NCBI GenBank assembly: GCA_947561715.1
Contig: OX387201.1
Location: 1,382,001 to 1,446,000 of the forward strand
Direction of reading: 5' to 3'
DNA: 64,000 nucleotides
Source: Ascidia mentula
Lineage: Eukaryota; Chordata; Ascidiacea; Phlebobranchia; Ascidiidae
The translations under genes were made by a program, and so were the position numbers. Positions 1 through 64,000 of the stretch are shown piece after piece. Within the stretch, counting starts at the first letter, position 1. Every line of letters begins with the position of its first letter. Under the pieces are notes generated by a model. It worked only from the letters and a program-made list of their open reading frames with translations. It made no database searches and was not told the DNA's origin.

Positions 1-1707
1 AATTTGCTCGACATAATCTTGCACTATTTTTATACAAAAATGCGTTACCTCCGGTTTACCCTCCTCACCGGGGGCGTAAAAAATCGAAAGGAAAATCATT
101 GTTGTCGATTCGCTGCACGCAAAATCAAGCTTAGCAGCCCCGAAAACGTGCAATTTGCACAATTTTTACTCCATACGGCACAGCTGTAACAACACTTCTC
201 CGCCCGACCTAAAATTATAAGTGTTTACAAAAGTGAGGACAACGCTCTGTGGCCGCGGCCCAATGTTGCATTTAGGGGCCGCCAAATTGTGGCCCGTTGA
301 CCCCGTATCGGCGCCGCCGTCTCCTGATTGTACTGATAACATTGTGTCGGGTTATTTCGTGGTCGAAGGTTTATTGTTTTTTGGCTGTTTTCACCAAAAC
401 CGACGTTTTTGATTCAACCATTTTTCGTGTTCCTTAAAACCGACGAAACCTTACCTCCCCCCTCCCCCTCTCCCTGCACTTAGAATAGAGAAAAAATACG
501 GCGATGCCGCAACATACATGCAATGCAGAAATGATTAGAAATGTTTTTGACAAACATGTCATATGTCATAACTAATTGTTTTTTCTTGTGTCATTCGCGT
601 TGTTTAACAAACAAGGTGGTCCTCAAAGCGTCTTATCACATTTTCGCAGATAAGCAGGCAATAGTACATAAGAGGCATATCGGCAACATTGACACGTCCA
701 TTAGCGGTACGCCCCTTTATCCTTCCCCCCCAATCCACCAGCTGCCAAAATACAACAATGACGTAATGTTCGAGCTCAATTATGACAGCACAACGCGACA
801 TCTTTCGACGCTGGTTTTCATTACAAAGCGTGTGTTCTATAACGCGATTCATAACGATTGGTGCGAATCCTTTGAAGATTTACGCCAACGCATGTGAATT
901 CTATTAACCGCGACTTGAACAGGAAGCGTGAGAGTTTTGGAAAGCTCTCGCGTTTCTTCGCGATTTCAAACAAACGTCGCGGTCTGTTTAACTTCTAATA
1001 GAGAGATTGATCAGCATGTTGTGATCTAACAATGGAGGTAAAGTTGGACGGGGGATGCTGGCTTAGGTGGAAAAAACTACACGAGAAAGTCAATTTTATT
1101 CGAGCGTGCAAACTTGAATACGGAGACCAAAGTTTGCATTTAATTATTATCCACCACAAGGTCATCTGACCATATTTGGCAAAGTCGCTTCGTTGCGTAA
1201 CTGTCATTGACGAGAAAATGTTGTGATATCTTGGTTGTAACGAATCCCATCACGACACAGCACGCAATGTTGTGCTCCCAATAGAACAACAGAATGCAGT
1301 TTAGAGACGCAATTGCAATGTTGATTGGGCTTTTGCATGTTTAACTTGACTTTTTGCCAGTTCTCTATTAAGGAAATCTTGTTGCTATTCCACAAAGAAC
1401 TGGATTAAAGTATTCGATTGCAACCCCCTTGTCTGTGAAACACAAGCCAGTAAGGCAATGCGTTGCAACGGACGATGTTAAGCCTTTAATTTGTCTGTCT
1501 GTCTGGCTTCGTGTTGAAAGATAAAATAGTATTTGACCGAATCTTGGAAGACGTGAAAATAGTGGTAGTTTAGTCGACAACGTTTTGTCCGAGGTAATTT
1601 CAAAAGATAAATCATGTTTTCCCCCAAAACACTTCATGTGTCTGCAATACTTCTGAACAATTGATTAAAACAGATTTGAGATATTACATATGCGCAAAAG
1701 AACCATA

Positions 1708-1790
1708 ATAATCAATGAAAGCTGGGGACAGGTGTACACAGTTCGAAACAGGGTGTACACCTGTCTGCAGCATTCATAGATTTGTGATAC
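1708..1790. repeat. Short palindromic repeat, family shared with 55139-55234
   Basis: The two halves are near-perfect inverted copies built around GACAGGTGTACAC and GTGTACACCTGTC, separated by about a dozen bases. The flanking words on each side also mirror each other (AATCAATGAAAGCTG against a degenerate reverse copy). The same arms occur in reverse orientation at 55139-55234, so this is a dispersed foldback element and not a chance palindrome. Confidence 0.6.
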
Positions 1791-1849
1791 TTATTCAACT
1801 GAGTAATGATTCTTCGACGCATAACAGGAAAATACTACTACACCAGGAA

Positions 1850-1935
1850 AATACTACTAGATTTCTATGTCACATAGGCTTATATGTGGAACAAGTTTGG
1901 AAAAAACTTTGTGACCCGGTGTAAAAGTATCTTCC
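1850..1935 (+). repeat. Solo end of a MITE-like element (family of 29161-29418)
   Basis: About 85 bases matching one terminal inverted repeat of the complete element at 29161-29418, including the words ACATAGGCTTATATGTGG and ACTTTGTGACCCGGTGTA. Only one arm is present, so this is a truncated or recombined copy. Confidence 0.6.
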
Positions 1936-1957
1936 CGCATAACACGATCCCTTTTAT

Positions 1958-2010
1958 ACTTTCAGTAATTTATGGTACACTATGTTGGACAGACTGACTG
2001 TTTAAAAACC
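1958..2010 (+). repeat. Solo end of a second MITE-like family (family of 44510-44641)
   Basis: Starts with ACTTTCAGTAATT and continues through GGACAGACTGACTG and TTTAAAAAC, matching the terminal inverted repeats of the complete copy at 44510-44641. It is preceded by TA, as expected if the family inserts at TA. It abuts the exon acceptor at 2080 by about 70 bases. Confidence 0.6.
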
Positions 2011-2080
2011 TTTTTCGTTTTATCAGGTGCTGGTTTTAGACTTGTATTTTTCGGATAATTTTATACCCCTTTGTTCATAG

Positions 2081-5000
2081 TTCCAGAACTCGTGCGCTCG
2101 ATTGTGGTGCGTGAGCCAGAACATCAGTCATGGATGCAGGACTCCCCATGTACCGTGGGCGGATGGGACGAGATGCGGAGACCGGAGCAAGAGGATGGTG
2201 AGTTGATGAGGATCATTATAAGGTGTTTAGGGAGCGGATGCTTCATTACCCTTGGGTTTTATTGATTGTGACACTTGGTTATCCTGCCCACATGGAACAT
2301 TTTACCTGTTTCAATGAAAACTGTGTGATTCCTACACAAAGGAGAAGCAGCTTGAGTTGCAAGCGATACGACAATGGTTTCTGCAGTTTTGATTTATTTA
2401 TTAATTTCAGTAAAAGTTTTTCAGAAACTTCTGCTTGAATAAATCAAGTGTTTTTTTAAAACGAAATGTGTTTTGTTAATTTTTTCACCCAAATTCTCAT
2501 ATTTTTTATTTAGCAACAATGAACTTATCTTGAATGCCAACAAATTTGTATTTTAACAGTGGTGCCAACAAGGAAAGTGCGTCCCCGAAAACCGCCAGAG
2601 GGTCCCGGTAGACGGGAGTTGGGGGGAATGGAGTCGGTTCGGAGAATGTTCCAGAACTTGCGGAGGAGGAATAAAAAGCGCCACCAGAGCCTGCGACAAT
2701 CCAAAGTATGTGTGACGTAACAATGCAACACTTGTCAAAAGTAGAATAACTCACAAAGTCCTAAACATTGACAAGAAAAGTGTCCCAATATTATCAAAAT
2801 ATTCGTTTATTAAATAAGAAAAATAATGGCTCAGATCCAGTTTGGCTGCAATACCGTGGGGCGCGATGACAGATTTCAAAATTGACTTGCTGGTAGATAA
2901 ATGGCAATTTCTAAGGAACCTTCAGGTCATCCAAAATGTCATTTCATATTCACACCTGCTGCGGAGAATTTCACTCGCCGTTACATCCTTCTTTGAAGTA
3001 AATTCACCAACACGTATTGTGTGGGAAAGGTCTTGATATATTTACAGCCCAAATGTGGCCGTGATATTAAGCACGTTTAAATCCACCTTTGCTGTCACAT
3101 TGAACATTTCTCTTTCTCTGTTCGGTTGATTAACACCTGCCCGGAAACCAAGTAGATTTCCTGAAGCATTCGATCAGCCCCAACTAACCGCATTCTCAAT
3201 CGATACCTCCCATTCATTACTCCGAACAGCGGCGTCCTTTCATGTGGCGAACAATCACACTTGTGACGTCACAAACACAATTCACCGCCAATCGACATTA
3301 TGGCGTAACGCCGCTAAGCGCTCAGCACGAATAATGACGTTGAAAAAAGCGCGGTTTTGTGGATTTCCGTTGAAACACTTCAAGTTGAAGTGATGAGTGG
3401 TCGATCTTGAGGTGGTAAAACCACTTGTCGAAAGTCTTGAGTAGATTTCGGGAAGATGTCATCGTTCAAACTGATACCACCGAGCGCCGGATTATTAAAC
3501 ACACTTTCAATTGTAAAAAATTCAAACGGAATAACGCTATATGATAATAACAATGATAATTACATTTTATAAATGGAGTCTGTTGATATGACGACAAAAT
3601 TATGTTGATTTAAATTATTGACAAAACTGCTGAATTTTGGTTTCAACTATTGTGATTTTGATGTTACGAACAATAACAGAGAAAGGTTCATAGGGTTTTT
3701 AACTGGCATTCTGGGGAGCTGTGAGTGGTTCTGGTTGGATTTTAGTCCAAGGTTCACATTGTAACTTTATTTATTTTTAGGCCTCAGTATGGAGGAAGAT
3801 ATTGCACTGGAAAACGAAAGAAGTTTCGTCCTTGCAACTTTCAGGTAAAACTGGAAAGTGACCACGTTTTTAGCTAAAACTCCTGTTTTTATTAAAAGTT
3901 AAACTGAATGAAGGTGTTTTTTGAGAACATCAACAACTTACTTTTATTTAATATTGATTGTTATATATTTATTACGTACGACCAATTCCCGTTGTAACTA
4001 AAACTAAAACAAGTTAACTTTATTTAGGAATGTCCTGACGACCGCGATTTTCGTGCCGAACAGTGCGCAGCTTACAACAACTGGGCTAGGCACCATAGAC
4101 ATCGTATACGGGGGGTGGCCCCCAACGCCAAATGGATTCCAAAATACGACGGGATTCTGTTGCAGGTAAAGTGTCACGTGTTCACAATAAACGCTAAACT
4201 ACGATCATAAGGTTACAAGCTTCAGGAAACTTTTGGATTTCTTTCACATATAACCAGCTTCACGGTGTGCGTTTATGTAGGATCGTTGCAAGCTGATCTG
4301 TCAAGTGCAGTCCGAGGATCAATACGCTGTACCCTGGTATGTTCTCAAGCCTAAAGTCATCAACGGAACTCCATGCGGACCCGATACAACTGATATTTGT
4401 GTGGAAGGAATATGTAAAGTAAGTTGTTATGTCACATAAAATACATTTTTCTTCAATGCTTCTGCTCCGTATCTGTTGTAATTTTGATATGAACAGAAAT
4501 GTAAAATTTAGAACATTTGCAACCATTGGTTGAACTTGTTCAAATCAAATTGATAGGAAATTAAATGACTTATTATGAAAAAAAAAGTTACTCCTGATGC
4601 AAGCGAAAACCTCCAGGCCAATTAGTTACATTTTTATGTTTAAAATAAAATCACCGAATACTTTTCAAAAACATCAGTTTCTACATCAACTTTCACTTGA
4701 CCTTGACAGAGAGCTGGATGCGACCACGTGCTTAATTCTCGAACGAATGTCGACGATTGTGGGGTTTGTAATGGCGACAACAGTGCGTGCAGAACGGTGC
4801 AGGGCAGTTACAATGCAGGTTACAACATTGGTTACAACCAAGTTGTGGTCATACCTGCCGGAGCCAACAACATCATCATCACACAGAGATCATACACTGG
4901 TGACCCCGACGACTACAATTACCTTGGTAAATTAAATAGTGACACAAAGTTTTATTTTAAACATTTTTCCCAATTGTTGGAATGAATCACTCGCAACAGT

Positions 5001-5588
5001 AACTTCTCTATTTGTCGTGACGTCCTCGAGCTGCTTGTGGTTGAAACCTGATCGTCACTTTTTCAGCTCTTCGTGACGCACACGGCAACTACTTGTTGAA
5101 CGGGAACCGCAGCGTGATGAAAAACAAGCACCGCATCCACCAGAGGTCGCGCGGGAGCACTAGAAAATATATTTACTTGTGTGACTACAGTGGTACGGAT
5201 CGGGTGACTGAATCTGTCAACTGCACGAACGCGATTGGAATGGACATTATTGTAGAAGTAAGAAATTGGGGTTATTCTTAACATTTTTTGGTATATGTGT
5301 AGGTAGGTTTTTAACACCAGCTCACAGGATAAACTGTTATTTAGCTTGTAAGCTTTAATGTGAAACAAAGGTTACTTTTTGGGGAAAATCGGTCTCTCTT
5401 TATAGATTATCAATAAACTTATTGCGACGTTTTCACCCCTGTAGGTTTTATCCGCTGGGGACCTAATGCCACCTCACATAAGCTACAAGTACAACGTCCC
5501 AGTGACCGACAGGCTGACGTACAGATGGGATGCAAACGGACCGTGGAGTCCATGCAGCAGGGTCTGCAACGGGAAGACGAAGGCAAAG
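2081..5588 (+). CDS. ADAMTS-like gene: disintegrin, TSR1, cysteine-rich and spacer exons
   Basis: Exons at 2081-2197, 2560-2705, 3781-3844, 4028-4165, 4281-4418, 4710-4926, 5067-5257 and 5445-5588. The first reads [17 protein letters not shown] then PWADGTRCG, the end of the disintegrin-like domain. The second starts WCQQGKCV and runs into [17 protein letters not shown], the central TSR. Exons four and five carry the cysteine-rich domain ([27 protein letters not shown]). Exon six has the typical [19 protein letters not shown] start of the spacer, whose beta-rich body continues to 5500. The last exon then opens TSR2 (WSPCSRVC). Every intron has AG acceptors and GT donors, and phases agree. Confidence 0.9.
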
Positions 5589-8500
5589 GTAAAGAACTTT
5601 TTCAACCAGCATTGTTTGTTCAAGTCGAAATTACATTGGTAAAAGCTGTTGTGGTTTTTAACCATTCTGGCTATTATCTGATTGTAATTCGATTGTGATT
5701 TCATTTTTGTTTCTGTAGATTCAGTGTGTACGATCAGACAACCAGATTGTGTCGGACAGACGATGCCAGCATATCGCCAAACCAAATTCTAATATAAGAA
5801 CTTGCAACGCCAGATGCCAACTAAAGTATGTTCCAACTAGATTAGATGGCTGTATCATATTTATAATATGTTATTCTGTATTTTTATGTAATGTATTGGT
5901 TAACCACAAAATTCACCAAATTGTAACTATTTGTGCAAAAAATGTTTGCAAATTTAGCTTAATTTTCTGATGTATTTTTAGCTGGCATCCGAAACCTTCG
6001 GATTGTTCTGTGCGTTGCGGGACTGGAATAAAAAAACTTGACTTTCAATGCCGGAAGGTAAGTCCAATTATAGTAAAAAGTAATGGTTTGGAGAATAAAT
6101 CGTGCCTTTATGCAATATTTTGCAGCACAGTAGATTGTAAAATGGGTTAAAGTTTCTTTTTACAAAATTTTGTCTTTAGGTTTCCAACATCCCGAGCAGT
6201 AGCGTTCCCAAGACGTACAGCCGCAAGGTGGAGGTAGTGAGCGACTCGATGTGCACTCAACCGAAACCACGTGGTGTGGTTGTGTGTGAAGGGGAATGTC
6301 TTGAAACCGCCTGGCAATACGGGGAGTGGAGCCAGGTAGGCGGAACAGCCGTTGTACCTAAATATCAACGTAGTTGGTGAATTGTAAAAGTTAAAGGAAA
6401 TGTGGCTAAAAAAATTAAAGAGTAGTTGTAAGGTTTTTGGTATTTAAGATATGTAATCAACTCAAACGTCCATACGACAGGAAAGAATTGGCGATACCAC
6501 CACATTATACTCATACCTCATAACATTTCAGTGTTCCCGGAGTTGTGGTGGTGGAATCCAGACAAGATCGGCAAATTGTAGCGACAGTAAAGGTCGTCAG
6601 TTGCCAGACTCCGAGTGTAATGAAAGGGACAGGTCTGCTTCGAGGACTTGCAACAACCTCGCCTGTCCACAATGGGTCGCATCCGCATTCTCACCGGTAA
6701 GTGGTGGCTTGTGGCGGAGGTTGTGGGTTCAAATCCCAGTGCCGCTAGATATTTATTATGTAAAGCATTCCGTGTTTCTGCAACAAAATGTATTACTAGT
6801 TGTCAATTTGAAAAAATATTTTTTTTTAAACCGTTAAACATACTGCCACTTTTATCAATACAGTGCATGGTGACATGTGGCACTGGCATACGACAAAGGC
6901 GTGTCTGGTGCAGTGCCAGAGGCACAGTGCGACCGGATGGCGAATGCCACAGACGAAGAAGACCATCGACAACCACGATATGCAGGGAAAGGACTTGTGC
7001 CAAATGGCAATATGAGGCCTGGGGACCTGTAAGTTATTCTCTTTTGTAACAAATGCACTTTATGCAAATGCTAACTTGTTACTGGTCTAAAGAATCATGA
7101 AAAATGATCCCCATTCTTTGAAAGAAACAGAAATAAACACGAGAATGCAAAAATAATTAATATGTTCACCGCTTGAACTGATTAGTTTATAAATTCAACA
7201 GCTTTTGTAACGTTATTCTTACTTCACAAACAGTGTTCTGTGACGTGCGGTTCCGGCACCTCTGTTCGTCTGTACAATTGCGTTGGTCCTACCGGACGCA
7301 AAGTGGATGACGACAATTGCGAAACTGCCCTCTTGCTGAAGGATACGCGCCCCTGCTTGACGTCACGAAAGTGTGACGTCACTGGCGGTATTTCAAGGAC
7401 GTACAATAACGACAATAGTCCGTCGGTTGTCATGCGAGGAATGGCGGAAAGGAATTTGTACAGAACAACCACTGGAGGTCAGTAATCTATTTTTTGCTTT
7501 GACGAAGATATTTCGACACAATGTTTTGAAAACAAGCGTCCCAAATTAAAATGACTTATAGGTTGCGAGACCGTCATAGAATCAGAAAATGTATCTCAAT
7601 GTGCATAGACATAATTTAATACGTGGACAAATCCATTAAAACACTTTTGAATTTCCAGGTTTCACAACGACTTTACTTCCGCCACCAGTACCCACCCTCG
7701 CAACGACGACGCCCCGATCAGCGCGTTCAGGTTACCGGGGCAACCGATACGAGAACGGCATGATGGTGGTAAACCGAAACCGCATGGGGGCGTCGTGGAG
7801 GACGGGATCCTGGACACCAGTAAGTAAATTGTATACCTTTAACATTGTGTCAAAACCTTTGAAATGCGAGTTTTTAGCAGCCTGAAATAAAGACCTAAAG
7901 CAAATGCGGTACGATGTAATAGTTGTCTAAAACTTGACCAAACAAACACGTGCTAAAAAGTTAAAAACTCCACACAAACGTAACTGCCATTTACATCCAT
8001 GTGCTTTTTTCAGTGTTCTGCCTCGTGTGGCATCGGCTACAGGGAAAAGTACGTCAGTTGTCGTTACCGGCTGGGATCCACGGAAGCCGATGAGTCAATA
8101 TGTGATCCTGCAGAAAGACCCGCGTCAAGGGAAAGTTGTGAACTCAGATCTTGCTTCGGGGTTTGGAGAACAGGTTCCTGGACGCAGGTAAAATGTCGAT
8201 GTTAAGTCATCAACCAACTGCAGTAAATCTTTTGTTGTTTTTCAGTTGTGTTTGCACTCTGTCATGGCCATAATTTTCTTTTAAATAAACAGTGCCGGAA
8301 ATAATTTTGGGTAGACAAAGTAAAAGTCGTTTTAATCTTCATATTCCGGTTAACCGATTTGTGTGTACACAAGGCTTAATTCAAACTTTTCTTTCAGTGT
8401 TCGAAAACTTGTGGGGAGGGAACCCGTACACGTCACGTGAGATGTGCCTACGAAGGTCTTTACTATGACGACGACCTGTATTGTCCGAACGACCCGCGTC

Positions 8501-11500
8501 CCTTGAAATGGGAAGTGTGCCAAGTTCAACCTTGCGCTACAACAGCAACATCGACAAGAACAATGCCTACAACTACTACAACAAGACCTACAACAACAAC
8601 CACTACAACAAGACCTACAACAACAACCACTACAACAAGACCTACAACAACAACAACTACAACAAGACCTACAACAACAACCACCACAACAAGACCTACA
8701 ACAACAACCACTACAACAAGATCTACAACAACAACCACATTGACAACTACATCCACGACAACAACAGCAACGGAACGTCCGACAACCACAACTCCTTCCA
8801 TTACAATAACAGCAAGAACAACAACACAACGGACAACAGAAACCTCCCCACCAGTACATGTCGACGTGATCAAATCACGCAAGTCGTATGACGCAACGAA
8901 CACTGTGGTTCGTGGAAGCGCAGAGGAAGGAGAAAGAAGATCTAACGGAAGATGGATATCTGGGACGTGGTCACATGTAAGTTTGGGATTTTTAAACATT
9001 TCTGTTTGTGTGGTTGGAACAATATTGTCGTTTCTTGTCGGCATGGTAGGTTCTTGAAACCTGAATGTAACCATGGCCTCGTAAACAAAAGATAAAAATA
9101 CAATCAAGAAGATTTAAATTGCTCACAAATAATTGTGTTGTCTTGAAATCCTGGTGTGATACAGAACACCCTAAATATTAATAAACCTCACACGGTTTTA
9201 TGTCGACAGTGTTCGTCAACGTGTGGCGGAGGTACAAGGAAGAGGGTCGTGGTGTGCCAATCGTTGTCAAACAACGCTACATGCGGAGACAGGGAAAAAC
9301 CCCTCAGCATCGAACCTTGCGAATCTGATCCCTGTCCAAGATGGAAGGTCGCTTCCTGGTCAAAGGTGAGCAATGACGTCATGACTCATGACGTAAAACA
9401 GTACGTCATTCCGGTGTTAAAGTTCATTGAGTCGATTTTAATTCTCCAATAACAATCTGTTGATTGTGACGTCACAGTGTTCTCGCTCTTGCAACGGCGG
9501 ACAGAGGAGCCGATTGGTTTTCTGCGTCATGGCTGACAATCGACACACGTACAACCACCGTTGTGACGTCATGATGAAACCTCTCGACTTGAATGTTTGC
9601 AACCAGAGATCGTGTCCAAACCACCACAGGTGGCGCAAGGGAGCTTGGGGCGCGGTACGAAAATTTGACTACGAAGTTTATGAGTCATCGTTTTTATATT
9701 GACGTGGTGGAGTGACGTAGGCAGTAGTGACGTAATTCGGGGTTAGGCTTCACCTTCGCGTGGTGAAAACCGAAAGGTTAAGGGTTCGAATCCCAGTGGT
9801 CGTTGGTTGGTAAATTGTTCACAATTTTTCTCAACTTCTTTAAACCAGCACGCTCAGTCGAAAGCACACGTGAAATATGCCATCTTTAGATTTGCACACT
9901 TATATTTTATTATCGGAACAAAACTATATGCTGTGATTTCATACAATATGATGTTCGGTGTTTTGTGCGTTTATGTTTCGTTGTGTTACATTCCATGTTT
10001 TTACTCACAATATTTATCGTACTTGAAACTTAATATAATTGTATCATAGAAACAACTACAAATGTATAGTTTGCTTATCACCACCTGGATATCTCTTGAC
10101 GCTACATGGACAGATTAAATTCTTTACCCTCTTTCAGTCGTGAACAATCATCGCAAAACCCCATAGACTTGTTGCTACCGCAAAATTTATTTGCGAAAAC
10201 TCACTGGGCAAAATACTCGCGAAAACAAATTTATAATTCTAGAAAACGAAAATGACCGCAATTGAAAATTATTTATTCTGTATGCCATTGTTTTATTACT
10301 CAACAAACATCAATGTTACGTCACAGTGCTCTGTAACGTGCGGACGAGGAGCGAAAAGAAGGCAAGTCGACTGTGTGGGTCCGGATGGAAGAGTAGTTCC
10401 AGACGCACAGTGCGCCTCCTTGCGGCGAGGAAAACCGCGCGAAGTTCGTCGATGCGTGAAGCAACGAAGGTGTCCGCGGTGGAAGGTCTCACGGTGGAGC
10501 AAGGTGAAACATTTAACCTTGAAACATGAGAAATCGTTGTACAATGTGATACGCTTTATTTTTCGCCTTTCGAAATCGTACAATAATTCGACAATGTTCC
10601 CATTATTTCGTAACAATCGAAACGCTTGTTCTTTGCAGTGTTCTTCGAGCTGTGGCGAAGGCGTCCAACGTCGACGTGTAAAATGTCGATACAAACGGAA
10701 GGTCGTCAACACAATGCTTTGTGGCGTCACAAGCAAGCCAGATCTCGTCATGAGGTGCAACGTCACTGATTGTCCGTCGTTCGAGTGGACGTTTGAGGAC
10801 TGGAGTCAGGTGGGATATTAAGTGTAGTTATTGTTTTTTAACATAAAAATATTTTAAACAGGATTGCTCTTTTGACATTAATTAACGTTTTGGGACAATC
10901 TTTGGATGTTGTTTGTTATTCGAATTTAGTAAATCTGTCTCTGTTCCCTGACAATTTATCACAATGTGTAAAAAGTTTTATTATCAAAGAATCATTCATG
11001 CAAACACAAATCCTTCCATTTGAGCAAATTATCATCGACACTATAAAGTTGATTAACAATTCTAAACCTGCAAATAAACAGTGGCCATCTGTCTGCAGCT
11101 TACACAATTCATATTATTGGCTCCACTTTGCTTATCTGCAAATAATTATTTTGTTATGATAGGGTTTGCAAAATAAACGACTAATATATGCATTATATTC
11201 CTCAAAGTTCAAAGGTTATTATGGTCAAGTTCAATCTCAATATTAAAAAAATATTTAAGTGTTCGAAATCTTGCGGGGAAGGAATTACGACTCGAAGGAT
11301 CACGTGCCGAAGAACTCCAGACATGCGATTGGTCGATCCGAGGTATTGTGACCCCGCTCAGAAGCCAGATCAACCAATCACAAGACGAGAATGCAACAGA
11401 GGGCCATGCACAGCCCGATGGAATGTCAGCCCCTGGTCAGAGGTGGGAAAGAAATCAACGATTCCTACTCATTTGGATTGAATAAATATACCAGCAATTT

Positions 11501-14283
11501 AATCAGCTGCTCGTTTTTAATCCAAAATAATACACTTGTATTAAAAATTCATTTTTACCCAATCATTGTGATTTTTGTCTGATATTCAGATATTTTCGCG
11601 AAACCATGAACCAGTGCAATGCAACCTAAAAAAATGAAAACCCGAAACCCTATTTTTAACTTCCTTGTTTTCAGTGTTCGAGATCATGCGGGCCGGGCAT
11701 CCAACGTCGCAACGTCACGTGTTCTTACGTTGACCCGAAGACGTATCGACAGCGCGAGGCAATCACGTGTGACCACGGGAGGAAACCTTACGGAATGAGG
11801 GATTGCGATCGGGGAAATTGCGGATCAACCGTCTTGTGGCGGATCGGATCCTGGTCTCAGGTAATTACCGCGAAATGGAACATTTGTTCCTCATATTCCC
11901 TGATTATCGGTGCTTTTTTAGGCATTAAAACGGCAACCTTTAAATGAACACTAGCATTTATTTTACCTAAACCATCAACTATTTGTTAGTGTTCGGCAAC
12001 CTGTGGCAAGGGGACTCTCGTGCGCAGCGTAGTGTGCACAGACCGCGCCACCTTGGCACCGCTAGCTGACGCTGTTTGTGAAGCTATCCCGTCTTTTCCA
12101 CCGGAGAGAGTTAGGACTTGCGAAATCGAACCATGCCTTCCTACGTCATGTCGACACTTGAAGGCGCAACAGAGCATCGACCGTGACGCCGAATATTACT
12201 TGAAGATTCAGGATCAAATGAAAAAGGTAAAGGTTGCTTACTTACAATGTTGAAAATAGCAGGTCGTATTGTAAATGTATTTTTGAAAACTAATAACGAT
12301 TGCATACGAAGAAAACGGCAAATTAATGTCCAATAAAATTACATTCAGATTTACTGCAAGGGCATGCGTACCTCTCATCCGACCGAGTACCTCACGCTTC
12401 CAGCAGGAGCGGAAGAAAACTTCTCCGAAATCTACGGATACAGGTAGAAACAAAACATTACGTTATGTCCAAAGTCAAATCATTGTTGCCTTAAGACCTG
12501 CTGACTAGAAAACTTGTTACAGAGTTAGAGATCCAATTTTTTTAATCGTTTTGCTGCGTTAGTTCAGGTCATTGCAACTTCCTTGCTTTTCAGGTTGATA
12601 AACGCCGACACATGTCCCAATAACGGTTCCAGGAACGATTCCTGTGCTTGCCACCACGATCGACCTGACGCCGGCAAAACCCAATTCAGCAAAGTTCGAT
12701 TTGATGTCGACGCAATGAGGATTATAGGTACAATTTATCCTGACAAATAAAGTTGGAAATTGAAATGTTGCTTTCAAGCCACTTGCACAACTCTGTGTTT
12801 ACTGGTGTTGCAAAACTTGTGCTTCTTGTTGATCAGAATTGTTCTTCTGGCACTCAAGTTTCTAGTGTTTATTTGAAACCGACGTTTCGTCTGCCATCCG
12901 GCGAGACTTCCTCAGGGTTATGTTAGCAATATAGCAGTATATTTCTGCTTCTTGTTTTAAAAACATTTTTAACTGACTAATTTTGCTGAAATAGCACAGC
13001 TCACCTCAAACAAACTTTATTTCACCGTAATTGAATGAAATTCTTGCATTTTAGTGTATAAATATTCTGCAAGAGGTATTCTAACGAACAACCTTTTCTT
13101 AACTTAACATTTACTGCAATATAGCAAGGGTATTTCGTAAAAGTAGTAGCTTTTGTCTCTGCTTCTGGCTGCATAATGGCGGCAAACCATTTCGCTTGGT
13201 CGTGAATGTAGCAAGGTGACAAACGTCACACTAGTTGCAATGACCTAAATCCTTGGCGTCATTTACTTTTATGACCTGGATTAAACGGCCTTGTTGACCT
13301 GGATTAAGGGCTTAACTTTTTTGACAGGAGATTATCAAATTTACCTTTGTGATTGTTTCAGGTTTTGTCAAAAGCTAGTAATATTTTTCCTATGGTGGTC
13401 GTTGCTTTGCTTTTAACATACTATTTAGTCCAGGTTGGCATGTTGTATTTTGGTTACACAGTACATTTTTTCGTACTTTTGGTGTCATTCCACTGTAAAT
13501 TAAATCGATATTTTTCTTTCAGCAAATGATTTCTCTTTCGCTTCGACAGTGTATGGGTTGAATGTAGCTTTTGGCGTTGCAGGGGATTGCTACAGCCGAG
13601 TTAATTGCCCACAGGTAACTATATAAATACATAAATACATATATACGCTTACCCTCGAAACTACCCTTATATATATTGATAGTTTACACAATTTTACTGT
13701 TGACAATGTTTTAATAAAACAATGAACAAAACGTGCTCTTTTGAAGTCGATCGGACAACCGTATTTGTACTTGGATATTATTTTCGCATATGCACAAATT
13801 TGACCTTACATGTTTTTCAAGGGCAAGTTCCGGGTAAATTTGGAAGGAACCGGTTTCGTTGTCAGTCCGTACACTACGTGGCGCTCTTACGGACGACAGT
13901 CGGTCAGAAGGACGCATAAAAGTCATGTAAGTGAAAAACCCTCTACCTTGAAAACATCACTTTTAATATAGAGCTCAAAAATTCCTCAGTCAGATGGAAA
14001 TACAAAATACAATTACAATTTCTTTTTGGGGCATCAAAGTGTTTCGCTTAGTTTGTGTTTGAGAAGATGATGCTCGACTTGTAATCAACACGAATTTACG
14101 TAAAATGTTGTGAACTAAATGCTATCAGTGCTGTGTGGCTGTCAACTAAATGCACCTAACTTACAGTTTTATTTGTATTTGTTTCTTCAGAGTGGAGACG
14201 TTGTGCATGGCACATGTGGTGGCTACTGCAGTAGTTGCCTACCTGATCCCAAATATGGGTTTCTGCTTGCGCACGACACCTAG
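2081..14283 (+). CDS. ADAMTS9/ADAMTS20 (GON-1)-like secreted metalloprotease, 5' partial
   Basis: Twenty-nine exons spliced in one frame give about 1,590 residues. In order: end of the disintegrin-like domain, a central thrombospondin type 1 repeat (TSR), cysteine-rich domain, spacer, fourteen more TSRs with a Thr-rich linker, and a C-terminal GON domain that ends in TAG at 14281-14283. Fifteen TSRs plus a GON domain is the architecture of vertebrate ADAMTS9 and ADAMTS20 and of nematode GON-1, which cleave proteoglycans in extracellular matrix and have roles in cell migration and secretion. The signal peptide, prodomain and zinc-protease domain must lie upstream of the window, so catalytic competence cannot be judged. 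A single invertebrate gene may be co-orthologous to both vertebrate paralogues, so no symbol is assigned. It converges on the dynein gene, with stops 2.1 kb apart. Confidence 0.9.
5445..12130 (+). CDS. ADAMTS-like gene: tandem thrombospondin type 1 repeats 2-15
   Basis: Exons: 5445-5588, 5719-5825, 5992-6057, 6180-6335, 6532-6696, 6864-7028, 7234-7477, 7659-7819, 8014-8187, 8398-8976, 9210-9365, 9478-9654, 10327-10503, 10639-10809, 11260-11442, 11675-11860 and the first part of 11990-12225. Each repeat has the W..W..CS..CG.G..R core with six cysteines. From repeat 4 on, nearly all introns cut in phase 0 directly before the first Cys of CSxxCG, so exons are interchangeable modules. Exons 7234-7477 and 7659-7819 add a linker between repeats 6 and 7 that is rich in Thr, Pro and Arg. 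TSRs of this family commonly carry O-fucose (on Ser/Thr in CSxS/TCG) and C-mannose on Trp; the sites fit but modification is inferred. Confidence 0.9.
8398..8976 (+). CDS. ADAMTS-like gene: TSR8 plus mucin-like Thr-rich linker exon
   Basis: This 579-base exon is the longest of the gene. It encodes TSR8 ([16 protein letters not shown]) and then a Thr-rich segment in which a 27-base unit, read as TTRPTTTTT, is repeated about six times from about 8577 to 8735. A less regular Thr/Ser/Pro stretch follows to 8860. The exon ends with WISGTWSH, the start of TSR9. The linker resembles an O-glycosylated mucin stalk that would space the two groups of TSRs. The antisense strand shows Cys-rich and Val-rich open frames over the same repeat; they are by-products of the base composition. 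Confidence 0.88.
11990..14283 (+). CDS. ADAMTS-like gene: TSR15 and C-terminal GON domain
   Basis: Exons 11990-12225, 12349-12443, 12594-12727, 13523-13614, 13822-13926 and 14191-14283. After TSR15 the sequence reads [20 protein letters not shown], then [65 protein letters not shown] and [10 protein letters not shown]. These are the hallmark blocks of the GON domain (about 200 residues, ten conserved cysteines), known only from the ADAMTS9/ADAMTS20/GON-1 branch. The chain stops ten residues after the last block (FLLAHDT, TAG). In vertebrate ADAMTS9 the GON domain has been linked to ER-to-Golgi traffic. Confidence 0.9.
12831..12945 (-). mobile_element. Small retroposed element with 11-bp target duplication, copy A
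   Basis: An insert of about 115 bases flanked by the direct repeat TGCTTCTTGTT at 12820-12830 and 12946-12956. Its 75-base core (12841-12915, minus strand) is about 80% identical to the core of the insert at 34712-34810 and ends in the same GTGCCAGAAGAAC. It lies within the intron between the second and third GON exons of the ADAMTS-like gene (12728-13522), in reverse orientation. It is too short to encode protein, so it must be non-autonomous. Confidence 0.7.
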
Positions 14284-16398
14284 TGGCGTGGTAAGTTATC
14301 AAACTTACACTTTTTGGTCGTTTAATCGTATTGTGTGACACTCTCTAATTGGAAACCCCAAATTGTGTGACAACTTCGTCAATTGGCAAAAATTCTTGGA
14401 AATAAGTTGGTGGTGAAAGGCACACAGTTGCACGCAACAAAATTTATTGATAAATGTTTTTTTTTTTTGCAGAACCATCGAAAGGTTTTCAAGCTTACCT
14501 CAAACGTACAAACGTCAAAACTTTATTTTTCATTTTTCCTGCTATAATTATTATTATTATTTTTTTTCTTAGTTTTTTTGTTTATTTTAGAACAACTGTT
14601 TGTTTCATTTATACGTCATAAAGTATTTAAATTTTTGTGCCATTTTTATATATGTTCCAATCAAACCGCCAGATGTCGCTGTGCACAATCGTTTTCCTCC
14701 ACTTTATTTTTCTCGAATCTCGTCGCGGACCAAAGCGGTTCGCCATTTTTGTATGATGTCACAATAGAAAATTGTCACGTGATTGCACTAATCGATCCGT
14801 CGCTTAGAAAATCGTGAATTTTACAAAATTTGTTATTTTGGAAGTCTTACGTTTGCCCGATGATGAACAGTATGTTTTGCCATTGTTTTGCAACAAATTG
14901 TGGCTGTTACGTCATACTATCGAGTGACGTGAAATTTGAAGTTTATATTTATTCGTCGCAAAGTATTTTTACATCAGTATTTATTATTCCCTTTTCATAA
15001 GTTTAAACCACATAGACGTCATTATTACGTCACAACCCCCTGAAGAATACAGACAATGACCTGAAACCGCTCCTTGCCACAAAGTATTTTTGACCACTTA
15101 ACCTCGGGTGGTCGCTGTTTTCAGGGCTCGCGTCGTTTCGCCGTTTTACTTTTGCGAATCACGTGGTACGATGCGCACGACTGCCTCCCGCGTCACGTGA
15201 CACACACATACACTTGCCTCTGTGTTTGGCGCCAACCTCCATTGCCAACCGCCCGTTGTCCCACAGACCGTGCCTTAGTACCGACATGCAGTACCTGAAA
15301 TGCGGGGTTCCTCTCAGCTGTCTAAATTTTATGCTCTCGCCTTTTTGTGCGTTGATATAATATCTCTGTGCGTTAACTAGTCTAATTTCATCTTGCATTT
15401 TGGGCTCATGCAGCTCGCCTTGGAATATGTAAATTGCCAATAATGAAGCAATTAAAGTTTCAAATTACGTGAAACCACATAAATCGTCAATGTCACAATT
15501 TGCGTTCCCGAACTAGGCAAGTGGTTGTGGCCCAAACCTCCTTCCATAAACTCTGCCTCCCTTAGATCAAAGCTGTTGTATTTTGCCATAATCAGCATCC
15601 AACTATAATCACCTCACCTCTGTTTGTGTCGCCTGCGTTCATCTTTCTTTGACCGTTCTCGTTACTTTGTTCGTCGATACTACGCGTTTCGGCTGCTTCG
15701 CATAGAAATCATTTTATTCAAGGGCAGGTCCCTGCGCTCATCCGACAGCGCGGTCGCTGTTCCATCTAGTACGCTTCACTCCCCTTTGCCTGTTGCTTTT
15801 TGCTCTCGCGTATTGAAAGTTTCGCCAAAAATCTTGTAGTTTCTCAATGACGTCACAATTGTCTTGACATTGTGACGTCGCGCGGCGCTTTAACTTATTA
15901 GTGACGTGCTGTTGTTGTCGTATCTGTGATGACGTTTCAACTGTTGCACAATTTACGTCGATTTGTAATAAACAGAACAAAATGTTATTCCCCGCGTGTT
16001 GGTTTCGGAATATTGGAGTGTGAAGGTTGCGTGGGTAAGTGACGTTTTTCTATTTTACTTTGAAAAGCTGTTAACAACTTCACTGCAATGCGGTTTGAAT
16101 ATGCAAAAATTGGTTTATATGCGTTTATTATAGTTGTACAAAAACACAACGTCAAAACGAAATACATGTTTCTCGAACTTGGATATAAAAATATGTTCTG
16201 AATAAAATAAGGTATAATTTTGACGTCACCTTTACCTTGCGCAAAGGATTGAACCTAAAATAAACATCGAAATTTGGAATATTTGCTTCAATCGCGTTAA
16301 AAAATGAACTGAGCACAAAATACCTATGATATATTTACAATGACGTAAGAAACAAAGGCACAAAAACGATTAAACTTTATCACACATGGGGATTTTCC
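14284..16398. other. Convergent intergenic region with both 3' UTRs
   Basis: Between the stop of the ADAMTS-like gene and the stop of the dynein gene. It should contain both 3' untranslated regions, but I cannot place either cleavage site with confidence: AATAAA-type words occur at several places, for example near 15966 (+). The stretch 15060-15800 is somewhat richer in G+C and contains several TGACGT-type words, but no open frame there resembles a protein family, and no tRNA or other RNA fold was recognised. Confidence 0.5.
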
Positions 16399-19300
16399 CT
16401 AATCGGCCAGACCACAGAGCAGTGCGGATCCTCTGGATATCCAGAAGTCCGGATGTTGTTGGGTTGGGAGATGCACGGACACCACAAAGTTGGTGGAATG
16501 TCCTGAAAAAAAAACGCATAAAGTTGAATGCTAATAATTATCCAAAGAAAGCTGGTTTATGTTGGTAATTAGCAATCTAGTTCACTGATAATTGAGCTAT
16601 GATTGTCCAAAGAAAATCTATTTATGGTTCCTGAATAGATTTTACACAACAACAAATTTGCAACCACCCGATTTGAAAATTAGGACCTTCAAGTTTCTCA
16701 GTTTCGCACTAAACTTTTCTGCTCCACATTTTCGGAGGGAATACGTTGAGCCATTATGTTTTTATGGACATTTATTGGTAAACTAGATTTCTGGGGAATA
16801 TTATTAGTACATTTGAAGTTTGCATTACCCCAAAACAATTAAATTGTTTCTTATCTGCCAAATTTTTCGATCTTAAGACAACGGGAACCAACCTGTGGTG
16901 GAGAGAACCCCTGCTCTTGCTCCTGTCTTGTAGAGAGGACACTGGTAATCCTCAACCGGAGAAGCGAAATCCATCTTCGGTTCCATGTGGAGGAGCGGCA
17001 TCCTCTCATTCATCACTCGATCCCTCTCTGACGTCATCAACATCGTCTCCGTATCGAAGCGGAACGCATCAGTGAAGAGTCCGTGAACCACCACGCCATC
17101 CGTGATTTCCGGGAGCTGGAAATAAGATAAATATCATGAGGACAATGTTAACTGTCCCAAAGCTTGTTTGCAATAAAAAAAGTGATTCAGCCAGTGGTCA
17201 CCCAACGGTCAATTAATATTCCATAAACGTTTTATCATCAACCTCTTTATCAGCTTCCGGTTCCTCTCCAAAAGCAACTTGTTGAAGTTCTTCATGATAT
17301 TCTCCCTGATCTCGGAAGATGGAAAGAGGATGGAAATGGAAACTGAGGCGATCAATCGGATAATCGTAAGTTCTTGCGTGGTTTTGAAGCGCACCGGTTA
17401 AGAAACCTGCAAAAACATACAGGATCCTTTTTATCGGATTTTGGCAAAAACAAAAATAGGCATAATTTGGCATATTTGATCGGATTTTTTCAGATTTAAA
17501 CCGGTCAGAACCGGTTTGGGTGGCTACTGGAACCTCCAAACCGGTTTAATCCAGTTTTTGAAACGCAAAACTTTTGGCCGATTTCCGGAAAAACACCAAG
17601 ACTATAGCCTTTCCTTTTTATCGGATTTTGGCAAAAACAAAAATAGGCATAATTTGGCCTATTTGATCGGATTTTTTCAGATTTAAACCGGTCAGAACCG
17701 GTTTGGGTGGCTACTGGAACCTCCAAACCGGTTTAATCCAGTTTTTGAAACGCAAAACTTTGGGCCGATTTCCGGAAAAACACCAAGACTAGCCTTTCCT
17801 TTTTATCGGATTTTGGCAAAAACAAAAATAGGCATAATTTGGCATATTTGATCGGATTTTTTCAGATTTAATCCGGTCAGAACCGGTTTGGGTGGCTACT
17901 GGAACCTCCAAACCGGTTTAATCCAGTTTTTGAAACGCAAAACTTTTGGCCGATTTCCGGAAAAACACCAAGACTATAGCCTTTCCTTTTTATCGGATTT
18001 TGGCAAAAACAAAAATAGGCATAATTTGGCATATTTGATCGGATTTTTTCAGATTTAAACCGGTCAGAACCGGTTTGGGTGGCTACTGGAACCTCCAAAC
18101 CGGTCTAATCCAGTTTTTGAAACAAAAAACTTTGGGCCGATTTCCGGAAAAACACCAAGACTATAGCCTTTCCTTTTTATCGGATTTTGGCAAAAACAAA
18201 AATAGGCATAATTTGGCATATTTGATCGGATTTTTTCAGATTTAAACCGGTCAGAACCGGTTTGGGTGGCTACTGGAACCTCCAAACCGGTTTAATCCAG
18301 TTTTTGAAACGCAAAACTTTTGGCCGATTTCCGGAATAACACCAAGACTGTAGCCTTTCCTTTTTATCGGATTTTGGCAAAAACAAAAATAGGCATAATT
18401 TGGCATATTTGATCGGATTTTTTCAGATTTAAACCGGTCAGAACCGGTTTGGGTGGCTACTGGAACCTCCAAACCGGTTTAATCCAGTTTTTGAAACGCA
18501 AAACTTTTGGCCGATTTCCGGAAAAACACCAAGACTATAGCCTTTCCTTTTTATCGGATTTTGGCAAAAACAAAAATAGGCATAATTTGGCGTATTTGAT
18601 CGGACTTTTTTCAGATTTAAACCGGTCAGAACCGGTTTGGGTGGCTACTGGAACCTCCAAACCGGTTTAATCCAGTTTTTGAAACGCAAAACTTTTGGCC
18701 GATTTTCGGAAAAACACCAAGACTATAGCCTTTCCTTTTTATCGGATTTTGGCAAAAACAAAAATAGGCATAATTTGGCATATTTGATCGGATTTTTTCA
18801 GATTTAAACCGGTCAGAACCGGTTTGGGTGGCTACTGGAACCTCCAAACCGGTTTAATCCAGTTTTTGAAACGCAAAACTTTTGGCCGATTTTCGGAAAA
18901 ACACCAAGACTATAGCCTTTCCTTTTTATCGGATTTTGGCAAAAACAAAAATAGGCATAATTTGGCATATTTGATCGGATTTTTTCAGATTTAAACCGGT
19001 CAGAACCGGTTTGGGTGGCTACTGGAACCTCCAAACCGGTTTAATCCAGTTTTTGAAACGCAAAACTTTTGGCCGATTTCCGGAATAACACCAAGACTGT
19101 AGCCTTTCCTTTTTATCGGATTTTGGCAAAAACAAAAATAGGCATAATTTGGCATATTTGATCGGATTTTTTCAGATTTAAACCGGTCAGAACCGGTTTG
19201 GGTGGCTACTGGAACCTCCAAACCGGTTTAATCCAGTTTTTGAAACAAAAAACTTTGGGCCGATTTCCGGAAAAACACCAAGACTATAGCCTTTCCTTTT

Positions 19301-22300
19301 TATCGGATTTTGGCAAAAACAAAAATAGGCATAATTTGGCATATTTGATCGGATTTTTTCAGATTTAAACCGGTCAGAACCGGTTTGGGTGGCTACTGGA
19401 ACCTCCAAACCGGTTTAATCCAGTTTTTGAAACGCAAAACTTTTGGCCGATTTCCGGAAAAACACCAAGACTATAGCCTTTCCTTTTTATCGGATTTTGG
19501 CAAAAACAAAAATAGGCATAATTTGGCATATTTGATCGGATTTTTTCAGATTTAATCCGGTCAGAACCGGTTTGGGTGGCTACTGGAACCTCCAAACCGG
19601 TTTAATCCAGTTTTTGAAACGCAAAACTTTTGGCCGATTTCTGGAAAAACACCAAGACTATAGCCTTTCCTTTTTATCGGATTTTGGCAAAAACAAAAAT
19701 AGGCATAATTTGGCATATTTGATCGGATTTTTTCAGATTTAAACCGGTCAGAACCGGTTTGGGTGGCTACTGGAACCTCCAAACCGGTTTAATCCAGTTT
19801 TTGAAACGCAAAACTTTTGGCCGATTTCCGGAAAAACACCAAGACTATAGCCTTTCCTTTTTATCGGATTTTGGCAAAAACAAAAATAGGCATAATTTGG
19901 CGTATTTGATCGGACTTTTTTCAGATTTAAACCGGTCAGAACCGGTTTGGGTGGCTACTGGAACCTCCAAACCGGTTTAATCCAGTTTTTGAAACGCAAA
20001 ACTTTTGGCCGATTTCCGGAAAAACACCAAGACTATAGCCTTTCCTTTTTATCGGATTTTGGCAAAAACAAAAATAGGCATAATTTGGCATATTTGATCG
20101 GATTTTTCCGATTTAAACCGGTCAGAACCGGTTTGGGTGGCTACTGGAACCTCCAAACCGGTTTAAACCAGTTTTTGAAACGCAAAACTTTGGGCCGATT
20201 TCCGGAGAAACACCAAGACTATAGCCTTTCCTTTTTATCGGATTTTGGCAAAAACAAAAATAGGCATAATTTGGCATATTTGATCGGATTTTTTCAGATT
20301 TAATCCGGTCAGAACCGGTTTGGGTGGATATTGGAACCTCCAAACCGGTTTAATCCAGTTTTTGAAACGCAAAACTTTTGGCCGATTTCCGGAAAAACAC
20401 CAAGACTATAGCCTTTCCTTTTTATCGGATTTTGGCAAAAACAAAAATAGGCATAATTTGGCCTATTTGATCGGATTTTTTCAGATTTAAACCGGTCAGA
20501 ACCGGTTTGGGTGGCTACTGGAACCTCCAAACCGGTTTAATCCAGTTTTTGAAACAAAAAACTTTGGGCCGATTTCCGGAAAAACACCAAGACTATAGCC
20601 TTTCCTTTTTATCGGATTTTGGTAAAAACAAAAATAGGCATAATTTGGCATATTTGATCGGATTTTTTCAGATTTAAACCGGTCAGAACCGGTTTGGGTG
20701 GCTACTGGAACCTCCAAACCGGTTTAATCCAGTTTTTGAAACGCAAAACTTTTGGCCGATTTCCGGAAAAACACCAAGACTATAGCCTTTCCTTTTTATC
20801 GGATTTTGGCAAAAACAAAAATAGGCATAATTTGGCATATTTGATCGGATTTTTTCAGATTTAATCCGGTCAGAACCGGTTTGGGTGGCTACTGGAACCT
20901 CCAAACCGGTTTAATCCAGTTTTTGAAACGCAAAACTTTTGGCCGATTTCCGGAAAAACACCAAGACTATAGCCTTTCCTTTTTATCGGATTTTGGCAAA
21001 AACAAAAATAGGCATAATTTGGCATATTTGATCGGATTTTTTCAGATTTAAACCGGTCAGAACCGGTTTGGGTGGCTACTGGAACCTCCAAACCGGTTTA
21101 ATCCAGTTTTTGAAACGCAAAACTTTTGGCCGATTTCCGGAATAACACCAAGACTATAGCCTTTCCTTTTTATCGGATTTTGGCAAAAACAAAAATAGGC
21201 ATAATTTGGCCTATTTGATCGGATTTTTTCAGATTTAAACCGGTCAGAACCGGTTTGGGTGGCTACTGGAACCTCCAAACCGGTTTAATCCAGTTTTTGA
21301 AACAAAAAACTTTGGGCCGATTTCCGGAAAAACACCAAGACTATAGCCTTTCCTTTTTATCGGATTTTGGCAAAAACAAAAATAGGCATAATTTGGCATA
21401 TTTGATCGGATTTTTTCAGATTTAAACCGGTCAGAACCGGTTTGGGTGGCTACTGGAACCTCCAAACCGGTTTAATCCAGTTTTTGAAACGCAAAACTTT
21501 TGGCCGATTTCCGGAAAAACACCAAGACTATAGCCTTTCCTTTTTATCGGATTTTGGCAAAAACAAAAATAGGCATAATTTGGCATATTTGATCGGATTT
21601 TTTCAGATTTAATCCGGTCAGAACCGGTTTGGGTGGCTACTGGAACCTCCAAACCGGTTTAATCCAGTTTTTGAAACGCAAAACTTTTGGCCGATTTCCG
21701 GAAAAACACCAAGACTATAGCCTTTCCTTTTTATCGGATTTTGGCAAAAACAAAAATAGGCATAATTTGGCATATTTGATCGGATTTTTTCAGATTTAAA
21801 CCGGTCAGAACCGGTTTGGGTGGCTACTGGAACCTCCAAACCGGTTTAATCCAGTTTTTAAAAACGCAAAACTTTTGGCCGATTTCCGGAAAAACACCAA
21901 GACTATAGCCTTTCCTTTTTATCGGATTTTGGCAAAAACAAAAATAGGCATAATTTGGCATATTTGATCGGATTTTTTCAGATTTAAACCGGTCAGAACC
22001 GGTTTGGGTGGCTACTGGAACCTCCAAACCGGTTTAATCCAGTTTTTGAAACGCAAAACTTTTGGCCGATTTCCGGAAAAACACCAAGACTATAGCCTTT
22101 CCTTTTTATCGGATTTTGGCAAAAACAAAAATAGGCATAATTTGGCATATTTGATCGGATTTTTTCAGATTTAATCCGGTCAGAACCGGTTTGGGTGGCT
22201 ACTGGAACCTCCAAACCGGTTTAATCCAGTTTTTGAAACGCAAAACTTTTGGCCGATTTCCGGAAAAACACCAAGACTATAGCCTTTCCTTTTTATCGGA

Positions 22301-25300
22301 TTTTGGCAAAAACAAAAATAGGCATAATTTGGCATATTTGATCGGATTTTTTCAGATTTAATCCGGTCAGAACCGGTTTGGGTGGCTACTGGAACCTCCA
22401 AACCGGTTTAATCCAGTTTTTGAAACGCAAAACTTTTGGCCGATTTCCGGAAAAACACCAAGACTATAGCCTTTCCTTTTTATCGGATTTTGGCAAAAAC
22501 AAAAATAGGCATAATTTGGCATATTTGATCGGATTTTTTCAGATTTAAACCGGTCAGAACCGGTTTGGGTGGCTACTGGAACCTCCAAACCGGTTTAATC
22601 CAGTTTTTAAAAACGCAAAACTTTTGGCCGATTTCCGGAAAAACACCAAGACTATAGCCTTTCCTTTTTATCGGATTTTGGCAAAAACAAAAATAGGCAT
22701 AATTTGGCATATTTGATCGGATTTTTTCAGATTTAAACCGGTCAGAACCGGTTTGGGTGGCTACTGGAACCTCCAAACCGGTTTAATCCAGTTTTTGAAA
22801 CGCAAAACTTTTGGCCGATTTCCGGAAAAACACCAAGACTATAGCCTTTCCTTTTTATCGGATTTTGGCAAAAACAAAAATAGGCATAATTTGGCATATT
22901 TGATCGGATTTTTTCAGATTTAATCCGGTCAGAACCGGTTTGGGTGGCTACTGGAACCTCCAAACCGGTTTAATCCAGTTTTTGAAACGCAAAACTTTTG
23001 GCCGATTTCCGGAAAAACACCAAGACTATTATAGCCTTTCCTTTTTATCGGATTTTGGCAAAAACAAAAATAGGCATAATTTGGCATATTTGATCGGATT
23101 TTTTCAGATTTAAACCGGTCAGAACCGGTTTGGGTGGCTACTGGAACCTCCAAACCGGTTTAATCCAGTTTTTGAAACGCAAAACTTTTGGCCGATTTTC
23201 GGAAAAACACCAAGACTGTAGCCTTTCCTTTTTATCGGATTTTGGCAAAAACAAAAATAGGCATAATTTGGCCTATTTGATCGGATTTTTTCAGATTTAA
23301 ACCGGTCAGAACCGGTTTGGGTGGCTACTGGAACCTCCAAACCGGTTTAATCCAGTTTTTGAAACGCAAAACTTTTGGCCGATTTCCGGAAAAACACCAA
23401 GACTATAGCCTTTCCTTTTTATCGGATTTTGGCAAAAACAAAAATAGGCATAATTTGGCATATTTGATCGGATTTTTTCAGATTTAAACCGGTCAGAACC
23501 GGTTTGGGTGGCTACTGGAACCTCCAAACCGGTTTAAACCAGTTTTTGAAACGCAAAACTTTGGGCCGATTTCCGGAGAAACACCAAGACTATAGCCTTT
23601 CCTTTTTATCGGATTTTGGCAAAAACAAAAATAGGCATAATTTGGCATATTTGATCGGATTTTTTCAGATTTAATCCGGTCAGAACCGGTTTGGGTGGAT
23701 ATTGGAACCTCCAAACCGGTTTAATCCAGTTTTTGAAACGCAAAACTTTTGGCCGATTTCCGGAAAAACACCAAGACTATAGCCTTTCCTTTTTATCGGA
23801 TTTTGGCAAAAACAAAAATAGGCATAATTTGGCCTATTTGATCGGATTTTTTCAGATTTAAACCGGTCAGAACCGGTTTGGGTGGCTACTGGAACCTCCA
23901 AACCGGTTTAATCCAGTTTTTGAAACAAAAAACTTTGGGCCGATTTCCGGAAAAACACCAAGACTATAGCCTTTCCTTTTTATCGGATTTTGGTAAAAAC
24001 AAAAATAGGCATAATTTGGCATATTTGATCGGATTTTTTCAGATTTAAACCGGTCAGAACCGGTTTGGGTGGCTACTGGAACCTCCAAACCGGTTTAATC
24101 CAGTTTTTGAAACGCAAAACTTTTGGCCGATTTCCGGAAAAACACCAAGACTATAGCCTTTCCTTTTTATCGGATTTTGGCAAAAACAAAAATAGGCATA
24201 ATTTGGCATATTTGATCGGATTTTTTCAGATTTAATCCGGTCAGAACCGGTTTGGGTGGCTACTGGAACCTCCAAACCGGTTTAATCCAGTTTTTGAAAC
24301 GCAAAACTTTTGGCCGATTTCCGGAAAAACACCAAGACTATAGCCTTTCCTTTTTATCGGATTTTGGCAAAAACAAAAATAGGCATAATTTGGCATATTT
24401 GATCGGATTTTTTCAGATTTAATCCGGTCAGAACCGGTTTGGGTGGCTACTGGAACCTCCAAACCGGTTTAATCCAGTTTTTGAAACGCAAAACTTTTGG
24501 CCGATTTCCGGAAAAACACCAAGACTATAGCCTTTCCTTTTTATCGGATTTTGGCAAAAACAAAAATAGGCATAATTTGGCATATTTGATCGGATTTTTT
24601 CAGATTTAAACCGGTCAGAACCGGTTTGGGTGGCTACTGGAACCTCCAAACCGGTTTAATCCAGTTTTTGAAACGCAAAACTTTTGGCCGATTTTCGGAA
24701 AAACACCAAGACTATAGCCTTTCCTTTTTATCGGATTTTGGCAAAAACAAAAATAGGCATAATTTGGCATATTTGATCGGATTTTTTCAGATTTAAACCG
24801 GTCAGAACCGGTTTGGGTGGCTACTGGAACCTCCAAACCGGTTTAATCCAGTTTTTGAAACAAAAAACTTTGGGCCGATTTCCGGAAAAACACCAAGACT
24901 ATAGCCTTTCCTTTTTATCGGATTTTGGCAAAAACAAAAATAGGCTTAATTTGGCATATTTGATCGGATTTTTTCAGATTTAAACCGGTCAGAACCGGTT
25001 TGGGTGGCTACTGGAACCTCCAAACCGGTTTAATCCAGTTTTTGAAACGCAAAACTTTTGGCCGATTTCCGGAAAAACACCAAGACTATAGCCTTTCCTT
25101 TTGATCGGATTTTGGCAAAAACAAAAATAGGCATAATTTGGCCTATTTGATCGGATTTTTTCAGATTTAAACCGGTCAGAACCGGTTTGGGTGGCTACTG
25201 GAACCTCCAAACCGGTTTAATCCAGTTTTAGATGAATGTTTGGAGACTAACCTTGCGGGAAGAAAAATCCTGAAATCCAAAAACTTTTTGGGGGTCCCTT

Positions 25301-28300
25301 CTCAACCCAGCGCTGTGTAAAGTGACATCGAAGGACCATATCCTTAACCCAGGATCCCAGTGGCTTTAGTGACGGGAAAGCCGCTGCTTCCCACAGCCCT
25401 GGCACCTAAAACACATTATTTTGTAGGTCAACGCCATTCTGGGTGTCAGAAAAATTTGTTTGTTGTAAACATTCTTTAAATTTCCCACCAATCATAACAA
25501 GACAATACACAAATATTAATTAAGTCGCATGTTCAAATTAATGTAACACAATAAATAGTTCAAAATATTAGCTGAGCTCATTGCATTAAACAATGCGATA
25601 ACATTAAACAAAAAAAAAAACAAAAAAAAACACGCTGCAACATTTTAATGTTTAATTGGGTTTAGCATTAGGGTTATTATCTTGAATCACAACTACAAAA
25701 TGTCGACAAATGTTAATTACTTGGTTGTTCAAAAAGCTCGTGTACATCCTCTCCATCTCTTCGCTCATAACAACAAGTCCAGCTATCGCTTTTTTCAAGG
25801 TTTGCAGCGAGTTTATGATGACTTTTAGAAGCTTCTTAAATCTTTCTACCTCCTGTTGCAACACCGTAGTGAGGGAATTCACCCTGCGAGATATTATCAG
25901 GTTAACTGAAGGAATTCATGTTTTTCATGTTTGTTTGATTGCTTTAAATAAAAAACTTGATAAAAAAATACCATCACAAATTGCGTTTCCAAATAAATGT
26001 ACATGACGATTTTTTATAGTGAGCTGCACACAGAACCATTGCTTCGACCCAATATGTCTCATCAGTGCAGCCTAAAACCCACTAAACGAACCTTCCCTTG
26101 GCGTCGAGTTTGAACATTGATTGTTCAGCCGAGTCCATGTCCAGTTTAAAGATGTTCACCTTCTCCAGGATGCTCTGAGCGAGCTCCTGGACGATCTCGT
26201 CACTAGTTTTCCCTCCTCCTGCGGATGAAAGACGAGGTTGCACTTCCAGAATCGTTGTAACGAGATTCAAAGTCTCTTGTCGCTGGAACAAGAAGAAATT
26301 TATTGAAACGAAGAAGAAAGAAAAAAAAAGATAAACAAATATTACATCTAATCACTCGTCTTCTAGTCTCACATGTACATATGTATGCATATTTTAACTT
26401 CTGGAGATTTTGCAGCTTTTGTATCACATTTTTTAATGTACCCTACACTTATTTCAAGATTGTATGCAAATTAATACCGTTCTCACGCACTTAGAGTAAG
26501 GGGTTCATTAGCAGACATGAAATCGGCGCAAAAATGTCTGTCGCCTCAAGCCAGAAAACACCGATATGGCACAAAAATTTTTGTATTCTTTTGTGCATTT
26601 TTAATGTGTGGCCACATTTTCATATTCTCCCTCTTATCCAACAACCATATGTTTTTACGTAATATAATGATGTATTTTTACCTGGAAAGCGAGGTTGGCG
26701 TTGTCGTGCATTCCGAACACCTCGGGGTCGTCGTTGATCGGAAGTTTGTTGACGTAATCCAGATATTCCTGCATCTTGTCGAAGCTCGGGGCAAAGTAGA
26801 CTCCGGACTCCGAGAACTTGTATTCCGGATCGAGAGTGTCCTCACGGAAAAATCTATTTCAAAACAAAACGTTGATTTAGATCACAAGAATGGCAATTGT
26901 TTCGATTATTTCCAGGTCAAAAACTGTCGACTTTCTTACTGGAAACAAATATATTGCGCTTTAAAAACATCATCAATGTTTTATTGAAATATATTCTGTA
27001 AAAGATTTCCATGATTGTGGTATAATGTATAACAGGTGGAAATCATTAAGCAATTGCAACAGAATGGGGAAATAAATTCCAAATTTAGTTTGTTTTGCAA
27101 AAAAAATCCAGAACCTTTGTCCTTGTCCTTGGGTTTGTCGTTACATGGATCAAAACACAGACTAGAGAACGGACTCTTGGCTGAGCGCGGCGTTTGAAAG
27201 ATCAATCGACTATTTGCTAAAACCCTCACCGAGAAAGGATTGTCCTGAGGCATCTCTGGTCGATCGCATCCGTTACTCTTCCACCGTACGTGATTTCTCC
27301 TGTGATGTAGATGAGGGCGTCCCATGGGATCCTCTCATCCAGGCAGAAGAGCTCGAGGTTGAGAAGACCACACTCCCTGTCGCTGTCAGTGAACTCGTAC
27401 CGGATGTTCCAACCAAGAGGACCAAACTTCTTCCTCTCCTGGAGGAAAAGATGAGGATAAGTTGAAGTTTTTGGAGTTTGGGAATTCTTTCAAATTATTT
27501 CGAGATTGTTTTTTGTGCCGCAAATTCATATTGTTGTAACAAAATAAACAATTGAAATTATTATCTAACTATTAAAACATGCATAGCAGCATCAGTAATA
27601 ATTTATCTAACTGTATTGCATTGAACAATGTAGTGGCGAAGCGAACAATCCTGCGACATTTTAATGTTTAAACAGGATTCAGATCTCAAAAGTAGAAACT
27701 GTTGTTCGGGTCAGTTGTACTTTTGGTAACCTTGGCTGTGTGTTAAGAATTACTTTAAATTTGGTTTTTCTACGTACCCTAACTCTAACCAAACTACGTA
27801 CAATAAAAGTACTGACGTAACAAACATCAAATAGGAAAAATTTCTGACTGGGTTGTAACTTGGGTGCGCATTATTCACGGCTTTCCTAAATTGGTTATTG
27901 TGACTCCCAATGTTTATTGGATTTAATAACATTTTCAGCGATGTTCTGCAAGTTATTGATTTAAAATTTAAAAGATCAAACTTGGAACCGTTCTAAATCA
28001 ATATTGTCTGTGTAACCATGGAAATAAATATAAAACCCAGTAGGTCACGGTTCGAAGGAAAAAAGACAATTTATTGGCGGGCACCACAAACGGGAAAAAG
28101 TTGGCCGGCCATTAGAACCTATTTTTAAGCAAATCGTGGTCGTGAGTTCGAATCTCTATTTTTTTCGTCGCTGGCTTGCCAGCGATAATTCTTATTTTAA
28201 ATGTTGCTAATGTGGGAACTTTGTTAGAACTGTGCGACAGTTTCTATGACGCTACACATGCATAAATGTGACACAATAACCTTTGTAGCGCGCAAATGCT

Positions 28301-31300
28301 TAGGCAGTAACAATTTGGTCGAAAGAGTTTTGAATTCTACAGAACTTTTCCTACCACATAAGTCACACTGCCAATATTTTGTAATAGATTTACCTTCTGT
28401 GTACATTTTCACCGTTGCAAATTACTGCAACTATACCTTCAATATTGGCAGTAACCCCTATGTTTGTCTGTTGCCTATTTCACCTGAATAGCGGCGTGGA
28501 AGAAGCAGATTCCGAATATCATTCTTCTCCAATTAACGCCCAACGCGTTGTCCTCGAAGAAAGTGGTGGTGATCGACGCAAACGCTCCCCTAATGTTGGA
28601 GCGAAGACCTTTGGGAGGTTCGTTGGTTACCTAGCAACCAAATACAGGTTCAAATATCACCGTGAAATCGGGAAAATGTCCGGAAAATCCTGTCACATAA
28701 TTTTGCTTAGAACTGGTTCGTTTCAAAACGCGTTATATGCTTCTTGTAGATTTTAATTCCAAAATTTGCAATAAGGTATATCCCAGAAAACGGAAGAAGT
28801 CACATCTCACACAAACTTTACGGGTCAAGGTGGCATGGAGGTTAAGGTTGTGTTAAGCCTTATTTCAGCCTAATCCCGGCGCAATATACCTGTCCTAACA
28901 CATTTCCACAATTGTGCTACTGTGGTAAGTGTATCGAAACGGCTCTATTAGGGTTTTTGCAGGTGGGGTCGGCAGGGATTCGAACCCACAACTTTCGTAT
29001 CAACTCACCTTCACCGATCCCTGTAGAAGTGTAACAGGAAAGAAGTTGGTCGGCATCGAGCTGAGATAAAGGCGGAAATCTTCATGAACCGCCTCGGCCG
29101 GAAGTTCCTTGAATCTGTAAGGTACAACAGGTAATTAATTACAGGTTTACGCATTTTTACGAAAGATACTTTTACACCGGGTCACAAAGTTTTTTCCAAA
29201 CTTGATCCACATATAAGCCTATGTAACATAGAAATCTGTGAGAATATTAACGCTACGATTTCGTGTAGTATTTCAAGTTAAATTTATAAATGAAAATAAC
29301 AGCTGGTTGCCCTGTTTACACCTAACCATTAAAATTCGCACAGATTTCTGTTTTACACAGACTTATATGTGGATCAAGTTTGAAAAAAACTTTGTGACCC
29401 GGTGTAGTAGTATCTTCCTATTTTTACATTGTTAACTTCCAATAATAGAATTTCTTTTCAAATCAATTATAGCAATCTGTTTTATTATAATAATAATAAT
29501 AGATCCGTAAAAAGTGTGTGAGCCTTTTAAGCAAATTTATCAGTTGACGAAGTACTTACTCTTTATATATTTCCTCGAGCCTCGGCATGAAGGATTTTGC
29601 CAAGTGACAATTCTGCAGGAAAACCCAACCCCCAGTCTCACGTGCCGTGTTGATCATCTTCTCGGCGATCGGACCCTGACCTGTTACGTCATAAAAACAA
29701 ACATGACGTCACCAAGTGACTTTATAAACGTAATATATAAATCGGATGTCAATCGATGAAAATGCAGGTTTACTGATCTGTGTGGATTAGGAAAATTTTA
29801 ACAAACCAAAGTTCCATTCAAAAACAATACTGAGCATAGATTGTTAACAGGTAACTCTTTAGGAAAAAGATTCAACTTTGACATCACGTTAAGTTGCAAT
29901 TAAGCGGAACTGAACAAGGAAAGTCGAAAAACGACATCTATTATCGTATGTGTGGAGATAAACCACAAAAGACAACCTGGCAAATAAAAAATCAAACTAA
30001 AAGCACTTGTTGAACAGGACCAACCTCGCAACATAAAATTTGAATTTCTCCTGTTCAGCAAATGCTTTATGCGTGTACTATTAAGTAATTTTAACCCATG
30101 TTCAACTTCAACCACAGAAATCAAGTTTAAATCGAACCTTGTCCGAGCGAAATCGCCTGCAGTTTATCAACGTATTCCCGTTCCTTGGCAAAACGCATGA
30201 ACGCCCCCATGGGGTCAGATCCCGTGCTGAGAACGAACACTAGAGGCGTTAAACTCGTCATGTCGGCGTACAGTGACGTCAGAGTGATGGGAGGATTCTC
30301 CACGAATGCTTTGCCGCTGTTCGCTACAACGAAGTCAGTGGTCGTGGACACGACCTGTAACAAAAATGATGCCGCATGAGCTCTCTGTGTTTTGTTAAAA
30401 AAAAACAGGTCTTTGTTTCCTAATGGGTGTAATCACCGGATATGACGTAGTCAGCGGCGTTGTATACGTCATGCAGTTGTTTTCGAAATACTTTTACTAT
30501 GAGTAACCTTTCACAACATTGGCTTAAAAAAAATTTTGAATTGACAGCATTGTATGGCTGTGAACAATTCATTGCTCAAGGTGCGGAAGTGTGATTCAGA
30601 GTAAACTGCATTAAACTAACCAAGGTGATCTGGTAGAACGTCGGTCGTGCACCTTATTTCTGCTGCTTCATTGTTAGTATATCATAGTGTGAAGTTCACT
30701 GTGTTTTTATCAACAAACATTTCAAACCTTTTCCTCCTTAAAAGTCTTCACCAAGATGAGTTTCTGGAACATGGTGAGTTTTTCCTCCCAGTGTCCGATG
30801 TTGTCATCCTCCTTCTCCCCCTCCTCCGGAGTTGGAGGACGAACGTACTCTGGTGGTTCGGGATTCTGGAAAAACGAAAAATCCTTTAAAACCACGTTCA
30901 TTGTATTTCGTGGCTGCTTTGAGAGATTCCTTGGGCTTGTCTACTGATGGAATTACATATATGGGGAAATCGCAAAACGCCTCCACGTACTTTGCGTCAA
31001 ACCATCTTTCCTTGTTTGAATATCAGAGAATTTGCACCGACAATACCAAAAACATCATTGCATTCAGAAAAGATACTGATTATTCTTACAAAACCGTAAG
31101 CGAAAATTGATATTTCTTCATAAATCAACTGACATCAATCAGAGACTAACAGCTTTATTGAACTATTACATCCATTTGTTCCACTCACAGCTTACAACAA
31201 ACCAGTACCTTCTCACAAAGTATTTCAGTTCTACCCGTAGAAGCAACATTTGTATCCTACACCCAACTACATATGACAGTTCAACGAATTCGATTCCACA

Positions 31301-34300
31301 TTATTTACTCACAGAATAATTCTCCCACTGTTCGGGGTTCAATCTTATTTCCAACTCCCCCAGAGCACAATATATCGGAGTCCTCAGTAGATCCTCGGTC
31401 AAGTTGTAAAAGCAGGGAAGGTTTTCTTGCAAATCAACGCACTTGATCCAATCCTGCACACACAGCACGTTTATCCCCCACCCTCTGATGATTACGGATC
31501 CGCGCAAGCTTCAGGTGATATTGGTCAGGAAATAGCGGCATTAAATAAAAGGTTAATTGATGGTAATATTTTGAAGATTTTTGTAACCGAAGTATAATGA
31601 CTTCGCAAATAATAAAACACAATCAAGGACCTATCTCCAAGTAACCGTTACTGTAACGATTGGTTACGATCTATTTAGATTTCATGCGGTATTAAAATAG
31701 TACAACACAAAGCGCTTTCAAAATTATGACGTCACAAAGGTTACGAACTTCTTCGGAGAGCCAATCGACTTCGGGTTTTGGAGGTCGTATCTTGTCGATC
31801 CCGGGCGCCCCCCTGAGGAAGTAATTCCACTCGGAATCTTTGATCAATCCCTTCTGTCTCATGATGTCGATGCAAACCATGAAACTGAAGATGAGTTTGT
31901 GACGTTCGAACAATCCCCGCGCCACGTTTCTGTAGATCGCGAACGTCGTTTCTTCCTGTGACGTAACAAAAAATATAATTTGGTTGTCATTGAATGTAAT
32001 CATATCGATGTATTTTTGCGATTTGTCTTCAGGAACAACTTGAAGAGCATTGAGCTGCAGACAAGGCTACTGTTTCGACTTGGCAGGTTTTATCAGTGAA
32101 GCTGGAGAGTTTACAGCCGACAAAGTGTAATAGTCTCTGTCTAGCTAGTTAGCCGGCATGACCAGAGTCACCAGCAGCACTGGTGATGACCGAAACAGGG
32201 TTCACAATAGTCTACAGCTAACAGACCATTATCGAAATAATTGCTTAAACTCCAAAAGCATAATTTATACCCTAGATTTTGGGAAAAAAGTTTTGAACAA
32301 TTATCAAATAACGAACCAGCAACGTCTTCAATCTCTTGTCAAGGGAATCTGATTGCTCTGCGTTGGTGATTGTCGTGTTGAAGATGTTGTTGAAATATTG
32401 AAGTGAAAATTGGTACATGGGGTCAATTTCACTGAGCGATGCGACGACAAAAAACAACACAGAACCTCGGGTGGCAACGGGACGGTATCTGAAACATTAA
32501 AATTGGTGTTTTAGTGTTATAGAATGGTTAAACGTTACTAAAAAACGCCAAGAAATGCGGCCAAAAAGAAAGTTTGTATTTACAGTCCTTGTTTTTATTC
32601 AATTTCAAGTGAAACCAAACAAAAAATAAACTGAAACCAGAGTTTACATGACAAATTGTCATTAAAACTACCATAGGGATTAAAGTACAACACATATTTA
32701 ACAATTTAAAAGCCTTATTTTCCTCACTTCTCTCTGGCTTCCGAGATGTTGATTTCAGTTGCCTCCGCTTCCTCCAACCTCTTCGAGATGACTCCGGATG
32801 TCAGCTTGGATTCGTTCAAAGTGTTGATGAGAGTCTCGTTATCCAGGATGTTGCCTTCCGATGTGAAGAGGAGCTTCAAGATTTGATCCTCAATCGACTT
32901 TAACTGAGCCTTGTCAGCGTTGATTCTAAACGACGTGACGTAATTAGTAATGACGTAATTATCACGTTTAATGTAGATTAACTTCGTACCTAGAACTATG
33001 GTTTATACTTAGTTAAAAATTAGTTAGGATTGTTATTAAACAACATATCTAATTCACGGTATTGTAAATATCATCGGTCAAATCGTGACGTCACGTTACC
33101 AATGGTTGTCATTAGGACTTCAACAACAAGTAATAGTTATTCGTAGAGTTAATTCCGTTCCGCCAGGCACGACAATGTATCAGCATGTATAAAATTTGTC
33201 AGACACATTACTTTCAGCGCCTTACCACGTGCTTAAGGTTTGTTGTCACAAATAATCACCTGAGTATGAGTTGGTTTCTTTGTTCCTCGAGATCGGGACG
33301 TTCGAGACGAACGACGTCACTAAGAATCTGATCTTCCAACCCAAGTTTCGTAACAGTAAAGTTTATGATGGTTACCTGGCAACGACAATAGTAAAAAAAG
33401 TTTCGTGTTTATTTTTATTCTGTGTTGAGAATAGTTTTCGAAACAAATACCAAAAAAGTTTCCGCTTAAATTACACCACAGCTGTACACGCCCCATTTCC
33501 CGGGACAATTACCTTGATGCAGACTTCAGGCAAGTAGTGAGGATTCGCCATCTTTGTTGTCATGTAAAATCGGAAGTTCTTGTCGTAATCGATATCGGAA
33601 TCACCCAAGCGAATCAACATTCTCCCGCCCGACATAAAAGTCTACAAACAAAATGTACGAATAAAAAAGTGTTTCCCGACAAAAAAATAACTTCTTCAAA
33701 ACAAAAATTATTAATTTTAAGTTAAGCCTAAAATAACAAGGAAGCTTTACTTGTTTAAGCAGGACTGGTTCAAGAGCAGGATCCAAGGACTCCTCCAACT
33801 CCTCACAGAGCACCGGCATCCCAATCCTGATGGAGTTCTCCAGTGTCCGGAGGAAAGTGGGATCAGTGAGCTTGATCACCTTCAGTCCGTTCTTCGTCTC
33901 TTTGTTTCGTATCCATCTGATAAATGGGTTGAAATTATGATCCGGTTGTTTCTTGTGATTGGAAATACAAAAACTCAAGGTCACCTGTTCGCCTGATCCT
34001 GTGGGTCGATCATGAGAGGCCATCTTCTTGCTCTGGTTACCATGATAGCGTTCTCCGTAGATACCGTGTCACGTGGTAAGCCTTCTGTGTTCCATTGTCG
34101 GATTTCGTAAGCGTCGCCGAGGATCTTCACCAAACTCAGGTTGTTCGAAGTTGGGAGATCCTGGAGGAAATATCGGGAAAATTAAATTAAATCAGTTCAA
34201 GTCTTTTTGTCTTAAACAAAGGAAAATGACAAAAAAACAAACATTGTGAACGTTTTTTTATTCAATATTCATAGTTGGTTGTTCAAATCTGAAACAAACT

Positions 34301-34663
34301 AAAGTTTAAAACTTAATCCCACAAATACATTAAATATTTGTTACAAGAAACAATAATCTTTGACAGAAATCACCTTCAGTCCCAAGCAGGAAATGACAAA
34401 AATACAAGTGTGGACGCAAATAACTCAATTTCAAAAACACGCTTGAGCCACAAGTAAAAAAAACTTTTAAACCAGCTTCATTCTACAATCGGGATTAAAC
34501 TCACCAGTTGTTTGCATGTCTGCGTCCATCCTTCCACAAGCAAATCCCTGTAAGTGGAAGTAAAAGCTCCATAGTAAGCGACACAAGCGGCAGCGATGAA
34601 AACATCCCCGACCACGTTCCCGATCTGTTGTTCATACTCCTCCACTTTCTCCTGCCAACGAAC
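16399..34663 (-). CDS. DNAH6: DNAH6-like gene, exons 60-81: AAA5, AAA6 and C-terminal domain
   Basis: Exons: 34505-34663, 33985-34160, 33751-33916, 33513-33641, 33260-33375, 32728-32925, 32317-32488, 31749-31955, 31313-31453, 30728-30865, 30138-30354, 29560-29680, 29009-29114, 28484-28630, 27230-27438, 26682-26853, 26092-26282, 25721-25883, 25252-25405, 17243-17406, 16893-17115 and 16399-16502. Landmarks: [19 protein letters not shown] (AAA5), [40 protein letters not shown] (AAA6), [33 protein letters not shown] and [19 protein letters not shown]. The last of these spans the 7.8-kb satellite-filled intron. The C-terminal block ends [12 protein letters not shown] and [10 protein letters not shown]. 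Confidence 0.92.
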
Positions 34664-37600
34664 CTGAACACAAACACAGCATTACGTCATCAACTATTAC
34701 GCAAGACATATAGTGCTATTCGTGCTGAAGAAGTCCCACCGGATGGTTGACGAAACGTCGGTTTGTAATAAAAATCTCGAAACCTTGTGCCAGAAGAACG
34801 GTAGTTTAAAATTACGCAAGACATTTTTCACAGGAATTTTTATGGTATTTCCAATCAAGTTAATTGATTCATTAGATTAATATGAAAAGGAAAGAATTAA
34901 TTGTTACTACTTCATAATGGTGACGTCACCTGTTCGTCGCCAAGGGCAGCGGTCAACTTTCCAGCTCTCTTCATTCGAGCGGCAGTGAGTGACATCGTCT
35001 TCATGAGTCGGTCTTTCTCTTGTACGCTCTCGTCGTACGTTGCCTGAAACACAGTTTATTGTTGTAAAAATACAAAGACTTCATCATTATTCTGAATTTA
35101 TTTTTCTATTTATTTACGTGTTTATTAAAATTTTACATTTATTTTCGCATAGTTTATAACTTCTCCATTTTTTTCCTACTTTCCTAATTACAAAATTAAA
35201 GACACTTTTACCCACCTGGAGTTCGGCAATCTGGTTTTCAACATCCTGAAGTTTTTCCTGCTTCTCGCGCAACGCCGACATCGTGACGTCAAGTTCCGCT
35301 TGAGCGGCTCGCAAACGTTCGCGCTTTGGCTCCACCTCGCGGACGACGTTTGAGTAGGTGTGCATCGCCCTGACCCACATACACATAGAACGGCAAGCCT
35401 TCGAAACCTGCAGAACATCGCTATTATGATGCGTTGCATTGGACTAACCCGTTAGTCGGGATTCATGAATGTGTTTTTAGTCCCTGTACTTACGAGCGCT
35501 AAAAGTTTAGATTAGGATGATCAACAAATGCATGTTTTTTTCTTGTTCAACAATAAAAAATACGAAAAAACAAGATATCTTAGCGCAAGATCGCATTAAA
35601 ATCGTAGAAGCATTCGCTTATTTATGATATTAAGAACGTAAAAGTTTTTATTCACCCTTTCGACTTTCTCCGGTACAAAATCCGGGTTCCCCATGTACTT
35701 GTCCAACTTCTTGATGATTCTCTGGGAAATGTTGTCCTTGTCGTATTCAAGCAGACGTTTGAGAAAGTTTGGATCACCGAGTAAAGTTTTCGCTGTCGCC
35801 CAATCCGGTTTCGAGTTGAGAAGAGTGCAGATCTGAAAAATACGAGTGATACAGTTCTTGTAAGACACCAAAGAAAATTAGTTAAACTAAAAAAAGCACA
35901 ATTTTGCCGCGTTAAATGGCATTGTTGGCATTTTTTATGGCAACTATTTCATATTGTGATTTTTGAAACTGTTGAAACAGTTCTAACGTTTCCGAAAGCA
36001 CAACGCGGTAATATTTCATGCAAAGGCATGATTGGCAGGATCGCCCCACTGCGCAGGTCCTTGCCTGGCGATCACAGCTATCGTATCGCGATCGTTAGGC
36101 TGTTCCAGCTATGCTGCATATGCCTGGACTGCGAAGCCTGTAAACCTAATGCTTCAGAAAGTGGTAAACTATCTATTAAAAAAGTAAAAATAAAAACTTT
36201 GATCCGGTCCTCGGTATAATAAACGTGAAATTATATCAAATTGTATCTAGACCCAAACGCGGATGAATATACACACACACACACGACGGCGAGACAACAC
36301 TTACCGCTTCCATGACAGTCATGACGAGATCAGGTGGTTTCGCGAAGACTTTTATCTCAGCGATGTCACTTTTATCCAAAGAGTCGAGAGCTTTATTGGC
36401 GCTGTGTAGAACCGGAAGCGCTTCGTCCAAATCCTTCTGAGCGTCATCAGCAATCGCTTGCGTCTCTTCGGCTTTCACTTTCGCCACCGCTTCGTCCTCC
36501 AACACAACTTTACGCACCTGTTATGACGTCATAGTGCGTGATTGTTTAAAAACAATACGAAAAAGATTGGGTAATTATTTAAATATTCACAATTATTTCT
36601 AGATATTGCGCTGTAACCAGTAAGTAAAAAAATTCAGCCAAGCATTTAGACAATTCAATGACCGTATGTGGAGTTTAACTCAATTTAAAAATGTTTATGT
36701 TTGAAGAAATGTGATTGGCCAATAATTGATCACCTGATCCGCTTTCTCTTGATCAACCGCAAGTTTTTCCATCAATTCTTCAGTTTCGATGCTTTTTCGT
36801 TTCAGTTCGGGTTCAAGGGCTGTGAGTTCTTCTTGCATTGAGTCGACGAGGTCGTTTGTTTCAAGAAGTTTGCTCAGACCGGTCTGGATAAAAACACAGT
36901 TGGCTGAATAGAAGCGAGTTTCTAAAACACTTTTCAATTCTTAGACAGGAAATATTCTCTGATCATAACCACATAAACACTACAATGTAGATTCGAATAA
37001 TGATTAAAAATTTCGTACAAAAGTTCATTTAGAATAGTTTGGAAGTTGATTTTAACTGTTGTAAGAAGTTGTGTACCTTGAACCTGTCCCTGGCCGTAAC
37101 CAGTTGCTTGCGTTTCTCCTGGAGCATCGTCAGGTAGAGGTTGATCAACTCCAAGTATGATGTTGGCGTTGTGTAATAATGACGACGCAATTCCTTGTAA
37201 AACCTAATAAACAAACACTTTGTTCAATCTTGTATTGAAAACCCCATTTTTAAACATCCAACCACATTAATTTGTTAAATACATGGATGAAATGGCTGAA
37301 AGCAAAAAAAGATAAGAGTATTTGACCATTGCGTTGAGAACACGTGATTTAACACAACCAAAGCAATTCATCCAAACATATGAAACTATTTCATCAAACT
37401 GTAACACTTACTTTTCAGCCATAGTGTTGACACTGGTGTGAATTTCGACGCAAAGTTTTGATATTTTTTGTTTCATGTCGTCATCAAGGTCATGAACTGG
37501 ACCAAGGAAGTTCTGGGACACGCTCAGTAGCGCCTCTTCTGGCCATTGTACAAACCTAAAAATCGTCAACATTTTTTTTGAGAAAAGTGCCAACATATTC

Positions 37601-40600
37601 AAATTTTATCCCAATAATTGAATATTATTGAAAATGGCAACAGAAAGCAAAAAATAATTTTTGCGCATATATTGTTTGACATACACTATGAAACCTGTTG
37701 TCAAAAAATAATAATTTGCAAAACACATAAGACTGGACGGATGTTACAAACTAAATTAGAAGGAATAGTTACCAGTCAATGGTGCAACAGTTGACTAGGG
37801 AGGGGAACATTCTACATCTGGCACGGAAAGCGTCGCCCACTGGAGACATGCAAACCACAATGTGGAGATTCTGACGAACTCTGCGGTGAAACATATGACA
37901 GTTTGAAACTGGTCAGGATTATTCAGGGCCCGAACAAAGTTTTGGAATCACGAATTTTTTCAGTTATTTTGGATCTTTTGTCAAATCGTTACCGCCACCA
38001 ACAAGTAAAATATATGAAAAAAACAACAACATAAAAGTAGAATTATTGTCGCAAAATCTTTCAAAATTAAGTTTTGTCTTCTTTGTAAAACCGTCACCGC
38101 CCCCAGTTTAGCAAACCCTGTTTCGGGAAACTACAAACACTACGTAGGAAATAGTTTAACAAGAAACCCACCTTGCGATAAAATGTTGGTAAACACCGTC
38201 CCTATCTCCCTCAGCAATCCCGAAGTTTTTCGCTATTGGTCGAATCGCCGCCAGAACTTGCTCCAGTTCGTCCTTCTCAAACAGGTTGGGTACTTCCCCA
38301 GAGTTGAGAATGTTGTTGATGTCTTCCAGAAATTCCTCTTGGACGATCTGAAAGAAGCAAAGAGTTCAGGAACAATTCTCTGCAAACTCATCATCAAAGC
38401 TCGGAAAAAAATTATGATCGTTCTTGATTGCAGTTAACGCGCTCAAAAGTACATAAAAAACGTGCTTTCAAACATTCCAGCTACAAGGTATTTTTTAACA
38501 CATAATAAACTCTTCAATTGACTTTTGCATCATCATCATTGTTACGTCATACTTGGGTATCAGTGAACAAGAACACCGTATCTTTTCCTTCGACGCCAGC
38601 AGTGCGGTAAACCCTCCTCAAATCCTCGTGGAATGATTCGTAATTATAACCACGTGTCAATTCGATCTGGATGCACTGGTAAGCGCACACGTGACACGCT
38701 AAGCGGGTGAGAGACTGCTTGCCACACCCACCAATTCCGACCAATAGCGCGTTGCCACGTTGCGTGACGATCATACGAACAATTCTGCAGAAGAACGTTT
38801 TTTTATGGAAATTTGACAAGTAAACTGGTTTGGAAAGCAGAAAACAAATTTAAAATAAAACAACCGTATTTTTCCAATTGTGGTTTGGGTACAAAATACA
38901 ACGAAAGTACCATGAGTAAATGTCTATCGCATTATTTTTTAATTATTACATATTTAGAAGTGTTTGTTACGTAAAGATTGATACGTTCTACAATAGTTTG
39001 TACTTCAGGTTGTGTTAACCCACAAATTGAGCATTTCGTTAAACTGTTACGACCAACTGTAGTTAAAGTACAGTAGGTAAATACCTTGAAACGTGGTCGA
39101 TCGCATCCTGGAAGAAGACCAACTTCATCTCTTTGGAAGAAGAGAGATTGTAGTCATCCAAATAATCTTCGAGGATCGTTTTCACTTTTTCCATCCTTGA
39201 ATTAACAAAAAATATGCCAAAACAGAAAATATGTCAACACATGACGTCATTTAACGTGTGACGTCACCGCTTACCGGTCTGATAAGTTTTCGTAAATTCG
39301 ATCCTCTTTGGCTGCACCCACTTTGAGGAAATCGCCGAAAATAATCGGTTTCTTAATCATGTCCTCAGGTTCAAGCTTTAAGAGTAAAATAAGGCCTTTG
39401 ATATTTTGCTATTAGTTCAAACCCTTACCTTGTATTGCATAAAAATTTTTAATTATGCTTAAAAGCGAACCACATGTAGCCTTACATAATAAAAATATTG
39501 CACGCCAATATGTAAGGGTATTTTGGAAATTCTAGACAATTGCAAAGACGTTCCTACATTTTGTCCGAAGTGTTTGTTCGCCATCTCAGAGAGGATGTGA
39601 TAGAAATAATTCTTGTCCTCGCTGTTGATCAAACGATCGTGAAAAACTCGGAGAGATTCATGACAGAATAAGTGGAAGATTTGAACCTACAAAAAGGAAC
39701 ATTTTCGTCATCTTACGTCAAAACTTTTGCTTACTCTGTTTCTCTATTACGTCACGTTACGTCAAACTTTTGCTTACGTCACTTGCACATGTATCAGAGT
39801 GAACTTTTAGCCAACAAGAGCAGTAATGTGTACCACGCGTGGGCGTTAGAGTGCAACATGGTTGTGGTATCTGATTTAAGGCCATTTAAGATTGTGAATG
39901 TTACCACAGTGATCAAACAGTGTTGGCTATCAACGTTTAAAAAAGGTTAATATGCTGTTTTCTGTTGTTTTCTATCGGCAGTAAAACAAAACGTAAGTTG
40001 CCCACAATCACGTAGGGGCAAAAAAACATCATTAGATTTTATTTCCTTTCTGTACAGAAACTGTCACCCACAACCCCACCTGCTCCCTGATAACCCCGGG
40101 GTCGGCTCTCAAAATTCCCTGGACGCATTTAGACAAATCCCGGAGGTTGAACACGTAGTGGGACTTTGTTGGAGTCGGTAGAAGGTCGGTCGACATCCTG
40201 CCGTATATTTCAATTGCTGCGTCCACCATGTTTCCCGCGCACTGCTTCACTGCGGTCGGAAACTCTGCCAGAAATCCGCTCATGATCGCCTGTAGATCAA
40301 GATACAGATGAAAAAACGTAACTTCTGCCTGAATACGTCATCATGTTGCTCTAACAATACGGAATATTACGATTTCTTTCTGTTAAATTGTTTATTTTTC
40401 CCGTATAGCTTTGTTTACATGCACAATACCCAACAGCCACAATCTAACACAAATGGCTAATCCAGCTTGGCTGTGATGCCAGAAAACCTGACAAGACCGA
40501 ACAAACTTACGTTAAAAATGGTTTTAAGGTTGAATTCGGACGGTGAAGGAAGGCAGAACATTCCAAAATGTCGAATGAATCGGGGAGTTACCGGGTTTCT

Positions 40601-43600
40601 GCCACCACCAGGGGGCGCGCAAGCGGCAGCAATCGTGACGTCTTTGATAATCTGCAAATGTACATTGGATTGGATTGGTGACCAAGTAGAATAGCAAGCG
40701 CAAAATCCTACAGAGACAATGTACTTGTAAAAAAACATCACGCCCAGGGTGTATAATGTGGAGCAAGCTAGGGCTCGATACGGTCGTTTCAAAAAATGCC
40801 TCCAATTTCTGGGTGAGTTGAAGCTTGCAAAACATTTGTGTATATCAGCTTGCTTATCAGCAAACCGTCAACTACATTTGTCATCCAAAACTAAGCAATA
40901 TACAGTATTGCAGAGTTCGTCCAATCGCAGGGCAGTAACCAGCACACATCTGTTTATCCATAATTATCTTCCACATTTAAAAGCAGATTCAACCGACCTT
41001 CCAAAACAACTTCTCCCTGTCGTAAAGTCCTCCAAAGTCCTGATATTGTCTCAACAATTCAATCGGAGGCTGACTTCCGTATCTGTCCAACTTGGGCATG
41101 TTCAAATCGTCGACGAACACAATCACCCGCTTGCCCGAGGGAGCCCCTGTTACGAGAAAGCAGAATCTTTTGACGTCGGTGGATTTTGGTTAAATTATAA
41201 AACAAATTATAAATAATCATTGAGCTTTAATTTTAAAACCATGTATTTGGTCAACATTGGCTACATTTCGATACTGACCGATAATATTTTTGCGTTTTCT
41301 CTCCAACTTGGCTTCGAGGAACTCCTGGGTTCGAATTGATGACGTTTGAGCCGAGAAGTTCATGTAGACTGTGACGTAATTGCGAGCGTCCGATATCGAT
41401 TCGAACATGCCACGTGCCACGACCGATTTTCCGACACCAGTGCCACCTGCCACAACAACCACATGTCAAACACTGGATTAATGACACAAAGTCGTGACAA
41501 ATCTTCACATAATCTGGGGATAAGTAAAATGACATATTCAGCATAAAAACATTTTTTTAAAAAACAAGATTTTTCACTTACTTTTCGTATAAATGCAACG
41601 CAGCATGCAAATCTAAACCGACTGCAAAATTATCCATGTAAAAAAATACGTAACTAACGCATTTTGCCTTGCAGTTGCTGTCCTAAACTATTTTAATAAC
41701 CTACGGTGCGGATGTCTTTAGAATAACAAATACTTGGATTTTGCGTGTTAGTCACCAGAATATCACGAAAACCCGACTGAGCTCCTGTAACTCAGGCGGT
41801 AGAGCGTTGGGCTTGGTAAGCCCAGGGTCGCGAGTTCAAACCTCACCGGGAGCTTAATTTTTTTCCGATATCGCTCTAATTTGTCGGGTAAAAGTGACTG
41901 ATCCTGCTAAGCTGCAATGCCTGTAAACCTATAAATACCAGTGTATAGGACGGATTTGTTGATCTCCAGAAGTTTGTCCATCAGATATCCGTATCTCACT
42001 GTGTCTATAGTCGGCACCAGCATATCGAAGAAGGGCATCTCAGTGTTGTATTTGAAAGCCGGCACAATCCTCTCCCATAAATCGAAGCGTTTCGTTTCGA
42101 AATCAAGATAATAACTGAACAGGTCGGCACTGGCTGGAAGCTGGAAAAAATGAAAGACATTAAATGTGTTTTACGATATTTGCGTGTCGTTGCAACAGAA
42201 AAAAGGCATTAGGATATGGCCATTTGCAATATTTTCCGAAAATATAAAAATGTAATAACAAATATTTTTGAACATTAAATTAAGAAAATACCTTTTTTTG
42301 GTCAGTAATCAGTGTATGTCATGGAATGGTTTGTTCATTAAAAGGTTTCTTTTACACAACCTGCATTTAACCACCAATTCCTCACCTTAATTTCTGGATT
42401 GTCCTCCATCTGTGACCGAACAAACGAATCGAATTGATCGATGCAGTTCTCTGTGACGTTTCCAGCCACAGCCCACACGTAAGAGAAGATGAAAGCGTTC
42501 GCCACCAACTGATGAAGTCGGATCGGATCCTGGAAGCAAGGTTTATATGTGAGCAAATTGAGCAAATTTTATATAAGCTGCAAACAGGGCCTATTTCATA
42601 TCAGTGCAGCTTAGTGACTGGCGACATTATTACCCGCAACAGTTTATATCTTTATTCAATTGTAGTCACAACAAATGATGACGTCAGTGGTTGCCAGCTT
42701 GCGATTGTAGGTAATTTGCGATTGTTGAAACGCAACGTTGATCACAAAGGAGAAGAAACCGGATTATGTTTCACCTGTTTAAGATCCGGACCCCCATTAC
42801 CGAGTAGAAGAGATTGAAGGAGTGCACACAGACATGACACCTTGCTCATTCCAACTTGGGGCATTGCTTGTGTCAAGTTCTTCTCCACGTATCTGCGCAT
42901 CAATGTTAATGATATGGTAGTAGTAAAAAGAGTATGTTGAATTCGTCTTTTAAACCGCATTTTAAAATCAACAGAACTGCTACCCTCCTATACAATAATT
43001 TTACAGCTGTGTACATAATGTAACGAGCTGATTTATTAGGAATATGTTAATGAAGGACCGTATGTATTTCAGCAATGTTAAAAGTGCTGACAAGGGTGAT
43101 TTTCAAACTTAAGGCTTTATAAATTCAGTTGAAATCCAAACAAAACAGAAAGCAGTCGCCAACCTTATCCCGTCTTCAATGTAAGCGTCGAAAAGATCCA
43201 GGATAAACTTTCTCGTTTCATCCTTGATTTTTGCCGACATTTGTTGTTTGAGCCACGTGGTAACATACGGCCTCCAACCCAGTTCGTTCGGATCAATGTA
43301 AACCATCCCACATCTCGATACTGTGGCAGGAGAAGCAACGGCCAAATCCTGTAATGTGAAGGTAAGTTTTCAAAGTCAATGCGTTGGAATTTGAAAGTGT
43401 CGATAATTGTTGTCAATAATAAGAATAATCACAACCAATAATAACGATAATTTCAGCTTTCGATGGAATTAAATTATTCATTTTTTTAGTGGAGAAAAGT
43501 TGCAGTCAAATTGTTGGAGTTGGAAACTGCCAATAAGCCAATTTATTATAAAATAATAAAGTTTGTTTGTGATAAGTAGTTTCTTTTGCCAGAAGAGCTT

Positions 43601-46600
43601 TAAATTGGCTGAAAATTATGCGTGGTGGCGCCAACAACAAGGAGATTGTCAGTTGTTAATAATATTAATATTTATAATTGACAATAAATACAGGTAACAC
43701 TAAAGTCAAAGTAAGTTGAATATCCTTCTTACAATAGAGGTTTACACTGAATTGTGATTTCTGTCAAGTAGTTTTGAGCGAGATTGTTCGGTGAGAAATC
43801 CGGCAATGCTTTCAATGCCAACATCACAAAATTTTAATAACGACCTGGTAAAACGCACCACATAACCTTACCTGTACTTCGAACAACATGTGCATGCTGT
43901 CAGAAAGTTTAATACGCTCGGAGTTGGCAAGACACAACATCTTGTTGTCATCCAGCACTGTGTTCATATTCTCAATCCACAAAGCGTCCACTGGACCGTC
44001 ACAGATTATCCACTTGTGGTCGCTAGAGGTGTCCTGTGTATGAATACGCTTCATAAGTTATTCGGTTTTAGAAACACCAAAATTTGTAAAAAGGCAAGTA
44101 AAAATCAATTTGTTTAAAATTTTTGAAAAATCTACCCCTGTTGGCACTTTTCATATGACACATTTAGATTGGTTGGTAAAATGCCACGTTGAAAACGTGC
44201 CAGTGCCACATGCCACCCACCTGTACAGCTTGTCTGACGCTGATTGCCATCAAACCATCTTTCCATTCCAGCGTTAGTTTATCTTCCTCCCCGTATAACT
44301 CACCCATGCTTATGCTCTTAGGGTTCAGGACGGTTCTGAATCAATAAATCACATGGACTCTCACAGCATAGCTTTGTCAACGTATAATCATTTATGGCAA
44401 GTGAGCAGCTGGTCGCAATTTCACACGGACATGTATGCTGTTAATTTTACAATAAAATTGCTCGATGACATCAACTTCGTTAATACGCCGTGTCAGTCTC
44501 AGGTTTATAACTTTCAGTAATTGCTGGTGCATTTTTTTGGACAGACTGACCAATCATTGCAGCACGTGGCCGAAGCTCGTGCGAATAAAGTTTTTAAACA
44601 GTCAGTCTGTCGGAAACTACGCACCAACAATTACTGAAAGTTAATGACATCAGTAAGTCTGCACAGAAACTTACGTCTTGACAGGTTTGTACTGAGGGTG
44701 CTTGTGTCCATTCTTGTGCAGCCCAGCAAGAGTAGCAGCCAACATCTCATACACCGTCGTCTTTCCTCCACCCGTCGGCCCAACCAACATCACACCGTGA
44801 CGTACTATCATGGTTTCGTAAAGTTGGATCACCTACGTCATAACATAACAAGATGAATTATCCAGATTGTTGTAGAGGCTGCCAGACATAATGTTGAATT
44901 TAGTCAACAAGCTTTTCTGACTAAAAAGTGTTTCTGCACTCGATGTGTTTCTCAAAATCTATTGCAAGTTTCTAAATGTCAGTTTGTTGCAATCGAGTTA
45001 AAACACGTTTTAATCTCATATTTCTGTGCCGAGTTTGTGTCCAGTTGGGTTAACCAAAGGATCGACGCTGACCGAAATGTACCACAAAGTGGAAATCTCT
45101 GCGACTGCTAGTGCAAAAGCTAGCACAGTGCTACAGTCACCAACTGCACCGATGAAAAAAAGCTACTTTCTGCAGCTCTCAAAGTTTTCATATGATGAAC
45201 ATTGTGTTACCTTCTTAACAATGGCAGCGATTGGTTGCAATTCGGCCTCCACAAGACAATCCTTGATGGTGGATTCGAATACTCCATAATCGTGTTCTGG
45301 AATCTCGATGCCGGGGAAAAGATCCGATAGAATAGCTCGGAATAGTTGAGCGTCCTGTTATGATGTCATAAACCATGTTTATGTAACCGTGTACCACGAA
45401 TGTTTAAAGGCATCTTGCTTTCTATTTAGCTTTTTTGGTGCGGTTATAGTATTACGTTACATACATTCAAATGTCAATGGGTGCTTTTATTCAGATATGA
45501 GGCCAAAGGCAAACAATATAATCTTATTATTAAACTTGCAGTGACTTCAAACACAAACGTTCCAAGAGAATTTGCAGAGATTGCTTTTCAAATATATCAT
45601 TTCCATTGGGAACTTTATGAAAACACCCCAAGTATTTTGTCGGTAACATAATTAAACCGGTACATTGGGTCTACATGTACGGAACTACGCTGTGTAAGTT
45701 TCTTAAAGGTTTTGGGCCCTAATAATATGCTTAGAGAGTCTTACAATACAATTTTCAAAAACCTTTGGCACAAAATTTAAGTTTTGTTGTATTATGGATG
45801 AAAACAACAAACAATTGTTACCTGGACCAAGAATTTCGGCAAGTTTGAATCACGTAACGCTCGAATGAGCACAATATCCTCGTGAATGGCCGGATTTTCA
45901 CGCTTGAGTGATCCTGCCATGACCAGCACAGATTTGACCGCACGCATTCCGAAATCGTAGTGATCTTGTTGGGAAAGCTGTTGACAAAAAAGGTAAGTAA
46001 CACTTTATCCCATTAGTGAAAAAATATTTTGCACAAGTACTAAAAAGTATAATATAATTTTATAATAATTAAAATTTAACAAGCAAAAGCACTTAAAAGT
46101 TTACCCAGGGTACAATATTTTAGTGACAAGACTGATACAGTTTCCCAAATATCACGTAAATGATAAACGCACTTGTTTTACCGCATTGTTGCGTCATACC
46201 TGCTCAGAACACAGCTTGTACATCTGAACCATCTTTTGCGAGAGTGCTTTGGAAGATTCGAAACCTTCACTGTACAAAATCACCTCAGCAATCAGTTTGT
46301 AGTCAGGTACCATCATAGCTATGGGTCTGAACAGCGCCTGGAAATGAGGAGTTTCTTGTAAATGGATCATAAATAAGGGGTTGAAAAAAAAAATTATTAA
46401 ACAAACAAACATAATACACCCGCGAAGATGCGTCTATTAGCGCCTTTTCCAACCATATTCGCCCACAACCCCATTGCCTACCTTCAAGTTATCAGGCAGC
46501 TCAGTTCTCCCGGCGTACCCAGGGTTCATGGTGATGAAAGCGGCACAGGTCGCGTCCAATTTTATTTCCCGACCTTCGAACATGAATCGGGTGGCGCGCG

Positions 46601-49600
46601 CTGCTTTCGCGTTCCTGATTGTCAGAAGTTGCTGAGCGATGACAGAAAGCACCTCGATGTCGATACGGTTGAACTCGTCGAAACAACACCAAGCTCCTGA
46701 TTGGGCGAGACCGCTGCACGTGATCAAAAGAAGAGGACCAGTGATTTGGACGAAATACAGACAAAACAAAATTCAAAAAATATGGAAAAGTGCCAACATA
46801 AAAGCGGAAAATTGGGATTTATGATATTCTGGGTGAATTTAAAATGAATTTGCCCATCATACTAAAAGAAAATGCCAACAATATTGAAAAAAGTACATTA
46901 AAATAATATATATTTGGGACAGAAAAGGATAAAATTTCGTTTTTCGCTTCAGTACCTGAAAAATCTTCCCATAATCTTAAAGTCAAGTCCTTCAGAACAG
47001 TTGAATACGACACATTGTTTAGCGAGAGCCTTCGCAAGATCCTTGGTCGTTTCGGTTTTTCCAGTTCCCGCTGGTCCAGCTGGAGCACCACCAAGGTCAA
47101 GCTGTAGAGGTCACCAAAAAATTAACATCCCACTGACAATTTTCGTCTGTCACTTCATTTGAGAACTTTTGGACATTTGAAAAGTAACATTTTCTCTGTC
47201 TTCTAAAACCTAATTCGCCAACTATGAATCAGCGGTTTTCACTCACACTATACAACGCACTGATTGCTGTTTCAAGACAAGCATTTAAGAAAATTGACAT
47301 CAAATATGTAATACAATCGGTCTCCCCAGTCGTAAAAACTCGCACCTGTAGCGCCCCCATGAGGCAAAGGTAGCACCTATCAGTGAGAGGAGTGATGACG
47401 AGTCTGGGACAAGCTCCAAGGTATTCGTATCCGTATATGTATTGTGAACCTGCACACCGCACTGCACAGTCATCTATATCTGATTCCCAGTAATAACGGA
47501 GTTGTCTCAGCCACTCGAAATTGGTCGGGCTGTCAACGTTCATCCTGACCTGTTAAGTTATAGATGGAAAATTAGGGTGATTGTTATGAGTCTTCTTACA
47601 CACATGTAAATTAGGGTCTTCGAATAAACCGATGGTGCATTTTATCACCAGTGATGTTTTTGTTTGAGTCCGGAATGTAAAAAATACGTAACATCAGAAG
47701 AAAAATTACGTAATAACACAACTTGATTTCGATTGAAGGTTAAATTGTGTTCATTGAAAGTAAGTTACAACGCACTATAATCCCAATGTTACGAGTATTT
47801 ATGAACAAAACCAAAAGAAAGAAAAAATTGAAAAATTAATGTTATGAACATGATGGCAAATTATTGTCGTCATCAACTTATACCATATCGGTGATGATGT
47901 CACGAGCGTGGACGTCAACAGTGATGAGAGCTGTGATGTTGTTACGGTGCAGTTGGGGAATTTTCGTCCGGACCAGTGCAGCGAGTCGGTTGAGTCTGTC
48001 GAAATTAACTTTCTCGAAGCTTTTCAAACCTTCCTCTGGTCCACCTTCCACCTCGCCCGATAATATCTGGCTCACCTCTTGACACCACATGGTTTGGGAG
48101 ATCGTCAACACAACCTGGTATCAAGGACGGTTCTGTTTACTTCGCATCATTTCGGTCAACTACTGGGTTTTCTACTTTGGGCTCTGGGGTGGTTGACAAC
48201 CACGTGATAGGGTAATGATCACGTGATAGGGTAATGGCCACGTGGTAGGGTAATGATCACGTGGTAGGGTAATGGCCACGTGGTAGGGTAATGGTCACGA
48301 GGGTAACAGTGGTGTATCTTAAACAGGTCACATATTCATGTGGGCTAATATACATTTATATGGATTGTGATTGGACAATGTCAGCCTCAGCTTTATTATT
48401 ACTATTTTATTATTATTAGTAGTTGCTGGTGCACTATTTTGTACAGACTGATTACTTATTGGCGCGAGTTTTCGCGAGCCTATATCCTTACTTCATCCAA
48501 AAGAAACAATACATATAAGTAGGTGTGTCGTCGATACACCTACATTGGTGTTGGAAACAAAACCGCATTTCACCACATTTTACTAAATCTCAATGGATTT
48601 TCAAGTCCTTCATTTCATTTGGGAAGATATTTTTATCGTGATGACGTACCTGCGACGGATGAGCGGTACTCCATTCCTCTCGGGATTTTTGTTGAAAGTC
48701 GGTGATGGCAAACTTGGACATTTTCCTCAGGTTAACGACCATGGCCTCCTCCACTTTACCCAACCAGTCCTCCACGTTACCACGGGCTGTTTAAGGAATG
48801 GTTTCAGTTAAATTCCTGTTTTTGAAAATGTTTGAGACACTTTTCCTACAAATCAAGTGTTGTCCATATCTCTATTGTTGATGTTATAAAATGCCGAAAA
48901 CGTAGAAACTTAAAATTAAATTGTCACAAATGGACACCAATTAAATAGTTGTCATCCGCATCACATGTAGGCAATATAAAGTAGGCAAATACTGCGATAC
49001 TGAAGATGAACGGGTGGGCAAAGTTCTATGGCCACACAAACGAAGACCTTGCGGTACGACAAACGAATTTTATACATTAGCTGTTGAAACATCTGTAATC
49101 AAGTCTTTCTCGGACATAAAGCTAACACGAGTTCCTCTACGCATAAACATCCATCTGTCCGCATAATGTCATTTGTTCTGTAGCCATTTTGAGTTACGGG
49201 ATATAACGCCCGAATTATTCTGATATGTACCAGCAAAACAGCACCACCCCACTGTCCTCCATGTAACTCCCAAAAAATTTAAATTCCATCAGGACAACGG
49301 AAGCCGAAAAAAACAATATTGTAAGTTATACAAAATAGTTCAAATGGTGAAGGTATTTCAATAGACAAAAGCCATCGACACGCATCACCTTTCAATCCCT
49401 TTCCAAGACTAACATTCTCTCCTTCAGGTGAAATCATGGCAATGATGTCGTTCGTTATTTGTACTTCTTGTTTCTCGCCACTAGGAGTCGCCTTTCCGTC
49501 CCCGCTCACAGCGACCGTCCCGAATTCGAGGAGGGCAATCGCATCGAAACATTTGCGGAGATGAGGTTGAACGGCCTGGGTAGGAAGAAGTTGGTGTCGT

Positions 49601-52600
49601 ATTAAGAAAAGACTTGATTGATTTTAGCTATGTTAGTACGTAATGTTACTTTATACAACATGTGGGAGGTAAAACAATAAGAGCATTTTATAAAACTACG
49701 AAACAAAGTTACAGGCGGTGATTGGCAACATTGGTAAAGTCGCCTGACCCAAATACTAATCACAAATCCTGATCGGGATTCGTGGCCAGGATATCCTTGG
49801 TTCGAATCCCGGTTCCATCAAAAACAAATAAATAAGATAAAGGACAGAGTGGATGCCAACATCGACCCTCAATATTTGATTGTGACTGGCGTTCGGAAAT
49901 CAAACTCTGGGGAAGTTTTAGGAGAAAAAAACACAAACAGTTGCCAAACTTGTAAGGATAAAGACAACACAACTCTGTTTTCATTTTCAGCAATTAAGGC
50001 TGCATAATCTGACGTCATCACGACCATCAAGTGACGTCATAGGTCACAACTTGCCTGTGGATTTCTTGTCTGAGCGAGAATCTCGAGTAGTTCGTCATTG
50101 GAGAGGAAATAAAACCTGGAGAAAATGACTCGTTTCGACTCGAGGTAAGCTTCAAGACATTTCTGGATCTGGTCGAGTAGAGCGTTGTTGTTCTGGAATT
50201 GTTCAACCAACCCTGGTTGCGTTGCGGCTCTGTGGAAAGTGTGTTGTCAGCTTTGGAGGTTGTATTGGTATATAATTGTATAACGAGGATAGAATTGCCC
50301 TTGATAACTTTGTGTGTCCACCTGCCTAAGTATAATTGCACGGCCGCGCATAGCTAAATTGAATGAGCCAGGTGGTGAGGTGCAGCAAGGAAGATAAAAA
50401 ATCATTAAACCGAAAGCGATTTGCAAACAATGAATTCATGATAGTGGAACAGCATAACCATGTATTGGGTTCACCAGTTCTTCAAAAAATAAACCTCCCC
50501 AGTGCCCATGAAAACTATATAACCACCTGAGAGCATTAGGGAGTCGGTTGACTTTGCGCATAATTTCCTTCCAAGATTTGTCGACCGTCATAAACATCTT
50601 AGCTTCGGCCGGTAGTTGGCGCTGTATGTCGGGAGCACTGAAGATCGACTCGAGGTAGAGCCAGTTGCGTTGGCATGTCAACCATTCATCCTGTGTGATG
50701 TCACAAACATCCATTAAATACTTATATTGTGTATTCAGCTACAGGTATGTTGTTAGTTTACTTTGAACTGGAAAGTTTACGGATTTGTCAGCTTTTTTTG
50801 CTTTTCAACCACTGAATTTTGAGCTTTGTTTTTACCACATATTTCTACGACTTAAGTATTTTTGTTTTTTTTACCCGGACTTTTTTCGTCTCTACTAGGT
50901 CTGTATGGCTGTTTTAAATGTGTGTCATATATGATGACAAAAAAATAGATGTAATCTTGTAGAATTGGGCTTTTCCTCAACAAAGTTAATCGGGTGAGGA
51001 CGTTATTAGCGGGTTGAACTTACCAGAGTGTCGTTCATCAGGTTGAGTTGCTTCTGCCAATCGTCGACCTTATCCTTGATCGGACCTACGTAACGTGATG
51101 ACGCAATCGTTGCCACGGAGACGCGGCTGTCGTCAAGTTGTACCTAGCAACCGATGAAATATGTGAGATTGACATACTATGTTATTCATTGAAACATGAA
51201 GGCATTTTTACCTGAATATCGTCAGTTCCACCCAGGATAAAGACGTCCTTGGAATCTCTGTGAGGAAGAACCGCGAATTCAGTCGCCTTCCACGAATCTT
51301 CCACCTGTTCGTATCGGAGTTTGTTAATTTGGGCAACGGAAGCTTTAATGTTCAGTTTTGCCATAAATATGAAAATGTATCGCTTTGACAACAAATCCTG
51401 ATTTTGATAATATTTTTAAAAAAAACTGTGGGAAACGACCAAGGAATATGACAGCAAATATTGAAAAAAAGCCTGGCTGTTCTTTGTGTGTGTATTGGAA
51501 TATGACAGATACATGTGTTTGGTTGTCACGCGTTATAACTTATGCGAGGTTACTTGTGGTCAATTCCGTGATTGCATACCGGGGTAGGGAATCAAACCCA
51601 CCACCTCCTACCTTCTTAAGCATGGTTTCAAGGGACGCCTCCCCAGACGCTTGGCCAGAAACCTCCTCAATCGCTTCGGCATTCTCGAATGTTCCCCATT
51701 CGTTGAGGTTTCGGAAAGTCAAGGATTCGTCTTCACCATCGGCGTCCTTTGAGCCTAAAACACCCAGCGATTAATTTAATCTTGGACAAACACAAAATAC
51801 AGTTTAATCTAATTGTCAACAGCGATTGATTCATCGCCAAAATTGCTCATCCTGCTGTCTGTCAAACGCATCGAATTGAGATCTGTTTAGGTGAAATTCA
51901 GGCCCCGCATTCGTTTTGTCCTAATCACCCCCGCATTTTCTTAAATTAGCCCTGGCAACGCAGATGAACAGAGGAACAAAATGAAACCTCCAGGTTGACC
52001 AAAAACCCACGCAGAGCCAGTGACCGACAAAAGAAACTCATTTTTACCATTACAATAATAAGGACAACATTGTTTTCTCATTCACTTACTCTGTCCTGGC
52101 GTCGGCAACTTCTGACCAATGACGGTCTCTATCGCCTCCCAGTGGCGAGACTTCAAGAAGGGATTTCGCAAATTTGTTATCACCGGCATCTATAGTGTGA
52201 CGCAACAGTGAGTTACGCTGTAATGTTGGTGAGCTTCGGTACGTTTATTGCCCTACCTTGTCTCGCATATCGTTGACTTTGCCTTTCAGCACGGGTACTA
52301 CGTCATTCGGGGGAAGTCCCTTCTCGAGTTGGTGGGAGAACTTTCCATATTTGGCAACCTGGCAACGGAAACGGACGTTTTTTTAAAAAAAAAATGCTTT
52401 ATTGTTTCATGCCATTTTTTTAAAGAAGGGATTTCACGATAATGTGACCGGTTGCAAAAGTTTTAAACCAACCATGGCTTTTTTCTGGTTGTGAGTCAAT
52501 TTTGTCTTTTCTTTCAATCACAAACGCACGCAAATGTGCTTTGGGAGCCCAGATATTGTACTTTGAACACCGCAATAACCACTGACCTGCATGTTCATGT

Positions 52601-55600
52601 TTTCTGGTTCCAACGAATCGAACTTCACGTCCAACCACTCGTTATAAAGAACATCCCACTCATCCAACGAGTTCCAGAGCAGATCTTTCAACTTCAGTTC
52701 AGCGTGGACTTCCTCCAACTCGTCAAACTTCGTCGCTTCGACCTGGAAACCCGAAGGTTTGAGGGTTTACCAAATCCGTTTAATAACATGTAGTTGTATC
52801 GGAGACGTTCTGAAGCAATCCATCATCAAATATTGTCAAACCTTAAACTTCTTCTGATATCCCTTGTATTGGAACGCTCTCTTCTGCAGCTCCTCCATGG
52901 ATGTAATCATCTTCTGAATCGTTCCTTTTACTTTGGTTTTGTCCGATTTGTAATCGAGAATAAATGGATCCTGGCCAATTGGCAAAAACAGGTAAAAAAG
53001 TGCGTAATATGTAAGAATCAAAACTTTTTTTTATGAAACTCATTATTTTTTGCACGTAATGGCTAAAATAGCGATTGCTCAGGCTGAATGACTTGTTTCT
53101 TTTCATTCAAAACACATTCAAGTGATAATGCAAACCATGTTAAAACGATAAAATTCACTTTAAGGTTAAGTAACTGGTTGAGGTTAAATAACACCCAAAA
53201 TACAGTAAGAATCATTTATTAAAACTTTTTTCTCGTCGTTACTTTGGCATTTGAATGAACTAATAACATGTGTTCGGTTTTTAGTCAAGATAAAATTTCA
53301 AACCTGGCTTTCTTGTTTAATGGCCTTGACTTCCTTTCCAAGTTCGGCGATATCCTTATCCAGGTGGTTGCAGAATTTATCGATATTTGCATCGCGTTCC
53401 GATACCGATTTATCGATCGCGTTACGCACGGTATGTATCGATGGACGGAGGGTCTGAAAGAAGGTATCGTATCGGTGACAAAGGATAATTCGAAACTCGG
53501 AAATTATTGACCATTTCCTGAAGTTGTCAATGAAAAAAATGTTGATGAACTTCAGTTCAAAGGAAAAGTTTCCAAACCGTTAATTTTACAGGTTTCGCAG
53601 CCCAGGCATTGCAGCCTACCTGGATTAGCCACTTTTTGCATGAAACATTACTGCGCGTTTTCAAACCATATATTTTTTTAGCACTGAAGCCAATACATGT
53701 TTAGCTAAAATTACTTTCTTGTAGTAATATTGAACAACAAAATCATACCTTGTAAACCGCGAAGTCTTCGGGCGGTGTTGGGACTTCGTATTTATCGATA
53801 AGGTCGTACATCATCACCACGATACTGGACATCTCGTCGAGCGGTTCGATTCTTTCCTGTATCTCATCGAGGAAGGAAAGCGAATCAACAAACTCGATCG
53901 TGGAAGCCGGGACCATTTCCAGCTTAAACTGGGCGTCTTGGGCCTCCGATATGATGGCGTCCATTTGGCGTTTTGCCAGTTTGGGAAGGAGTTCGTTGAT
54001 GGCCTGCGGTAGAGAATGAATGTGAAAATACGTCCACAGTATTGAAATATAATAACAAGGATTCCCAAAAGTGGATTACACAACAAAATACGAAGGGTTC
54101 TGTCTGGTTTCAGGTAAATATAGGCAAACAAAACTTGTCTGTTGATCTTTTGAGCAATAATTGCATGAGCACCGGGAAAAAATGAAATAAAATACGACAA
54201 TTTTGGTGAAAAACGTTTGGGTTCAGCAGTCGTAGCTGTGTTTTATCCAATTTATTGTAAGTAGTAGTTTCAATTCGTTACGCAAAATATTTCCATTCAC
54301 GCATTCCTTTTACCTCCAGACATCTCAATGGGTTTGGAATTAGTCTGTCTTTGAGTTTTGTGGCGTCGACGAGCAACATACCGAGTGGTCGCTTGCTTTT
54401 AATCGAAACAGCTGCCTTGTGTTGGTTGTGATAACGGTCCAAAGACTCCGAGAAAAACCTGAATTAAAATAACTAAATGTGTTTACGAATGTTGTAAATG
54501 TTGTGCTGGTTTGAAACTTGCAAGAAAGAAGCCAAATAAGGTAACTGGGAGGCTTATAACAATGATATCTGTCTCACCATAAAAGCAACCACATTAAAGA
54601 ACGTAACCCTAACAACAATGATGTCATAACCGTTAATCGAATAAACATTGCCTTTTTTGGCCCCCAAAAAATGGAGTAAAATTTCAAAAAACTTCAGTAA
54701 AGGTTGCAACGTACGTGACATCATGATCGTCATCATGTATCTTCCCGAGGTCGAGGAGTTCGTTTTCACGATAAAACTCGTGGAAGTGGGAGAGGGTATC
54801 GGCGTAAGTATCAGCTGAGTGGAAAGCACGACTCGCACATTCCTGCAAAGCGAGATTTTGTGATAATGTAAATTATCACATCCAGGCTGTTACTGTTTAC
54901 GGTTTTGGAAATAAATAACATTATAGTATCAAAGTAATGTTGGTCATACAATCTTGTTAAAAACTCGTAAAGTTTAAGCATATACCAGTTCTTTTTGATA
55001 CCACAAGCAACTCTTTTAAAAAAAAGCGGTCGTATCTAATAAAGGGCAAACCGGTTCGTCGCATTATCAACACCAGGGTCTGAACCGCCGTCATGTAACC
55101 ATGATGATATATGTAAAACTTTCGACGCAAAATATTTAAACCTTTGAGAGAAATGCAGACAGGTGTACACACTGTTTCGGTCTGCAAATTCTCATCTGTC
55201 TATGATATGTACACCTGTCTGCAGCTCTCATTGATTTTTGTGGCTCTTTTGCACATATATGATTTGAGAGCGAGTTTTTAAGAAGTGTCAACGGAACTCG
55301 CATGTCCACAAACCTTGATATTTTCAACGAGATCCAGGAGATGTCGATCGTCCTCAAACATGGCTCCCAATGAGGGGCCGTCCCCACATGTCTTCTCTTC
55401 AAACTTATTGTTTATGATCGGTCGAGTGAAAGCCTCGAAATAATAATCCGTAACCAGGTTGGAGACGGATAGAACGGTCTCTTGGAATCTACATAAAAGT
55501 ATTTAAACGTTGCATGTTTAATAAGAGGATTCTGCATTGTCACTCGTATATTGCAGGACATACACTGTAGGACGTTATAATAAAACCCTTACAAAACGAG

Positions 55601-58600
55601 TATGATAATATATTCGATAATATCCGATTGTGTTCTACAACCTTATTGCTCAAATAATTGTTATCCTTTCCAAAACAAGTTAACAACACGCTGTTTACCC
55701 AAATTACTACAAGGATGAGGACCGAAAACCCGAACAATGCAATTTTACCAAGATTTGTCTGTTAGACAGTTCGTGGTGCTAAAGGTCGCGGGTTCGAACC
55801 CCACCGGGATAGAAATCAGTCAATTTGGATTTATCGGGTAATCGTGGTTTTGATCCTGCGATGTCTGCGATGTCGTTTCGTTCCCAGGTAATTCATTTAT
55901 TTTATTTCGGTCACAACCGATAATTTGCAAAACTGACGAACACTTGTCGTACCACACCTTGTTATGACGTCACCGAGGATCTCATGGAAATCATCCACAC
56001 TGGGGAGGAAAGAGAGATTGTGGACTTCGAGGTCGAACTCTGTGAGGAAGAGGGGAGGGAGGACTGGAGACTCCTCTTCCTCATCAACCGTTCCTGTGGA
56101 TTGCCGATATTTTATTTTACTTTTGGAAAAAAGGGAGATTGAAGGAAAGACCAGATTGTCGACCTTGCAATGTTACGTCATCGCTTCTACAAAATGTGTG
56201 TGAACTACTTTTGACAAGATTTCGAAAATAGTGACTACAACTATCCGTAAGCTTGCTTATAAACTTGTATTTTGTTTATCTTATAAAACATTTCTATTTT
56301 GATGCAGCAGCATGCAGCTGCTTTACAATTGATTTTAACACCAACGTCTCGCAAACTCCTGCAACAAATATCCGACCTGGTATGGTGGTAACAACAGTAG
56401 CGCTTTCTTCTTGTTGTGCGGGTGGTTCTTCTTCCTAGAAAAAAAAACGATACTTTAGAATTTTTTGCAAAACTCAGAAACTTAAACACAACACACCGTC
56501 TGTTGCTATGTTCATGTACATTCTAAGGCCGGGTTTCAAAATCCAAAGTCAAATAGATAAACGCCGTGGTAGTGTTTCATAATGTCTTGGTTAATTATTA
56601 TTATGTTCACCACTTTCAAAACTTAATTATTTTACAAAATTACATATTAGTTCAGTACACAGATGGAAAACCATTGGAATTGTTTGTATATCCACACAAT
56701 ACACAGTTGAATACAAAAGCAATGCGATACGTCGGTATTGTCACTTCCTTTGTAAAACATAACATCTGGAATTTAATCCTAGGTACAGGATTTCCACAAA
56801 CACAAGAGCTGTACAAGTCATGCAGTATTTAGCTGCGACTCGATCTCCATAAAGTTTTAATATACGTAATCTGTGGCATCAACTTATCATAAGATTAGTA
56901 TACTGTATGAAGTCACATTTGTTTTCGAAAATCTTGACCTCAAACCCTTCACACCGCCCATCAACCACACACACAAAACTCCCATCACAGAGATATCAGT
57001 ATAGAAATAAATTGACACATCGCAACGTGCATTCTTATTTGTGCCGTTGATTTTTCCTCATTTCAGTAAAATCAGGTTTGTTGCAATATTAACCCACCTT
57101 GTCCCAGTTCCTCAACGCATCCTCACTCGGTGTTTGGTTGAGTTGTTCAGTCAGGTAGTTGAGCAACGTAGACACAGAGTTCACGGCCAACACGTGCATC
57201 GTGTTCACAATCAAGTAATCGGACAACCTGCATTTATTTTGTGCAACGTTGTTACAAGCAATTCCTTGAACATTAAGGTGTAAAACGCGATTCACAACAT
57301 AACATATTTTGTGACGCTTTATGATTTGAGTTGTGCAGTTTTTAGGTGTTGCTATATGAGCTACTTTAAGCATAGAAAAAAAACGTTTTACTATTAGTTC
57401 ACATAACTGAGAACGGTCACAGTCTGACCTTACTGCGCCGGAGACGAACCGCTTTTACACAAGCACGGTCCAATGCATTTGTTTGTATTTGTTATTTTGG
57501 AGTGATCCGACAGTAACTACAAAGTCGAATACAAACCTGATGAAACTCGTGAGTCTTCGACAGTGGGATCGCTTATTTGCTTGTTCCGTGTACGTCATCT
57601 TTTCGGGGGCATCCCCGAACATGTCTTCGATCTGTGACTGTTGGGAAAAAGAAACCATTTCAGTAAAAGTTATTCCTATAAATTAAGTACACTTCACAGG
57701 GCGCCTGCATGACTGGATAATCCTAGTGGTTTTATCGGTGCACATGTTATATTTTATGTACCATGTATATTGTTCACGTGCGCAGTAATTTTGCAAAAAA
57801 AAAGGAAATTTGATATGATTCATTTTACAACTTCGTTCTGACCTACCTGTACAAGCATGGAAGACCCAGCAGTCCCTGGGATAGGTTGTCCGTCTTCCCC
57901 AATCATTCCAGGACTTTCAGTGTCGTAGAAATAATCGTCTGGTGTGAATCCAACTTCCAATAACGCGGTTCTGAAAATATTCACATTGAAATATAAAATT
58001 TGTTAAATTAATGGAAGTCTGGCCACGATTTTGCAATAAAACCATGTGATTTTTTATCACATTACCCGGAATTCGAACCCACGTTAGATTGGGGCTACCC
58101 AAAGTTTTATGTTCTGTGATCCCTATTACGGCAAAGAAAGCTCGTGTTTGAATTCAACTGTCCTTATGTGCCAAGACAATAGGAAAGAGCATTCATGTAT
58201 AATATATAGGTATTTAGCCTACTGAGTGATGCTACCCATTGCCCGTTAAGATTTCGTGGCAGTACAAACGCATACATACCTGCATGCGCTCCTGACAACC
58301 TCTTTAACCAAATCCCTGAACTCGGAAAGTCGACCTTGGACTTCAGACAGTTGTTTAAACTGGGCATCGCGGAACTGTACAAGTTGGTAAGTGTAACCCT
58401 TCTCAATGCGACATAATCCCATATCGCTAATGCGGTAACACATTTCTCTCACGTTGAGCAAAGCCGGGCGGAGTGACTGGAAAATATCACAATAGAAATA
58501 TGTAAGGTGTACGCTTCAGTATAAGTATAATATGGCACTGCATATAGATGCAAATTCTTTAAGCGTATGCTGAGATTAAATGACATGACACAACTAGACA

Positions 58601-61600
58601 GCATTATATTATGCAGTATGTTAACATATCTGATATTCCGCTCAATATGATTGTAATATTCCTTGTGCAGCTTTCACCAAAATTTAAATGCCGCTGATCA
58701 TTTCTTCAAAACATCTCGTAAGCTACGTGATGTGTTTCAAGCGTAAACATTCGAATGAATCTCAGAAACTTACCGGATTCAGTAGGAAGAGATTTTCCTC
58801 CAGAGCCTTCCGACACTTTTCTTTCTTATGATGTCGAACGTTTCGTCTCCACACAGCAAACGCCTTCCACTTCCGGAAGAGGTTAAAGGTTGGAATGTTC
58901 ACCAGTTGACAATAATATCTACAAAGTACATCAATGTTACAGAGGTTTTGGATGAAAGGGTTTGGGTTAACATTTTTTGCGTTTAAAGGCACTTGCAAAA
59001 TAAAGATTTTGCATTAACCATGGATTTGAACTCTTTTTTTTTCTAAAAGTCATTGAATAAAATGAAATATCGGTGAAATAATCGCTCTGTCAAAAACAAG
59101 CTGGCATTCCTAATGGTGTTTTAAATAGAAGCTGGTAAAGGAACGAATATTGCAACAAGATTAAGATTTATACTCAGTTCAAAGTAGCTATTTGTATGAC
59201 ATTAAAACCCAGGGTTGATTTGACTGGAAGTAAACTTTACACACCTGTATTCCTGTTCCCAGCGGTCGAGGTCAGTGAACTCTGTTTCGCCGCCGTGAAC
59301 TCTAGTAACCCCTTGCACACTGATGGTGGAATAATCGTCTGGAATGATGTTTTCGTGCGTCACAATCCGAAGGTTGTATGGAGAATATTCATTGGATGAA
59401 TGACCCACACGCGGCGTCATGTATAGAAACCCGATCCTTCTGCTGCAGAACAAGTACATAAATTGAATAAATTAAATGTGTTTTTTACTTGACCATCACT
59501 ATATTACTAAATTGATCAGAATATGGTGCAAGCAATGGTAGGTGATATCAAAGAGGTGCCAACCACCTTTAAAGTAGCATTGGCCTTGGGAATAAACAAA
59601 TTATGTTGAAAAGGAGTTCGCTGTGCAACATTTAAAATATACTGTCAGTTTAAAATACCAACATAAAAAATATCCAACTAGAACTAACAACTACACAATT
59701 TTTAACCAAGCAATATAGAACACATAACACATAACAAAAGACAAAATGTTCATTATATCAACTGCCGTTGATAAATAATATTTTTTTTCCTTTTTTTTTT
59801 CAACAGTAAAAAAATTCTTCTCAAATAACCTAGGTTGGCCTTGGAATCCATTTTTTACAAAACTTTTAGTGCAAAGATCCCAAGACCAAATACGGTTGTC
59901 AGTGGGATATCTATATGTTTACAAAAACATTTCTAGTCAAACAATTTACAGCAGACTTACTTAGTTTTCACAATTTCAATAATCTGTTGTGGTTCATGGA
60001 TGTCAGCTTCAATAATATCTTCAACAGAAAGCCTGAAGATTGCTGCTGGGTCCAGGGTGATCGATCTGGCACGCGAACTTCTTGAAGAACCGGCTTTCTT
60101 TGGATGCTTGGGTGGGATTGGTGACAAACGCTACAATAACAAGTGTATGACTTAAATTGTGACCTGTTGAGAAGCATGGATATGTTAAACCACTTCTTTC
60201 TACAATCTTATGTCTCCAATTTTTGAAACATAATTTTTTTCTATATCATAATTATTTTATTAGGCTTCCAGAGTAACTATAGTTACTTTGTATTGTCAGA
60301 ATCCCCTGATTGCCATAGCCAACAAAGACATAGTAACAGATTTTTTGAACAACATAAAATCCTAAGTCGCTTGTTTGACAAGGGTTTCATAGATGTATAT
60401 ATACATGTATATATATATTTAGGAACACAATTCACGGATAAACTCATATTCATAATTCTGAGAATAAAAAGACTGCCCCATACTGTTATTAACATCGTCA
60501 TGTTTAAACTGATAATGGCATAAGTTTTTGCCGAAACGTTTTAAACATGGCAATGTTAATAACAGTAGAGGGCAGTCTTTTTATTCTCATAATTATATAT
60601 ATTTTATCTGTAAAATATAGTGTACTTGCAATAAATTTACAAAACTGGAAACACATCAGGAAATACCTGCTTCTCCATAGATCCATGCATCTGTCTTGTC
60701 TGGTATGCAGGAGTAATGGAAACGCTTCCAACAGTTGCCGATCGCTTGCGAGAAGTCTCCCTCGTTGTTGAAGGAGGTCTCCACCCTTGTCTCATCATAG
60801 CAAGCCTGTTTTGCTCTTGAATGTAGCTTGGTTGATTGTGGGCTTGAAACAGAGCTAGAGTGGGCTGAAAGAATACAAACCAAGTGAAAGGAACAAGAAA
60901 ATATATCCATGAAAAATATTACTGTTGCTGTCAGGCATATTGTAATTTAATAGTCTGTTCTTCTGGCACAGCCAAAAATTGTTCATAATGTGCACAAACA
61001 AAAAATAAAAAGTGGAAAAAAATAACCAAAAACATATATTGGGTTGAATAAAATTACATGCAAACATATCAATCCGATGAATTAAAATAAATAGGAAACC
61101 ATATATGTATATATATCATGATACAAAGTTGTACTAAGGTGTATATAAACTTAATATTATGTAAAAACATTATTATGTCACCAACAGACATATTCAAACC
61201 GTTCAAAACAACTTGTTGCCTCCATTTACTGACACTACACTTATATATATTTTAAAACTATGGTTGCAAATAACAATCAGTAAATAACTCTTATGCTCAC
61301 CAAGGGTTCCAGACGAATTTCTTTTTGCTTTTCTCTGGTTGTCCTTTGAGCTTTAGTGATTCTTCGCAGTCCCACAGTTGCTGTGTTGTAAGCTGTCGAC
61401 TGTGCCGGTGCCATTGCGTAGAGGCGAGCTTTAAGTTTTGCCTCATCCATGACAGTACGTGGAAGTACTATCTCTGATGCACCTGAAAACACCAGTTGTG
61501 TTTGTTGCAATTGACAACCATGCTATGTATAATAAATGAACATCCAAACACACAAAATAGTGACCTTTTGTAGTGACCTTTTGCTTAAGTTTACTGATGG

Positions 61601-61911
61601 AAAAGGATAAACTTAAATTAAAGTTCTATGTACTGTAATAAAAAGCCATATGTTGATATACATTTTAAAAAGGAAACTTTTCACATAATACCATGTTATT
61701 AATTATGAAACAATGTGAAAAAAAATTACAAAAGTGAATCACTTTAAATTATTGCCAGTGACAAGTAAGGATATAGAGCCAGGGCAAAAGTACCTGTGTT
61801 TGGCCGATGGCTTTGCATCGTTGTTGTTCGACTCACAAGCTCCGGGGGCGGTCCAATATTCAACCCATTAATTTCACTGTGACCGAGTTGGTCAACAGTA
61901 GACTCAGCCAT
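16399..61911 (-). CDS. DNAH6: Axonemal dynein heavy chain, DNAH6-like, complete
   Basis: I traced 81 exons from ATG at 61911 to TAG at 16399-16401, 12,666 coding bases or about 4,221 residues; human DNAH6 is about 4,160. Phase is kept at every junction. The order is N-terminal tail, linker, AAA1-AAA4 each with an intact P-loop ([32 protein letters not shown]), antiparallel coiled-coil stalk with microtubule-binding domain, AAA5, AAA6 and C-terminal domain ending in [15 protein letters not shown]. It is a microtubule motor of single-headed inner dynein arms in motile cilia and flagella. Assignment to DNAH6 over DNAH1/3/7/12 rests on remembered resemblance in the tail ([30 protein letters not shown]) and the C-terminus (MFRDQ-like [30 protein letters not shown]). 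Most introns are 150-800 bases; one of 7.8 kb is filled by a satellite. Confidence 0.93.
17424..25229. repeat. 187-bp tandem satellite array, about 42 copies, inside a dynein intron
   Basis: Head-to-tail copies with a period of 187 bases and only scattered substitutions or 1-7 base indels between units. Each unit includes CCGATTTCCGG, TATAGCCTTTCC, two ATCGGATTTT words, GGTGGCTACTGG and three ACCGGT palindromes. Many units form a perfect 8-base-pair hairpin, AAACCGGT CAGA ACCGGTTT. A 73-codon open frame recurs once per unit on the minus strand, but 187 is not a multiple of three, so it shifts frame in each copy and is not coding. The array runs from 18 bases beyond the acceptor-side exon (17243-17406) to 22 bases short of the donor-side exon (25252-25405). 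Confidence 0.97.
29161..29418. mobile_element. MITE-like element with about 80-bp terminal inverted repeats
   Basis: The left arm (GATACTTTTACACCGGGTCACAAAG through ACATAGAAATCTGTG) is mirrored by the right arm ending in GACCCGGTGTAGTAGTATC. The centre of about 100 bases is unrelated, and no transposase frame is present. A solo arm of the same family is at 1850-1935. It lies in the intron between dynein exons at 29009-29114 and 29560-29680. Family name unknown to me. Confidence 0.75.
34712..34810 (+). mobile_element. Small retroposed element with 14-bp target duplication, copy B
   Basis: About 99 bases flanked by a perfect direct repeat ATTACGCAAGACAT (34697-34711 and 34811-34825, give or take one base). 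The core contains CTGAAGA, then GTC and GAC words that can pair, GAAAC, and the 3' end GTGCCAGAAGAAC. It shares a 75-base core, about 80% identical, with copy A at 12831-12945. It sits in a dynein intron, antisense to the gene. The long target duplication points to target-primed or similar retroposition rather than a cut-and-paste element. Confidence 0.75.
34930..36883 (-). CDS. DNAH6: DNAH6-like gene, exons 55-59: stalk and microtubule-binding domain
   Basis: Exons: 36734-36883, 36305-36517, 35656-35832, 35216-35407 and 34930-35043. The first two encode the outgoing coiled-coil helix, rich in E, K and A in heptads ([19 protein letters not shown]). Next come [20 protein letters not shown] and [24 protein letters not shown] at the tip, the microtubule-binding domain. 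The returning helix follows ([38 protein letters not shown]). Order and spacing are normal for an axonemal dynein of the single-headed type. Confidence 0.92.
37077..42892 (-). CDS. DNAH6: DNAH6-like gene, exons 40-54: AAA3 and AAA4
   Basis: Exons: 42775-42892, 42386-42529, 41939-42140, 41279-41446, 40998-41146, 40511-40651, 40080-40289, 39558-39686, 39275-39375, 39085-39195, 38553-38784, 38172-38347, 37773-37880, 37412-37555 and 37077-37203. AAA3 has its P-loop split by an intron: exon 42 ends SVLYTG and exon 43 opens [14 protein letters not shown]. Walker [16 protein letters not shown] and [17 protein letters not shown] follow. AAA4 has [20 protein letters not shown] near residue 2504 and later [20 protein letters not shown] and [13 protein letters not shown]. 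The exon 53-54 region leads into the first stalk helix ([19 protein letters not shown]). Confidence 0.92.
41780..41854 (+). other. tRNA-like sequence (Thr-type, GGU anticodon), probably SINE head or tRNA pseudogene
   Basis: Seventy-five bases fold as a cloverleaf: acceptor AGCTCCT with GGGAGCT, anticodon stem TGGGC and GCCCA around loop TTGGTAA, and a T loop TTCAAAC. A run of T follows at about 41857. Faults: an extra base before the D stem, an A:C mismatch in the D stem, one mismatch in the T stem, and a GGU anticodon that eukaryotic tRNA-Thr sets normally lack. The downstream body (GTCGGGTAA then TGATCCTGC) is also found after another tRNA-like piece at 55757-55860, which favours a tRNA-derived SINE. 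Confidence 0.5.
43164..47549 (-). CDS. DNAH6: DNAH6-like gene, exons 30-39: AAA1 and AAA2
   Basis: Exons: 47346-47549, 46956-47101, 46482-46713, 46200-46337, 45822-45977, 45211-45354, 44675-44832, 44221-44335, 43872-44033 and 43164-43348. AAA1, the main ATPase, has [16 protein letters not shown]-loop [14 protein letters not shown] near residue 1526, Walker [10 protein letters not shown] near 1577, and sensor-type [22 protein letters not shown]2 has P-loop [12 protein letters not shown] near residue 1807, followed by [13 protein letters not shown] and [17 protein letters not shown]. All catalytic signatures read intact. Confidence 0.93.
44510..44641. mobile_element. MITE-like element with about 43-bp terminal inverted repeats at a TA site
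   Basis: Begins ACTTTCAGTAATTG and ends CAATTACTGAAAGT; the arms continue through GACAGACTGAC and GTCAGTCTGTC. TA flanks both ends, as in the target duplications of Tc1/mariner-related and some other MITEs. No coding capacity. A single arm is at 1958-2010 and a degenerate one at about 48423-48460. It lies in the dynein intron between exons 44221-44335 and 44675-44832, ending 34 bases from the latter. Confidence 0.75.
47884..54003 (-). CDS. DNAH6: DNAH6-like gene, exons 16-29: linker (DHC N2)
   Basis: Exons: 53749-54003, 53304-53453, 52842-52970, 52587-52742, 52257-52358, 52090-52189, 51612-51754, 51212-51304, 51024-51143, 50527-50690, 50055-50229, 49389-49575, 48650-48786 and 47884-48114. 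Diagnostic linker sequences are [70 protein letters not shown] and [20 protein letters not shown]. This is the lever that swings across the AAA ring during the power stroke. The intron after exon 26 starts with GC rather than GT. Acidic filler in exon 22 (DADGEDES) and a short Gly/Ser-rich insert in exon 27 ([10 protein letters not shown]) look lineage-specific. Confidence 0.9.
48201..48300 (+). repeat. 19-bp minisatellite with CACGTG in each unit
   Basis: Five head-to-tail copies of a 19-base unit, CACGTGRTAGGGTAATGRY, followed by a decayed sixth. Four or five perfect CACGTG palindromes result. It lies in the dynein intron between exons 47884-48114 and 48650-48786. No gene function is evident. 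Confidence 0.85.
50049..50056 (-). other. Non-canonical GC donor in the dynein gene
   Basis: The exon 50055-50229 ends CCACAG and the intron begins GCAAGT on the minus strand. The junction joins AQTRNPQ to [10 protein letters not shown] in frame, as expected of the dynein linker, and no GT donor nearby keeps the frame. GC-AG introns with a strong AG/GCAAGT context are a known minor class spliced by the U2 machinery. Confidence 0.7.
54314..61911 (-). CDS. DNAH6: DNAH6-like gene, exons 1-15: N-terminal tail
   Basis: Exons (minus strand): 61794-61911, 61301-61482, 60667-60864, 59961-60130, 59245-59442, 58774-58918, 58280-58476, 57847-57970, 57537-57637, 57098-57227, 56377-56434, 55958-56093, 55314-55488, 54715-54842 and 54314-54458. 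The start [18 protein letters not shown] follows a short leader; the next in-frame ATGs are in exons 2 and 3. Exons 1-3 are low-complexity and poorly conserved; recognisable DNAH6-type sequence starts in exon 4 ([19 protein letters not shown]). The 58-base exon at 56377-56434 ([10 protein letters not shown]) has an unusual donor, but only its inclusion restores the frame into [21 protein letters not shown]. The tail binds intermediate or light chains and docks the arm on the doublet. Confidence 0.85.
55139..55234. repeat. Short foldback repeat, family shared with 1708-1790
   Basis: Left arm TTTGAGAGAAATGCAGACAG followed by GTGTACAC; right arm TGTACACCTGTCTGCAGCTC followed by TCATTGA. The arms are about 28 bases and enclose roughly 40 bases. 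The related copy at 1708-1790 is in reverse orientation and shares flanking words on both sides (a TGTGCAAAAGA-type sequence), so the element may extend further than the palindrome. It lies in a dynein intron. Confidence 0.6.
55757..55860 (+). other. tRNA-derived SINE-like fragment
   Basis: Contains GGTCGCGGGTTCGAACCCC, an excellent pol III B box with a T-stem, followed by ACCGGGA and a body ending ATCGGGTAA and TTTTGATCCTGC. The body resembles the sequence after the tRNA-like piece at 41780-41854. The 5' half is too decayed to assign an isotype. Confidence 0.45.
60440..60600. repeat. Inverted-repeat element, arms of about 55 bp
   Basis: The left arm (AATAAAAAGACTGCCCCATA, then CTGTTATTAACATC) and right arm (GATGTTAATAACAG-like, then GGGCAGTCTTTTTATTCTCA) are inverted copies separated by about 40 bases. 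Both arms give the same short peptide in antisense frames, which shows they are duplicates of each other. The AT-rich flank looks symmetric further out. It lies in a dynein intron between exons 3 and 4. No coding capacity. Confidence 0.65.
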
Positions 61912-62110
61912 TCTTGTTCGTTATTCGTTTTCCAACTTCGCTTTATATTTTCAGTCAAACCAAAAAAACTACATCTTACTTAGGTCAATAGCAGTCCTTT
62001 TGTAAACTTAAAATAACGCTAAAAAGTAATTAAACAGCTCAAATATACACGTAGGAACGAAAGCGCATTAACGTGAAGCAAAACCAGGTCAAGAGATGGA
62101 GACCCCAATG

Positions 62111-62124
62111 CGTTTCTATGACAA
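62111..62124. promoter_or_regulatory. RFX X-box-like site upstream of the dynein ATG
   Basis: GTTTCTATGACAAC matches 11 of 14 positions of the idealised X-box GTTGCCATGGCAAC, with the right dyad and spacing. It lies 200 bases upstream of the dynein start codon. RFX factors bind X-boxes in the proximal promoters of ciliary genes in animals, so the location is meaningful; three mismatches keep confidence moderate. Confidence 0.5.
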
Positions 62125-63190
62125 CATTTTAGCGACACCGAGTGTCTGTTTCTAATACGCCACAAAATTGGTAATTTTTTAACTGGGGAACAAAATATTT
62201 TGAAATATTGATTTTTTAGAAAAAAAAGAAAAGGTTTTTGAAAAACCGTATTAATGATAAAAAGAAGGAGCATTAACTGCATTTTTGGATGTTTTAAAAG
62301 GATTTCTGAAGCTGACGGTGTTATTTGTCACTAAAATATCATTTAGTAATTCCCAACTGGATTACAGGCAATACCTGGCTGGGTTGCAACGCATGTTTAT
62401 CCGTTGATTTAGCAATCACGTGCGAATGATTCAGAACAGCTCTGGGTCCCTGTGAGAGACAGACTTGATGATGGCTTGCAGTTTATAAATAGACAGTGGT
62501 TTGAGACAGATAAATGCATGCAACAGCCATTGCGCACGTCTGCACTCTCTTTGTTTGGCAGATGGAGTTTTACAGCAAGAGTGCAGATATGTATGTCGTA
62601 TGTTCGTTCCCAGAGCAAGATATCAAAGAAGAAAAAAAGTTATAGAATTAAATATACATTCTAAAAAGCAAAGGTTTTGTGAAATGTCAACTTAAATAGT
62701 AAACACAATACAAGGAGAATATACTAACTGTATTTGCTTGACGTCAAACAACCTCATATCCGTCAGGGTTTTACTTAATATTACAGCTCATAGTAAGAGC
62801 AATTAGTTGAAAACAACGCTCAATTTTGCAGTGAGATGGCTCCAGGATAATTTCGCGTTTTGCAAACAATAGATTAAATGAAGGACACCCAATGTTGTTT
62901 GGTCGTTCTGTAAACAAAATGTTATAAATGTGGTGTACATAAACAGATATTAAGGAACAAACAACTTCAGATACGGTTGTTTTGTAACATATATAAACAG
63001 AACAGGTATCGGATTGTTTTTGTGGCGCTTGAAGTGGGGGCAGACACAAGGTGATATTTATTGAAGCCCGTATTTTTGCTTCTCATAGGTTTATTTACTT
63101 CAAATACATAAAATAAGTTGTCTGGGATTATTGTTTTGATTGCAAATAACAACTCTTTGAAACACAAAGGTCAAGGATACGCAGTGTTTT

Positions 63191-63198
63191 TATAAATA
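63191..63198 (+). promoter_or_regulatory. TATA-like word upstream of the ankyrin-like gene
   Basis: TATAAATA lies 50 bases before the ATG at 63241. With usual spacing the transcript would start near 63220 and have a very short leader. The region is AT-rich, so a chance match is quite possible. No AG acceptor lies between 63201 and the ATG, so spliced-leader addition there looks unlikely. Confidence 0.3.
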
Positions 63199-63240
63199 TA
63201 TAATTTTGTTTTTTTACCGCTGTTTGAACAACTTGTAAAT

Positions 63241-63948
63241 ATGAGTCTTTTCACCGACGTGAGTTTATTTCCAATATCTGCTGAGGAGGAAGAAAGGCAG
63301 CTGATGCTCGCCATCATGGAAAGCCTCCAACCGACCGGACATGAAGAAATACCGGAAACTGAACACAGCCAAGACGATAAAGAAAAACCGCCAGACGTCG
63401 CTAAGGAGTCCACTGCAAGCACTTCGAAACCGCGGAATTTTAAAAGATCAAAAACAATGGTTGTAAGTTGCTGATGTGATAAGACCAAGTTGATTTCACT
63501 TTCTTCCGTCATCTTTTCCATCTTCGGCTTAGCGCAACTTCAAAGAACAATTATTACAAACAATTTCTCTGTCCACAGTTGTTCGACGACAACGAAGGGG
63601 AATCCCCTCAAGCTCAACTGCGACGATCTATGTCGATCGGAAACGGGAGTCCGTGAGTCCAGGATTCTCGTATCATTATTTTGAATGGCGATTTACAAAC
63701 TTTCTTTTAGCGACTAAGCTGGACAAACCTTGCTTCAAACATTTTACTCGTTTTACGCGAATTATACACGTTGACTTTTCCAGGCCACGACCTACGTTTC
63801 TGACCGACTGCTGCGAAGTGAAAAGCGCCCTGGCGGCAAGAAACAAAGAATATATTCGCTGCTTGGTGGCGTCTTGGGGCAGAGTAACGTCACCAATCCA
63901 CTCAGCTGTGGTCGTCGGCCACAACCGATGCCTTGGTGAACTTCTAGA
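63241..63948 (+). CDS. UIM- and ankyrin-like protein, 3' partial
   Basis: Three exons, 63241-63462, 63579-63652 and 63784-63948, join in frame across GT-AG introns and give about 153 residues; the gene runs off the window after the donor at 63949. The N-terminus has an acidic helix EEEERQLMLAIMESLQ that fits a ubiquitin-interacting motif (acidic run, then L..A...S). A polar, probably disordered stretch rich in E, S, T and K follows to about residue 100. The third exon reads KSALAARNKEYIRCL, then SPIHSAVVVGHNRCLGELLE, which fits the end of one and start of another ankyrin repeat. The start was chosen because it is the first ATG after a TATA-like word and opens the frame. I cannot name the gene; more ankyrin repeats are expected downstream. 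Confidence 0.7.
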
Positions 63949-64000
63949 GTAAGTGCAATTGTGGTACTCACAAATGACAAGACCAGTTTAAGCATAAATA

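What the first reader, a model, noticed from the sequence alone, without database searches (positions are those of the whole stretch)
17424..25229. A satellite array makes up nearly all of one dynein intron
About 42 copies of a 187-bp unit occupy 7.8 kb between the exons that encode [10 protein letters not shown] and GFLTGALQN. Only 18 bases on the acceptor side and 22 on the donor side are left outside the array. Other introns of the gene are mostly a few hundred bases. An essential ciliary motor therefore has to be transcribed and spliced through a near-homogeneous satellite whose unit is close to a nucleosome repeat length.
Basis: seen in the sequence. Interest (0 to 1): 0.75.

Follow-up and report, generated by a model that had tools for sequence, protein, structure and literature searches.

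The report
Satellite array fills a dynein intron
In what is probably a sea squirt, one intron of a gene for a cilium motor protein consists almost wholly of 42 copies of a 187-base repeat, which belongs to a family of repeats scattered near the ends of a few chromosomes and is most likely passive DNA that is cut out on splicing.

Summary
TRF finds 41.7 copies of a 187-bp unit at 17425-25229, inside a GT-AG, phase-1 intron at 17407-25251 (7845 bp). Only 18 and 22 bases lie outside the array. The exons join into a protein that aligns gap-free across the junction to axonemal dynein heavy chain 6 (DNAH6). The 76 modelled introns upstream have median 297 bp, maximum 1045.

The array is not a one-off. 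I located 13 arrays of the family (lists were capped), all 0.6-4.0 Mb from an end of four contigs. The 12 analysed are homogenised internally (mean 93.5-99.5% identity); outside DNAH6 they are 81-94% alike. DNAH6 is the outlier (65-71%), yet its unit aligns to the others without an indel.

Most likely: a euchromatic satellite entered this intron long ago, was amplified and homogenised in place, displaced the rest, and is spliced out passively. Transcription and splicing were not tested. Satellites in introns, including axonemal dynein introns, are known. New here: the family, its near-complete takeover of one intron, and a fixed unit length with partial support.

The parts
17407..25251 (-). 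Intron of the DNAH6 gene, GTTAGT...TTGCAG, phase 1, 7845 bp
   Evidence: boundaries; joined protein aligns through the junction without a gap
17425..25229 (.). Tandem array, 187-bp unit, 41.7 copies, 98% alike
17407..17424 (-). 18 bases outside the array on the acceptor side (end in TTTTTGCAG)
25230..25251 (-). 22 bases outside the array on the donor side (begin with GTTAGT)
25252..25405 (-). Upstream exon ([10 protein letters not shown]...[10 protein letters not shown])
17243..17406 (-). Downstream exon ([17 protein letters not shown]...)
16901..17115 (-). Part of the next exon ([14 protein letters not shown]...), as far as it was modelled
20110..21051 (.). 942-bp block with an exact second copy 3371 bp (18 units) further on, inside the array: recent block duplication
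   Evidence: shared variant pattern of units 15-19 and 33-37

Best explanation
The array is one member of a dispersed euchromatic satellite family of a genome that is probably Ascidia mentula. Shown: at least 13 arrays with a 187-bp period lie 0.6-4.0 Mb from an end of four contigs of chromosome size; the 12 analysed are each homogenised internally. Inferred: a piece of the satellite entered this DNAH6 intron long ago; unequal exchange or conversion between units, including block duplications of several units, amplified and homogenised it in place; the unique intron sequence was lost except for the ends that carry the splice sites. Inferred too: the array is transcribed with the gene and removed by ordinary splicing, the last unit probably supplying the branch point because only 18 bases separate it from the exon. 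It works as passive filler: the splice ends and intron removal are constrained, the copy number is not.
For: Array, intron and gene. Family: (876 core sites with at most 1 mismatch in the genome, 0 in the reversed control). Internal homogeneity against divergence between arrays. Block duplications. No copy elsewhere in the window above chance (hits shown at E 0.82). Some other arrays lie close to genes: D about 3.4 kb past a dynein C-terminal exon, with a Kelch frame between and a sugar-transporter exon about 2.5 kb beyond (nearby dynein exon best to DNAH1); H between a HECT exon (0.9 kb) and a tyrosine-phosphatase exon (2.2 kb), the two on opposite, converging strands; C about 1 kb past a villin-headpiece exon.
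Against: No RNA evidence was available. The DNAH6 array is the most diverged member (65-71%), so it could be a founder rather than a colonist; one genome cannot polarise this. Eight of eight other dynein loci found read through the site without an intron, so an origin of the intron together with the satellite is not excluded. The lack of indels between array consensus units hints that unit length may not be wholly neutral.
Confidence: 0.75

Rival explanations
1. Source, not sink: the satellite was born by tandem amplification of this intron's own interior, and copies later seeded the other arrays.
For: The DNAH6 unit is the outlier of the family (65-71% against 81-94% among the rest). An intron with a single unit would be 227 bp, well inside the gene's range (26 of 76 modelled introns are 227 bp or less), which would explain why no other intron sequence is left.
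Against: The copy number is not a whole number (41.7): amplifying a unique 187-bp stretch gives whole units plus microhomology, unless an edge was later deleted (inference). Faster decay in one array also makes an outlier; against the majority of the other arrays it has 27 changes from G/C to A/T and 10 the other way.
Confidence: 0.12
2. Satellite-made intron: a satellite piece inserted into the coding sequence and supplied the splice sites, so that the intron itself is new.
For: Eight of eight other dynein loci found in the genome read through the site without an intron. By eye the flanks can be aligned to the unit with gaps.
Against: The flank match is not significant: 28 of 76 other introns score as well at the 5' end and 19 of 76 at the 3' end; 39% and 24% of 1000 random pieces of intron interior do too. 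Paralogues as old as these say little about the age of the intron.
Confidence: 0.06
3. The array has a function in the gene, such as a phased-nucleosome or timing element for transcription of DNAH6.
For: Consensus unit length is 187 bp in 11 of 12 arrays; no indel against 180 substitutions between 11 arrays, while indels occur inside arrays (27 indel types to 190 substitution types).
Against: The contrast fades if only non-homopolymer indels seen in at least 2 units are counted (2 to 113, p = 0.15; for DNAH6 alone p = 1). The property is shared with arrays that look intergenic, so it is no feature of DNAH6. The DNAH6 unit has drifted about 30% in sequence.
Confidence: 0.05
4. Assembly artefact.
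For: Arrays are where assemblers err; no reads were available here.
Against: Longest exact internal repeat 942 bp; 22 distinct sequences among 42 pieces; no N; HiFi assembly with 74-fold coverage and QV 64.9 if the match to Ascidia mentula is right.
Confidence: 0.02

Closest known systems
Drosophila Y-linked axonemal dynein genes with satellite-filled gigantic introns, kl-3 and kl-5 (PMC6508621, passages read)
   Same: Axonemal dynein heavy chain gene with satellite DNA in an intron, expected to be transcribed through
   Different: There: megabases, simple satellites such as (AATAT)n, Y chromosome, testis programme with RNA-binding proteins. Here: 7.8 kb, a 187-bp complex unit, one intron; no expression or sex-linkage data
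[quoted passage not shown]
   Same: Complex satellite dispersed near and within genes; 29 of 68 elements lie in introns
   Different: There: tandem arrays up to tetramers, no stronger homogenisation within arrays or chromosomes, all chromosomes. Here: arrays of about 0.5-20 kb, strongly homogenised by array, located on four contigs
1.688 satellite of Drosophila (PMC7642928, listing and start of abstract only)
   Same: A satellite family with copies outside heterochromatin (recalled)
   Different: Unrelated organism; no sequence comparison made here

Membership tests
Satellite DNA | Head-to-tail units, homogenised within an array | tested here: met
   41.7 copies, mean pairwise identity 98.2%
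Satellite DNA | Several arrays of one family in the genome | tested here: met
   13 arrays located on four contigs; 876 core sites
Satellite DNA | Heterochromatic or centromeric location | tested here: inconclusive
   Arrays lie 0.6-4.0 Mb from a contig end and some close to genes; no chromatin data; three contigs begin with 5000 N (L020, L026, L028), so what lies beyond is unseen
Drosophila-type satellite intron gigantism | Satellite in an intron of an axonemal dynein heavy chain gene | tested here: met
Drosophila-type satellite intron gigantism | Megabase introns of simple satellite | tested here: not met
   7845 bp, 187-bp unit
Drosophila-type satellite intron gigantism | Y-linked, spermatocyte-specific expression programme | not testable with these tools
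   No expression or sex-linkage data
Introner / intron-generating element | Splice sites supplied by the element | tested here: not met
   Flank-to-unit match no better than for 28 of 76 (5') and 19 of 76 (3') other introns; low power with 22 and 18 bases
Introner / intron-generating element | Many introns made of the same element | tested here: inconclusive
   Of 12 other arrays, C, D and H look intergenic; the other 9 were not resolved
Transposon-borne tandem repeat (Helitron or inverted-repeat element) | Constant termini and target-site duplication | tested here: not met
   By eye: no common end in the 8 arrays compared, some with degenerate edge units, and no duplication at the DNAH6 ends

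The most novel reading that the evidence does not exclude
In this satellite family selection or a copying bias keeps the unit's length (187 bp) while its sequence is free to drift: 180 substitutions but no indel separate the consensus units of 11 arrays, including one inside a gene. The family would be a length-coded chromatin element, and the DNAH6 intron a natural place to test whether a strictly phased array of 42 units changes elongation and splicing.
Probability: 0.1. Interest if true: 0.6.

Novelty: new member of a known kind. Interest (0 to 1): 0.32.

Why it matters
It shows an intron of a conserved gene taken over almost to the splice sites by a satellite: 40 bases outside the array suffice as unique intron sequence, if splicing is normal. 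The family, with many homogenised arrays of one unit length, some of them close to genes, is a good setting to separate selection on unit length from selection on sequence. The phenomenon itself, satellite in an intron, is known.

Tried and rejected
Splice sites derived from the satellite: rejected for lack of significance, with low power. CpG decay through gene-body methylation as the cause of the lower G+C of the DNAH6 unit (39% against 45-48%): not supported; 10 of 30 CpG positions changed against 22 of 60 other C/G positions. Cryptic splice or polyadenylation signals (5 of 12 units looked at): the DNAH6 sense unit has no AATAAA, one ATTAAA, no GTAAG or GTGAG; too few signals for a test. 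RNA structure: z from +0.2 to -4.9 over 12 consensus units on both strands; 11 of 12 have z of -1.7 or below on at least one strand, so the unit is more foldable than shuffles, with no consistent strand preference; not pursued. Known RNA family in the array: none at gathering threshold; the only Rfam hit in the window is a tRNA at 41781-41854. Shared transposon ends: not seen; three of eight left ends lie within about 8 bp of one unit position by eye, not tested. Nearness of two arrays to dynein genes was noticed after the fact and not tested.

Rows dropped before counts: units outside 180-194 bp, so larger indels are not counted; the C70 array (2 units). For arrays B, E, G and H only one fetched part of the array was used.

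Literature: one search found the Drosophila dynein work. Searches showed nothing on this family in the listings (14 of 14, 20 of 117, 20 of 948, 2 of 2, 0, and 15 of 32 papers listed). One search served to find sea-squirt genome papers. Only open PubMed Central papers were searched.
Full report
What is there. TRF reports one array at 17425-25229 with period 187, 41.7 copies and 98% matches. Cutting at an anchor gives 41 full units and one piece of 134 bp; 34 of the 41 are exactly 187 bp long, and the 42 pieces comprise 22 distinct sequences. Cut at another anchor the mean pairwise identity of the 41 units is 98.2%. Variants are shared by distant units in blocks: units 15-19 and 33-37 carry the same pattern, and the longest exact internal repeat is 942 bp at a distance of 18 units. 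This is what unequal exchange or block duplication leaves, and it also makes the assembly through the array easy for long reads.

The gene. The array lies in an intron of a minus-strand gene. The intron runs from 25251 to 17407 (7845 bp), starts GTTAGT, ends TTGCAG and is in phase 1. Only 22 bases on the donor side and 18 on the acceptor side are not array. The protein made by joining the exons matches axonemal dynein heavy chain 6 best, without a gap at the junction in the two alignments shown (E 3.5e-40). 618 aa of joined C-terminal exons align over residues 2-617 with DNAH6 chains (best E 4.5e-266), against 9.3e-184 for the next chain (8glv_Fm, deposited without a dynein name) and 1.1e-154 for DNAH7. 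An ab initio model trained on the gene's own exons gave 78 exons; after correction by hand next to the array I counted 76 introns upstream of the array intron with median 297 bp, maximum 1045 and minimum 46. Single junctions of that model may be wrong.

The genome. The window lies in G000 at C69:1382001-1446000; G000 has 195,842,439 bases in 79 contigs. Contig lengths of 22,343,712, 21,170,000, 19,661,885 and 15,447,500 lie close to chromosomes 5, 6, 8 and 9 of Ascidia mentula (22.35, 21.17, 19.66 and 15.45 Mb; PMC11109543, part 1 of 3 of the text read). The match is not exact: the paper gives 21,171,019 and 15,452,589 for two of them, and 196,975,169 bp in 95 scaffolds in all. The identification is strong but inferred; family searches meant to confirm it did not complete. 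That assembly is HiFi with 74-fold coverage.

The family. A search with the unit found arrays elsewhere. The 19-base core AACCTSCAAACCGGTTTAA occurs 876 times with at most one mismatch (161 forward, 715 reverse) and 0 times in the reversed control. Only the first 100 or so places were listed, exact ones in contig order from C69; so C1-C68 and C71 seem to have no exact core, while most of C72 and everything after it were not visible in that list. A later list (100 of 114 places) shows C72 and C73 only. With the located arrays come to 13: two on C69 (one of them in DNAH6), a short one on C70, five on C72 and five on C73. They lie 0.57 to 4.0 Mb from a contig end; a single core at C72:8680 lies nearer the end but in no 187-bp array found by TRF. 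More arrays may exist. I analysed 12 of the 13 by consensus, four of them (B, E, G, H) from one fetched part; for the array at C73:11437-11455 kb only flanking stretches were read. Consensus length is 187 bp in 11 of 12; the C70 array has two complete units only, of 185 and 187 bp. Mean identity inside arrays is 93.5-99.5%. Between arrays other than DNAH6 it is 81-94%; DNAH6 against the others 65-71%. Nothing of the family lies elsewhere in the window above chance.

Length against sequence. The DNAH6 consensus differs from the majority of the others at 55 positions without an internal gap. Over 11 arrays, each compared with the majority of the others, there are 180 substitutions and no indel. 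Inside the same 11 arrays I counted 27 indel types and 190 substitution types. Fisher p = 4e-8 for this contrast, 1e-4 if only variants in at least two units count (10 to 113), and 0.15 if indels next to homopolymers are dropped as well (2 to 113). With DNAH6 alone as the fixed class the three values are 0.002, 0.03 and 1. The arrays share ancestry, so the 180 are not independent. I treat length constancy as a lead, not a result. The likeness to a nucleosome repeat length is numerical only.

Neighbourhood of other arrays. I sent 20 of 399 open frames of at least 60 aa from the flanks to Pfam, chosen by coding score and by hand. Array D lies about 3.4 kb past a dynein C-terminal exon; a nearby exon, taken to be of the same gene, matches DNAH1 best (E 4.1e-33); a Kelch-repeat frame lies between and a sugar-transporter exon beyond. 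Array H lies between a HECT-domain exon and a tyrosine-phosphatase exon on converging strands; array C about 1 kb past a villin-headpiece exon. These three look intergenic. Whether the other nine lie in introns was not resolved, so I cannot say how unusual the intronic position is within the family.

Origin. Eight of eight other dynein loci found in the genome match without interruption or stop through the residue where the DNAH6 intron lies, the weakest at E 8.7e-4, so this intron position is not shared by these paralogues. If the satellite had supplied the splice sites, the 22 and 18 flanking bases should resemble the unit. They do so no better than the ends of 28 of 76 and 19 of 76 other introns. 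So I reject a satellite-made intron on present evidence, with low power. Colonisation of an existing intron followed by amplification and loss of the remaining unique sequence is the simplest account; the reverse direction is possible, because the DNAH6 unit is the outlier and a one-unit intron would be of ordinary size. A copy number that is not a whole number speaks mildly for colonisation.

How it works. Shown: an open reading frame that continues from one side to the other, canonical splice sites, array between them. Inferred: transcription with the gene, branch point in or next to the last unit, ordinary splicing. No test of expression was possible.

Known or new. Satellite-filled introns in axonemal dynein genes are known from the Drosophila Y chromosome (PMC6508621, passages), and satellite elements in introns from Tribolium (29 of 68 elements, PMC3411249, passages). 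I saw no paper on this family in the listings of seven searches of open papers, three of which listed only part of their hits. It is a new family of a known kind.

Noticed in passing
window 29163-29416: Inverted repeat with 88-nt arms, 90% complementary, 78 nt between them, in another DNAH6 intron; looks like a small non-autonomous inverted-repeat transposon.
   Followed up: partly
window 41780-41855, + strand: tRNA-Thr gene (anticodon GGT) within the DNAH6 gene span, opposite strand; its first bases overlap a doubtful short exon of my model at 41756-41784.
   Followed up: no
window 8569-8738: 27-bp tandem repeat, 6.3 copies, inside an open frame with a thrombospondin type 1 domain, coding for a threonine-rich stretch.
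   Followed up: no
window 48200-48299: 19-bp tandem repeat, 5.2 copies, within a modelled DNAH6 intron.
   Followed up: no
L014 (C72:2217000-2226900) and L033: A second array of the family lies about 3.4 kb past the end of another axonemal dynein gene, best match DNAH1. Two of 13 arrays in or near dynein genes; may be chance.
   Followed up: partly
L020, L026, L028, L029, L030: Contigs C72, C69 and C73 begin with 5000 N, while C69 and C72 end in TTAGGG telomere repeats.
   Followed up: no
G000, whole genome: Strong strand imbalance of the core motif: 161 forward, 715 reverse matches.
   Followed up: no
C72:8680 (L020): A single exact copy of the core motif near the start of the contig, with no 187-bp array around it by TRF.
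   Followed up: no
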